Assembly: GCA_010093705.1 (NCBI GenBank)
Contig: MU006103.1
Location: forward strand, 310,001-374,000
Reading direction: 5' to 3'
Length of the DNA: 64,000 bases
Source of the DNA: Patellaria atrata CBS 101060
Taxonomy: Eukaryota; Ascomycota; Dothideomycetes; Patellariales; Patellariaceae
The notes below the pieces were generated by a model that saw only the letters and a list, made by a program, of their open reading frames with translations, searched no databases and was not told where the DNA came from. Numbering within the stretch: the stretch's first letter is position 1; the number at the start of each line of letters is the position of its first letter. Below are positions 1-64,000 of the stretch, piece by piece. Made by a program: the position numbers and the translations under genes.

Positions 1-1
1 C

Positions 2-361
2 CAAAATCGCAAGAATGGTCTCACTGCTGAGCTACGGGACCCACTCCAAGCTCTTCTTCAACAGGCACGCGCCTTGATTACAACTCGGGCGAATTCGTAC
101 ATTCCTAAGGAGCTTACCATCGAACTCTTCTGTGGTGACATTATCTTCGATCCGCACCTTCATACCGTGCATGGAAATTTCGAACTTGGACGTCTGGTAT
201 CCTATGATCAATGGCCAGCATCCGCGGAACCATCCCGCAAGGGACCGTATGGTTCTACCGGTCTTTACGGTAAGGACGACGAAGAAGTTGTCTTCGAGCG
301 CGTCCACGAGGACGAATTCCTCAACGGTATGCGTAAAAACTGGGTGTCAATCTTTTCTTGA
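2..361 (+). CDS. 3' end of an unrecognised protein-coding gene (partial)
   Basis: An open frame enters from the left edge and runs to a TGA at 359-361, giving about 119 C-terminal residues. It has no in-frame ATG near the edge, so the start lies outside the window. The sequence looks like real protein: mixed composition, with stretches such as ELFCGDIIFDPHLHTVHGN and FERVHEDEFLNGMRKN. It shows no signal peptide, membrane segment or metal motif. I do not recognise the family. Frame openness and codon use support a terminal exon; an intron before the stop cannot be ruled out. Confidence 0.5.
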   Translation, partial: QNRKNGLTAELRDPLQALLQQARALITTRANSYIPKELTIELFCGDIIFDPHLHTVHGNFELGRLVSYDQWPASAEPSRKGPYGSTGLYGKDDEEVVFERVHEDEFLNGMRKNWVSIFS

Positions 362-1829
362 AGAATTTATGATACCCCTTAACCAACATTTTGTGGCGTT
401 ATTTGGATCCAAAAGCATGTGGCTACTGGGATCGTTATCTTTGTCTAAAATCTGCTGATTAAAAAAAAGGGTTTAACGGGACATGAATCACGAATCTCCT
501 TGTTCCTTCACCTAAATACCACATTTCCGACACGGCCATAGTGTGGGCTTGTCTTTCAACGAATTTCCAGGGCATGGGATGGATCCGGCGTTTATCTCTT
601 GGGGTTTCAAACCCTATTATCAGCTGCACCGGTATTGTTGTCGATTTTCTTCTCTTTGGAGTTTCTCTGCTATGTAAATAATCTACCAAAAGGAATTGAG
701 GGCGGAGTTATTAGCAGTCAGTAGGATACTGCAAGCAGCTCCCTCATGGCCTAGGGTTAGGCTCACACCATTCTAGCAGTTGAATGGTAATCAATGTAAT
801 CATAATCCATATCTACCTCTCTTGAGTGAGTTATGTGCTTTGCTGTTTCCATGTTTTTCCCCCCCACGCCCCCCTCTTGACCCTCTTTCCATCAAAGATA
901 AACAGTTGCTATTTTGGTAGCGGCCCAAGAGAAAGGGACACGCCAGTTATCGGGCCAAAGTATATCAGAGGCCTGATTTGGCCACTTTCTACTTTCTAAA
1001 ACTTTCAAATTAAGGTACGGAGCGGGCGCATGCATCGTTGGCTTAGAAGCTCAACGGACATGGAGGGGTGGTGGGAGGTTTGATAAAGAGGGCGTGAAAT
1101 TTATTGGAACTAGAGCTAGATGTAGATATCGTGGTAGGTTATAGTGCTTGCCAATGCCTTGTATACTACATGCAGCTCGATCTCGGAGTCAAGCTGTAAT
1201 TCACGTGGGCGCAGCAAATCACAACTTGCATGCCCCATGCTACACCACCACCGCGATCGAACACATTGATGGACAATAGACAGGGCTTCGTAAATCGCAA
1301 TAATACGATTACACACGGCTCGGGCGTTGAGAAAGACCGATTTCGTACGGCGCTTTCTCAGCAGTGTTTATTTTGATGGTAAATCAAGTGCGGAATAGCT
1401 CCAGTATAGAGATTTCGTAAGGTATTGGTGTTGTCAAAGTCGGAATATGTGAATTTGTAAGGATTTGTTAAGCACCCTGGCATCACGCACGTTGCGGCGC
1501 ATCTCTGCGGTACATCTGCACGCGGGGGATACACCTTTCCTAGTATGGCTAAATGTGGGGCTCCGAGGATGCATAGAGGCCAAAGATGGACATCGGATGA
1601 ATGTCGCGATGATATCAATGCCGGAGTGCTGCTACATACACTTCACCTAGAACTCGACCAGCTCTTATCAAGGAGGAGGGGTAGAGGGAGCTATATATGG
1701 CTTTGTTCTCCCCTCCCTCAATTGCTTTCCCTTGTTGTCTTCATAGTGTCCTCACATCAATTGATCAGGTCTTCTTATTTTCTTAAATCACTTCAGTCAT
1801 AAAAGCATTCAGTATCTCGAACAGACAAA
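362..1829. other. Intergenic, 1.47 kb, no gene seen
   Basis: Only short overlapping frames without recognisable protein sequence occur here. The last 100 bases are pyrimidine-rich (CTCCCCTCCCTCAATTGC and onward), as expected of a fungal core promoter, and lead into the quinone reductase start. Confidence 0.6.
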
Positions 1830-2846
1830 ATGGCCCCGAAAATCGCCATCGTTTATGTATGTTGCTTTCTAGCTTCAACTGGTCCAGTCATTTTCCTCCG
1901 CATACTCTTTTTGCTCTTGTAGAGCATGGGGCGTACCTTGGAACCACTGGTTCAGACTACTCAATTGGTTCAAACAGTGCTGATTGGGTTCCTTAGTACT
2001 CCATGTATGGCCATGTAGCCACATTGGCCCAAGCAGAGAAGAAGGGCATCGAGGAGGCTGGTGGAACTGTTGATCTGTTCCAGTATGTATCTCCATATCA
2101 CTTCCTACATACACAATTACTACCCCTATTATCCCACAAACCCTCTATCTCAACCCAGCCTTTTGCTCTCCATACCACCATTTGATCGATCATATGAATT
2201 ATTTTCTAAACCTCTCTCATGATCAAGAAAAAATCCGGCCCTTTCTCACTAATCTCGGGCTCAAACGACTAACATACTTTCTATAGAGTCGCCGAGACCC
2301 TCCCAGATGAAGTCCTAGCAAAGATGCACGCTCCCCCGAAAGATCCCAACATCAAGACCCTCACAGACCCCGCCCAAATCGAAGAATACGACGCCTTCCT
2401 TTTCGGGATCCCGACCCGTTACGGCAACTTCTCCGCCCAGTTCAAGACCTTCTGGGACAGAACCGGCGGACAGTGGCAAAAGGGCTCCTACTGGGGTAAG
2501 TACGCCGGTTTGTTCATCAGCACCGGTACCTTGGGCGGTGGTCAAGAGAGCACCGCCATCGCCGCCATGAGCACTTTGGCCCATCATGGCTTCATTTACG
2601 TGCCGTTGGGGTACAAGAACACTTTTGCCATCCTTGCGGATGTGTCTGAGGTCAGGGGTGGTTCGCCGTGGGGCGCGGGTACTTTCTCGGTATGAATTCG
2701 TTTGGGAGTCGGTGGGGTTTGCGGTATGCTGATTTATTTTCGTTCAGGCTGCTGATGGGTCACGCCAGCCAAGTGAGAAGGAGCTTGAGCTTGCTAGAAT
2801 TCAGGGCAAGTGTTTCTACGAGACTGTCAGTAAGGTCAACTTTTGA
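1830..2846 (+). CDS. Flavodoxin-like NAD(P)H:quinone oxidoreductase (WrbA/Pst2, Alt a 7 type)
   Basis: Four exons are inferred: 1830-1856, 1997-2082, 2287-2689 and 2748-2846. They join to 204 residues, the same length I recall for Alternaria Alt a 7. The protein opens [20 protein letters not shown], the FMN phosphate-binding loop of the flavodoxin fold. Later come [18 protein letters not shown] and [10 protein letters not shown], both hallmarks of WrbA-family enzymes. These enzymes reduce quinones by two electrons using FMN and NAD(P)H and protect against redox cycling. Intron 1 (140 nt) and intron 2 (204 nt) are long for this genome; intron 3 is 58 nt. The short form ends SKVNF at a TGA (2844-2846) followed by CTAG. 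The same frame stays open to 3017 and ends in a CaaX box; see the separate entry. Family call is secure. Confidence 0.9.
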
Positions 2847-3017
2847 CTAGATACTGGGCCGGCGAAGGAAGTCAGGGCTCAGAAGAATGCTGAGGACGGG
2901 GCTCATCTGAGGACTGTGAAGGAAGAGCGAGCGTCTGGTGAGAATGAAGAGGAGGAGAAGAAGAAGAAGGATAAAGAGGGTTTCTGTGGGTTACCTAGTA
3001 AGTGTATCGTACTATGA
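2847..3017 (+). other. In-frame C-terminal extension with CaaX box after the TGA stop
   Basis: Directly after the stop of the quinone reductase the same frame continues for 56 codons to a second TGA at 3015-3017. The encoded tail is Lys/Glu-rich (EEEEKKKKDKEG) and finishes FCGLPSKCIVL. That is a CaaX prenylation box of the geranylgeranyl (CaaL) kind, with a second cysteine seven residues upstream. The stop context is TGA-CTA-G, the known leaky readthrough motif. A 96-nt intron (2830-2925, GTAAGG donor, weak AAG acceptor) would also bypass the stop in frame. Whether the tail is translated cannot be decided from DNA alone. Confidence 0.5.
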
Positions 3018-4581
3018 AGGTAGTAAATATAGAGGAAAAAGAAGAAAGTACATTTACTGAACCCTGGGTTCGCTTGTCAAATCTGGTTATTACTGATGTC
3101 CACCGCCTGGGGTAATCGTTTAGCCTCTAGCCCTCAGATATCCTCCTGGAGCATTTTCGAATTCTCAAATCACTGTACGTGTACCCTAGATGCACTTACC
3201 ATCTCCATTGTCGGGATGAGTCGACTATTTTCTAGTAGATGAATGCGCGTATAGCTGGAACCATAACTTACAGTCTATCTATTTGTACAATCCACATCTC
3301 CCGTACAATTATGATCGATTATACCCCACTCCCTCCGTAGACTCGGCCGCTTTCAGCTTCCACGCACATTATCGTCATTAGACGTGTTCGTGTGGGATGC
3401 AGGAAGTCAGGAAAGGGACTCAGGAGTCTAATCTTGAATGTTGCGATTTGGAACAAGATGTGTTGGAGAAAGGTAAGGTAGTTTCCACCTCAGTTCTACT
3501 GACCGCAACCATGCACTCAACCTTACCCAACCCAGCCTCCAGTAACTAATCAATTCGACCTCCAAAAAACAAAAGGTCGATCACACTAGATAGAACACTA
3601 AGCAACGAAACTAAAATTGTACCAAAAAAAAAAAAGAAAACGATGAAGCAAAAAATCGAACCCAGGCCACTTAGCTCATATGAGCTATATGTGCGACAGC
3701 ACTGCAGGTAGACGAGGTACCTGCCTACTCGGCCACACGACCCCGGGTTGGATGAGGGAGGAGGAAGTTCGAGGCGCTTATGATTTGGTTGCTGAGAATG
3801 GGGTATTGGGTGTTTGTATTTCCACCTTCGAGTGTCCCGAACCCAAAAAAAGGGGGGAGGGTGGGTTTTATGCCGTCTCCCACACACCACCCGGCTGTCC
3901 TGACACTGGACACGCTCAGTCCACCCTCCTTGCCGTCCGAAATCTCTCTATCCAAACCACGCTTTCCTGCAACTTCTTTGCACCATTCTCCACGCAAACC
4001 CCTAGATCCAGCTCCACAAAACCAGATGGACGTGTGACCGGGTCAGCCGCGCTCAAACGATTAGGACTTGCGTCGTTCATGTACAGTACCTAACGAAGCA
4101 CGTGAGACCTGGCCCGGCGATTCCAGTCATCTGCGTAGACTTGCGCACCGGGCTCCAAGCACGGATGAAGAACGAACCCCTCATTCCTCTTCCCTCGTTT
4201 CCAGCGGTTCGTGGTGAGTTCCTAAGGGTATGTTCAGGCGTTTTCGCATCTACCTTCCCTCTTCCATCTTCTTTTGTTCTTTTCTCGTGGGAAGGGAGGA
4301 GGATGGGTAGCTGTCCATCCGGTTATCTAGTTTGCTCTATCGAACTCATCTCCTTACTAGTATCACACATGGATAACATCGCGGCAAACATCCATTTACC
4401 ATCTCCACCATCCCCATCCCTACCCTGCCCCCCACAAAAAAAAATCTCCCCCATGTCCCCGTGTAAAGTGTACCGGAGTACCACCGACTTGGAAACTCAG
4501 ATAAGGGCGAGGTATACGGCCGATAGCGGATAGTAGACGACTATCGTATAAACTGTTAATTCACTATGCTCAAACATAAGA
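3018..4581. other. Intergenic, 1.56 kb, no gene seen
   Basis: It holds short overlapping frames with no recognisable product, A/T homopolymer runs (an A-run near 3622) and the degenerate tRNA-like sequence listed separately. Several frames around 3700-4100 overlap on both strands and look like chance in GC-rich sequence. Confidence 0.55.
3646..3745 (-). pseudogene. Degenerate class-II tRNA-like sequence
   Basis: Read on the minus strand, this stretch has an A-box-like GTGTGGCCGAGTAGGC, a perfect 7-bp hairpin with a 7-nt loop (CCTCGTC), a 4-bp variable-arm-like stem (GTGC/GCAC), a 16-nt palindrome TAGCTCATATGAGCTA and a B-box-like GGTTCGATT. A T-run terminator follows. The T stem does not pair, the acceptor stem has no 3' partner and loop position 33 is C rather than T, so it is not a working tRNA. 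It may be a tRNA relic or a tRNA-derived repeat. Confidence 0.3.
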
Positions 4582-4691
4582 NNNNNNNNNNNNNNNNNNN
4601 NNNNNNNNNNNNNNNNNNNNNNNNNNNNNNNNNNNNNNNNNNNNNNNNNNNNNNNNNNNNNNNNNNNNNNNNNNNNNNNNNNNNNNNNNNN
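4582..4691. other. Assembly gap (110 N)
   Basis: A run of N is followed at once by nine G. True length and content are unknown. The G run suggests a low-complexity stretch that the assembler could not cross. Confidence 0.99.
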
Positions 4692-7600
4692 GGGGGGGGG
4701 CTGAGGGGTGTGCTGGATGGGGCATGGGTTGTATGAGGGGAGGGGAGGAGTTAGGGAGGAGTGGAGAGAGAGTAAACGGGAGAAATGGATCATACGGGAG
4801 AAACCAAGTATATGATACAGCTTTGTAGGGGATGAACTGCGGTGGACTAAAGCAAGTAACTAACTTGGCAGTAAGATAAGTGAACTTGATGAGGAAGAGG
4901 GAACGGTGTAAAGAGTCGAGTCTGAAGTGCTGAGTGAGGGGATGGTGGGGAAATTGCTGACTCTTTGGAAGGAGTGAATCATAGAATCGATCAAAGTGGA
5001 TGGGAGATGTGGACTGTACGGGAGATGTGGATTGTACGGGAGACGTGGACATCTCGTGCGATCAATTGACCTCGTTCTCAACAAAGTCCCCTATTGCGGG
5101 AATAGAACTGCCTCTTTCTGTCATAAGTACAGCTTAACGGGGTGATGGAATAGGTGGGTCATCTAGGTTAATTCTTCTGCTGATAGCGCTGAGTGTGTAT
5201 AATTGATCTGGACTGATTCAGGGTTGGGTTTGGGCCAAGTGGGTGCTGTAAGGTGGAAGATAAGAGGTATAGAAAAGAGTCTTGCCGTCGTGGGATACGG
5301 AGGATCAGAGGGGGTTAAGATGTTGGCTGGGAGTCTTAAACGTTAGAGATCTGATGAATATCTATAGGTGTATCGGTGTGAAGGGTAGAATGGTGCCCAA
5401 AAACTAGATGTGACAATGTGGAATGAGGTGATGGAGTTGAACGTATAATGCTGTGCTTGTCTATTTATCCGATTAAGAGGACTATTATAATTGAGAAGAT
5501 GTTCTGAAGTATTTCAAGTAGCGTAGTACTAAAACGTATTTGCGTGAGCCACCCTAAAGGTCTGCTTGTATCCAAGATTCAAAAGGCAGGCAATGATGAT
5601 CCATACTCTCTTTCCTCATGTCTATATTCAAACCGCTTCATACTAAACGAGGTTTGAGATACCACTTATCTTGTTATTTTAAAGGGTGGACATACTACAT
5701 TGCCAAACTCCAACGTATCGAGCAGACTTTCTTGATTCGGCTTTACTCGCGACTTTAACATCCGTTGGGACACAAGAGACGTATGAAACTATACATAGTA
5801 CCAAGATCAGCTTGGAGGTATGGCGGCGTACATCTGTCCGCATTAAATCCTCTAGGAGCGAAGTGTATGGTACCAGTTCAGGTCACCGAAAAAGACATCA
5901 GTTTAGTTCGATGAGATAATTGTTGGACAGTAACAGTATAAGGATCGTGATGGACAAACTACAAGTACTATAGGTATCATCTGGTTAAAAGGACTCTGCA
6001 GCTTCGCCTACAAAAAAAGTGAGTTTGGTCGGGGAAACACTCTCAGAAATGATCCTACAGCTCGGGGGAAAAGCGAGATTGGGGCGGTTTCCGCGAGGAA
6101 CTGATGGCGCTGCATCCGATGGGCTATTAGGTTTCTCAACAAGACAGAACCTGACCGCTGGTAGTGACCCTTTCTGAAGTTGTCTGCAAGACGTGCATAT
6201 TCGGTTGTTCACATGGCTTTTTCTAGATAATGAAGATCGCCCACCTCAATAGGAAAAGAAGCTGTTTTTCAAAATATATTGAGTAAAAGTACCGGATATA
6301 GATGAGGCATTCGATAAACACAACTATCTTCTGCGCCCCTCACATGGATTGCCGGTGTCCATGCATACTTGAGAGCCAGACCGAGGACAAAAGGCAGAAC
6401 CAAGACTGGAATTGTGATTGATATGGCAACTGTGCATAGATGAAGCAAAAGATCAACGTATAGGAATATCTTCCAGTTACACAGCACTACTAGTACAAAA
6501 TTGAGTGTGAGTGCATTCTTGTAGGCCAGTAGCCGCAGTTCAAAGTCGGTCGCCTAAAGACCGCAGCTGTTAGCGATACCGTGACCTGCAATCCAACTGC
6601 TTGAGGCGCAGAAGGGGAAAATGAATGAAGAAAGAATAATAACCAAAACGAGAGAGAGCCGCGAATAGATGGAGAGTTGAAAATCATCTCATTTACTGTA
6701 TCTTGATCTATCCTTTTCAACATACATTCAAAAACGGCAGTTATACCAAGTGCTCCTGTAGAACTATGTGACCACGTCAAAAGTGTCAAAGTACGCGGTT
6801 AGGAACATCATCACCTACGCGTCTCCTCAACGGTTGTATCCATTTAGAACATAGTTACCGTTCCTTTGACTACCGATGCCCGGGTTAAGGATTTTGAACG
6901 ATTGGAGAAATGCTGATCGAACTGTTCTTCATCAGCAGGAACACGCCAGCCCTACTATACACCTGCTTGGCAACATAACCCTACCCTTTGTATGATTTCG
7001 CTACCTTACAAGGTTATGAGAAAGCCACGCCACGCAAGCAATACGTAATTTAAGCTTGAATCTTCGCTTTCCCAAAAAGCAAATGCGATGGATAATATAA
7101 TAAGAGTTGAAGTGGGACGTAAGTGAGTTTATCCTCCTGATAGCGACTTCTGAGATTGCGTCACCAGAAGTTCGAGGGGATTAAGGATCACAAATCGTGA
7201 TATTGTAAGATACGGAATAGAAGACACCTCACAGATGATCAACGCCACAGTATTGCGGCTGGATCGGGACCTCGGTGACTTCGCTTACTGTATACTGGTA
7301 AGCCGAAATTCACCAATATCATGTACAACCCTAGCTGCTTTCGTGCGTCAATAAGATATCCCTACTTGTATCAAGCGTTGGAGGATTCTTTCCCAGTAGA
7401 CTTTTAGTAGTAGTGCTATATGATATGTAAAGATGGCCCCAAAAGTACGAGGTACTTAGCTTGTACTCCGCAGTAGCTCTGCGGGCACCGCCGCGTTAGC
7501 CAGGGGGAGAAAGGGAAGAGTCATCAACTCCGTACGGAACTAATGATGAAGATGCCACATCTGTTCAAGTTGGTAAAGACAATTGGAGCAAATTAGCTCG

Positions 7601-9139
7601 AATATAGTCTTTATGCGCGGGATAAGTCGTGGTACAGGTGATGAATGAATGGATGCTCGGTAATGGCTGGATCGGACTTTGGTTTTGAAATGGACAAGAG
7701 ACGACAAGGAAGTCGGGTCAAGAGGAAGTTTACAATTGCTCCGTAGAGAGCGAGAGAAACGTTCTGGCGCCTGTGGAGGCCGGTAGTTCGGTGCAATGAG
7801 TGGTGACTCTGATGAAAGTACGTATCCTTCTGGCCCCCAACTTGGCGTCCGGTGAAACTGAAAAGGGAAAAGCGCTATTGCGACTGTCACTTTTGACACC
7901 GCCGCCCGCGCTGCTGAAAGGGCGTTGTCTGCTGCACTTTTGTGCTGGAAAAGGGCGGAGAGAGAATTCCTCCATCGTTCCATGAAACAGTTTGAATATC
8001 GAACGGTCGGGTGCAGATCAATTGCATGGCAATAAGGAAGTTGATTATGAATTACACTAACCATTCTCCTCAAGCATCTGGATGAAGCCGAATTGATGCA
8101 AGACGCCCTCCTTGGGCAGACTGATAATGATCTTTTGATGAGATGATGAAAGTAGGGTCGGCGTCGCTTTTGTGTCCTTTTGAGTATGAAGGCGAGCGGG
8201 CAGTGCTGATGAGATTGATTAGTTTTCTAACGGCAAGAACCCTTGTAGGAGGATTCTCATGAACACACGAACTCTTGATGACATGATCAAGGACAATATC
8301 CTCAGGGCAGGAGTAGTTAGTTGTTTGCCCTTGCCCTTGTTGGATATCGTGGGGCTTTGCGGACTGAGCCCCTATTGGATAACCGGCCAGGCAACAGCGA
8401 AACGCGACCCATGTACCCTTTCGAACCTCACTTCGCCATCACAGCCTCGAACCGTCAAAACCATCTCTCCATCCACCACCTCTTCCACTCCTCTACTCTA
8501 TACAACACAAACAAGGACAACTTTCGTCGACCTGCTTCGTCACCGTTGCAATTTCTGTCTCACCGTTTACCATACGACCTAATTAAGGGTCATTAAACTC
8601 TCTAATTCCCCCAAATCTATTAGCAGCGGGGGAGGGTCTAACACTGCCCTCTTATACTGATCACGACCCAAGTACGCCCTCCTCACCATTCTTCTGATCC
8701 ATTCTGCCGCCTTGTCGCTTTATCATCTTCATTTTGATCAAATCTTTTTGGAAACTCGCCGCTTCTCAATCTGGACCTCGACATCTCACCTCTGTATCTC
8801 TCATGAGACCCTGATTACCGATCCTCTTCAAGACGCAAACCTCCCTTAGGTCCATTGATTGTTTGGTCCAGGTCATTGGTCACGAAGGCGTCTTGGATGA
8901 CCAGTTTCTAATCAAGTGTCGGGAGAGATCAGACGAAACATCCCGACCTTAACTCTTCGAACGCCGAGTCCGTATCTTCGCTGCTGCCGAAACTGGATAT
9001 ACACTATCACTTTGATCAGTCCGGTCATAATTTGGGTGAGTCACATCCCGGCCAGTGCTGGACCACTCTGCTGGAATAGAAGCTAATCGTCTGGTTGCTC
9101 GCCCTCCCAGATCCCACATAAACTCGAGTCCTCCCGACC
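4692..9139. other. Gene-poor stretch, 4.4 kb, and upstream region of the zinc-finger gene
   Basis: I see no convincing gene. Frames up to 177 codons occur (7540-8073, minus) but carry no family signal, no clean splice sites and no sensible neighbours. From about 8440 the sequence turns pyrimidine-rich (CCATCTCTCCATCCACCACC and similar), typical of a long fungal 5' leader. It reads into the ATG at 9140, so 8.4-9.1 kb is probably promoter and 5' UTR of the downstream transcription factor. Confidence 0.5.
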
Positions 9140-11740
9140 ATGTCTTTCACTCAGACTCATCCCCGCCGTCGCCCTCAAAAGCCATCCACCTCCCCCACAG
9201 CATCACCGTCCCTACCTACTCGCGACTTCAACCTTCGTAAGGGGAACACATTCCATAACCCCACAAACGTGTCGACAGATCTATGTGATCCCCTCACCGA
9301 CACTGCATACATGCCCAGGCGATCACCAACCTGCCCAAAGTCATTGGAAGACTTACTCACCGACGCCAGCGAGCGACGTGTGACTAGCTTCCTGAAAGAC
9401 TTCGACAAGACCTTCAACAGACTGCCGTCGGACAAGAACACAAATATACTGAATGACCGAGAGGTCCTTCCTGTCCCCAGCTTCCTCCTTGACAACCACA
9501 CTGTCGCGGACCCTGATCCTATGGACATTGATGACAAGAAACGGATCGTAGAGGACCATCACCACCAATCAGACTCTGGCCTTGGCTCAAGCATTGGCGA
9601 ATCCCGGGAAGGTATAAATGTTGCTGCCTTGAGTCCTGATACTCTTGCTAACCCACTATCAGACGAGAACAGTGGTGTCCGTTCCCAATACTCACACCTC
9701 ACCTCTTCACAGTCCGCCATCACCAAATCATACTCTTCCCTAGGAAGTTCTGCAACATCAAACAAACTTGGACTAAGTGACCATGCTATCAAGCAAATAA
9801 GGAGACATATAATCAAGCCTATCCTCAAGGAAGAGGGTCTGAAAGAATTCCATCCTTTGATCCAGGACGTTCCCGCCCGTATCGGACAAAAGAATATACT
9901 AAATCTCCGTGATCTCGAAAAGACATTGATATTCCTAGCTCCTGTAAGTTCTGGTAACTGTGCTTCTGAGAGTGCACTTACTTATTCTATTTCGCTCCAA
10001 CTAAAGTCAATCTCTGCGACAACTGCTTCTTATCTCAACTTTTGCCGTTTATCGATCTACTGCATCCAATCGACAGTCCCGCATCTCAGCGAACGAGACC
10101 AGCGTCTGCCGACCGACCGACCCTACTCGACTAACTACTTCCTCGACCTTGTTGAACAGATTCGCCGATACGCAGCAATAATGGCTGCCACTAGAGAAAA
10201 AGAAGCTGCGGGAGAACCCCTAGATGACATGGACTACTCTCGGTATGTCTACCCAAACCTCAGTCTCCGGTATTCTTGGTTCAAAAGCCCGCGTTCATTA
10301 CACCTTGATGAGGCTATGAGTCACTTCACTTCACTTAGACCCCCAAGCCCTGTTCGCACTTTTACTTCACTTAAAACTCCGCCATCTGTCCGAACTTTCA
10401 CTTATACTTTGTCGAACAAACGATTCCTTCGCTTTGTCTTCCGAAACAAACGGCCACTTACATATATATATAGTGATGAGAAAATAATTCTTCGAGGTGG
10501 CCTCAGCCACAACGGCAAACCAATGCAACTTGTCCGTGAGAAGCGAGACGGCAAAGAAGTCACCATCGCTACCGACGGCGAGTTGGCGAAGATGACGACC
10601 AAGTTCTCGCCCAAGAGGGGCCACGAAGAGATTGACACCGACGACGATGTTGCCATGCGATCCATGGCTCGAAGACGCAAATCCGATAAGCCGGGAGATG
10701 TAATACACGTATGTCGCGACTGCAAGAAAGAATTCAAACGTCCCTGCGATCTCACTAAACACGAAAAGACACATTCTCGACCATGGAAGTGTTCTGACGT
10801 GAAGTGCAAGTACCACGACCTCGGATGGCCAACTGAGAAGGAAAGGGACCGTCATTTCAACGACAAGCACGCGTCTTCTGCACCTCAATATAAGTGCTTG
10901 TATGAGCCCTGCAACTATGCTTCGAAGCGCGAGTCGAACTGCAAACAGCACATGGAGAAAGCCCACGGCTGGGAGTACGTTAGGTCGAAGAGTAACGGTC
11001 GCAAGAAGGCAACTGGTCAAACCGCTACACCCCAAACTCCGTCTACGCCGCTCATTGCGACTCCTGCCTCCGCAATGATGCCTACTCCCGTAACCCCGTT
11101 CCTACCCTCTCCCTCGGTCCACGCTTATCCGGACTTTGATCTCGGTCGTTATGGTTATACTCCTGCTATGAGTGTAGCTGAATACAACAATGATTATCGT
11201 CGCGAGTCCATTACTACGGCTGGCAGTGCAATGACTTACTCATCTTCTCATTCGCCAGATCAACCAACATACCTTGAGGACGCAGTCACACCTGAAGAGA
11301 CCGATTTCAACCACAATGTTGATCTCGTCTTCGACCCTGACTATAGTCTCACTGCCAACTTTCAACAACCAACACCGGCCTTGAGCGCCAACCAAGACGG
11401 CCTTGTCGACTTCAATCAATTCCCCGTCAACACCAATTTCACCAACGATGTTGTCCCTCATCTATCCCCTACAGCACACCCGGATGTCACCCTTTTCTCC
11501 CCTCCAATGGGAAACCTTCCCGTTGACGAGACATTTGGTGACTTTATACCCGACTCGAATTATCGACCAACGAGCGATTTCACATTGTTCGATTCCTCCA
11601 GTAATACGCTTGGACTCACGAACGATAACCTCAACCTCTTCAATTGGAACAACATCGGTGGTCAGTTCGACCCCACCATGCAATTCCCAAACCTGGATCA
11701 TGATGATGACATGATGATGGGCATAAATGGTCAACACTGA
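9140..11740 (+). CDS. C2H2 zinc-finger transcription factor
   Basis: Three exons are inferred: 9140-9943, 10007-10242 and 10474-11740, giving 768 residues. The N-terminal part is Ser/Pro-rich and disordered. A conserved middle region follows (LEKTLIFLAP joined to SISATTASYLNFCR, then RPTDRPYSTNYFLDLVEQIRRYAA). The DNA-binding part starts HVCRDCKKEFKRPCDLTKHEKTH, a classic C2H2 finger. It continues with WKCSDVKCKYHDLGWPTEKERDRHFNDKH and YKCLYEPCNYASKRESNCKQHMEKAH, two wider fingers typical of a Pezizomycotina family. The C-terminal 300 residues are rich in Pro, Thr, Asn and Asp and look like an activation region. Both introns (63 and 231 nt) are multiples of three without stops, so the unspliced frame reads through as 866 codons. 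Removal is supported by GTAAGT/AAG and GTATGT/TAG sites and by the family pattern. Targets are unknown. Confidence 0.85.
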   Translation: MSFTQTHPRRRPQKPSTSPTASPSLPTRDFNLRKGNTFHNPTNVSTDLCDPLTDTAYMPRRSPTCPKSLEDLLTDASERRVTSFLKDFDKTFNRLPSDKNTNILNDREVLPVPSFLLDNHTVADPDPMDIDDKKRIVEDHHHQSDSGLGSSIGESREGINVAALSPDTLANPLSDENSGVRSQYSHLTSSQSAITKSYSSLGSSATSNKLGLSDHAIKQIRRHIIKPILKEEGLKEFHPLIQDVPARIGQKNILNLRDLEKTLIFLAPVSSGNCASESALTYSISLQLKSISATTASYLNFCRLSIYCIQSTVPHLSERDQRLPTDRPYSTNYFLDLVEQIRRYAAIMAATREKEAAGEPLDDMDYSRYVYPNLSLRYSWFKSPRSLHLDEAMSHFTSLRPPSPVRTFTSLKTPPSVRTFTYTLSNKRFLRFVFRNKRPLTYIYSDEKIILRGGLSHNGKPMQLVREKRDGKEVTIATDGELAKMTTKFSPKRGHEEIDTDDDVAMRSMARRRKSDKPGDVIHVCRDCKKEFKRPCDLTKHEKTHSRPWKCSDVKCKYHDLGWPTEKERDRHFNDKHASSAPQYKCLYEPCNYASKRESNCKQHMEKAHGWEYVRSKSNGRKKATGQTATPQTPSTPLIATPASAMMPTPVTPFLPSPSVHAYPDFDLGRYGYTPAMSVAEYNNDYRRESITTAGSAMTYSSSHSPDQPTYLEDAVTPEETDFNHNVDLVFDPDYSLTANFQQPTPALSANQDGLVDFNQFPVNTNFTNDVVPHLSPTAHPDVTLFSPPMGNLPVDETFGDFIPDSNYRPTSDFTLFDSSSNTLGLTNDNLNLFNWNNIGGQFDPTMQFPNLDHDDDMMMGINGQH

Positions 11741-13134
11741 TCGTTCCACTAAATGATTCGAGCATCTCATCTCTTGTCTCCTTTTCTTCCATTTCCTTCC
11801 ACGCATTATGTCGTGTCGAGGTTGTTCTTTGCATGATTTGTTAGCGATTTTAGCGCCTTTGGGTGATTTTTTGATGACGATGATGATGGCAGGGTAAAGT
11901 TTGAGCAAAACGTGGATCCGGTTAAGTTAACGAGAGTGTTTGAATCTCAAATTGGACAAGTCGGTTGTGGGGTTTGTTAGATACCCCGATATATACCAGA
12001 AAATCCAGCGGAAAAAACATGTCTCCTCTTTCATGTTCTCTTTCTTGCTTTGGAGTCTGTTCGGGTTTGGTTTCTTCGCTCCGTTTCATTTCGGGAATGA
12101 TTCGCTCTTCCCGCAGCATGTATAGTAGATAGGATACGAGCTTGGGTTATCTGAGCACTTGGCAATATCATATGGTATGAAGAATGGAAATTATCTACCC
12201 GATGAAACTTTGTTCTTCACAATCATTCCTTTTAAGGTGCCTTTCATTGTGTAGTGTATAGGTCGTGGACCTTTGCCCGTTGAAGTGATGTGTCCTTTCC
12301 TTATTCTGGACGAGGTAACCACGGCTCTCATTGTAGCTTCCCCGTGGGCCTCCACAAGTTTATCCCCTTCTCTCTACCACTAAGGTATTTCGTCATGTAA
12401 GGGACTTCGACGGAATCAAAACCTACCATACCGTATCGTGTAGTCATAAGTCGGTGTAAACGGACCTCGATGCGGTATACTAACCACGTTTTTCACTGAA
12501 GAACACCAGGATTACCTCTCCATCCAGACGAATGGTTGCCCGAGGTTTTGTGTACGTATTGTGCCTCATTCTCACAGGTCACAAAGAACAAGACAGCACT
12601 CCCTCCGGTCAAGACAGCAGTCAAGCGGGTTATTGCGTACACTCCATTGGTGCACCTCGTTTAACCCAACACGAAGTAGTCACGTCCTAATGATGCTATT
12701 GAGCCAGACATGTAATTCGAGAGACTTGGGACGTGGAAGATTATAAGTTAGGAACGCTCTTGCTCCCATCCACACAATTTCAAACTTTTGTCCTCAAAAC
12801 CTGTTCCGTGCTACTCGAAATTTTCGAGAGAATCATACACGAGTATTTCACTAAGTTTCTTTCTTCCCCCTATTTTCAAGGACTGGAGGTCAATTCAAGT
12901 TTACAGATCACTTATAACCATTCTCGCTTTCTATACCGACATTCCTGGTTAATTAACATTTCCGTGTCACCTGTATGATCCTTCTCCTGGTTTTCGTACT
13001 TCCACCTGGTCCCTAGTCACTTCCTTTGTCAAATCACAACTGTACCTTCTCATCAGGATATCCTACATTTGTGGACAGTACCACCTTGTTTAGTTAACAT
13101 TCATCTTCTCAAATTCCGAACTAACCGAGACGAA
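11741..13134. other. Intergenic, 1.39 kb, no gene seen
   Basis: The first part is the likely 3' UTR of the zinc-finger gene. The rest holds only short frames. CT-rich sequence at 12950-13060 probably belongs to the promoter and leader of the next gene. Confidence 0.5.
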
Positions 13135-13686
13135 ATGTCGTACTACAACTCGTCTCATATCTCACAAAAGCGGGAGAACATTGCTGTACGGACTCCTCTT
13201 CCTCAACTTACACCATCAGAATCCAGCTTGCCACTCGATAATCCAAGAGATCTTCAGGATATAATCACCGCATTACCACCCCTCAGGCGTTGCTCGAATT
13301 TCCCAACAACCCAGGAGACCGAACGTACATCCATACATACCCAGCAAGCGCCTCAGTCCCCCGTCTCATCTGTCGATACAGCGATGGAGTCCGCTGGTTC
13401 ATGGCCGCGTACCTCAGAGGAAGCGTATGAACGCCACATTCGGCCTGAGAAATGGTACTCTCGCACGACTGTGTCATCCCACTTGGAGATAGTGGAAGGC
13501 TCCACGACGACGTTGGAACAGCCCCGTACGGGATCGTGGGCGTCTAACAGTACCTCATGGTACGATTCGCTGCAGCCTCGAAGACGGCTCGGCAGCTGGG
13601 GATCGAGCATTGGGACAGCAGTCAAGTGGGTGGGACGAAGAGTTAGCTTTGGGAAAATGAAGGAGGTAATCGAGGCTATGGGATAA
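13135..13686 (+). CDS. Hypothetical protein, 183 aa, basic C-terminus
   Basis: A single open exon encodes MSYYNSSHISQKREN and onward to EAMG. An in-frame ATG 22 codons upstream (13069) exists, but the sequence between reads like UTR, so I chose 13135 (GAAATGTC context). The protein is Ser/Thr/Pro-rich and largely disordered. It ends in a conserved-looking block LGSWGSSIGTAVKWVGRRVSFGKMKEVIEAMG that could form an amphipathic helix. There is no signal peptide, membrane segment or known domain. I do not recognise the family and infer a gene from frame length and composition only. Confidence 0.5.
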   Translation: MSYYNSSHISQKRENIAVRTPLPQLTPSESSLPLDNPRDLQDIITALPPLRRCSNFPTTQETERTSIHTQQAPQSPVSSVDTAMESAGSWPRTSEEAYERHIRPEKWYSRTTVSSHLEIVEGSTTTLEQPRTGSWASNSTSWYDSLQPRRRLGSWGSSIGTAVKWVGRRVSFGKMKEVIEAMG

Positions 13687-14525
13687 GGGATGTAGCGTCA
13701 CCGTTAACCGACAATAGAATTCGAAGGACCAAGCATGACACATTACACCGGAGAGCCCAATCCTGTATCTGGACGGATACCGTTCTGAACTTCTGGAGTG
13801 CGATATGATTGCTTTACGGTACATACCTATGTCCATATGTTATGCTGAGCAGGTGATAGTACTTGGTAAGAATTTCTTTCCTCTCACAGGGTTGTCTAGT
13901 TCTCCTGACTGATACATCAATAGGACAGAACAAAACCATATGGGAAGGCTATTGGTAGATGGTTAAACTGGAAACGGGAATTAGAGACTGGGTACGAGCA
14001 TGAATGATGGCCCGTTATGATGGGATTCATCAAATACATTGACAGGGACGAAGAAGTTGCTCAGTCTTTCTTGATAACAACAGAGTAACTTGCGTACACT
14101 ATGTATGAGAACAAATAATATCAAGATAACAATCGCTACTACTTCTGCCCCATGAATCCCATTGTACTTGTGACGGAGAAATGCCCGTCCGATTACTCAG
14201 TCCAAGTGTGCTGTACAGATATATTAGTGGATAGATTTAGCTTGTTCATAGACTATTAAAGTTCTTTGTATTGAGTTTTGAGGTGTATGCGCGGTACAGC
14301 CTGTACGCTCGAGGACATTAATCTGGTGTACGACTTCGACGGGGAGCTGCTGCGAAAATTAGTTTGCTTGCTAAAAGGTGGAGTACTAGAGCTCGATGGG
14401 AGCGAATGAAAGGTTTGCAATTCTTCTAAGCGCGAGATCACATGTGCGCGCGTTACCGCGTCAGGGTCTGTGCTACATGCCCTACATTCTAACCTTTCAA
14501 CTGCACAATAAGAAGGGAATACAGC
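13687..14525. other. Intergenic, 0.84 kb, no gene seen
   Basis: AT-richer spacer between the hypothetical gene and FAN1. It contains no recognisable coding sequence or RNA gene. Confidence 0.6.
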
Positions 14526-17146
14526 ATGCTGCAAACACAGAGCCCAGCGAAGCATAATCAAATACTTGGACAGTCAATCAAACATCCCAAGTCCCCGGAT
14601 TTCGGCGACATTAATGACTTTACTGTACCTCCCGCCAAACGCCTTAAACGAAACGACACGATTGACGACGATGAGCCTGTACCATCTTCACCTCGACCGC
14701 ACCCTCGGCAGATCCCAGGCTCTGATGCGGAAACCGAAATTGAGGATACCTCTCGGGTTGAAAATGCACAGAAGACGGATATTGAAACCGCCCTACCACC
14801 GGTAACGATTGACCAGGAAGCCATTGATGACTATGAGGTAAATGTCTGGACAGACCGAACTACAGAGAGACTTATTATGTCCCATGAAGAGAGAATGATT
14901 AGAAGATCTGAAAGAAAGCGGGGTTCTATATACGTCGACGCATTCAATTTGGCATTAAATACGGTACTGGAAGAAGAAAGCCACTTATTTGACAAAGCTG
15001 AGATGAAGGTTTTCGAAATATGGAGAGGACTAGATTACGAAACTCAATATTTGTGAGATTCCAGTAGATTCAGCGAACATATGAGTACTGAAAGTGGTAT
15101 AGATACGTTCGATTGTTTCTCCGAAAGACTTCGGCATGGCATAGGATTAATTCTCTTGGTTACGAAAATGACATAGGATACATGGGACAGGCCATAGCTG
15201 TTCTCCAAACGACTCGCAAGCTTCCCGTTTCTCTCACAGACGCAGATGACAATCCTGGCGAGCTAGAAGCACCAAAAGGTACTTCGCTTGAGGCAACCTT
15301 CAGATTTGCTGACAAGTCTGAAGAGGAAATTACGTCTCTTGAGGAGGCATCATCTCTGCTGAAGCTGGATGAACTCAAGGTTCTTGCGAAAGAAGCCAAG
15401 GTACAGGGAAGGAACAAAGCGGAGTTACTCAAAGCTTTACAGAACCATAGCAGGAGACAGTCCGGATTGGGTTGGGTTTGTCTTCGAAGGTCAGATACCG
15501 AGAGCTCGACACGTTCTACAGGTACCGCAAGAGAGGACTTTGAGGAGTCAATTAAAGATCAAAATCCTACACAGGAGAACCGAGACGACTATTTTATCCG
15601 TAAAATCATGCATGATATTACTGGACGTTGTATAAGACTTTCTCTTGCGCCTCTCAAGCTGTTCGAACGAGTTCATCTTGTATTTTATCGTTCTACTGAA
15701 TGGACCGAAAAGTCTCTGACCACAATCATTCTAGCTCAGATAGCGCGGCGTAACTTTCCAGAGTTTATAGTCTCCAGATCTGCCAATATATTCCCATCCC
15801 GAAGTCTGTTGCTCGAATTTGAGGCCGCTGTACGAACTCAGTTCCGGGTAGACAACATTCTCGAATTCAATGGACCGCCTTCACCAGCGCAATTACAGGA
15901 GATACTTGATATTTGCGACGAGGTATATCCTCGATGGAGGGCGCTCCTGAAAGAAGAACAGCAAAAGGAGGACGATGTTTATGAAAGTGGTGAGGGTGCA
16001 TATTTGCGTAGACTGTCACCAGCGTGGGTATACACACGTGTCTTACACAAAGGTACATCTATACATGCCAAACTTAAAAATTATAAGAAGGAGCACAAAC
16101 TTTTAGATGAGCTCCTTGCGCAGGGTCTGTTCCACGCCTCTCGTCGTGGAGCGTGGTATCAACGTAAAGCACTTTTAGAAGAACACTACATGCCTGCCCT
16201 GACACCAGCGGAGAACAGGAGCGATGACATGCAAGGGAAGTATTGGAGAAAAATTGCTTTACAGACATGTGAGGTAGGTTTGGAAGATAATCTTGTACAC
16301 ATTATATATCATTACGATCTTCAGAAGCGCGTTACGAAACTTGAAAAATCGCTCAAGATTCCAAAGCGGGCACAACACGATTTCGGCCACGTACGGTTAA
16401 CGAAACCTTCCGAAGTTACGATTGAAGGAACAAGAGTTGAGATGGACACGAGTTCTAAATCGGGACTTGGGCGTAGGAACAGCTCCCCACATCCAAACAG
16501 AAGGGGTGCGAAAACTATCTGGCTTGACCCTCTGGAAGACGAGGCAGAATGCAGTGTAGAAGCAATGTGCTTGTCACATTACAGATCCCAAGGCTGGAAA
16601 GGGTATCATTGTGAAGGTAGCATCGTTCGGACCTTGTTTGGTTACCTCTTTTACGACGTTCTCTTCACATATATCCCGAATGTCTTTCAAACTCCTTACC
16701 AAACTTGTCCGTTAGATTTACACACCGATGCGTTCTATCCGAGTAGACTCTCGGAAATCAACCACCGTCTTGCTGAGATAGCGAACGGGGAAGCAGAGAC
16801 GATCATCAAGAGAGTCTGGGATGAGCATGCAGAAAGAAAAACCTGCATTGTTGGATTGGACTGGACGTATGCGCTTGAAGACCTATTGGAGATCGTCAGG
16901 TTGTTTGACGGTCAAGCTCTAGGTACTATCTGCAAGGTAATAGCACAAGATTATGGGCAACGAGGTGGTGGAGTACCGGACCTGTTCCTTTGGCATATGG
17001 AAAGGAGAGAAATCATGTTTGCTGAGGTGAAGAGTGAGAATGACCGGTTGAGTGATACACAGAGGCTTTGGATACATGTGTTGACCGGTGCGGGGATTAG
17101 GGTTGAACTGTGCAATGCTGTTGCAAAGAAGGTTATACATAGGTAA
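14526..17146 (+). CDS. FAN1: Fanconi-associated nuclease 1 homolog (VRR-NUC domain)
   Basis: Two exons, 14526-15052 and 15103-17146, split by a 50-nt intron inside the conserved block YLYVRLFLRKTSAWHRI, give 856 residues. FAN1 is a structure-specific 5' flap endo/exonuclease that acts in interstrand-crosslink repair in the nucleus. The domain order matches: disordered N-terminus with a KRLKR nuclear-localisation-like patch, a SAP-type DNA-binding helix pair (about 258-292, LDELKVLAKEAKVQGRNKAELLKAL), a TPR-like middle, and a C-terminal VRR-NUC nuclease. The PD-(D/E)xK residues are all present: Glu662 (SVEAMCLSHY), Asp802 (GGGVPD), Glu817 and Lys819 (FAEVKSENDRLS). No UBZ zinc finger is seen at the N-terminus, unlike vertebrate FAN1. 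The gene looks intact. Confidence 0.93.
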
Positions 17147-17472
17147 CACAGTCTCAATTGGAGATTTTCAACCTCTGAAGCTACTTGGTGTCGTGGCATA
17201 AGGTAAACACTTTGTGCGTTGTTACTAAAGTGATCTTTCAGTTAAAGTCTAAGAACAGCCTGCAACTAGGTACGTCACTCCAACTTCTATAATCCACGCA
17301 TTGTCTCTGTATTACCCCCGCTTATGGTTCTTCGAGTCCTATACTTATATCCCATTCTACTGCAGATCACCAAATACATGCTTGCGTGAGAGAATCCTAC
17401 AGGCGCTTTAGATTGAAAAGACTCCCTCCATCAACGTCACAACTTTAGTACTGTCGAGCATTATCCTTTCCG
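17147..17472. other. Short spacer, 0.33 kb
   Basis: Terminator and promoter region between FAN1 and the Nif3-like gene. Nothing else is seen. Confidence 0.6.
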
Positions 17473-17871
17473 ATGGCCTCCGTTATATCAGCAAATGTCT
17501 GTTACAAGCTTGTTTTCTTCGTACCTTCCGCCTCTTTGAATACTTGCAAAACAGCCATGATTGCTGCAGGTGCAGGTCGCTTCCCGGGACCAGGTAGTTA
17601 TACCGAATGTTGTTGGACAACTACAGGTACAGGGCAATTCCGTCCAGGAGACGCTGCAAAGCCACATATCGGAGCTTTGGGTCAACTAGAACAGGTTGAA
17701 GAGGTGAGAGTTGAAACTCTGTGTGTTGGCGAGGAAGTTGCTAGAGAGGCAGTTAATGCATTGAAGAAGTGAGTTTTGTCGTTGATATGGTTTCATTGGT
17801 CTAATGATTTGTTTAGAGCTCATCCGTATGAGGAATCGGCGTATGAAATGTACAAGCTGGAGGATTTCTAA
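17473..17871 (+). CDS. Nif3/YqfO-type PII-like domain protein, 116 aa
   Basis: Two exons, 17473-17768 and 17817-17871, flank a 48-nt intron (GTGAGT, TTTAG). The protein reads YKLVFFVPSASLNTCKTAMIAAGAG, then GSYTECCWTTTGTGQFRPG, then HPYEESAYEMYKLEDF. This is the stand-alone version of the PII/CutA-like insert domain of the Nif3 family, often named NGG1p-interacting factor 3-like in fungi. The dinuclear-metal Nif3 core is absent; only the ferredoxin-like insert remains, which is the usual architecture for these small fungal and bacterial proteins. Biochemical role is not established. Database names for this family that mention RtxA are misleading. Confidence 0.85.
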
Positions 17872-18033
17872 ACCTGGATATTGCAGTGTTTAGGCCAACC
17901 ATACTGTAGCGGTGACCTTGGTTGGAAGTTCTGACTCTTCAACCACATGTGTATCAACCATCCATAATCTTTCTATACTTCCGTTAATATCTCCCTATCC
18001 TTTTGCGACTAGCACAGTAGATACAGAGTTGCA

Positions 18034-19206
18034 ATGGCTACATCGAATATTTCATTACTTTCCCTCCCAAAGGATATTCTCATCGCTCTCCCAGAATACC
18101 TCCACGACATCGAAGATTTCAAAAATATCTCCTCGACCTGCCGCGCCCTGCGTTCCCTTTTCTCCAAAACGCACCCGTCAACGATATTCCACCTCGCCGT
18201 CGCCGCCAGCCGGATCTTCTTCCGTCCATCCCCCGAATTCCTCGTCGCAGCCGTGTCCCGCGAACTAGGCGACTGGGCCAGACAATCCCCGACCAACGCT
18301 GCCCTCCTCAAAGCAACACTCAAAGAAGGCAACCAAGGCCTCCTCTCCCTCGCCCTTAAACACACGCCCGGCATCAGCATGTCCCGCGTCCGCGCCCTCC
18401 ACATCCTCCGTTTCTCAGCCATCAACCCCACCGCCGACCTGATCGACAAATGCGTCGGAAAGCAATGGTACGCAACCCCCAACTTCTGGACCGGCGGCGT
18501 CGACGACGCTTACACCATCTACGCTGACCCGGACCTCGGCGTCTTCCACCTCGCGACCTACGGCGGCCTCTTCGCGGGGGATTTCGACATCTTCCTCGAC
18601 CCGGCGCTCCCACCCGAGGAGAAAGAAGCGCGGATGCTGGGCGTCGATACGAGGCTCGAGTTCGTCAAATACTGCATCCCGGACGCCATTTGTATCGAGG
18701 GCTTGGACGCGGCGAACGATATCAGAGACGACTCCGCCTTCCTCGATCCCCGCCGCAATGTCGACCCCGTAGGCCCGTACGCCGCTTTTGCCGCGCTGGG
18801 GGAGGGGTATGGACAGGGCTTTGATTTTAGGACGCAGAACCAACTCGCGCTCTTGCATACGTTGCGCAGTCGGCGCTTCCGCCACCCGTGGAAGGCCGTC
18901 AGGGACCTCGTGGGCGGGGACTTCGAGGAGGAGCGCAGTCTGGCGCGTGGGCGGGAGGAGGATCTGCTGGGGTGGCGGCAGGAAGTTTGGGAGGCTATTG
19001 TTCTCACGCAGGGGCTGGAGGGGTTGGGGATGCTGTGGGGGGCCGTGGAGAACTGGAGGGGACGGTTGGAGGAGTGGAGGCGGAGGGTGCAGGGGTTAGA
19101 TGCCATGCCGCGGAGGGTTGAGGTCGGGTGGCAACATACGTGGGAGTATCCGCTGCTGAGGGGCGATTTGAGGGTTGTTACCAGTGGGCATGTTCTTGGG
19201 ACTTAG
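18034..19206 (+). CDS. F-box protein, 390 aa
   Basis: A single intronless frame opens MATSNISLLSLPKDILIALPEYLHDIEDFKNISSTCRALRSLF, a clear N-terminal F-box (about residues 8-45). F-box proteins bind Skp1 and bring substrates to SCF ubiquitin ligases. The remaining 340 residues resemble the substrate-side region of a large fungal F-box family without recognisable LRR or WD repeats. The coding sequence is clearly GC-richer than its neighbours, with C- or G-ending codons through most of its length and a G-rich 3' third. That may reflect codon bias or a different history. Substrate unknown. Confidence 0.85.
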   Translation: MATSNISLLSLPKDILIALPEYLHDIEDFKNISSTCRALRSLFSKTHPSTIFHLAVAASRIFFRPSPEFLVAAVSRELGDWARQSPTNAALLKATLKEGNQGLLSLALKHTPGISMSRVRALHILRFSAINPTADLIDKCVGKQWYATPNFWTGGVDDAYTIYADPDLGVFHLATYGGLFAGDFDIFLDPALPPEEKEARMLGVDTRLEFVKYCIPDAICIEGLDAANDIRDDSAFLDPRRNVDPVGPYAAFAALGEGYGQGFDFRTQNQLALLHTLRSRRFRHPWKAVRDLVGGDFEEERSLARGREEDLLGWRQEVWEAIVLTQGLEGLGMLWGAVENWRGRLEEWRRRVQGLDAMPRRVEVGWQHTWEYPLLRGDLRVVTSGHVLGT

Positions 19207-19800
19207 GGGGTTATCCTTTTTCTTGGCGGTGAGGGGGATAAGGGGATCTGATATGGCGGAGACATCTTCGGTACGGTAATTGAGCGGTAGACGGCTTCAT
19301 GTCCCATCGAAAATCTGGTTCAATCCTAAAGTAGCAACCCCAGGGATCGGTGCCAGCTTGACAGAAAGATCTGCTTGACATAACTTAACTTAACTTAACT
19401 ACCCGTGATCAGCAGGACCGCTCTGCCTATCGCAACCTTAACTCCCACACCAACCAGCTAATAGCTTCCCCGTCAATTTCGCCCTCGGTCGGGTCGGATG
19501 TGGGTTATTTGTTACTCGAGGGAGTGCACAGTACGGAGATTTTGGTCGTGATGGCGTTGCGAAGTCAAGACTTCGATGAAAACTAGAGGGAAGCTCGAGA
19601 ATTGGGGAAGTCTGGTCTTTTCTTTAGTATATCGATATGAACTCGATTGCGAACGAGTTTGAGGTGAGACCGAGAGTTTCGATCGAAACTTCTTATTTCA
19701 AGTCGGGAATAGGGGGTTATTGATACCGTTTCGCACGCCATCACTTCCACGCTCACGAGAAAACATAAGATAAATAAACCATTTATTATCCTAACAATCA
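19207..19800. other. Convergent spacer, 0.59 kb, with a small TTAAC tandem repeat
   Basis: The F-box gene (+) and the CCCH/Smr gene (-) end towards each other here. Around 19378-19400 the pentamer TTAAC repeats about four times. No coding sequence is seen. Confidence 0.6.
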
Positions 19801-22229
19801 TCACTCCTTCGCCTCATCCCCATCCTGTCTCCCCCGTTCCCTCTCCACATCCTCCCTCTTCAAAATCCTAATCTTTCCTCCCTCCCCTCCCTCCCCTCCC
19901 TCCTTCCCCTCCCTCCCCTCCTTAACCCGTTCCTCCCAGCGCTCTCCCAAACTCCTATCCCAACTGCTGGGATCAACGCCCAAAATACCGCCGACATTAT
20001 TCCTATCGCCCGGAACGCTAAACTCGCGAAAAGCGTAACGCCACTCATTGAGAAAACCGCGGACGGCCTTACCGACCTTGTCCTTGCCGTTTTTGGAGTG
20101 GTGGCCTGTGCCCGTGATGGCGTAGAGGGGGCGCGGGGAGGACTGGTGGGTGAGGAGGATGGAGGAAAGGTAGGTTACTGCTTCTTCGGGGTGGAGGCCT
20201 GAGCGTGGGGTGTTAGTATAGGTTGGAATATTCTTTATGAATCTTGTATGGTGGATGATGGTTGCGAAAGTTGACATACCATGTAAATCGACGTATAGTT
20301 CACGCGCATTCGGTCCTTGATCCTTATTCCGCTCTTCGTAAAGGCAGCGCGCGGCTTCGCGGTGAGCTTCACGCATGAGGTTGTTCTCAGCTTGGCCGCG
20401 GAGACTGAGCGCTTTGGCGGCACGGGAGTCGTTGCGGTTCCAGGCTTGAGCGGCACTGACTTCAACATCAGCATTCCAGTTGATATTATGATGTAATCAC
20501 AATCACTTACCTTTGTAAGAACTTGTTCCTCAACCCACCGTGCTTGAAGGCCTCTTGTCTCGCTTTCAAATATTGCTTGTTAGCACCCTCACCAGTCTCA
20601 AGCCAAGGCACGTGTTCGGGAGCCGGAATAGCTAATGCGGCAGTGCTGTTTTCTCGGCTTCCCGAAAAGCCCTTGACAGCTTTAATACCTTTGCGCAATT
20701 GAGCAGGACTCGGAGAAGGAGACTGGCGCACAAGGTCTGCTAAAGTTCCTGGAATACTACTGTTTTCTTTGTGAGCGTGGCCATGCCCTCCTCGTTTGCC
20801 GTGATGTCTCTTTCCGCCTTTACTTGCGGCAAGTGAAGAGAGCGAAGGGAACACTTCATTATCATCGACCGGGGGAATTGAAGGAGTCGGAGCTCTCGAA
20901 GTATGGCGGCTGGTAGGCCTGGAATGAGGACGGCTGGATATATTAGGGGTGAACACTCTATTCGGAGTGAGACCTGGTGGAGGGGCGACGGGACCACTTG
21001 ATCCATATAATTGCTCGAGAGGTGTCAATTCCTGAGAACCCGGACTTGACCATGAATTATTGTTTAGAGGCGAGTTTAGACTCGGGAAAGACTCGTAGTC
21101 CTGCAATTGAAAATTCGGTTGCACTGTCTGTGTCGGAGGAGTTGATGCACCCTCGATCATCATACGGGCCATTAGTGTGGATGGATCGTGAGAGAACATG
21201 CAAGTTTCACCCGCTAGGCAATTGCCCATCATCCAATATCTGAACAGGTTAGCATTCAAATGAAACCAAGTAAAACCGGAACAATACTCACTTGCAGACG
21301 GTCTTACTAGGATCATGGCTGAACCTGCAGTCTGCACGAGCACAGTGGCCCGTTGATAGCCAATATTTACACAACACGTTGGTTTTCGCCTGACTAACAG
21401 GAGTCGCAGGTCTAAAGGCCGGACTCATGGATTTGCCCACTACAAAGGTCTTCTCTTGTTCTGCAATGCTAGCTGGCAAAGATGAGGGATCGAAGCCCTG
21501 ACCATTCATTAGTTCCATAATCGTAGCACTCAGATCATATGCATTGGATTCCAAAGCTTTCTCTATATCTTCATTGGACCGCTCGTCACGAAGTATAGAA
21601 CGTAGCATATCGTAAGGACTCATGTCGGCCGTGTATGGTTGTACCCATTCTGCGGCTGCACCGTTAAGTGTCCCATCTCCAGCGAATGAGGATGAAGCAT
21701 TGCTGGCAGTGTCATCATTGACCAGCCAATCAACGTTGTCACTACCATAGTCTCCGTATATTTCTGGAGTTGGATGCGGAGACTCGCTGAATTCGTAGGC
21801 ATTCAAACTAGGACTATGTGGAATATGCGGTGTCGAAAACGTAGGTCGCGGAGAAGGTCTAGGTGAGGTAAAGGGAGAGGCGGTCGAGGACTTAGCCCGG
21901 ACGAAGCCTGGGGGTGCAACCCCAAAACCAGGAGGGGGGGCAATTGTTCGAGGAGAAGATGCTAGAGGTGTAGGAGCTCGTGCGACCTGCCATGGAGCGG
22001 GCGATGGGCGTCTAATGACCGTAACTCGACTCGGTGGCGGGGACGTGGATGGAGTTGCTGAACCGCGATATCTCCATAACGCATCAAGGACGGCATTCTC
22101 AAGAGCTTTGCCGGTGAGTTGCGTCTCTTTCTGTATAATTTCCTCCAGCTTCTCAGGCTTATCATCCTCTTCTATCTTCTCATCCTGCAACACCGGGAGA
22201 CAAATGTCGAAAATGTCGTCAGACAACAT
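19801..22229 (-). CDS. CCCH zinc-finger and Smr-domain protein, 746 aa
   Basis: Four exons on the minus strand: 22229-21292, 21239-20511, 20455-20280 and 20198-19801; introns are 52, 55 and 81 nt. A CUE/UBA-like helix block lies around residue 215 (YDMLRSILRDERSNEDIEKALESNAYDLSATIMELM). Two CCCH fingers follow: CKYWLSTGHCARADCRFSHD and CKYWMMGNCLAGETCMFSHD, the second spanning intron 1. After a Pro/Ser-rich linker comes an Smr domain (ELYVDLHG joined to LHPEEAVTYLSSIL, then ITGTGHHSKNG). CCCH fingers bind RNA, and Smr domains are nuclease-like folds linked to mRNA cleavage at stalled ribosomes, so a role in mRNA surveillance is plausible but inferred. The C-terminus carries a low-complexity GREGKEGGEGGEGGK tract, encoded by a CCCTCC repeat near 19878-19920. 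Confidence 0.88.
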
Positions 22230-23461
22230 GGCCGCGACAGGCGTGAGATGGTAAGGCTTGGGGCGGCTGAAGGAGGATTGTCAGGATAGTGTTAAGGTAT
22301 AGAGAAGATATCGTATGGATCTAGTAGTGAATCGCGGTCCCCTTGGCACGTCATTCGTAGTTTCGGATCTTTGTTTGAGGAGATAGTCAAATAGTAGAGT
22401 TGGAAAGGACGGTGGGTGAGGTGGTAGGAAGGGGGTGGCATGCAACAGCTAGGTAAGTGAAGGTCCAGTCACAACGGCTAACTGCTTAAGTCCGAAAACG
22501 AGTGCTTAACAAAGGGTTGCGTGCATTGTCGATAGTAGAAATTGATATAAGTATATAAATAGATAGATGGGGTGTACGAGGTTGATCAAACCCGCCAAAA
22601 GATACGGACCTTGGGAGTTCAGGTGTCAGCGTCCAGCTGTGGTCCCCTTGGTCAATCACTTTTTAGATACCTAATCCAGCCCTACACAAGCGGCATCGTT
22701 ATTATTGTGGGGATATGGGGAAAGACCCAGCCCTGAGCGGCGACATTTTAGACGGAGAAGCCTTGAGACCAAACAAGCTCATCCTTCCAAAGTCATATAC
22801 TCTATGGTCTCAGGAGACTTGGGCGAGTTCGCAATATTTCACATTGCAGTATCAATTGGTGTCCCAAAGTATCAACTCATCAGCACGCCCCTGGTAGAAG
22901 GTACTATAGAAGCTGACTGGACATTTATCCTGGTAAATGCCAATACTGTCTCCAACATACATTCGATGTGGCCTACTATATACTTGCGTAATACTTGGTT
23001 CTACAACACTGGGAACGTATTCGTCTGTGTATTGAATAACTCGACTCACGGCTGCTGCTCCATACAGTATGTGTCGCACGATGGTAAGCAAATACGTATA
23101 AAGGCGGCGTCGGATAATCTTTTCTAATTCTATCAAAACATCCGCTCCAACTATGGAAATTTATAAAGTCTTAAAAGTACATCCTGCTGAAACGACATAG
23201 CTGTAGCTGGAAATAGGACAGCCATATTTTGGTCCCACTACTCTTGGGTGGTATCATGCAAAACTCCCAATCCCATATCATTATCCCCCGCCACCCTATA
23301 ACCAATTCACCTGCTTATATCTAACGAGCAAGCGGAATCGCCTGTAAATGCAATCCAACCGTAAGGGTTGGATAAGTACTATAAACCCGGCTTCGTCATG
23401 CGTCCTAACTCCCGTGGTATCTCGTACAGCCATTGAAAGGAAAAAACGTAGGTGATAAAGA
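22230..23461. other. Intergenic, 1.23 kb, no gene seen
   Basis: The region upstream of the CCCH/Smr start and downstream of SNT2. Frames at 22705-23127 (+) and 22852-23136 (-) overlap each other and have no recognisable product. Confidence 0.55.
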
Positions 23462-26400
23462 CTAGTGATGAAGAAGATTATGTAACGAAGGACTGGCGCT
23501 GGCACCAGGGTTATTGATATTGTTGTCGCGGGGAGTCGATGGTCGATTGTCGACTGCACCCGGAGCTGGACTACCGTGATGTGCGCCGTAGAATTGATGA
23601 TGTTGCGGTGGTCCTGTGTAGGGGCTTTCAGTTTGTCGAACCGGATGAGCTGGTCCGGGGTATGTGGGTGAATGTAAAGCTACGTGTGGGGAATTTAGCC
23701 CGTTCGTATGCCCAGCAACCGGATTTGTAGTTGGAAGATGCAGAGGCGGTGGATTGTAAGGTGGGTGATAGGGCGACCTGATTACGCCACCTTGAACGGG
23801 GGGAACAGCAGGTGCTGGAATAAACCCGTTTGAGGGTGGGTGGGGGTGCAATGGATGATCGTGAAATACCTGGGGTGGAGGTATATGTGGATGTGGTTGG
23901 GCATGGAGTGGCACTCCATTAGCCAACGGGGGTGGGGGAGGTGGTGCCCATCCTGAAGCAACTTGCGCTAAATGTGGAGGGCCATGAGGTGCTGGAGTTG
24001 TAGCAGGCATCCATGGTTGAGCTTGAGGTAACTGGCGAGATGGGGACCGAGAGAGTGGTGGCCCTTCCGTTAGACGTGACTCGGACCGCTGAACTTCTGG
24101 AGGAGGTGGAGTCGGATCTGGATTCCGCATTTTCTTCCAGTGGCATTTGTTACATTGGACTGAGTCAGCTCTATCAGATGTCGTGTCTCCGTCTACGGCA
24201 GAGAGCGCAGCTGAGGCAACAGCAGCTGCGGATCTTGTGCCATTCACACTATTGGTAAGGTCAATCGTTTGGGTCTCTGAACTTTGAATGATAGCGTTCT
24301 CCGACGGTACATTGTTGGGTGTCCCGTTGCTCAGGTGAGCCTCATCTGACGGTCGAATCGACCCCTTTGAAGTTTTGACAGTATCAATCGGCCACCATTT
24401 TGGACTGACGTCAATGTTGCATGTAGCACAAACACGTTTCTGTGCTTTAGTCGCGCCGTGAGATCCTCCATCTTGGTCTTCTAACTTTACAGTCACTCCT
24501 ACTGAGGAATTGCGCGAAGCTCTTGTTGGTATCCCTGACATAGTCGTTGTGGAAACGCGGCGATTACCGGTCGCTACTACTGGAGCAGTAGCAGCTTTGA
24601 TACATTGATCGACTAAGTTTGCTTTGCGAACAGTTCCAGTCAATGTCAGGTCTGCTTGCTTATATTCCATGGCGTATAGTTGCAAAACAATGAGTTGCGA
24701 GTCCTCCACAATTTCGTTCAGCGGATGCACTATAGTCTTTGGTGAATGTTCCCTGCAGAATATTACCGGTGCTAACGATCCAGTCTCTGGATTCGGACCG
24801 CCCAAAGTATACGTGTTGATAACGTCGCGCCGTGAGCTCTTCACTGGTGATACATCGAACCCAAGTGTATAGCCAGCGTTATGAGCACATGCGACATGAA
24901 CAGGCGCGTGGCAGGAGTGACAGTTGACACATGCACCATTATTAGTTTTGCAGACCTTGCAAATTGCTTCGTATCGAGACAAAGGGATTGATGCTCGGCC
25001 GATTCCTTCAACAACTTCCAAAGCTTTAGCATTACTAAACTTTGGTTCGGGATGAAAGAGGGCGCAAAGCACGTGAACCCAGTTGTTATCGGCTGTTCGT
25101 TTCAAGGCCTCACGTGGGACTTCAGATCGACCTTTGTCACGTTGTCCGTGTCGATAGTCCTCGAGGAATTTGATGGCCAGCTCTTTCTCGAGTCTCTCCT
25201 TTTCCCTTTCCCTGTCGGTCTTCTTCTTATGAGAGATTTTCGGTGGTTCAACAAGTTCTTGATCTGTATGTTTAACAGGGCAAAGGACACACTCGTATCG
25301 CTATAAATAGTTAGCATAACGGATTCTTTAGAGGGTGGAAACGCTTTCTTACATATGAACTAAACTCCTTCTTATCATTACGACACGCATCGCAGATCCA
25401 TTTATTACCTCGAGGTGGATCTATAGAACCATAACAAGATCGGTGAACAGTGAGTTTGCAGTGATTACAAGTAACCATTTGATCGGTTGGAGGTTCAAGA
25501 TAGTCACAAACAGCGCAAGGTAATTGCTTAAACTTTGGCTGCTGAGGTACGATTGGGGGTGTAGGTGGTCTAGGAGGGGGTGCAGGTTTCTTCTTCGGTT
25601 CAACGGGAACAGGTGGAGGTTGCAACGGCTCTTTCTCCTTTTCAACGGTGGCCTTTGCTCTCTTCTTTGGTGGTTCCTGTATAGCAGCGACAACTGTAGG
25701 GGGTGTTGGAGGAGAGTCGTTGGTAATGCCCATTGCGGCCGCTTCATTGGCGGCCGCCCACTCATTTCTAAGCTCCTGGTCAATCCTCCTTTTCAAACCC
25801 CTACCTCCAGTCTGGGACATCTTCCGAACTGCTTCATCTGGCTCTTCCCATTCCACAGCGTATTTTCTCCACAATCGTGCGCAGCGTTGACAAAGAGCTA
25901 CCCACATTTTGTCTTTGCTATTAGCACGACCATCAGGAGAGACTGTAGTTCCAGGAGCTACACCAGGAGCCCGCCGCCATTGACGTGAATGTCGAGTAAA
26001 GCAAAATTTGCATTGGAAGCCCCGTTTTAATGCGACAGCCTTTTCGTTATCAAACGCAGAATCGTCTTGATCATCTGCGATACTATCCAGCAATTTTCCC
26101 GTTGTATTGGATTCCACTTTCTTTCTGGTTCCTCTACGACCACCATACGAACCCCATACTTCCCTTCCTTTTGGAGTTTTCTTCCATAGATAATAGTATC
26201 TTACGATGTCTGCATGTGAGACGGTTTTAACGTGAAGACGTACGCTACGTAACTCGGATCCGTATTTAGCAACGCCTTCTTCAAATCTCTTCTGCTCCTC
26301 CTTGGTGAGTTCCGGTTCCCGCAAGTCTTTGCGCCTGTCGACCTTCTTGAGCAGTTTGAGAGCTTTTTCAGCGTCATAGTGGTTGTCGTAGAGTAATTGA

Positions 26401-28685
26401 ACAGCTTTATCAAGGAAATTAGTGTGCCACGCGTCCACGTGTATAACATCCCCAGCAATCACTTTTGCCTTCTGCATGTAAGCATCTACAAGCGCCTCAT
26501 CAGCAAGCGGCCGGTCGTCCTCCCCTCTAGAAGAATAAACTCCTTTTGGAGGCATTTTGAAAAGCAATTTCGCAGTATTCTGATTATCGTTGTTTGAATG
26601 GTCGTCACCCCGTCGCACATATCCAGGAGGCTCATCCTGGACCCACTTTGGCCTCTTTGCGCGTTCTGCTCTGTCTGCTTCGAGTGCTGCAATGGTCTCT
26701 TTAGAAAGTTTCGCGTCCTTCTTGTGGCTTGTTGATTTGATGTAACGTTTCTTGATCTCCGCTGGTTTGACGAGTTCTACTGGTCTACCTGGCCATTGCG
26801 ATACGTTCGCTTGGTGTCTAGGTCCCAAACGAGAGCTTGCGCGCGGGTAAATGGCACGGTCATCATATTGAAGGGCATCTTCCACCCGACAATGGATTCC
26901 GAGATATCTCATCGGCCACATCTTTGCAATCGCGATCTCCGCTTGAGTACCGGCGTGTCCTTCCCCGTCTGTAATAGACTCGGCTGGAGTGGGAGCGGTC
27001 GTTTCTGCGTTTGCACCAGAATCGTCCTCCTCCTCTTCGGGAAATTCTTCATCGTCCTCATTTGCTGCCTCACCGATTATTGGTGTACGTCTGGCCTCCA
27101 GTTTGCGCTCCTGCGCTCTGCTGCATGGTCCGCACGCCCAAGCAAACCCTCGAGAGGGCTTTTTGAGGAGAGGGGGTTTGACGCAGTTCATATGGTATGT
27201 CATAGAACAAACGGCACATTCAACAGAATCATTCCTGAACGAATATGTTAGTCAAGTTATTCCCTGGAATGAGTTATAGCCATCACTTACGTGGCACAAT
27301 AGCCTGTGCATCGCTTACAGGATTTGACTTCACTCGTCAGCTCTTTGCCACGCCCCGCCTCTACGACCACAAATTTCCATCGCTCATCAAGCGCTCTTTT
27401 AACCTTCTCAGGGACATTGATAACCTGCTTAGTAGGGATCACATCGTACCAACGATGAATGAAACGATCATGAACCTGATTGAACCAAAAGGAATCACGT
27501 TGCTTGCGATACTCTTCAAGGTCATCTATTTCACTGCGGTGAACAATTTGACATTTCCCACGAAGCGAGGTAATTGGACATATGTCGGAGTGCATCGTTC
27601 CGTAGACAAGACGAGAGTCATTATTATACCGTTGAACATCCCTAGGCCTGTAGAACCAATTTACGCGTAATGAATCTACCCGGGATTTTGAATTGTCGCT
27701 GTCGGTATGGATGAATTCCATTACCCGACAGAGATAGTAGGGCTCCCCAGGTGGCTCGCAAACAAGGTAGATATTGTCTTCAGAACTGTTAGTTACTCTA
27801 TCTTCACCCAGATAAATTCGTGATATACAGCTATTGCATGAAAATCATCGATTATAATGCTATACTTGAGGGGCTTAAACGTTACTTACCATTTATTGAT
27901 ATAACGGTTCCATCATCAGCGACTAGTTTTCCATCTTTGTTAAGAATTGCTCCAGTGTGCTCATAAGTAAGCATGTCCGACTCTCGCGAGGATTGCATAT
28001 GGTTGGTGGCGGTTGTTCTTCGAGTTACGGCCTGATTTGCGGGCGAGGCAACCGAAGAAGCCCCATTGCTATGAGCAATCGCCGCAGCCTTGCGCTTTTT
28101 GGATGGTGGTGGTGCAACATTAGTGTTGGGATTTGCTGAAAATGTGGATGTTCCTGGAATAAAAACCTCTTTCGCAGCTGATGAGTTGGCAGCGTTCCAG
28201 TTACCGGTATTTGCGGTCGCTGTTTTTTTCAAATTGCCACTCGTAGCCTGACCACTCTCCCCACCGTGAGAACTTTGTCTACCCTGTGATGCGGAGGTAG
28301 CGTTCTGATGTGTCGAACTGCCGTTGCCTAAGGTGGGTGTTGTCATTTCAAAATCCATCTCCGTATCTTCAGCATAATTAGGCCGAGAGGTGCCAGGTCG
28401 ATTTCTCGAGCGAGTTCCATAGGGAACAACTTCAACGGCCGAAGCGTTCGAGGAAGTAGATGTCGTGGTGGTCATAGGCTGTGACCGTGGCTGATTATCG
28501 TGCGGGTCTGGCTGGTGCAGAGTGGGCTCGGGAGGATTTGATCTTAATGTCTCCATAGTCGGGTCGCCGCGCACAATTAATCGCGGTGTGGGGATTGAAA
28601 CAAAGGTGTTGGAGGGGGATGTTGCAGGAGGATGTTGAGGAGGAAGTGTATGCCCTGGAAGTTGAATTCGGTACGCGCCATTCAC
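23462..28685 (-). CDS. SNT2: SNT2-type chromatin regulator (BAH, PHD, SANT, GATA-like, extended PHD)
   Basis: Four exons on the minus strand (28685-27890, about 27801-27291, 27234-25353, 25300-23462) join to about 1675 residues. Order of domains: disordered N-terminus; BAH domain (IYLVCEPPGEPYYLCRVMEF onward, about 270-400); PHD finger 1 (CKRCTGYC to WACGPC, spanning intron 2); SANT/Myb-like helix region (LTKEEQKRFEEGVAKYGSEL); a GATA-like zinc site (CKFCFTRHSRQWRR with CQRCARLW); PHD finger 2 (CAVCDYLEPPTDQMVTCNHC); and an extended C2HC PHD reading across intron 3 (YECVLCPVKHTDQE to NGACVNCHSCHAPVHVACA). The last 250 residues are Pro/His-rich. Snt2 reads histone H3 tails and, in yeast, acts with Ecm5 and Rpd3 in stress gene control; filamentous fungi use it in development. 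The acceptor of exon 2 is uncertain by one or two codons (27801 or 27797). Confidence 0.9.
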
Positions 28686-30131
28686 TCATGCATACCTAAC
28701 GGTCGAGGCGCGCCTGAATGGTATGGAGTCTATAGACGCGCGGATGGAATAAGGCCCCGTTCAAGTTAGAAGGGGAGATGGATTACAAAGGAAATAGAAA
28801 GAGTTGGAGTAATCCAGCTTGGTTAGGTAGGAAGAGAATTTCTTATGGAGTGTATGGCAGAGGGAATGGGCGGTTGAGACGGGAGGGCCTTGACAGATGG
28901 AAGTGCCAAGACAGACGCCAATCACCCTTGAACCCTCATCCCACGACTGTTAACTGTAATAGTGTACAGTACAAACATAATGGTCCCGTGAACGTCTATC
29001 TACTGGATATATGAACAAAGTATTTGCCTCATGCACGGATCCCGACAACTGTTCACTTACGCAGTTTTACAGTTATATATACTTCAAGAGAATGGATGGT
29101 ATAAGTGGTCAACTCCACACTTACCGTTACAGTACATTCTAATGAGGGTATCTCACCCAAAGTCCACAAGCCTTGGGTCATACCTTACTCTCCCTGGGGC
29201 TAGGCTAACCAACCTAACCTGGACATGAATACAGTAATCTATACGCCGAGATTTATAGAGAGGCTATCGTACTGTATTGAATTTGTCCAACCAACATTTT
29301 CAAGTCTTACCTTAGTGGTACCTTTCGTAATATTTGACTGGTCAAAATTTGAACGAGAACGGTGCTCGGAAGATACTCTATCAATCTTGGAGGGTACTCT
29401 AAGGTCCCGGGTGACGCAGAAAAGCATTTCTATGAACAATTTTCTGTATCCCCTAGATTTGACGTTGTTCTTCTACCCTAGACTACTTGGAACCCCTAGG
29501 ATTCATCGTGTGCTGCGGGACAACGCCTTGGACACCAACAGTTTAGGAAGATCCTGGTGACTTAACTCCTAAGGTAGCCATCGATTCAAATTGGTAGATC
29601 CTGATAATTCGACTTTTCGGCATCTTGTTCGATGATACTCTACCCGAGAAAGGGATGCCATCTTTAAAAAGAAGACATGACCAGAACCTACAGTTCTGAG
29701 ATTTTCTACCTGCGATTTTCTGTGGAGGGTCCCAAATTCATATACCAGCATTTTAACCATCTCGTAAGCTGGGACGGAAATCTGGAACGAACCTCGGTGG
29801 TAGTTGCCGTAGCTTGTCCTGCCGTCGTGGCCATTAGCTGGAACAATAGGTTTTTCCATTGCCGAAGTAAAACCCCCGGTTGCTGAATAAGCCCTACCCT
29901 GCATTGTTCCTGTCGGGCCGAGGCGAGCGGTATTCTTGATAAGACTTATACGTGCCAACTCGATGCTTTTAATGTGTATTATCAATTCTATTACTGCTTA
30001 GAAACGAGAGATGTACATATGGAGAATAACTTTTCCCAAGCCAAATTCCTTGTCGCATTTTTCACGTACATCAGATGAAAGAAATCACTTACCTTAGGCC
30101 AAGCTGTAGAATCTCACAGCACCTAGCCCGC
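28686..30131. other. Intergenic, 1.45 kb, no gene seen
   Basis: Upstream region of SNT2 and 3' flank of the nucleolin gene. Frames at 29225-29560 (+) and 29569-29985 (-) lack recognisable sequence. Four TACTGTA/TACAGTA motifs lie at 28965, 29128, 29230 and 29270. Confidence 0.5.
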
Positions 30132-31843
30132 CTATTCGAAACTCATCTTCTTGCCCTTGAAATCACCAAAACCTCCACGATTGGTGGTTCCACCACGTCC
30201 TCCGCGACCTCCACCACGGCCACCGCGATCTCCACCGCGTCCGCGGCCACCGAAACCTCCGCGTCCACGTGCACCACGATCGTTGAAACCTCCACGTCCA
30301 CGTCCACGTCCACCCCCATTGTCTGAACGTCCAGGCGCGAAATCAAGGCGGAGAGGACGACCTGCAATAGTGGTTCCAGCAGCGCCCTCAATAGCAGCAG
30401 TTGCCTCTTCGATGCTGCTGAATTCGACATAACCGAATCCCTTTGGAGCGCCAGAGTTAATGTCAGTTGGAAGACTAACGCGGTTGATAGTTCCATAGGT
30501 AGAAAATGTTTCGCTCAACATATCAGGCGTAGCATCGAAGGAGATATTGCCGATGAATAAAGTGGAAGATGGCTCGCTTCGGGAATCACCGAATTTGCTG
30601 GCACGTTGATTTCCACGCTCCTTCGGCGTATCAGACTTCGGCTGGCTAAAATCGACGTTCAACTCACGACCGTCAAGGTGAGATCCTTTCTTCTCTTTCA
30701 GAGCTTTAGCAGCATCTTCGGCATTTGCAAATTCGACATAACCAAATCCCTTAGACCTGCCGCTGTCACGGTCGGTGATGATACGGCAGCCTACGATTTC
30801 TCCAAAAGGCTCAAACTCTCGTGCCAACCATTCTTCGTCAATATTCCAACTCAAGTTTCCAACGAAGAGGTTGGCTGACGCATTCGCAGGGGTGCTGGCA
30901 TCAACCTTGCTCTTCTTTGCTGCCGCAGGAGTCTCCGGTTCTGCCTTTCGCTTCTTGGAAGGTGCTTCTTCCTCGCTCTCCTCGGAAGAAGAATCATCCG
31001 AGGAATCGGAGCCATCAGAGTCATCCGAAGAGCTCTGCAATCCGTTAGTAAATAATCAAACAATGAAAGTGGGGTTGGATGTCAACTAACGGCTTCTTGC
31101 TTAGCAGCTTTCGCTTTACCATTGACAACCTTTGTCTCCTTGGCAGCTTTGGTTCTTGGAGCATCATCCTCAGAGTCACCCTCGGAGCTATCATCGCTGC
31201 TATCATCACTGTCATCGCTACTATCACCGGCACCCGATTTATCGGCGGAGACGGCTTTAGCAGGAGTCTCTTCGTCAGAATCTGAGGAACTGTCTGAGGA
31301 GCTGTCTGAATCAGCAGCTTTAGCAGTGCCGCTGGCCTTGGTAGCAATAGCCTTAGCAGCGTCGGTAACCTTATTAGCGACAGCTTTCGCAGCACCGTTG
31401 ACCTTGGTAGCAACTGTTTCTTCGGCCTCGGAATCGTCCGAATCGCTACTATCAGAATCATACTCACTGTCACTGGAGGAGCTTGAATCATCCTTAGCAG
31501 TCTTAACAGTTCCGTTGGCCTTTGGTTGCTCTACTTTCTTGACATCTTTCTCGTCCTCACTGCTGTCGGAGCTTACACTGGTGTCATCATCTTCGCTATC
31601 ATCCGAAGATGATTCAGGCTCGGGTGTTGGTGCTTTCTTGACCTTCTTAGATTTCTTATCCTCCTTCTTTGCGATAGTTTTGGCCACTTCTTTGCTCTTA
31701 GCCTTAGGTGTTTGTGTTGGCTTGTTGACGCGGCCTTCTTTTACGCTCGAAAGAACATCTTTGGAGACTTGAGTTTTGGGAACAGCAGCAACGCCGTTCG
31801 CCTTGCTGGATGAAGACTTCTTTGTGTCTTTTGATTTACCCAT
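30132..31843 (-). CDS. NSR1: Nucleolin-like protein with two RRMs and an RGG tail
   Basis: Two exons, 31843-31091 and 31034-30132, give 551 residues; the 56-nt intron has a GTTAGT donor and TACTAAC branch site. The N-terminal half alternates Lys-rich and acidic Ser/Asp/Glu blocks, the pattern of nucleolar CK2 targets. RRM1 (from about 306) has RNP2 LFVGNLSW and RNP1 KGFGYVEF; RRM2 (from about 405) has LFIGNISF and KGFGYVEF. The tail is a GAR/RGG domain of about 60 residues (GRGRGGFNDRGARGRGGFGGRG). Nsr1/nucleolin binds pre-rRNA and supports processing and small-subunit assembly in the nucleolus. Long antisense frames across the acidic and RGG regions are composition artefacts. Confidence 0.92.
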
Positions 31844-32753
31844 TTGGTAATGTTTCTTTAGTCTATTAATGAAATGGTTAGCACTTTACACACTAACAAA
31901 AGAGGGAATTGATGCGTGGTAACTAAAAGAGCGCTCCAGCGAGGTGAAAGCGTGACTAAGTACGAGAGCTGTCCGTCTCAGGACGCAATCGGAAGATCAA
32001 GTATAGAGTCGTTGTGAAGCGTCAATGCTTCAAGCCCTCAGCGATGCCTTTGAAAAAAAGCGGCAAGCCCTCAGATCTCGAGTGCTGCTTTGATAGCAGT
32101 GCCCACAAGTCAACAAGCCCACAATGCGAGGATATTCAAGGCACCGTGTTCCCACAAGAAGCCGAGAAATCAAAGCAACAAATGTCTCAAAAAGCCCACT
32201 TGAAGCCCACTGACCACAGAATGCTTTGGATTCGCTCACGCTTTAAAGCGAAGCGATTGCCCACAGGAACTAGGAAGAGCCGACGAACCCACTGATGAAG
32301 TATTTGCTTTATGTTATGCTCACAGATCGAATAGATCGATTATAATGCCCACAGTAATGCGAAAATCTCGCGCGAATGTTTTAAGGCTGTTAAAAGAGTG
32401 CAGTGAATTGAGGTGGCGGAATAGAAAAAGTTCTGAGGTTGAGCAAAGTTTTATGCAGGAAGTGGGCCGGCAACTGGAGCTTGGGCCAACCCACCAGCAA
32501 TTTTTTTTTCACCGCCTTGACGGAGCTTGGCTCGAACGCCCACGCGCGCCAAGATTACTTTGAGTGAACGACACCCGTGATCGCTTACAGCTATCTACCT
32601 TTAGGTTGTAACATGAATTTGTAGTCCATTTTTCTACGACTCGCCTGTGCTATTCTCAATACAGACTCAATTTCTTGATAGTATTTGGTCTTATGAGAGC
32701 TTATAGTGAAACCGCCTTGGCGATATGATTGGGATGGTCACGACGCCGTAAAG
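31844..32753. promoter_or_regulatory. Divergent promoter of NSR1 and ALG6 with a cluster of GCCCAC motifs
   Basis: The 0.9-kb spacer separates two divergent starts. Within 32101-32543 the hexamer GCCCAC occurs seven times on the plus strand (32101, 32117, 32194, 32205, 32259, 32347, 32538) and once on the minus strand (32462-32467), often preceded by AA and followed by A. One small frame (32014-32295) spans part of it but looks like repeat-derived sequence, not a gene. A regulatory role is inferred from clustering and position only. Confidence 0.45.
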
Positions 32754-34634
32754 ATGGCATCTCAACAGTCTCATAAACCTAGGAGACGAAAGAGAGTCGA
32801 GGATGGTGCTTCAACACATTCCAATCATGGCGCCATCATTAGTACTTCCAGGTCCAAGAATCCAGAGCCAGCTTTTCCATTAGTCGCTTTCCTTTGGCCA
32901 ACGAAAGGTACAGTCTCGCAATGGGTGGTACTACCGCTCATTCTTATGGCCGTAGGATTGTTCAGGTGGACCACAGGACTTTGGGGATACTCTGGTATGA
33001 GCCTCAAAGAATGTTGCGCGAATCGAGTTAATCCAATTGCAGGTTTCCAAACCCCTCCGATGCATGGAGATTTCGAGGCGCAGAGGCATTGGATGGAATT
33101 AACCATTCATTTACCATTGTCACAATGGTATTTTCATGAACTGGAATGGTGGGGCTTGGATTATCCCCCTCTGACTGCTTACCATAGCTGGATATTGGGC
33201 AAAATGTAAGACTCAAAAGATCTACTTGACGATGGAGCCAACTAACTGAAATCATGAAGAGGGAACTTTATCAATCCAAACTGGTTCGCTCTTCATACAT
33301 CTCGCGGGATTGATGATCCAACACTTAAGGTCTTCATGCGTGCTACGGTGTTCGTTTCCGAATATCTTACATATACTCCTGCTGTGATCATTTTCCTCCG
33401 CCGATATACTCGATTACAGAGTGTAAACACATGGGAAGCATCAATTGCCCTAGTAGCGATCTTGATGCAACCCGGAACCATCCTAATCGACCACGGGCAT
33501 TTCCAGTATAACACTGTCATGCTAGGATTTATGGTAGCTAGCATGTCCAGTGTGTTGGCCGGAAGACCATGGTGGGGTGCTGCTTTCTTCGTTGCTTCTC
33601 TTGGATTCAAGCAGATGGCATTGTTCTACGCCCCAGCAGTATTTTCATACCTCCTAGGCATATGCATATTTCCGCGGATAAACGTTGTGCGCTTCCTGGT
33701 CATTGGATTTACTACCGTTCTTTCCTTCGCCGTATTATTCGCACCCCTACTTTTGGGAGCGGTATATGATTCATACCGCGGCATACCTTACCAATCTTTA
33801 ATTCAACCACCGCTTTTGCAAGGACTGTCATTCCCTTTGAACGAAAAGTCATTGTATTATCCGATACTCTTACAGTTGACCCAGACTATTCATCGGATCT
33901 TCCCCTTCGCAAGGGGACTATTCGAGGACAAAGTGGCTAACTTCTGGTGTGCGCTTCACACATTTCATAAGCTTCACCACTATTCGGGCGCTCTTGTACA
34001 GCGTGCGGCTCTCCTTGCTACTTTAACCGCCATACTACCACCATGCGTCATCTTCTTCTTTAAACCTCATAAAGAGCTAATACCTCTAGCGTTTTCAGCG
34101 TGTTCGTGGGGCTTCTTCCTATTTTCATACCAAGTTCATGAGAAGAATGTTCTTCTTCCACTCTTGCCTATGACTCTACTTCTTGGGGGAGAAGGCGGTC
34201 TTCTACCATCTACTCGCGCATGGGTCGGTTTTGCGAACCTGCTTGGGGTCTGGACAATGTTCCCTCTCCTCAAACGAGATCAATTAACGGTACCTTACTA
34301 CGTTATTAGTCTTCTTTGGGCGTATCTCCTGGGACTACCACCCGTATCTTTATCGGCATATCATGAAGGCTTAGAAGGAGGTCTCAATCTCGCGACTAAA
34401 ATACTTCATGTGAACTTTTATCTCGTCATGGGGGTATGGCATGTGATGGAAGCTCTTGTTTCGCCCCCTACAAATAAACCAGACTTGTGGGTCGTGGGAA
34501 ATGTTCTTGTTGGTGCTGCTGGGTTTAGTATATGCTATCTATGGTGTCTCTGGACACTTTCAATTAAAAGTGGCGTTATAGCTGGGATCTGGACGCAGAG
34601 GGATGAACGGAAGGTTAAACTAAAAGAAAAGTAA
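32754..34634 (+). CDS. ALG6: Dolichyl-P-Glc:Man9GlcNAc2-PP-dolichol alpha-1,3-glucosyltransferase
   Basis: Three exons, 32754-32994, 33043-33205 and 33260-34634 (introns 48 and 54 nt), give 592 residues. ALG6 adds the first glucose to the lipid-linked oligosaccharide in the ER lumen during N-glycan precursor synthesis. The family signatures are present in order: GDFEAQRHWMELT in the first luminal loop with the catalytic-type Asp, LEWWGLDYPPLTAYHSW, then GNFINPNWFAL and DHGHFQYN, followed by many hydrophobic membrane segments. QVHEKNVLLPLLP is also typical. The C-terminus KVKLKEK fits a KxKxx-type ER retrieval signal. I chose the ATG at 32754; frame-open sequence upstream has no ATG. ALG8 is the close paralog, but the HWMELT and EWWGLDYPP wording fits ALG6 better. 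Confidence 0.92.
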
Positions 34635-35467
34635 CTTTGTCAGCAGACCATGGATACCCATTTCATTTCTCGATTTCTATCTTCGGTGTCATAATAAGGC
34701 AGTAGCATTTCCTTAAGTCTATACAAGTAGAGAGGGGTAGTTTTTTACATGTTGTATCTTATAGTGCATAATACTCGTACAAAACCCGACTTCATCAAAG
34801 TGCTGTTGCTCGAAACGCCTTATCCATGCAACCAATGGGGACATGTCTCAATATAAATAGTCCTGCTCGTCCGCTCCAAGGTCTATATGTTGAATCCGTA
34901 ACCAGCCATACAGCTCTTATACTGCGATACTAAGTCTTTGCATTCTAATTGCGCGTTATCGCTTGTGGAGAAGAGCATGCACTCGTCGCGTTTAGACTTT
35001 TCTTCTTTGCAGACACAGCAAGGCTACCGAATGTCAGCGGCCCATCTTGTGTCTGCAGTTTCTAGGGTAGGGGGAATTTGTACCTTTGGTCTTTCTGTGC
35101 TGGTGCCCGCGGACTTGAGGTCGGCGCCCAAGTTGGCAGCTGTTGCGGTTTCTAATAGATGGTCAGCTTCCCTGTCAATTCGACAAGCTGATGAATACTA
35201 ACTAGATGCCATTGCGCTCATTGTGAATGTGTATGATGTGGAAGAGGTTTGAGTCGAGGGCGAAAGTTGTAGATTAATAATTGCGGAAGCTTGAGGGAAG
35301 CCGAAGATGATGCAGGGACGGGCTTGGCACAGCGATTTCCATGCCAATAACGAAATTGCCCCTCCAAACATTTCCCCACAACCATTACCGAATAACTAGT
35401 TCTTTTACTGCACACCATTAGTGTTCTACGATCAACTCAAACATAGCTTCTTAAGAATAGAAGTGCA
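34635..35467. other. Intergenic, 0.83 kb, no gene seen
   Basis: 3' flank of ALG6 and upstream region of RNA1. It contains only short frames without recognisable sequence. Confidence 0.6.
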
Positions 35468-36740
35468 ATGGCAACTACAAAGGTCTTCTCTCTCGAGGGA
35501 AAGGGATTGAAGCTGGACACAGCAGGAGACATCGAGCCGCATATTGCAGCCTTGAAAGCTAATGACGATGTGGAGGAAATACACTTTCTAGGAAATACTC
35601 TCGGTATCGGGGCATGCGAAGCTCTCGCGGAAGTTCTTAAAACGAAAAAGAAACTTCGAGTATGTCCACCATCCGTTTTCACCTGTCTATCCTTACTAAC
35701 CTATCTAGCACGCCAACTTTGCCGATATCTTCACAGCCCGCCTCCTCTCCGAAATTCCTCTTGCTCTACAAGCCCTCGTCGACGCCCTCGTAACTTTACC
35801 GGATCTAAACACTGTCAATTTGTCTGACAACGCTTTCGGTCTCAACACATCAGCACCTCTCGTCTCCTTCCTCTCCCAGCATGTTCCGCTCCAACACCTT
35901 ATCCTCAACAACAACGGTCTAGGTCCCGAGGCCGGCACACTTGTTGCCGATGCTCTGGTCTCTCTTGCCGCGAAGAAGATTGCTGCTGGGCCCAATACAC
36001 CAAAGTTAGAGACTGTTATCTGCGGACGCAATAGGCTAGAGAACGGCTCAATGAAGGCGTGGGCAAGAGCTTATGCGGCACATAATGGTGTTAAGGAGAT
36101 CAAAATGGTGCAGAACGGTATCAGACAGGAGGGCATCACGCACCTTCTCCAGGAAGGCCTAAATCACGCGAAGGACATTCAAGTGCTGGATCTTCAGGAT
36201 AACACGTTCACCGCAACAGGTGCTCGTGCCCTCGCGGACGTCGTCCCAACATGGCCTAAGCTCAAGGAACTGGGTGTCGGAGATTGTCTGTTGGGCGCAC
36301 GGGGTGGAGTCATGCTGGGTAATGCCTTAGAAAAGGGAGAAAATCCAGAGCTTGAAGTTTTAAGACTTCAGTACAACGATATCGATATCAAGGGTGTGAA
36401 AGGAATTGCTGCTGGCCTATCTAAAGTACCAAAACTCCGCAGAGTAGAACTCAATGGGAACAAATTCAGCGAGGAGGACGATGCAGTGGACAAGATCAGG
36501 GATACCTTAGTCGAACGTCGAGACGATGCGGGAATCTCAGCGGAGGATGGGGAGGAGACTTGGGGACTCGATGAGCTGGATGAATTGGATGATGAGAGTG
36601 ATGATGAGGATAAAGAGGAGGAAGACGAGAAGGAGACAGTGCTGAAGAGGGCAGATGAAGCTGAGGATGAGAAGGTCGCACAGAAACAGGATAAGGGTGT
36701 CGATGAGTTGGCCAATCTTTTGGGGAAGACGTCGGTATAG
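35468..36740 (+). CDS. RNA1: Ran GTPase-activating protein 1
   Basis: Two exons, 35468-35659 and 35709-36740, separated by a 49-nt intron, give 407 residues. RanGAP stimulates GTP hydrolysis by Ran in the cytoplasm and so sets the direction of nuclear transport. The body is a ring of leucine-rich repeats (VEEIHFLGNTLG, LNTVNLSDNAFG, LQHLILNNNGLG, VICGRNRLENGS, IQVLDLQDNTF, LEVLRLQYNDID, LRRVELNGNKF). The GRNRLENGS segment contains the conserved catalytic-type Arg. The C-terminus is the expected long acidic tail (DELDELDDESDDEDKEEEDEKE) and a short final helix. The gene looks complete. Confidence 0.94.
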
Positions 36741-37347
36741 TGTTCTAATGATAAGTTGGATGGTAGGAAAGTTGTTGCATGGACTGTAACGATTGGAGTG
36801 AGGTTATTGCATCTTTTGGTTGCGTATTAGCGAGATTGAAGAGTATATAGAAATTTAAAATGATAGAAGAACAGCGGAAGAGCCAAGTTTTACCTCACGA
36901 CTAGCGGTCTGTGTAGAACCCTAATCGACACTCTCCTCTATTCCGATAGACGTACACCGTCCTTTGAACTAATTGACCGGTATATCAGGCCGAGGCCTAT
37001 AACGAGCATCCTATACTGTACGGTACAGGCACTGTACGGCCTTTGAACCACCTTTTCGAGCCTTTTACGAGATTGCCTATTAGTGTGGAGTGATGAATTC
37101 GACCGGTAGGGAGTGCCGTGAAGTTAACTGTACCAGAGTATTACCGATACACTCCCGGTTAGTTGAAAAATGGGAGGTAATTAGGGCGTGAACATAGACC
37201 GAGGCTTTATCTCAACTATGTCATCATTCCAGATCATCAAACCTTGCCTTAATATTACCATCAGGTCTAAAAAATGGTAAACAATCATTGTGAAATTCTA
37301 CAGATGTAAACTCCACTCGAGTGATCCTAAAACACCCCCAAGTGTGA
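36741..37347. other. Convergent spacer, 0.6 kb
   Basis: RNA1 (+) and the small secreted peptide gene (-) end towards each other here. A cluster of GTAC-rich sequence lies at 37014-37040 (CTGTACGGTACAGGCACTGT). No gene is seen. Confidence 0.55.
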
Positions 37348-37596
37348 CTAACAGACTCCTCCAGTAATCTTACAGATGGCTTTTGAGATTGCGTCCCAGA
37401 AGCCCCGTTTCACGAGTATTTCCCCGTTTGTGTCCAGCTCTTCAATATCGGCGGCATAGGTAGTATAAGTAACGGGCTCACTGTCGATATTGCTGGAGAC
37501 AGAAACGCTGTCGCCAGTTGAGGCAAATTGAAGACGGGGGCCAGCAAGGACGCCGGCGGCTGTTGAGAGAATTATGATGGTGTTGGTGAGACGCAT
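37348..37596 (-). CDS. Secreted Kex2-type peptide precursor, 82 aa
   Basis: A complete intronless frame encodes a classic prepropeptide. Residues 1-18 (MRLTNTIIILSTAAGVLA) are a signal peptide with an Ala-type cleavage site. Residues 19-62 form a Ser/Thr/Glu/Asp-rich pro-region. Lys63-Arg64 is a Kex2 site, and everything after it is one 18-residue peptide, GFWDAISKAICKITGGVC. That peptide is amphipathic, slightly basic, and has two cysteines in a C-x6-C spacing at the very C-terminus, which would close a small disulfide loop. Only one copy is present, so it does not look like the multi-repeat alpha-type pheromone precursors. Possible roles are antimicrobial, signalling or effector. I know no named family; the function is unknown. 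Confidence 0.7.
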   Translation of the reverse strand: MRLTNTIIILSTAAGVLAGPRLQFASTGDSVSVSSNIDSEPVTYTTYAADIEELDTNGEILVKRGFWDAISKAICKITGGVC

Positions 37597-38252
37597 TGTG
37601 GATGATTGTTAAGAAATATTGTGTGATATTTGATTTTCTGCTTTTTCTTTTAGAGAAGATGCGGCTCAGGGGGGGTGGGAGGGCGCTAAGAGAAATATAA
37701 AGGGCCATGTTGTGTGACAAAGAGTGAGTTCAATGTAATTTAGGATGAAAACAACAAAGAAGAGAGGTTAAAGGATAACCATAAAGAACCGATACTTGTC
37801 CTAGCATACAAAGAAGCATTGTCTCGGTGGCCACAAGCTCTTATGTAAGTCTATAGTGTCCCGTCTTATAGAGCACGTACACAACGAGTATGGATAAGAT
37901 GTATAACAACCGACAAGTGCGAAACCTGACTGTGAGAGGATCTATAATCAATGATTGTACATGAGCCTTGGTTAAAATACGACAGTAGTCTTAGTATAAA
38001 TCTTTCGATACCGATATGTAATAATGGATTCTTGTGTGCGGGTTAGCATGAAATTGTGCGGATGACTTTCATTTATGAGAGACGGATAGTTCGTAGATTG
38101 CGAGAGGACAGCAATCAAGTTTTGAATCATATCTATGCTAAACATTATCCAGTACGACTATACATGAATGTTAATTAGAATGTCGATAATTGACGTGGGA
38201 TTGAAGGCGGTTCAGGATTTTAAGGGGTTAGCTAATCAGAGCTACGCAGCAG
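37597..38252. other. Upstream region of the peptide gene, AT-rich, 0.66 kb
   Basis: Contains the promoter of the minus-strand peptide gene and AT-rich spacer up to the MITE. No coding sequence is seen. Confidence 0.55.
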
Positions 38253-38489
38253 CAGGAGTCGACAAAATTCGTGGGACAGACCATTGCACCACCAAAACTC
38301 ACTGATTAAACCACAAAATCCCATAGAATACTAGAATTAAAATAGTTAATATTATTCTCTTTTTACTGAATTATATCCTAGATAGATTTTATTAATTCAA
38401 TAATTAGTTTTCGTGGTGTTATTATGGTTTTTTATACCTTCACATAAGTTAGTATAGTAAAAGCGTCCCACGAATTTTGTTGACCCCTG
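38253..38489. mobile_element. MITE-like non-autonomous DNA transposon, 237 bp
   Basis: The ends are inverted repeats of 25 bp (38253-38277 and 38465-38489) with 23 matches. The core ACAAAATTCGTGGGAC is perfect over 16 bp. Both ends start CAGG. The 187-bp interior is AT-rich and non-coding. No target-site duplication is plain at the margins, so the true ends may lie a few bases further out. CAGG termini and small size suggest a Tc1/mariner- or pogo-derived MITE, but the superfamily is not settled. It sits about 190 bp upstream of the next gene. Confidence 0.65.
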
Positions 38490-38678
38490 GTGAAGCCGGT
38501 GAGCTACCGTGATAAAGCCAGTGCCAAGACTAAATTTTCTAGAGCGCATCCCCGTCATCCTACACGTTCTCTCCCTAGTTTTATCAACTATCAAAAGATA
38601 TTCAATTCACACAATCCATCATCATACCTTCCTCTCAACTCTTTGCATCACGTTGTTCTCTAGAATTATCTCTTCATC

Positions 38679-39790
38679 ATGTTCGTCATCATTCTGCTTT
38701 CACCATTGGAACTAGGCTAATGCGATATGCAGGTATCTGCTTCGGCGCGCCGCCTTCAAGGTTATCTCTTCGCAACCTCAGTCTTTCCTCCCAAAAACCC
38801 GTTCCATCACAACTGTCACTAAACAAACCTTCCATCAGAGACAGCAATGGGCTGTGTCGCCTTTGCAAAGGCGGTTCGCCTCAGAGGACGCCGCCAGGGA
38901 GGAGGCAAAACTGAGTGAAGACCAAGTTGGTGATGAGACGGTCCCTTCCGAAGAATCATCTAAGAATCACGCTACGGTCGACTCTTTGATCAATAGCGCT
39001 AGGCAGACTGCATCTGAAGCGGCGGATGCGATCTCAGCCACCTCTCAGGGTGTAGCGGAAAGTGCAAGAAATGCCGGTGCTGCTACTAGTTTTTCTAGAT
39101 CCCAATCGACAGCACCCAGCATTGTGCAACCGAGTGACTGTACCCTTTACGTCGGCAACCTGTTCTTCGAAGTTACTGCAGATACTCTGAAGCGAGAGTT
39201 TGGACAATTTGGACCGATCAAGTATACTAAGATCATCTACGATCCAAGAGGGCTAAGCAAGGGGTAGGCTTTACGTATCCTGTTGATTGACCTTAATACT
39301 GAGACTAACACTTGGTTGTAGGTTCGGATATGTTGAGTTCGAGAATAAGGAGGACGCTGCGAAGGCGCTTGAGCGTTTGAATCAGCAAATCTTTGAAGGT
39401 CGCCGCATGACAGTTCAATACCACAAGAGGTCTGAAAGGTCTGAAACGCGCGGGGTTCCAAAATATGAGAGAAAGCCAACTGAACCTTCGAAGACACTTT
39501 TCATTGGAAACATGTCGTTTGAAATGTCTGACAAGGACTTGAACGATTTGTTCAGAGAAATCCGTAACGTATTAGACGTAAGAGTTGCAATCGATAGACG
39601 AACTGGTCAACCAAGGGGTTTCGCACACGCAGACTTCATCGACGTTGCTAGCGCTGAGAGGGCTAAAGAACTGTTGAATGACAAAGAGATCTATGGCAGG
39701 AGATTGAGAGTTGACTTTGGAAAGAGAAGTGCCCGGGAACCTGGAACTGATGGTGCTCCTCAACAAGACACTGGAAGTACACCTCAGTAA
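38679..39790 (+). CDS. Mitochondrial-type RNA-binding protein with two RRMs
   Basis: Best model: AT at 38679-38680, exon 38733-39263, exon 39322-39790, giving 333 residues. In this model a 52-nt intron (38681-38732, GTTCGT donor, GCTAAT branch, GCAG acceptor) splits the start codon AT/G. The N-terminus then reads MYLLRRAAFKVISSQ, continues Arg/Ser-rich to PLQRRFASED and fits a mitochondrial presequence. RRM1 has LYVGNLFF and, across intron 2 (58 nt), KGFGYVEF; RRM2 has LFIGNMSF and RGFAHADF. The rest of the gene is secure. The start is the weak point: no other ATG opens the presequence frame. The product probably binds mitochondrial RNA; targets are unknown. Confidence 0.75.
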
Positions 39791-40327
39791 GAAGTCAAGC
39801 ATGCTCATCTGCATAGCTTCATAGTTAGATCGAGTCGACCCCAGACTTCTGCTCTTTGAATCTATGCGAGCAATCACTTGACTCCATCATATTTCTTCTC
39901 TGTGTTACTGGCCACTTTGTTCTTTGTTGATTTCTTGAAAAATCTTTTCTGCGGTTTCATATTGTGTACATAACGGTTGTAACAATAATAGTTAGATGGA
40001 TATACATACGGCGTTGTCTAATCGCCACTCATGCTTATTATTTGTAGAGTCTCCTGACTATCCACTGATGATGACCCTCCACAACTTCTTGACGTTTCAT
40101 TATTGTTCGGCTCGAAAATGCACTGATTGAAAGATCCAAATCATGTGGCGGAGACGCCTTCTGTTATCCCGAAAGAACGCTGTGCCTCGGGATTTTTAGC
40201 CCCACCACCAACCAAATAGAAGCTCTTGACTAATCCGCTATTTCACCCTCTCCTGCAACTTTACAGTAAACAACTTCTTACTTGACTCCACCTTCTGCCT
40301 TCCTTTACACTTCATATATTATCTGTT
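39791..40327. other. Spacer, 0.54 kb
   Basis: 3' UTR of the RRM gene and promoter of PEX5. The last 100 bases are CT-rich. No other feature is seen. Confidence 0.6.
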
Positions 40328-42314
40328 ATGAGCTTTCTAGGAGGAGCAGAATGCTCCACGGCTGGCAACCCACTCAGCCAATTCACCAAGCATGTTCAGG
40401 ATGACAAAACGTTACAGAGAGACCGGCTGGCCGGTCGCAGTCCTGGCGGTATGCAAGAGAGCGTTAGATCACAGAATATGAGTCCAGCTCAGGATCAGGT
40501 CATTTTTCTAGCACCCTAGTACCATGTCATAGTAGCTAATGAATTGGTGTTAGATGATGGACCAGTTCCTACAACAGTCCGGCCAGTTACCACAAGGACC
40601 AGCGTCACCATTCGCCATGGAACAGATGAGACGAGAATTAGAAAGAGCACAACATAGCGGGTCTCCGAACTGGGCTGCGGAGTTCGAACCTGGGGTTGAA
40701 GGTCCCGCGAGGATGGAAACCGCTTTCCGACAGATGCCCCAGAACGCCAAAGCTGGATTCACTCCCGAACAGTTTGCTATGTTCCAACGTAACCAACAAG
40801 AAGCGCGCAGTGGTGCTGCGAGCCCACAAACTATGAGTGGGTACCAACGTCCCATGAACTACAGTATGGGCATGGGTGGTATGGGTGTGGGATACGGAAT
40901 GGGTATGGGAATGATGCAGCGACCATATAGCGATATTAGTTTTCAGCAGCCCATGCAAGCAGAAGGCAAAGGCAAAGGACGTATGGTCGAACTCGACGAT
41001 AAAGACTGGGAGGCACAATTCAAGGAGCTCGAATCAACTGAAAAGGACGCCGAGAAGTTAGACGAGGAAGCGAATAAGGCGATGGAAGCAGAGCTCGAGG
41101 ATATAGACAGGTCAGTCCCTTCTGAGAGAGATCAATTCGGGAATTTTGAGGATATTTGGAGGAGCATTCAAGCTGAAACGGCCAATGCTAGACATCTCGT
41201 CGAAGAAGAACATATGCTGGATCCCATGCATATGGGCGATCTTGGGGATTGGGAAGGCTTCGATGGCATCAGAACGCACAGCGATTTTCAAGACCCCCAG
41301 ATAGGTGACTATTTATTCGAAGAACAGAACCTATTCAGTGACATCACAAATCCATTCGAGGAAGGAATGAAGATAATGCGGGAGGGCGGTAACCTCTCCT
41401 TAGCAGCTCTTGCCTTTGAGGCTGCGGTTCAAAAAGACCCGAATCATGTAGAAGCATGGACAAAACTTGGTGCTGCCCAGGCGCAAAATGAAAAGGAATC
41501 TCCGGCGATACGGGCTTTGGAACAATCACTCAAGATCGACCCCTCTAATCTCGAAGCACTTATGGGTCTTGCAGTATCGTATACGAACGAAGGCTACGAT
41601 AGCACCGCTTACCGAACCCTTGAGCGTTGGGTAGCTACCAAATACCCCCAACTAATTACAACACCTCTCTCCTCTCCAGAAGAGGTCGGTTTCACAGATC
41701 GACATGCTCTACACGAGAAAGTGACCAACCTCTTCATCGAAGCTGCGCAACTCTCACCCTCCGGCGAGCATATGGATCCAGACGTCCAAGTCGGGCTCGG
41801 TGTTCTCTTTTATGGAGCGGAACAGTATGATAAAGCCGTCGATTGTTTTGGTGCCGCGCTCGCATCGACGGAATCAGGTACCACAAACCAACAAGACCAA
41901 ATACATCTTCTTTGGAACAGATTAGGGGCCACTCTCGCAAATTCGGGTCGTTCAGAAGAAGCGATAGATGCATATGAACGCGCTCTTTCTATCCGTCCTA
42001 ACTTCGTCCGCGCCCGTTATAACCTTGGTGTTTCGTGTATCAACATCGGTTGCTTTGCTGAAGCGGCGCAACATTTACTCGGGGCTCTCGCCATGCACAA
42101 AGTTGTAGAGCGAGAAGGCCGAGAACGCGCAAAGGAGGTTGTTGGCGATGGTGTCAATGATGCAGAGCTGGATAGGATTGTTCAGCAGAATCAAAGCACT
42201 AATTTGTTCGATACTTTGCGAAGGGTCTTTAGCCAGATGGGTAGGAGGGATCTATCCGAATTAGTAGGTCCCGATATGGATATTAACAGATTTAGAGGGG
42301 AGTTTGAGTTTTAG
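40328..42314 (+). CDS. PEX5: Peroxisomal targeting signal 1 receptor
   Basis: Two exons, 40328-40498 and 40554-42314, give 643 residues; the 55-nt intron has an unusual GTCATT donor. Pex5 carries PTS1 cargo from cytosol into peroxisomes and is recycled by ubiquitination. The N-terminus MSFLGGAECSTAGNPLSQF holds the conserved Cys9 used for mono-ubiquitin export. Aromatic WxxxF/Y-type motifs for Pex13/Pex14 follow (NWAAEF near 97-101, DWEAQF near 205). A Met/Gly-rich stretch (MGMGGMGVGYGMGMGMM) lies between. The C-terminal half is the TPR cargo-binding domain (NLSLAALAFEAAVQKDPNHVEAW, AIRALEQSLKIDPSNLEAL, VGLGVLFYGAEQYDKAVDCF, LWNRLGATLANSGRSEEAI, VRARYNLGVSCINIGCFAEA). The gene looks complete. 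Confidence 0.95.
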
Positions 42315-42556
42315 GAAGGAAATGTCAGAGAAGTTGTATAGCACATGATAGGCGTTGCATTGCTGGTGTTCGTCTATTGGAATATGTGATGAGTTCTGAT
42401 TTGGGCACTCTCAGGTTAGGGTGGAATGAGGAATATTTATGAACCCTAGACTTATCTACTTCCCTACAATGGGAGTGTAAACTGACGTAATCATTCATTT
42501 ACCTTGAAACACACATATTAAAGATATCCCCTAGTAACGAGGGAACTCGTTTTCCA

Positions 42557-43012
42557 TCAAACCAGAAATACGAGATACCATCCCCATAATACCTCATGTA
42601 CAAGTACAATGATCCAAAACTCAAACTGATACGAAACTTTGCTAGTCTTATGTTGAAAGATATACTGAGCGAGCAAAGCTCCCGGCCAGCCTCCTGCGAG
42701 TTCCGTCATGTGCAATGTACGTTCTGGCACCCTCCACTCTCCTCTCGGAGCAGCAACTCTGTCTTTGCGGTATACGACGATTGCTATAATACTCCAGAAG
42801 AGATACACCCATATGGGCCACTTTACACCGTAATGGTACCACAGGCGAACCATGCCGGCGAGCGGTAGACATAACGAGAGAAGCTTCGTCCCGAAGGTGC
42901 GTCGTTGGTGGGCTAGGACGACTTGACGGCGGTTTTGCTTGGGTGCTTCTACGGGTTTGCGTTTGGGACGGGAGGGTCTGGTTAGAGGCTTTGAGGTGTT
43001 CATTTTCTTCAT
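42557..43012 (-). CDS. DUF1294 family membrane protein, 151 aa
   Basis: An intact intronless frame. The N-terminal 40 residues are very basic (RPSRPKRKPVEAPKQNRRQ). The rest matches DUF1294: a membrane segment WPIWVYLFWSIIAIVVYRKDR, the diagnostic ERTLHMTELAGGWPGALLAQYIFQHKTSKVSYQFEFW, and a last membrane segment at the C-terminus. An in-frame ATG at codon 4 is an alternative start. In bacteria the same domain is often fused to a cold-shock domain; fungal copies are stand-alone and of unknown function. A bacterial origin of the family is likely, but this copy has ordinary composition for the region. Confidence 0.85.
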   Translation of the reverse strand: MKKMNTSKPLTRPSRPKRKPVEAPKQNRRQVVLAHQRRTFGTKLLSLCLPLAGMVRLWYHYGVKWPIWVYLFWSIIAIVVYRKDRVAAPRGEWRVPERTLHMTELAGGWPGALLAQYIFQHKTSKVSYQFEFWIIVLVHEVLWGWYLVFLV

Positions 43013-44247
43013 TACTCGTGATAGTGTTATTTGTATAAGTAGGAACTATAGAATCATGATATGCGGAAGCCCGGTGTCGGAGATCTGGAAGTCTGGATTC
43101 ATGCAGTCTCGTAGAAAGTTATGAGTTCTACGGTGGAACTAAGGTAGGTAGGCCGAGTTAAGAGCGTACATTCCCCTAAAATGAGTTTATTTGAGTGACT
43201 TAATCGTATGTACACATTTCCTTGTATTGTAGCGCTGAAGTTAACTCTCCAATCAGGGTGATGAGCTGCGTTGGATCTCCACTGCTGTATATGTGGGAGA
43301 GAGGTTTATGGACGAAGCCGGTTGGTGGGGGACGTACATTTGAATAGTGAGACGCATGTAGTAGACGCGGGAGACAATACTGTAAGGAGTATAACTGTGA
43401 GGAGTAGCTGTACAGTTACATACGTAGCTTGTGCAGCTCATCTTGTACCCCACTCGCCACCAGTGATAACAATACGATGAATGGGCAGAAAGGTCCCCCT
43501 TGGTCGTACCCCGTGCCTTGCTCAAGTCGCTTGTAACTTGCTCGTGGACCAAATACAGCCGGATGACAATAAGATGCGTGCCACTTTGTAAGACCAGGTC
43601 ATCTGTTATACTTTTAGTATGGTCGATAATCCGTAAATGGCCACTCAGATGAGGCACCTCCCTTTGTTTCCCCACACTTTCATAAATACTCAACAATCAA
43701 CAATAGATATCTAAATGTTCGAGAGAGAAGAGGACTCGTTGTTTTTTACTGAAGAGTTTGATCTTGAAGGGTCTTCTCGGGAGCTAATTCTCTTGTAAGT
43801 TTGATGTTGTTGATAGGGCTGGTATCGTTTATTAGTTCCATCATATCGGCGGTCATAGCCCGTTTAGCCCCTTACTAGACGCCTAAACAACCCACCAGAT
43901 CCCTTCATAGCATCACCACCTCACAGCCATACTACTGTAAGCGCACCTGACGCCATCTCATTCCTTCCCAGCACTTTGTACCGCTACTCCCACTACGGCC
44001 TCAACTTTTCATTCATTTGTTTTCTCTTCAACTTCTCCATTTCTACCTCTTTTCTCGCCCTCAGAACTGGGATCTCTGATACCACCAAAGCACTAATCGA
44101 CTCGACCCCAAACTTAGGTACCTTATCACCCCGCGGCCTCACTAGTGCCCACTATCGTCGTCAATCGTCACGTCAGCCGCACGAGGTCAACGGAATACCA
44201 TAAAATAGACGTTTGATGAAAGAGAATTAGTGACGGAAACCATCGCG
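43013..44247. other. Divergent spacer, 1.24 kb
   Basis: Lies between the DUF1294 start (-) and the tail-anchored protein start (+). A 147-codon minus frame (43253-43696) has no recognisable sequence. CT-rich sequence near 43950-44050 marks the probable leader of the plus gene. Confidence 0.55.
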
Positions 44248-45573
44248 ATGCAGTCCACTCATACAAGTGACAGTTCAACTCAAAGTCCACACGCTTTGCG
44301 ACCTCAGGTTCATGTCCTACAGGCATCTCTTCCTCCACCTTTCAGATCAAGGTCGGAAGGTAAGTTGTAACTTGATACTTGGACTATTTTTTAGATGGTA
44401 TTCTAAGTGTAATCCCTAGACTCATGGATAGAAGTCTCCTCACGTCCCTCGTCTTCTTCCCTTTCATCTGCGGCTGAAGATATTGTTACAACTGGTTTAC
44501 GTGTACAACATGATTCCAATGCTCGTCGACGGAGACGAACTCGGGATGGGAGTCTCTCGCACTTACGCCGCGAGACTCATGGGTCCTGTGCCCCTGGTAG
44601 TAGTCAAGATGAATATGAGGAAAGTGAAAGCGATGCTGACCGCTTGATGACGTCGTCCAACGAAGGACTACATCTTTCCCCTTTGGAATCCCGCAAACCG
44701 GTACAATACGCGTCATCAGAAAGCAATTCTGTGACTGGAGAATATGAGGAGGATGATGAAGACGAAAACTCAACAGCGGTCGAGTTTCCGCGAAGTGCGG
44801 GACCCCCTGGTCCTTTCACACCGCAACCACACGCCTTCTCACACCCTTCCTCCAACCCTATTAACAGACCTCAAGTTCAGCATTCATCAGGCTCATATTT
44901 CAACCATAACCATCGACCAACAAATAAAGCGTCTTCCCAACGTCACTCTTATCCCTCACACCAACCGAACCATAACCCCTATAACGCCATATCTCCCTCC
45001 TACCAAGCAGATCACGACGCCGCTTTACGAGCCAGTCTCTCCACCCTACTTTCCTGCGCGGCCGCCGCCCGCAGCCTTCCCAAGTCGAACAGACAAGGCG
45101 CTCCCACGCTAACGACACCCTCTAACCGCCTTGACCCCACCTCTCTGGGCATGGTCCCTGAGTCCGTCGCTCTAGGAGCGGCTCCCACCACCCGCCTTAC
45201 TTCTCCCCCAACCAACCCCTCATCCCGCAGCACCAGCCACGAACAGGGCAAGCGGAAAGCAGCAGCAACCCGCAGTAGCAGCAAAGAACGCCGCGTGCTG
45301 CAGAAGAAAGTCCGTGGCAGTTATATCGGGCAAAACACCGAGGAGATCAGTCCAACGCTGCTGACGTGGGTCGTGAGTGCGGGCGTTGTGGTGCTAGTGA
45401 GTGCTCTTAGTTTCTCGGCGGGATATGTTATTGGGAAGGAGACAGGTAGGAGTGAGGTGTTGGGCGTAGCAGGGGGAACGGTGGAGGCGGGGAGCTGTGC
45501 TAGGGAAGCGGGAAGAGGGTTGGGATTGAAGAGGTTGAGGTTTGGAAGTGGAACGGGGAATGTGAGGGTTTAG
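44248..45573 (+). CDS. Hypothetical tail-anchored membrane protein, 421 aa
   Basis: Two exons, 44248-44359 and 44420-45573, flank a 60-nt intron (GTAAGT, CCTAG). The first 360 residues are Ser/Pro/Arg-rich and disordered, with an acidic run (EYEEDDEDENS) and an RRRRRTRDGS patch. Near residue 370 there is one hydrophobic helix, LLTWVVSAGVVVLVSALSFS, followed by a short Gly/Arg-rich tail. One C-terminal helix and no signal peptide suggest a tail-anchored protein of the ER or outer mitochondrial membrane. The end is GC-rich. I do not recognise a family. Confidence 0.65.
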
Positions 45574-46793
45574 AAGTTATCACCACTGTTGCTATACACT
45601 ATGGGATAATAGTTGACGGTGATGTGGATTGGAAGCGATGTTATGACCATGAGTTGGTGGGAGGGAATGCTTTGTGTTTTTAGGGGCGTTTGGGGAAAAT
45701 GTGGTCATAGGTGATGGGTTATGATTATGATTCCCTGTAGTGGGTGTTGCTTACGCTCTAATCTTATATATGGATGGGTTTTATACTATAGTAACTTAGC
45801 TATAACGATGATATAATAATCTAGTTCTGATGGATGAGAAGACTCTTTTGCTAATTGTTTATGTGTATATACAGTATCAGGGATGACAGTCATTTCCCTC
45901 TGAGTAAGTATTTTTCTATGTCCCTTCCTTACCGTGATCTTAGTTATACCGGGCCGCTTTCGAAAGGGCTTTGTACGAGTACCTTACCTCTTCTCCTTTT
46001 CCAACACACATTTGCAAAAGGGATAGACGACAAAGGGGTTCGCTGGGACTGAAAAGCGCTGAATGAGAACGAAATTAAGGAAATGTTGCTGGTGCCGGTT
46101 AGCTGGGCTCACCGGAGTCGAGGTCTTTTGCAATAAAGCCATCAGATGGATTATTGGCACGGTTGGATTCAACACGCCGCAAATCAGAACCAACTTGAAA
46201 CGGTTATTCCGATCAGCACCGACCAAAGGAACCCGGCTCAGGGATGTTACTTTTAGTTAGATCTCAGTCACACCTCACCTCTCAAAGACTTAAAGAGCAC
46301 CTCATCCCTTAATTTCTCCTTCTCGTTTGCAATACTTTCTTTGAGGTATAGTGGGCGTTTGGTTTAAGATACGGTGCGTGTGTTTTCCTTCTTGTATGTA
46401 AAGTTCTCAAAAAGCTTCCTGGATGTTTGGCTCAAGATATGGTGTGTATAAAGTCGATTTAGTCGGTCTACACACAACACTTTTTTTTTCCTTTCAACTT
46501 TTCATTTTGTGCTTTTTTTTTCTTTCTCTCTTTTAAGACAAGTTTCTGACTGATGAGTAGACAACGTTTCATCTCCATATTGTTCTCACCGTGCCGCAAT
46601 TGCTTCCTACCTTGCAGTTCTCCTAGGTTCAACATTAGCAGTTACTGTTCTAAACAGTCGCAGTTCTGTCTGTGTTCAAACTCTATTGCAAATAGTGTGA
46701 TTGAAAAGGGGTGTAAAGCTTACCAAGATGAGATTCGATCATGTCTTCGAGGAGAAAACTTAGGACGTCTTTATTCGCTGGATACGAGTTCTT
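45574..46793. other. Intergenic, 1.22 kb, no gene seen
   Basis: 3' flank of the tail-anchored gene, then T-rich runs at 46480-46540. Frames here are short and unrecognised. Remnants of an upstream exon of the decayed kinase could lie in 46700-46793. Confidence 0.45.
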
Positions 46794-48102
46794 ATGCGAA
46801 CGAAACCAGGACCAGAGTATCCAGCTATGCGGCTCGCAGAGAAATATCGGGATGTGAAAGTAGAAGGTGCTTGTCGTTGTGCAAATGGAGCCTTCAATGT
46901 ATGCTACAGGGTTAAGTGTAAAGATGGATTCGAAGCTATCGTTCGATTTACTGTCCTGGGACATACCAAGCTTCGGACAGAGTAAGTCACAAACGAGATT
47001 GATGCGTCATGAAATATCTGTGCCAATATACGTCAATGCCGGTCCCCGAAGTTCTCGGGGCTGGTATTTGTTGCATGGGACCTTATTTTGTCATGCCTTT
47101 CCTTGACGGACGTATCGCGTCGACAATGCTCAAGGACCCGAATCATGAGGGTCGTCACGTTCTAAATCCAAACATACCTGATGTGATTCTCAGAAGGGCG
47201 TATTTGGAAATGGCCAAAATACTCCTGGAACTCTCTAGGCCAGGATTTCAAGCAATTGGTGTATTTGAGTTTGAAAAAGAAGGTTTCGCGGTTACCAAAA
47301 GACCTCTGACATTTGAGATGAATCAATGGCAAACTGAATCCAATATTCGCCTTGAGGCCCTACCAGCCGGACCGTTTCGATCAGCTACCGATTACTTTGT
47401 AATGTTAGCGAACCTGCATTTTTATAACTCCAGCAACAGCATAACGATGCTGTCATCAACGAAGAAGATTGCCGCAAAAAGTATATTGCCCGCTGTCTAT
47501 TCCGTAAAATTGCTCGGGAAATCTCAACAAAGCATCGGGACGGCACATTTCGACTGTACTGGGACGATCTCCGTCCCTCCAACGTTCTTGTTGATATGCA
47601 TAACCTCCGTATGACGGGTGTTATCGATTGGGAATTCACATACGTGGTACCCGCCGAGTTTATGTACGCAGCGCCCTGGTGGCTTTTACTAAAAAGTCCA
47701 CAGGGCTGGGATGCAGACCTTAATGTTTTATTAGACCATTACAAGCCACGACTTCGTCTCTTTCTCTCGGCTCTTCGTGAATGCGAGGATAAGGGAATTA
47801 AAGAAGGAGATGGTCCGCTAGCAGATTCACTACGTTTATCTACACGCATGGAGCAGTCGCTCGATTTAGGTCTGTTTTGGTTTTGTGTGGCCGTAAGGCA
47901 CAGTTCAATGCTAGACGAGGTCTATTTGACCTTCCTTGACAAGTTGTATCACGGTCCTTTGACTTCAATAAACGACCGAATCCAACTTTTGAGTGAGGAG
48001 GAGAGAGACAACCTTGAGGAATTTGTCCGCGCCAAGATGGAACAAGATAAGGAGTCACATTTAGATGATCATTATCCTATTGACAAGTTGCTGGATCTCT
48101 GA
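46794..48102 (+). pseudogene. Decayed aminoglycoside-phosphotransferase-family kinase (APH/choline-kinase fold)
   Basis: Three frames together cover one APH-like protein. The first (46794-46982) has ANGAFNVCYRVKCKDGFEAIVRF, the nucleotide-loop region. The second (from 47009) has MKYLCQYTSMPVPEVLGAG and PYFVMPFLDGR. The third (from about 47428) has LYWDDLRPSNVLVD, the catalytic Asp region, and VIDWEFTYVVPAEF, the metal-binding region, and runs to a stop at 48100-48102. Between them are a TAA at 46983-46985, a length change just before 47009 and another at about 47424-47428. All fall inside conserved sequence where no sensible intron fits. This large fungal family is mostly of unknown substrate. 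Either a pseudogene or, less likely, several sequencing errors. Confidence 0.7.
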
Positions 48103-50126
48103 CCTTTCACACTCTAAATTTTTCAAGTATTAGCTCTACTATGACAAAGAACAACACCTTGGGAGGTAAGTCCCACTGCTGATTTTCTCCATTTTATTCA
48201 AAACATAGATCTAGGTAAGTCCGACATGTTATACCCTTTAGATGTCTTAGCGTCAAAACATCCTAGGTTCTACAGTGCAACTATCAGGATGTTGGTATCT
48301 GCGAATGTATGCTAGAGATTGAAGATCAGAATATTACAATCAGCTTGACCTGGCCGAGACCAAGAACAGGAAAATAACAATTGTACAATACTGTACATGC
48401 AATAGCAACGGATTCTTGGTCGATGTCTGTTCACTGACATCAGCAACACGATCTCTTGGGAAATCGTAAGAAGTCGAGTATGCTCTATACCCTTGATCGT
48501 TCACCTCACTGTCGTAATATTTTTATCACGTCAACACGGGTCCCTACAGATATGGAGACCATTCGGGTATTGCTACAAGCAGTTACCAACGGCATTCTCT
48601 CGGGGAATTTTATGGAGGAGATATGATCATGCGGTATTTCTCACGTAGTTCGAAAAAGAGCGGACTCATGGTGCTACCAACCCAGATCTCAGAGGGGAGT
48701 AAAGTGAGTGCTATTTCCGAATAAGATCCCCAATTCCAATGTACTTTTACAGTAGGGTGTCCGTCACCATAATGTCGAAACTAAGGATGATCTCTTTATG
48801 AGCATTAATTTTGGTATGGGACAGTACTACCTATAGTATTTCTACTGCAGGCCAAAAGCGCCAGTCACACTTGGAAAATCCAAAGGAACAACAAAGCTGT
48901 TCTAATCCCCTGCGTCAGCGATAGCGTACCTAGCAGGTCATGTATTTCAAACATGCGGTCGCTCAAGAAGAAATATATATAGGTACTGTAGTTCTCGAGG
49001 TACATTAGCGAAGTGGGCGCACGCAGACCGGGACAAGGGAAAGCCAATAAGAATGGTAAGTTAGGATACGATTGCGAGTGTCTGTGCTAGGGAATGGATT
49101 AAAGAATCGGCAGTAGATATTGTGTCAGACTAACACTAGAATGACGAAACGGGAGAGAATTTGCCCTATTCTATCGAGTCATAAGCATAGGAGGTGTTTT
49201 ATAGACGATTGATGTGGAGCGAACAGACCTACCCGGTATCGAGGAACGATAAGGTATCAATGGGATCCAACACACCCGCCGCCAATCATCCTTCGGCACG
49301 GCCCGCGTCGAACTGGAACTGCAACCGGAAGCAGAACTACCGTACAGTACAGACCTCAGAGTGTCTTATTACACCTCAAGTAGTTTCGATCAACCTGTCG
49401 ATCTCGAGCTCTAGTACAACCTCCAGGAGTCTCCTTGCTCCACTACTCCTCTTTCTGCATTTCTGGGCCTGCACAATCAATATCTGCCGTTGCAGTGCAG
49501 AAGTCCCCTCCAATCCCGTCTCCCCGTTTCTATGTACCGCGCATGTACAGTGTCTATACCTAGGGCTTCATTCCCCGTTCTCGCAGCACATTTCTACTAG
49601 ATATCGCTCATGGGTGTGCGTTCCCAAGCAGAACATCCATCCACTTTCGTACCGTTACCTCCGTCCCAAACTTCAAACCTGCTTTCCCCGCCCCCACAGC
49701 TTCCCGTAACAGAAATATCCGACACCTGTACACTCCATGCCTCAAGCATGTGCCAGACGTCGGTACCGGGTCTCTCTAACCCACCGTGCGCCAAAGAGGT
49801 GCGTGTTCAGTCGAAAGGACGAGTCAAAAGGTAGGTAAGGTATAGGGGACCTGGCATTTCGGTTACTATATTGAACATGACCATACATCATGCGGCAAGT
49901 TTTTCTGGTCCCTGGGACGGGCCCGAGTGGAAAATGGACAGCCTCTTAAGCATATAGAAATGCTCACCTGCATCCTCGCGGACGGGAGGAACCTTCTACT
50001 TCGAAGTTTGTTGATCCTTTGGCGTCATATCGGAGTTCTGCCTTGCTCTGCTTCGAGTCCGTGGTTTGTGAGTTGCTCGTTCTTCGATCTGTTGTCTCTG
50101 AAATTGTATACCTTCTTCTGGCTAAG
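48103..50126. other. Intergenic, 2.0 kb, no gene seen
   Basis: A 171-codon plus frame at 49194-49709 has no recognisable domain and odd composition, and is probably chance. GTAC-rich motifs occur at 48389, 48984 and 49343. Confidence 0.5.
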
Positions 50127-51433
50127 ATGGATCAATTGACGGAGGAAGGTCGACGATGCTTTGTCGCGACGGTGGTTGGTTGTTCTATAGCTACCGTCTC
50201 GGTGGCCCTACGATTCGTATCGGAGAGGATGGTAGGGAAAGGGATACATCTGGATGACTACTTAATAGCATTCGCTCTTATGTGTTATCTAGCAGCCTCT
50301 GGATCAGTATTCTGGGGTAAATCGAAGCCTATATCCTCTTCTCTACCTCTTGCTACTGACATATCATCAGGTCTCTTCGCCGGCGGTGGAGGTAAAGAAA
50401 TGGTCGATTTCCTCAAGGACCATTCCCCCGAAAGCCAAAAACAGATGATAATAACCCTAAAGGTAACCCCCCACCCCCCAAATCAACACATTCAAACCAT
50501 AGAATCTCTCTCACACACACACACACCCAGTCCGTCTTCATCCGCTTCAACATCTACCTCCCCGCCATCGAAGCAATCAAACTCAGCATCCTCTTCTTCT
50601 ACCGCCGCATCTTCAGCACCCAAAACTACCAACGCGCCTCGGCGGCACTCATTATTATCAGCCTCGCCTGGTGGCTGACGGTGCAGGTCCGCTCCCTCTG
50701 GGTTTGCCGCCCCATGCACCTCTTCTGGGCTCCCGGCGGCGTCGTCAGCGGGAACTGCTCCAAATTCAACCTGCACTTCTTCCTCGCCGGCCTGTTCGAA
50801 ACCCTGATCGATGTCGGGATCTTGGTGCTGCCGATCAGGAGTATTCTGCGGACGCAGTTGCCCACGCGGACGAGGATCACATTAGCGTGTATTTTTGCCT
50901 TGGGGGGCTTGTACGTCTTTTCCCTCTTTCTCTTACCCTCATCACCATGCTAGAGAACCCCACATTAACACTGGGCACACAGCGTGATCATAACCAACAT
51001 CCTCCGCCTCGCCTGGGCCTTCAACCCGCACAACAACGCCATGTTCTTCGGCCGCGTCCAGTTCTGGGCCGACATCCACCTCAGCACCACCTTCCTCTGC
51101 GCCTGCATCCCGCTCTACCGGCCTCTCGCCCGCCGCTGCCTCCGTGTCGGCGATCTGCTGTCTTCGCACTTTCGCTCTAAGTCTGCTGCGTATAGGTCTC
51201 AGTCTCGGTCTCGGTCTCAACCGATGGGGATCGGGTTGGGGGATGTTCCTGGGATGGGGGCGAAGGAGAGGGGGCCTTATAGTCCGCTGCGGGGGGCTAG
51301 TGAGGGGCGGTTGCGGGAGGGGAGTGGAGGGAGCGGGAGTGGGAGTGTCACGCTGGCGGGGGAGGAGGTGGACGGGATTGAGATCACGAGGGAGAGGGAG
51401 GGGGATAAGGAGTGGGCGGGTAGGTACGTGTAG
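50127..51433 (+). CDS. Rhodopsin-domain (SAT4/PTH11-like) integral membrane protein, 370 aa
   Basis: Four exons: 50127-50316, 50371-50462, 50531-50910 and 50983-51433 (introns 54, 68 and 72 nt). The protein starts MDQLTEEGRRCFVATVVGCSIATVSVALRFVSER and continues HLDDYLIAFAL, IYLPAIEAIKLSILFFYRRIF, AALIIISLAWWLTVQVRSLWVCRP, FFLAGLFETLIDVGILVLPI and ACIPLYRPL. This is the seven-helix fungal rhodopsin/SAT4 domain, related to the PTH11 receptors but without the CFEM domain. It probably sits in the plasma membrane. The tail is Gly/Ser/Arg-rich with SRSRSQ repeats. Exons 3-4 are distinctly GC-rich. Intron 1 is stop-free and a multiple of three. Ligand or role unknown. Confidence 0.88.
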
Positions 51434-52710
51434 GGTGAGAATTTCTCAGGCAGAAAAGGTTGGGGGAGGGGGAGGGGAAAGGGGAGGGGGTGTGTTTGTA
51501 AATACGGCGCGGCTTTTCCTTTCTTCCAATGGAGAAAGACGGAGATACCCTAATGAGACATCATTCGTTCAACGGTACGGTCAGTCCTGACGGTGTTGAG
51601 ACCATGTAATGTCTGATACAACGCCCATAAACACAAATGGAGCACCACCTCTCCCTCCTTCCCTCCCTTCTTTCCTTCCTTCCTTCCTTCCTTCCTTCCT
51701 TCCCCCCATCTCCCTCCCTACTTATCCAACTACTACTGGAACACCAAAACCACCCTAAAACCCGACGAAACCCCTCACTTGAGCAGCAGACCGACATCTC
51801 TCTGTTGTTCACCTCCCTCCATGGACGCCTTTTCCGTCCGTACCGTCCAAAACCATTATATGATATCCGCACAGAACAGACGAGAGAGTTCGCGACGAGA
51901 GTGTGGTAGAACTACCTCACTACCTTCATGAGGTTGATGGTCGGGACGCATCGGATGGAGACGGTCTTGTTTAAGATTGATAGGCGTGACGAAGGGGGGA
52001 GGTGCTGAGGGTTCCGACTGGGACTTGTTATGGTACTGTACTGTGGGTTGAGATAAGTCTATCTCACGATGCGAAATGGGAGATAGCCGGTACGAGAATG
52101 GAGAGCGACAAGGAAAGAATTATGTTTCTATAGTAACATTCACGAAAGCGAATGGTAGGTTACATCTCCAACAAAAAAAAAAAAAAGAAAAAAGGAAAGG
52201 ACACCGCCTGAGCGTGCGAATAAGAGATCTAGAACACACCATCCCCAAAGAACGATCTTCCTCTTTTCCCCTTCTTGCGGACAGTTCGCCAAGACAAGGA
52301 GCTAAAGCGATGAGATGATTGATGAAATACAATCTTGGCTTTTCTCATGTGCGAACCGTGGTTAAGGCAAGAAGTAAAAGTGATAGGAAGACGTCCGATC
52401 TTCGGAGACAATGAAGTGAAATTGGAAGGACTCGGGCCAAATAAATTCATCCTTCTTGTATAGCCCCTAAGTAATGTGCACTCATACAAACATAAGAAGT
52501 GGAAATTGAAACAACCCCTCGCTTTTTCCCCCCCTCACATCCTCTCCCAGCTCTTTCACCGTAAAGTACAATTTCAGTCCCCGGACCTACACCAGCTAAA
52601 CCGTCTTAACTGCTCTTTCTTCCTTGCGCTACTATGCCGTAGGGAGTCCCTCGTCTTTCTTCTCCAGCACTCTTTCGGACTCCCATCCTCCGGCGGCGCC
52701 ATCTCGGCTC
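51434..52710. other. Convergent spacer, 1.28 kb, with a TTCC microsatellite
   Basis: Lies between the ends of the rhodopsin-domain gene (+) and hapC (-). A (TTCC)n run spans about 51670-51704 and an A-run near 52172-52195. No gene is seen. Confidence 0.6.
51670..51704. repeat. (TTCC)n microsatellite
   Basis: About eight TTCC units in a row, embedded in a longer pyrimidine tract from 51650 to 51720. Confidence 0.9.
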
Positions 52711-53959
52711 TTAAAATTCGGCAGTGCCATTGCCGTTGTGGTGGCCGACAGCATACCCAAACGGCCCGTCGCCGTGATCGTTGCCATCCATCTCGCTCAG
52801 TAATTGGTGGTTGGCTGATTCCGCTGCATGTGGTGGCTGGCCGTAGGGCGGGGCGGTGGTGGCATTTGCTGCATTGCCTGTGCTGCTCCCGGGATCGCCG
52901 GGGACAGCGTTGGGGTCGGATTTTGAAAGGTAGATAGCAGGCCCGCCGGGTTGCTTGTTCTGATTTGCGAGGAGGGTCTCGTGCCACCAATCAATACCAA
53001 TAGTTCAGATATACGTCTTTGGCCAAATATCGGCAACAAAGGAGATGACGGAGTAGAAGGGGGTGAGAGGAAAGGGGAAGGGGCAAATGGGTGGCTTACT
53101 TCGCGATATCGGGACAAATAGATTTTTAGTGCTTCCCCGTAATTCTCGAAACCGAGTGAAGCCATGGCGAAGAGAATATCCTCGCCATTCACTGTCTTCC
53201 GTTTCTCTTGTTGACATTTCTCCGAAGCTGAGGTTTGATGTAGTTAGTTTCCAATCATGTCATTGGCCGAAAAATGAAATGATTCCATTGGATGAAACTC
53301 ACCTTCGCTTGTGATGAAGGAGATAAACTCGCTCACGCATTCCTGCATACATTCTTTTGCTTCCTTCGCGATCTTGGCGTTGTCCGGGAGTGCCATCTTC
53401 ATAATGCGTGCAACTGGAGCAAAATTTCGAATGTTAGCATCTGAGATTGACTGATCTCTTGAGCCACGAGGCCCGTTTTGTTCAGGGGGAGAATCAGATT
53501 GTGGCGATCTTGAAGACGACATGATGCAGGTCACCCGTTTTTGAACTACTGCGGCGCAGATTATAGAAACGAAAGAGATTGATTCGACAGCAAGACAAAC
53601 AAGAGACGCGCGGGAAAGGACTGAATGTGCAGTTTACAGGATGATGGCCAACCACGTCCATGCGTGAGCATGCAGGTGGTGGGATCAAAAATGCGCACAA
53701 ATCAAATCGAAAGGAAGGGTACATTATGGAAAAAGACGCACCATTTGCAATTGGTAGCCTTAGAAGGTATCAGTTCATGCTACTTGTGGGCTTGAAAGCG
53801 GGGGCTGACTTACCATCTGTCCTGCTCCTTTACTTCGAATTCGTACGTGTTAGCTTGCGCTTGTGTATCCTGACCTTCTCTGTCCATATGCGGCTCCGAA
53901 TCCTCAGGTGAATTGAGTGCAGGTTCCACATCTCCCTTCTTCGGGGGGGTGGCCGCCAT
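52711..53959 (-). CDS. hapC: CCAAT-binding complex subunit (NF-YB/HAP3)
   Basis: Five exons on the minus strand: 53959-53814, 53758-53742, 53413-53303, 53227-53100 and 52977-52711, giving 222 residues. HapC pairs with HapE (NF-YC) through histone folds and, with HapB (NF-YA), binds CCAAT; in filamentous ascomycetes the complex works with HapX in iron and redox control. The fold reads [21 protein letters not shown], then [26 protein letters not shown], then [40 protein letters not shown]. The second exon is only 17 nt and encodes most of WLPIANV. The following intron is 328 nt with a GTGCGT donor and contains a misleading in-frame ATG. The C-terminus is Gly/His/Asn-rich and ends [11 protein letters not shown]. 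Exon phases all agree. Confidence 0.93.
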
Positions 53960-56900
53960 GTTGTATTCGGCCGATTGCAGCCACTACGGTGCCGCGTATC
54001 CCCTGTGTGAGTTGTCTTTTTGCCAGACGATTCGCTGTTCTTGCCACGTCAACTGCTAAGATGATGGAGCTGGTGGACCTTGGAAGGGCTTAGAGGGGCC
54101 GGATATGCGACCTTAGATGAGAAACAGTCTAGCCGGTGTCGTGGAACTTGAGCTTGGATGGGTACCTTGTGGAAGTGGTACGGGGTATGGCTAACCGTAT
54201 GCCAGGAAAGGATTTTCTGATGCAAGTTACTCTTAGCACTAAAAAGCCGTAGTATGTCTACACGTACAATGGTATATGCAGATACGTATGGAAATGATCA
54301 AGCTCGGGCTTCTAGGTGCTTGCTGCTGCTGCAGGCTTGCGTGAAAACTAATGACATGTTATCTAACGGGCCCCAAACAAGTGGCAGAAGTTTAAAGGGA
54401 GCCCTTAAAGATCAAGGCTTTCCTCATACAGTTGGCCGTTCTGCGATACCTCAGATACGCGATTCTCCCACAACCCTCCTCCAGACCTTTCCCTTGCCTT
54501 GGGATTTTCTCGACTCGGCACACGTTACCTACTGCTTCGCCGTAAGCCTTGACACGCTGCACAGAGTAGACAGTCAACTTTGACGGCGCAGTTCCGAAAG
54601 TGAGACTAGGTTATAGACTGCAGTATGCAGCCCGGCGCGGGATGATGGGGAACAAGACTAACTTTCTGTGAGGGTGACGATGATGACGATGATGATGATG
54701 ATGATGATTATGCTGATGATGCTGATGATGCTGATGATACTGATGATGCTGATGATGCTGATGATGTGGTGATGGATGATGGAGGTGCGGATATTCTTTC
54801 CAGTTGGTGTGAAATGGAAAGAACAACGCAGCACAACAAGTGCAGGGACAGGATTCAAGAAGTTACTGCGGTCTGATCTGTGACAACGGTAACGTCCACG
54901 TCCAGCCGACTGATGATCCAGCCAGATTTGCACACACAGTTACAACCCGAATTCAAGAGAGACCGCTGCCCAATTGAACGCCACGCTCACGGTGAAGCTT
55001 GAGAGCGAGAGCACGAGAAGGCGCGTCTTCGCGCGTAGCTGTCGATTCTATTGCTCTTGATGAGTACTTCTAGCCTATCCTCGCGTCTGTCACCGATCAA
55101 TCACGAGACAAGCTTACACCGTCGCGATTGATTTATCTCCCAAAGCTCGTCAGAACTCTGGAAGATGTGCCAGCGACGTTGGAGCTATCCGCCCGCCTCG
55201 GTTGAAGGACAAGGAGCTAAAAAGATGCTGGGGCAAAGTTCCGTTGTTGGACCTCAAAGGACAAGGCCGCGACAGGGTGTGAATGCTAGAGTGGAAAATG
55301 GAATAAAAAAAATAATTCGCAGGTTAAAGGACCAGTAAAAGAACACGTCGAGGTGCAGAATGCTGATTAGTTTGCGTTTTTAAAGAAGCTGTCGCCTCCA
55401 ATAAGAGGGGAAGCTGGGCTGAAAAAAGACTCCCAGTCACTTCCCAGGCGCCTCCATTTTAGGCTTTTCTCCTCTCTCAGCTTCCCAGCTACGTTATGTA
55501 GGAGTACTTGTACCGGTACCTACCAACTGTGCCGTTACCGTACTGTATGTACCTATCCCACCTGTCTCGGTCAGCAGTGGAGAGCAGGCCTCCCCAGGAT
55601 ACCGGTACGAACAAAGAGAGACAGTATTATTACCGGAGAAGGTGGTGTACCACTGTACAGTAGACACAGTAAAAGGCAAGAGAGGGCTCATCCACCAGCG
55701 TGATCGCAAGAGCGTGTATAGAAAACATGTTTGGGGTGCAAGCAATGTCATATTGCTTTTTCTCTGCAGTCGAACACTATCTTGCCCACTCACTATTGGT
55801 CATCCTTATAATGTAATGCCATGTACAGTACTGTAAAAGGGTGGCCGACTATATATGCAGTAACGAAGTTCCATTTGGGAACAAAGAACGGCAGTTCCTC
55901 AATATCGATCTCACCCCCCACCTCACATGTCTTCAGCTTGTTGTCCTATACTATGTTGCTGTACCGCTCTGTTGTCATCCCTCAAGGCGGAGATGGATCT
56001 GCAAGTCGAACATGGTCCATGGCTGTCTCCGTGTCTTGTTGATGAAGTACCGCCAGCTACTCTATCCGAAGAACGCAGCTTTTCCCGTTAATGCGTTGTC
56101 AAAGTCGTGCGCATCATCAAGCTCCTAGAATTAGAGCAAGTTTAGAACCGATTACACGACTTCTAGACAGCTAGACCCCAGCTGCTCGTCATCGAAAGTA
56201 CTTCTCCTCTACCACATTGAACGGGGCTCTCTCTTGGAACTGCGAAGCGTTGTGTTGCCTCCAAAGCGTTGCTGACAAGGTAGTGACCGCGTCGTAGCAC
56301 TTCCGCTGTTGTTCGACATGACGTTGAAGCAGCCAGTCATGAGAGAAGACCTACTGGTCGTACCTGACTTCGCGGCTCGAGGATAGGTATCCTATGAGCT
56401 TCTTGTCCACATCCGTGGGATCCGCCCTATATTATTATTGCGCGAAAACTAGGCGTCGATCTCCGCTTGAGCACCCTGACGACGCCAACTCATCTTTTCC
56501 CCCGTCACGTTTGGCACTCCTCGGTTGCTGTATGCTTACTGTTCTCTGCTCGGTAGACACTCATACTAAGATCTCGAAAGCATTTTGGTGTTATGTATGG
56601 TGTTGGCATTGTACAGCTGACAACTGGGGACCATGTTCAAATCAAACTTATAGTAACTTATTAGGAGATGGGAAAGCATAGTTGTAGCGTCCCCAAGCCA
56701 CACCCTCCTCAGCCTTGTAAAAGGTTACCGTCCTCACTTAAATGACTACTTCCCGCTGCTGCTGGTTATTTAGAGTTTATGCATGCGAGAACTCAGCATA
56801 TGATGGCATAGCTAGGAATGAAACCGCAGTCAGGGATCATGGAAGATAGATCGAAGCATGGGGGTAGTTCTGCGGTAAAACAGCTGTCTAATCCATCCTA

Positions 56901-57269
56901 CTCTATGACACACATGATGCATGCCAAATCAACGATATCAGGTATGTACAGCGCACCTCCTGCACGCTCCTGATTAGCGTTATTACACCTCCTTTACCTT
57001 GAGCAGTTAGCATCTCCAAAGCGGTTCATTTTTCTATCGAGTAGAAATCTGTTCCGTCATTTCCTCGTGTCTGACTGTCCAAGGAAGATAGAACTTATCA
57101 CATGCCCGTGACAGAAGCATTCTCTTAGTCTTCGCTTTATCCCCGATTTATGCTCCTTGGGGATTTCCTATGCTATTTGAACATAGCTAGTGGGTTCTTA
57201 CGCTTCTATAGCCGCTAGGGATCATTTCCGCTCTGAGACAACAGGTTCGAAAGCTCATCAGATATTGTC
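53960..57269. other. Gene-poor stretch, 3.3 kb
   Basis: Begins with the promoter of hapC. It contains the GAT/GCT microsatellite (54675-54780) and GTAC-rich sequence near 55500-55840. Frames up to 109 codons occur on both strands but none is recognisable. Nothing else is supported. Confidence 0.5.
54675..54780. repeat. GAT/GCT trinucleotide repeat
   Basis: About 35 units of GAT interrupted regularly by GCT (pattern GATGATGCT), with a few other interruptions. The opposite strand would encode only His/Ile/Ser runs and is not a gene. Confidence 0.9.
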
Positions 57270-57926
57270 TTACTGTTGTACGACCTGGACGTTGTTCTTC
57301 TTCTGTGGTTGGTAGTGTGTGAGCATGTGAGTCCTTACAGACGCCTAACAGATCCTCTACCCGGCCGCAGAGTGATACGGGAAGATACGTACCTTCCACT
57401 TTTCCATCTCGTCCTGCTTGGTCTTGTACTGCTTGAGAAGATCATCAAGTACCTTCTTGAGTCCATCCGAGTTTGTCTTCAACGCTGGTACTACATCTTT
57501 AACTGATCTTTCAACTAGAACGCCGTTTATCATGCGAAAGCATTTTCGATCTTGTGGGAGCGGTTCAAGAGTCTCAAGAACGAGCCTGTCAGCCAAAGCG
57601 TAAGCATAGATCCGTGTTAAATTTCAAGATAGACTAATGGGGCTATGGGATAATTTGAACGGGTGAGACGGTGTGCATTCGGAGTGACTTTGAGAAATAT
57701 GGAAACCGTGTAATTGAATGGGGGTTTGAATGGCGTACTTGTGTTCCTCCGCCTCTTGTTCGACGTCTCCAATCTTCTGAGCGATTTGTTGCAAAGTATT
57801 CTTGTAATTGGAGTATTGAAGTTGTAGTTCTGTAAGAAGTTCAAATGGTTAGGAAGTCCGTATACCATAATGCTTCTCATGCTGACCTTGTTGCCTCTTG
57901 GCGGAGACCTGCTGTTGCTCAGCCAT
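57270..57926 (-). CDS. GIM4: Prefoldin subunit 2
   Basis: Four exons on the minus strand: 57926-57887, 57829-57739, 57585-57393 and 57302-57270, giving 118 residues, the normal size. Prefoldin is the hexameric cytosolic co-chaperone that hands nascent actin and tubulin to the CCT chaperonin. The protein reads MAEQQQVSAKRQQELQLQYSNYKNTLQQIAQKIGDVEQEAEEHKLVLETLEPL, then the highly conserved RKCFRMINGVLVERSVKDVVPAL, then coiled coil GLKKVLDDLLKQYKTKQDEMEKW and the end KKNNVQVVQQ. The first donor is an unusual GTCAGC, and the last exon is 33 nt. The longest plain open frame (57357-57596) covers exon 3 only and runs into intron sequence at both ends. It shares a 242-bp divergent promoter with CMC2. 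Confidence 0.94.
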
Positions 57927-58168
57927 GAGGACGGGAAAGAAGTTTGTGTGTCTTCTGTTGGCGCGAAGCAGGAATCTCGTCCAGAGCTTGGCTGTGATTG
58001 TGGACAACCTGAGCGGAACAGTACCGCGCCTAGTTCTAGATATTGCCACCTGGAAGCTAAGCTTGACCACCTCACTTCAGTGTTTACTGTGTCTCAAGCT
58101 CCATTATATCAACAATCGGACGTTGGAATAAGGTCAACCAGGATTATTACTTGCAGACTATCCTCAAG
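57927..58168. promoter_or_regulatory. Divergent promoter of prefoldin 2 and CMC2
   Basis: Only 242 bp separate the two start codons, so core promoter elements for both genes must lie here. I see no clear TATA box. Co-regulation is possible but not shown. Confidence 0.5.
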
Positions 58169-58508
58169 ATGCATCCGCATTTACATACAAAGGACAATAT
58201 GGGTGAGAGCCAATCCAGACTCTACAACTCCGAAGACACTCCGCTGAAAGGCGGCTCAACGTCTTTACCTTTACGATACTTGAGCTAATGTATACTCAGC
58301 CTGTGAGGAAGTCATGGCCGCATTGGACGAATGTCACGCACGCGGATTCCTTTGGAGATGCATGGGGATGTGTAACACGGCGAAACATAATGTCAACATG
58401 TGCTTACGAGCGGAGCGTCTAGAGAGAACGAGGAAGAATCGTGAAGCAGCTAAGATCAAGAATGCTGAGATTAGAAAGATCTGGGCGGAAATTGATGAAA
58501 ACTCATGA
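58169..58508 (+). CDS. CMC2: Twin CX9C mitochondrial protein CMC2
   Basis: Two exons, 58169-58202 and 58300-58508, flank a 97-nt intron and give 80 residues. The short first exon encodes MHPHLHTKDNM. The rest has CEEVMAALDEC (C-x9-C) and CNTAKHNVNMC (C-x9-C), then the conserved CLRAERLERTRKNREAAK and the end IWAEIDENS. Twin CX9C proteins are oxidised by Mia40 in the intermembrane space; Cmc2 helps cytochrome c oxidase assembly. The plain open frame starting at 58314 lacks the first cysteine. Confidence 0.92.
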
Positions 58509-59198
58509 GCGCTCCTAAAACTGGCTCCTGTATTGAGATATTGGCGCTGGTTGACTGAATGAACCACGGTGGCATGCGAACAGGCGTAATTGAGGTATGA
58601 CTATTATAGAGTATGTCGTCTTTTTTTCCTATTCCCCCATCTCCTTCCATAGTTTCGAAAGATTGAGTGCATCTATCTCCGACCAAGTCCTAATCATCCT
58701 AGCCCGCAGTCTCAAAGATAGTAGAGCACTTTAGTGCGCAATAATTGCACACCTGAATTGTTCGAACCTAAACTTAGCTATCCCGCTTAATATACAGATC
58801 TTAGCGTAGTACAACAATGTATTAGAAAAAGGGTATTGGACGTAACCGTGAAATTCATCGAAATATAGGAGGCGATAAAATTTAACCATGCGCTATTCTG
58901 TGTTTCGAGGATGCTTTTGATAATCAAAAATGGTGAAGCAAAAGAGTTACCGTGACTTGAAATGTTGTGTGTGGTCAATGACCAAATAATAATTTCCCAA
59001 ATTTCCTTGCAGTTAGAAAAACAATCGAACACTCTTCAAATTCTACAACACACATTCCTCGAAAAAGATTTTCTCCATTTATCCATAACGTATCTGAAGA
59101 ACGATCAACGTCGGTCATTTACGTCTTCTTTTGACTTACTGTGCCTCCTTTTTGTCTCCACCTCAAAATTCTCTGCAGATTCATCTTGATATCAAGCT
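58509..59198. other. Spacer, 0.69 kb
   Basis: 3' flank of CMC2 and promoter of the RBR ligase gene. The last part is T/C-rich. No other feature is seen. Confidence 0.6.
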
Positions 59199-61126
59199 AT
59201 GAATTCAGATCAAGGTCCCTCTCGCAGAGATATCTGCAAGGGTAAAGCAAAAGAAGAGACCTCCTGTGTCGCCTGTCTGGATCAACTACCTCCAGCTGAT
59301 CTAGTCGCATTACGTTGCCATCCAAATCCACATTATTACTGTAGCGTGTGTATTACGGTCCTTTTCCAAAAGTCTCTCGCCAATAGAGCGCAACCTCCGC
59401 CACGCTGTTGCAGACGTGATATCGAAATAGATGAAGTACGACATCTCCTTAGCGCAGACATTGTCAAGGCATATGAAGACAAGACTATTGAATATTCGAC
59501 GCCTAATCCCACCTACTGCTTCCGAAGGGAGTGCTCACATTTCATCCGTCCGGACCGAATCCGTCTTGGTGTCGGAGTGTGCTCAGCCTGCAAAGTTAAG
59601 ACTTGCACAAACTGTAAGCAAGAAGAGCATAATGGACCATGCCTTGAGAACCAAGAGACTAAAGCGGTCATGCGATACGCGACAAAGAGAGGTTGGAAGA
59701 GGTGTTATAACTGCCGTAACCTTGTGGAGTTGAGTCAAGGTTGCAATCATATGGAGTATGCATGTTGAATAACTGTTAGAAGTCGAGGATAGTGTTGACG
59801 TGAAATAGGTGCATCTGCGGAGCCGAATTCTGCTATAAATGCGGTTCCCCTTGGAATAACTGTTCGTGTAGAACTCCTGTAGAGCAGCATTTTCGGATCA
59901 GAATGAGGGAGGACATCGTCCGACTGAATCAAGAAGCGGCAGTACGCAACCCACGGCGCATCCCCTTACCCGTATATCAACGTGCGCTTCGGGATCTCGA
60001 GGAAATGAACCGCAATATAGAATTAGAAGAGGCCCATGCGCTCAGAGATCAAACCGAAGCACGACCTCCCACCGAAGCAGCCACTCGATTGCAAGAAATT
60101 AATCGCCGTGTGAATCGGTTATTTAACTACTCCACGCGGAATCCAACCCTTGAACGTCGTGGAGAAGCATCCGGCGAACCCGAAAGGTTGTTGAACGAAA
60201 ATAGACTTCCCGACCAAAGGTCCATTCCTGAACGCAGCACAAACCCATTCCTACGTGCCCGGCAATGGTTAATGAGGGATGTTGCCAGGACCACAGGACC
60301 TCATGAGCAATTTCCCATTAATAGGAGATCCCATGAAGGAAATCTTCCCTCGACGCCGCGTTTTCCCCAATTAAATCCGCCCCAATTAATCCCGACAGCT
60401 CCAGAGTTCGAGAGACCCGGACAACGCGGTGGACAGATCTATAATGAGCTCACACCTGAATACAGGCGCAATTTCGAACGTCAAGTTACAGGCGGACGAC
60501 GCCTGGAACTGGCGATGGAACGAGAAAGGGATCGATCTCGACAGCTTGGTGAACAGGGAGAGGCTTCAACTAGAAGGACAGCGCCCTTGGGGCCTACGGC
60601 ACCGCAAGGGCCACCAAACTCGCGCAGATCTACATCGTCGCGCGTACCCACTAATCCGTCGAACGTGTCTACCGTCCCGGCGTGGGTATACACTAATCCA
60701 CCTGGCGTCAACCATGAGTGGAATATTCACCCGAACTCAACGACTGCCCCTGAACGTTCTAGGAGGGTTCCAACGCCTGGTCCGGCAGTTGAACAGAACA
60801 GAGATCACAATGGCTGCAATCATATATGGGAGGAGTTACCGGAAGCTGTGGGTTTGATCATGACTTGCGAGAGAGTCGACTGTAACGCGCGTCAGTTCGC
60901 GCAATGCCTCAGATGTCGCGAAAGGGTGTGCGCATGGTGTAACTTGCGTCGCCATTTACTACCTACCACTGCTGAACAGCGGGCTGCCCGTCGGGCTGAA
61001 TGTCAAATTCAGGTTGAAAGCGATAGGGAGCTTCTACGCCGGAGGGAGCATGACCTGGAGAGGATGCGTGGGAGTGTGCGTACCCTTCAAATGGAGCAAG
61101 GAGAACCGGAAGATGATGTTGAATGA
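59199..61126 (+). CDS. RBR-type E3 ubiquitin ligase, 624 aa
   Basis: Two exons, 59199-59755 and 59809-61126, flank a 53-nt intron that cuts the RING2 motif (HME joined to CICGAEFCYKCG). RING1 is CVACLDQLPPADLVALRCHPNPHYYCSVCI with later CC; the IBR zinc site follows (CFRRECSHFI, CSACKVKTCTNCKQEEHNGPC); RING2 is CYNCRNLVELSQGCNHMECICGAEFCYKC. The Cys of SQGCNHM is the expected catalytic cysteine that carries ubiquitin as a thioester. The C-terminal 350 residues are Arg/Pro/Glu-rich and end with an extra Cys/His cluster (CNHIWEELPEA, CERVDCNARQFAQCLRCRERVCAWCNLRRH) that looks like a further zinc-binding site. This architecture is common in large fungal RBR families. The stop codon lies inside a 74-bp tandem duplication. 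Confidence 0.9.
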
Positions 61127-61238
61127 GATGGGTTGGCACATGCAATTAAGTATTAGCCGGACCCATTTGGAGCAAGGAGGGACAGCATGATCTTGAGTAG
61201 AATGGGCCAACATATGTGATCAAGCATTAGCTGGACCC
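61091..61238 (+). repeat. Diverged 74-bp tandem duplication over the RBR stop codon
   Basis: Units 61091-61164 and 61165-61238 have equal length and align along it. Both start near TGGAGCAAGGAG, share TTGA.TA/GGA.ATGGG and end AGTATTAGCCGGACCC versus AGCATTAGCTGGACCC. The first unit holds the last 12 codons and the stop; the second is 3' UTR. Confidence 0.75.
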
Positions 61239-62669
61239 TCCGTCATCGATTAAGGTAGATAGGAGTGCTTGTAAAATAGCGATAATGATACCTCATCTAT
61301 CTTCATACTATGCGTACTAAGATCACGTATGATTTGCCAATCAGCCTCTCTGCTTATATTCTACACTCCCTCTTAGGAACTCCCACTTGACCAGTCAATC
61401 AAACGAGGTCTCAGAACAAAGGACTTAGAATAATATATATGTAAGCGTAGAGGATTCATCATACTCTTGTAATACGGATAATATCCCATTCATACCTTCC
61501 TCTATCCAGACACCAAGCGTACAGTAGAACTAAATCCTACAACCAATCTTATAAAGCCCTTCGGCTATACCGTCAAAGCGAGCAAGCAATCTAAATAACC
61601 TTGACTTGTACAAAGTATAAACTATATGAAGCACAGAGGTTGATGAACACGCGACACCATACGTTCTAATGCGAAAGAAACAGCAAAGATACAGTGACTG
61701 AAAGCGTGCATAGTGACGAACGCTGATACCCGTTTTACCGTCCAAACCTTGTACTCTGAGAGTGTAGTATGTGTACTGTAGAATAGTCGAGAGGAGAGGG
61801 GACGCTCTTGTGAGATTGTGGATAACTGAATATAGTCGCTTGATTTTTTTATCTATCTATCGAAGGAATTTCTATATATACTAAAGAGCTACTGAGAGTC
61901 GTTGAGATATCTGTTGAGATAGTGGAGTCCGTTGAGGACGAAATAAACAATTGTTGAAGAGAGACTTTTTCGTGCTCCATGCTACTCTGTGGTTGACATC
62001 TGACAGATAGTTGATAGATCCACCAAAGGACCCATACTTCAACAGTACCCATGGTCGCCAATAGCACCAATACTCCAACAGCGCCACCATCTAACAATAC
62101 TTAACTTATAAGTCGGAGCCGAGCACTTAGCTCTGAAAACCTCCAACATAAGGCTTGGGAGATCAGCCGTCTGACAGCTCTTCATTCTATCAGAACCAGC
62201 CAGTTTGGTATAAGTCGTCAATTTGAAGGTTGCTTTTACTGAACTGTATAGACAATTGAAAGGTCGCAATGGTAAGGTACAAGTTCATCGGTATACTATT
62301 ATCTGCACAGAGAGAGTACTGTACAGCAACGAAGGATCGTCCCATCATGCTTGAGTGGGATATTTAGGATGACGTTCTGGATGTAGGTATGTTTAAATCA
62401 TACATTTCGAACTGGAAGATATACAAGGTCAAATAGGTTAAAACATGTTGCTCATACTCGAGAGACAATGTAATGGTAAGATATTCCGACCTTGCTTGAG
62501 ATGATGTTGTTATTAAGGTAATTACCCAAAACGGACATAGCCTGGAGGGGAACAGCTGTCCCATCATCCTCACATGCCCCTTCCTCCATCCCCCACGCAA
62601 AAAGTCCTCACTCACCAGCGAATCCTAAACTACAACCCTCCAAACCCACAGTACTACTCCCCTCTCACA
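61239..62669. other. Intergenic, 1.43 kb, no gene seen
   Basis: AT-rich spacer. Small frames on both strands have no recognisable sequence. TACAGTA/TACTGTA motifs occur at 61520, 61774 and 62318. CT-rich sequence from 62560 is the leader of the next gene. Confidence 0.55.
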
Positions 62670-63883
62670 ATGGAGCTCGCCCAATTCGACAACGACCCGA
62701 ACCTCTACCTCTTCACCTCCCTCACCGCCGGCTCCTCTCACATCGTCACGGCAACCTCGCGCATAGAAACGATCCTAAAAGCAAACCGCATCCCCTTCAC
62801 CTATAAAGATACCGCGACCGATGAGCTCGCGAAGAAGCTCTTCCAGCGACGTGGCGCGAAGAAGAAGCTGCCCTTGCTCGTCAGGCAGGGTTACGTCATT
62901 GCGGTATGTGCTCCTAATTCCACGACGCAAAACCGGGGGGGAAAGGGGGCATGGTGTATGGAGGCTAATTTACATTGGGAGTTTTCTAGGATCTAGAAGA
63001 GGTAGAGGATTGGAACGAGATGGATGAAATAGAGGAAAACCTCGGCGATGTGCCTGGCGCGGGGACTATCCCTATGTCCACCGCGCCCACGCCCGCCGCA
63101 TCTTCCACATCCACGCCCGTAAAACAGGCTTCTGCACCGCCGAAACCGAAGGAGGAAGACTCGAAGGCTCTGCCTATGCGGCAGTTGGCCTCTGAGGCTG
63201 CGTCCGTCGCTACAGCGAAGAAGAACGCGGCGGCTGCGGCCCTGAAGCAGACGACGGCTTCTACGATAAGTTCTACGGCAAAGTCTACGGGTAGTACATC
63301 TACAGGTGCATCAATGGGGGAGGAGTCATCTACGTCCTCCACCGCTGCCAAACCTGAGGTTCCACCACCTGCTCAAGCTAGCCCTTCCGGCCCAGCGAAG
63401 ACACATAGAGGGTCGAGTATCAGTTTGGCAAGCGAGGAGGAGATAAAAGCGATTGAGAAAGCGACTGCAATACCTGAGGAGGATGAGGAAGACGAAGAGG
63501 ATGAGGAAAGCGAGGAGGATGAGGAAGACGAGGAGGATGAGGAAGACGAGGAGGATGAGGAAGACGAGGAGGATGAGGACAAGGGAAAGGTCAAACCGGC
63601 GGTACCAGCCACATCCAATGCGGAGAAAGCAGCTGAGGTCAAGCCGGTCACTGAACTGGATGACAAGGGAACGAGTAATTCAGAAGCGAAGAAAAAGCAT
63701 ATGGCAGAAAATGAAGACGAGGACGAAGAGAACGAAGGGGACGATGATGATGATGATAGTGAAGAGGAAGAAAGTGATGAGAGTGACGAAGACCTAACAG
63801 CCATTACATCAAAGATGCCTACAGCAATTGAGACTCAGGGAGCTAAGGAGCCTGAAAATGCAGGAGTTAGTGTAGAGGACTAA
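62670..63883 (+). CDS. Thioredoxin-fold (SH3BGR/glutaredoxin-like) protein with long acidic tail
   Basis: Two exons, 62670-62903 and 62990-63883 (86-nt intron, GTATGT), give 375 residues. Residues 1-95 match the glutaredoxin-related fold: LYLFTSLTAGSSHIVTATSRIETILKANRIPFTYKDTATDE, then KKLPLLVRQGYVIA joined to DLEEVEDWNEMDEIEENL. The position of a glutaredoxin CxxC is taken by residues without cysteine, so it is unlikely to be redox active. The rest is Ala/Ser/Thr/Pro-rich followed by two acidic blocks, one made of a 15-bp repeat (GAGGATGAGGAAGAC) encoding EDEED units. An in-frame ATG at 62574 would add 32 residues; I prefer 62670 because the fold starts there. Confidence 0.8.
63476..63582 (+). 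repeat. 15-bp tandem repeat encoding an acidic tract
   Basis: About seven units of GAGGATGAGGAAGAC with small changes. They encode a run of Glu/Asp, and such a tract may vary in length between strains. Confidence 0.8.
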
Positions 63884-64000
63884 TTAATTTGTATTATGTG
63901 ATTGAAGATATCCATAAAGCGTAAACTATGAATTTTTATTCTCGATATGACATTGCCCGTGTGCTCATTATCATGCTACCACAAGCTATGTACGGTAAAG

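Follow-up and report, generated by a model that had tools for sequence, protein, structure and literature searches.

Does a short open reading frame (ORF) in the genome of the ascomycete Patellaria atrata encode the precursor of a single secreted peptide, and what might such a peptide do? The earlier note on this DNA had described an ORF with a signal-like start, an acidic pro-region, a single Lys-Arg pair and a tail that runs to the stop codon, but it named no strand. Within the analysed stretch of 64,000 nucleotides (hereafter the window), exactly this organisation is found on the minus strand, where an intact ORF of 82 amino acids extends from an ATG at 37596 to a TAG at 37348; read in that frame, the plus strand of 37348-37596 is interrupted by 3 stops. 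The translation reads MRLTNTIIILSTAAGVLA / GPRLQFASTGDSVSVSSNIDSEPVTYTTYAADIEELDTNGEILV / KR / GFWDAISKAICKITGGVC, with one KR and one core, the 18-residue tail running right up to the TAG. The parts of the precursor are as follows.

37348..37596, minus strand: precursor ORF, 82 amino acids, from translation; matches only itself in the 28.3-Mb genome
37543..37596, minus strand: signal-peptide-like residues 1-18; rule-based, mean Kyte-Doolittle value of the h-region 2.32
37411..37542, minus strand: acidic pro-region, residues 19-62, net charge -7
37405..37410, minus strand: Lys63-Arg64, presumed Kex2 site; KR in the sequence, KEX2 gene elsewhere in the genome
37351..37404, minus strand: putative mature peptide GFWDAISKAICKITGGVC, residues 65-82, with a presumed Cys75-Cys82 ring

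Residue 2 is Arg, and residues 7-16 form the best 10-residue hydrophobic stretch (the mean of 2.32 listed above), followed by V-L-A. Cleavage of the signal peptide would accordingly be placed after residue 18 (VLA), the signal call being that of a crude home-made rule and not of SignalP. There are two Cys residues in the whole precursor, and the net charge is -7 in the pro-region and +1 in the core.

We determined how often this layout arises by chance in the window plus twenty 10-kb stretches, together 264 kb of the genome. The layout was defined as the signal rule plus a KR, followed by a tail whose Cys residues are even in number (2 or more). Of 1044 ORFs of 40-160 amino acids, the signal rule retained 77; a KR tail was present in 7 of these, and an even number of Cys in 1 of the 7, the precursor ORF itself. 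In 12 second-order Markov shuffles the means at the same steps were 1178, 48, 3.0 and 0.25, with 3 full-layout ORFs in total. Since the shuffles give 0.25 such ORFs per 264 kb, some tens would be expected in 28 Mb, and the layout alone is therefore not significant genome-wide. The architecture on its own is weak evidence for a gene. Additional information comes from the start region and from codon use.

37597..37606, minus strand: start context ATCATCCACA ahead of the ATG, with a score reached by 0.74% of 4574 ATGs
37695..37700, minus strand: TATA-like element (TTATAT) about 100 nt ahead of the start codon; read directly

Together with the ATG, the start context reads CATCCACAATG, and a pyrimidine-rich stretch was read directly in the upstream region. 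Among other short ORFs, the codon score of this ORF was reached by 5.6% of the 301 that lie clear of long ORFs (a set that includes some true exons) and by 6.2% of the 130 that overlap one, as compared to 69.5% of 239 coding pieces. A synonymous-only score separated these three groups less well (7.3%, 14.6% and 20.5%, respectively). If layout, context and codon figures were independent, their product would be about 1e-4 per 264 kb, but it should be noted that these criteria were picked after seeing the ORF. Since the start context ranks in the top 0.74% and the codon use is gene-like, we consider it likely that the precursor ORF represents a real gene, with the same reservation on how the criteria were chosen.

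This leaves a minority possibility that the ORF arose by chance, or that the true transcript is spliced such that the ring is absent. This view is supported by the expectation of about 0.25 ORFs of such layout per 264 kb of shuffled DNA, the lack of homologues, a codon score that falls only within the lower third of coding pieces, and a possible splice donor near the end of the ORF.

37368..37373, minus strand: candidate splice donor (GTAAGA) that overlaps the codon of Cys75; splicing here would eliminate the ring

Combined with the nearest acceptor, the donor at 37373 would define a 47-nt intron, and the protein would end in ...GFWDAISKAI; however, this shortest candidate has no [CT]TNA[CT] branch site. 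Candidate introns of 76 and 107 nt do have a branch site, TTTAC, the former giving the same protein end as the 47-nt version and the latter a tail that is longer and different. At 37481 lies a second donor, which could yield a 42-nt intron, by which the pro-region is shortened and the core is kept, or a 44-nt intron, by which the frame is shifted and the core is lost. Against the chance or spliced alternative stand, besides the missing branch site, the start context among the top 0.74% of ATGs and a codon score that exceeds that of about 94% of the other short ORFs. The ORF is flanked by a RanGAP (RNA1) gene on the plus strand, which ends at 36740 and is convergent with it, and by an RRM gene, also on the plus strand, which starts near 38.7 kb and is divergent from it. 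Any much larger spliced gene would be confined to the two intergenic stretches.

Near neighbours of the ORF are ALG6/8, RanGAP, RRM and TPR protein genes. The TPR protein, identified by domain search, comprises 586 amino acids (40554-42314) and, judged by its layout, is probably the peroxisomal receptor PEX5. The intergenic region on the promoter side of the ORF contains an inverted repeat (38250-38492) with 28-nt arms that are 89% complementary and 187 nt between them; it is MITE-like, A+T-rich by eye, and the only copy in a whole-genome DNA search. Elsewhere in the window, positions 4582-4691 are 110 N in a row.

A search of the precursor against 5.8 billion proteins, from sources that include nr and UniRef, returned 2 word-sharing candidates, none with an E-value of 1 or below, and the C-terminal half gave no candidate in the same database. 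There was no match to the precursor in Pfam, and the matches in the PDB were noise (best E-values 0.33 with the complete precursor as query and 1.1 with its last 20 residues). In its own 28.3-Mb genome the precursor matched only itself and is thus single-copy. A match on a viral contig (38% over 55 residues; E-value relative to candidate stretches only) was discarded, as it belongs to the portal protein of a phage (Pfam E 7e-28), in which YTTYAADI matches by chance. The neighbouring RanGAP, used as a coverage control, matched 3006 proteins, and many named Dothideomycetes were among the best 120 of these 3006; within the same 120, identity was highest at 71% in an alignment covering 81% of the query and reached 68% across its entire length. 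In a tree of 30 rows (the query and 29 of the 120 listed matches, of which 24 had named organisms and 5 were metagenome rows from the top ten), RanGAP fell among Dothideomycetes sequences on a long branch (0.31), and no sister to it was supported. Because close kin are missing from the collections searched and the precursor is short and fast-changing, the absence of precursor homologues is weak evidence. The string CKITGGVC was absent from the literature searched, and no fungal helix-loop peptide of such kind was among the literature matches listed.

The proposal of a Kex2-type precursor with a single C-terminal amphipathic core agrees with the layout, the charges and the helical moment, and also with the presence of a KEX2-like gene in the genome (an open frame of 882 codons with a P_proprotein match at E 5e-29 and subtilase catalytic segments read by eye). 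The first 13 core residues have a hydrophobic moment of 0.59, compared to a shuffle mean of 0.26 (p-value of 0.0025). Single-sequence AlphaFold placed a helix at residues 64-78 with a pLDDT of about 60 in this block, within a model that is poor overall (mean pLDDT 50, pTM 0.34). As an amphipathic helical antimicrobial peptide the core thus combines a high moment with a charge of only +1 and a helix modelled at low confidence. A net charge of +1 is low for an antimicrobial peptide.

Our favoured, though tentative, reading is that the precursor is the product of a real, lineage-specific small gene. With its signal-like start, this product would enter the secretory pathway, where the acidic pro-region may hold the core inactive. 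Kex2 would cut after Lys63-Arg64, as the KR pair and the KEX2 gene suggest, and in the released 18-mer the two Cys residues would close an eight-residue ring behind the amphipathic helix, the latter suggested by the computed moment and by the low-confidence model. By analogy with helix-loop defence peptides, the 18-mer would most likely act on cell membranes, either of competitors or of a host. The intact ORF, its signal-peptide-like start, the KR, the two-Cys tail and the position of the acidic pro-region ahead of a weakly cationic core are in favour of this reading, as are the start context and codon use, the KEX2-like gene, the helical moment and the likeness of both core ends to printed ranatuerin-2/palustrin-2 peptides (see below); the lack of a relative in the collections searched, the rate at which shuffled DNA yields the layout, the charge of only +1, the donor in the Cys75 codon, the poor AlphaFold model and the post hoc nature of the frog comparison are against it. 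Its main functional rivals would be signalling and effector roles.

Comparison with known fungal systems shows both likenesses and differences. Plectasin-like fungal defensins are secreted as prepropeptides with a Kex2-type release site, and the same is predicted here. Fungal CS-alpha-beta defensins such as plectasin have six or more Cys residues in the defensin pattern and need several disulphides, whereas the precursor has two Cys only and no Pfam match. Ustiloxin-type RiPP clusters have repeated cores and UstYa/DUF3328 neighbours. Here there is a single core, and no UstYa/DUF3328 domain was found in 10 nearby ORFs scanned between 30.1 and 45.6 kb. Candidalysin is an amphipathic helix. It is derived from Ece1 and, according to the excerpts of PMC5784256 and PMC12153327, is a Kex2-released fungal peptide that acts on membranes. 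Compared by description, the present precursor differs from it in having one core, of 18 instead of 31 residues, and a possible disulphide. A large survey of Kex2-released fungal peptides used a pipeline that, in the part of PMC6339444 consulted, demands at least three repeats, so that single-core peptides would be missed.

It had been suggested that the tail resembles frog brevinin-1, by convergence and not by descent. We aligned the core to seven peptides from frogs, using the sequences given in PMC7073735, PMC9774241 and PMC10812557 and 2000 shuffles each. As regards brevinin-1, the general resemblance of a helix followed by a Cys-closed C-terminal loop stands, but the brevinin-1 ring is C-x5-C and that of the core C-x6-C, and the brevinin-1-like peptide printed in PMC9774241 scored 11.0, which was equalled by 300 of the 2000 shuffles. 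Three of the seven peptides compared were not convincing, namely this one, the nigrocin-like (76/2000) and the brevinin-2 peptide (90/2000). In contrast, three peptides of the ranatuerin-2/palustrin-2 type scored 42.5, 43.5 and 46.5, with shuffle maxima of 32-36 and no shuffle in 2000 reaching the score of any of them, and a fourth scored 27.0, equalled by 4 of 2000. With the Cys residues fixed, the first three were still at 0/2000 and the fourth at 18/2000. On these shuffle scores, brevinin-1 was replaced by ranatuerin-2/palustrin-2 as the nearest analogue. It should be noted that the labels nigrocin-like and brevinin-1-like are our own, as is the family assignment of one of the three top scorers, and that the frog peptides were chosen post hoc, having been found via the loop string, so that the scores are a lead to convergence and not a measured significance.

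Ranatuerin-2/palustrin-2 peptides are released from an acidic propiece, as is predicted for the core. In the excerpted examples, they share with the core a Gly-[Phe/Ile/Leu]-[Trp/Met] N-terminus, often with Asp, a predicted helix, and CKITGG or CKIGGG within the C-terminal loop. The core differs from them in length (18 residues versus 29-31 in the examples compared), in its fungal origin and in the lack of detectable precursor homology. Ranid Rana-box peptides share a conserved prepro-region, and the precursor has no scoring homologue in the protein database search. The Rana box is described in excerpts of PMC10812557 and PMC9774241 as a disulphide ring of six or seven residues at the C-terminus (C-x4-C or C-x5-C); the C-x6-C ring of the core is an octapeptide, one residue longer than the seven-residue form. 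The frog-peptide resemblance is probably convergent, and the earlier preference for convergence over descent holds in so far as no descent from frog genes is detectable in the protein database searches. It is hardly credible that a frog-skin peptide gene was acquired by transfer or contamination, even though both ends of the core resemble the printed ranid peptides: the gene lies inside a 679-kb contig, it adjoins a RanGAP gene whose closest named relatives among the best 120 of 3006 matches are fungal, a database drawing on nr and UniRef, among other sources, yielded no scoring homologue of its precursor, and its ring is one residue longer than in the frog examples.

The earlier note had also set the precursor apart from multi-copy alpha-pheromone and ustiloxin-type precursors. 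This is correct with respect to repeats, as the precursor has a single core only; it overlooked, however, that a C-x6-C ring with a middle Gly is also the ring of two-Cys alpha-pheromones. Examples in the excerpts are the Xylona pheromone RFCHLPGQGCSK (PMC6339444) and the Helotiaceae pheromone CKYVGQGCW (PMC10569646), the latter having C-K-x-x-G-x-x-C in common with the core ring. Thus, CKITGGVC compares with CHLPGQGC and CKYVGQGC, the Gly lying four residues past the first Cys in each. We regard it as rather unlikely, but worth weighing, that the peptide is a divergent alpha-type pheromone or self-signal, whose ring would dock on a receptor, either STE2 or a different one, with an extension formed by its N-terminal part. 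Like the excerpted two-Cys alpha-pheromones of the Pezizomycotina, the precursor has a predicted signal peptide, a presumed Kex2-type site and the C-x3-G-x2-C spacing, and divergent single-core forms exist in nine Erysiphaceae (excerpts of PMC10569646). The genome moreover encodes an STE2 receptor and two DPAP/STE13-like proteins, including the following.

G000:C21:299013-299825: STE2 receptor gene (L031), E 4.6e-56; putatively intact, 7 in-frame stops taken by eye as introns
G000:C15:290229-291359: DPAP/STE13-like gene (L039), about 19 kb before the window start

On the other hand, the STE2 frame reads through the 7 stops just mentioned, and the ring likeness rests on few positions. According to the excerpts of PMC10569646, the vast majority of repeats in Leotiomycetes carry a GQ or PG turn dipeptide, and alpha-pheromones have a repeated core preceded by an STE13 dipeptide (XA/XP). 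The core has GG at the GQ position, no Trp in the ring region and a single copy, with GF directly after the KR in place of an STE13 dipeptide; it is also longer (18 residues versus 9-14) and has a predicted helical N-terminal part.

An additional argument for the pheromone alternative is that no alpha-pheromone precursor was recognised in the genome, in a search that was incomplete. Matches to pheromone patterns were compared with a reversed control: WCxxxG[QE]xC gave 7 versus 3, [FY]CxxxGQxC 4 versus 3, CxxxGQxCW 2 versus 2, a Pleosporales motif 0 versus 2, and a stricter WC form 0 versus 0. In-frame reading of all 13 matches to the first three patterns (7 + 4 + 2) revealed no secreted KR precursor. 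A pair that looked promising at first was rejected: WCSTGGEVC between dibasic pairs (L008) is an out-of-frame reading within a 1008-codon open frame, and CSLKGQSCW before a stop (L036) ends an 18-codon open stretch, in a piece of DNA with no plausible gene to be seen. The looser CxxxGQxC gave 104 matches versus 71 in the reversed control, and among the matches listed, five single ones, picked by eye, and one cluster were read, with no pheromone precursor among them. The sole cluster among those listed (L041, G000:C8:1057700-1058500) was rejected as a pheromone. It encodes a secreted-looking Cys-rich protein in which CGWAGQLCCASGQQC and CCSSGQYC mimic the pheromone motif. As the CxxxGQxC matches were read only in part, a canonical alpha-pheromone gene may have been missed, which counts against the pheromone alternative. 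A more elaborate version, which we consider quite improbable, is that a lineage that lost its canonical repeat precursor joined the two-Cys alpha-pheromone ring to a membrane-seeking amphipathic helix, giving an STE2 ligand or self-signal whose form is convergent on the frog helix-loop peptides.

Small, secreted, orphan, single-copy and Cys-containing proteins fit the usual profile of fungal effectors. The precursor is small, apparently secreted, orphan, single-copy and Cys-containing, and its product could thus act on a plant, animal or microbial host by means other than membranes. This is unlikely in our view, given that its near neighbours are housekeeping genes and that it has two Cys only. 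We return, as tentatively as before, to a Kex2-released, ring-closed, amphipathic and lineage-specific peptide that would act on membranes. If real, it would be an exactly defined 18-mer, accessible to synthesis, from an ascomycete lineage whose close relatives have not been sampled, and with it one may test whether fungi came on their own to the helix-loop design of frog skin peptides or put a pheromone ring to a new use.
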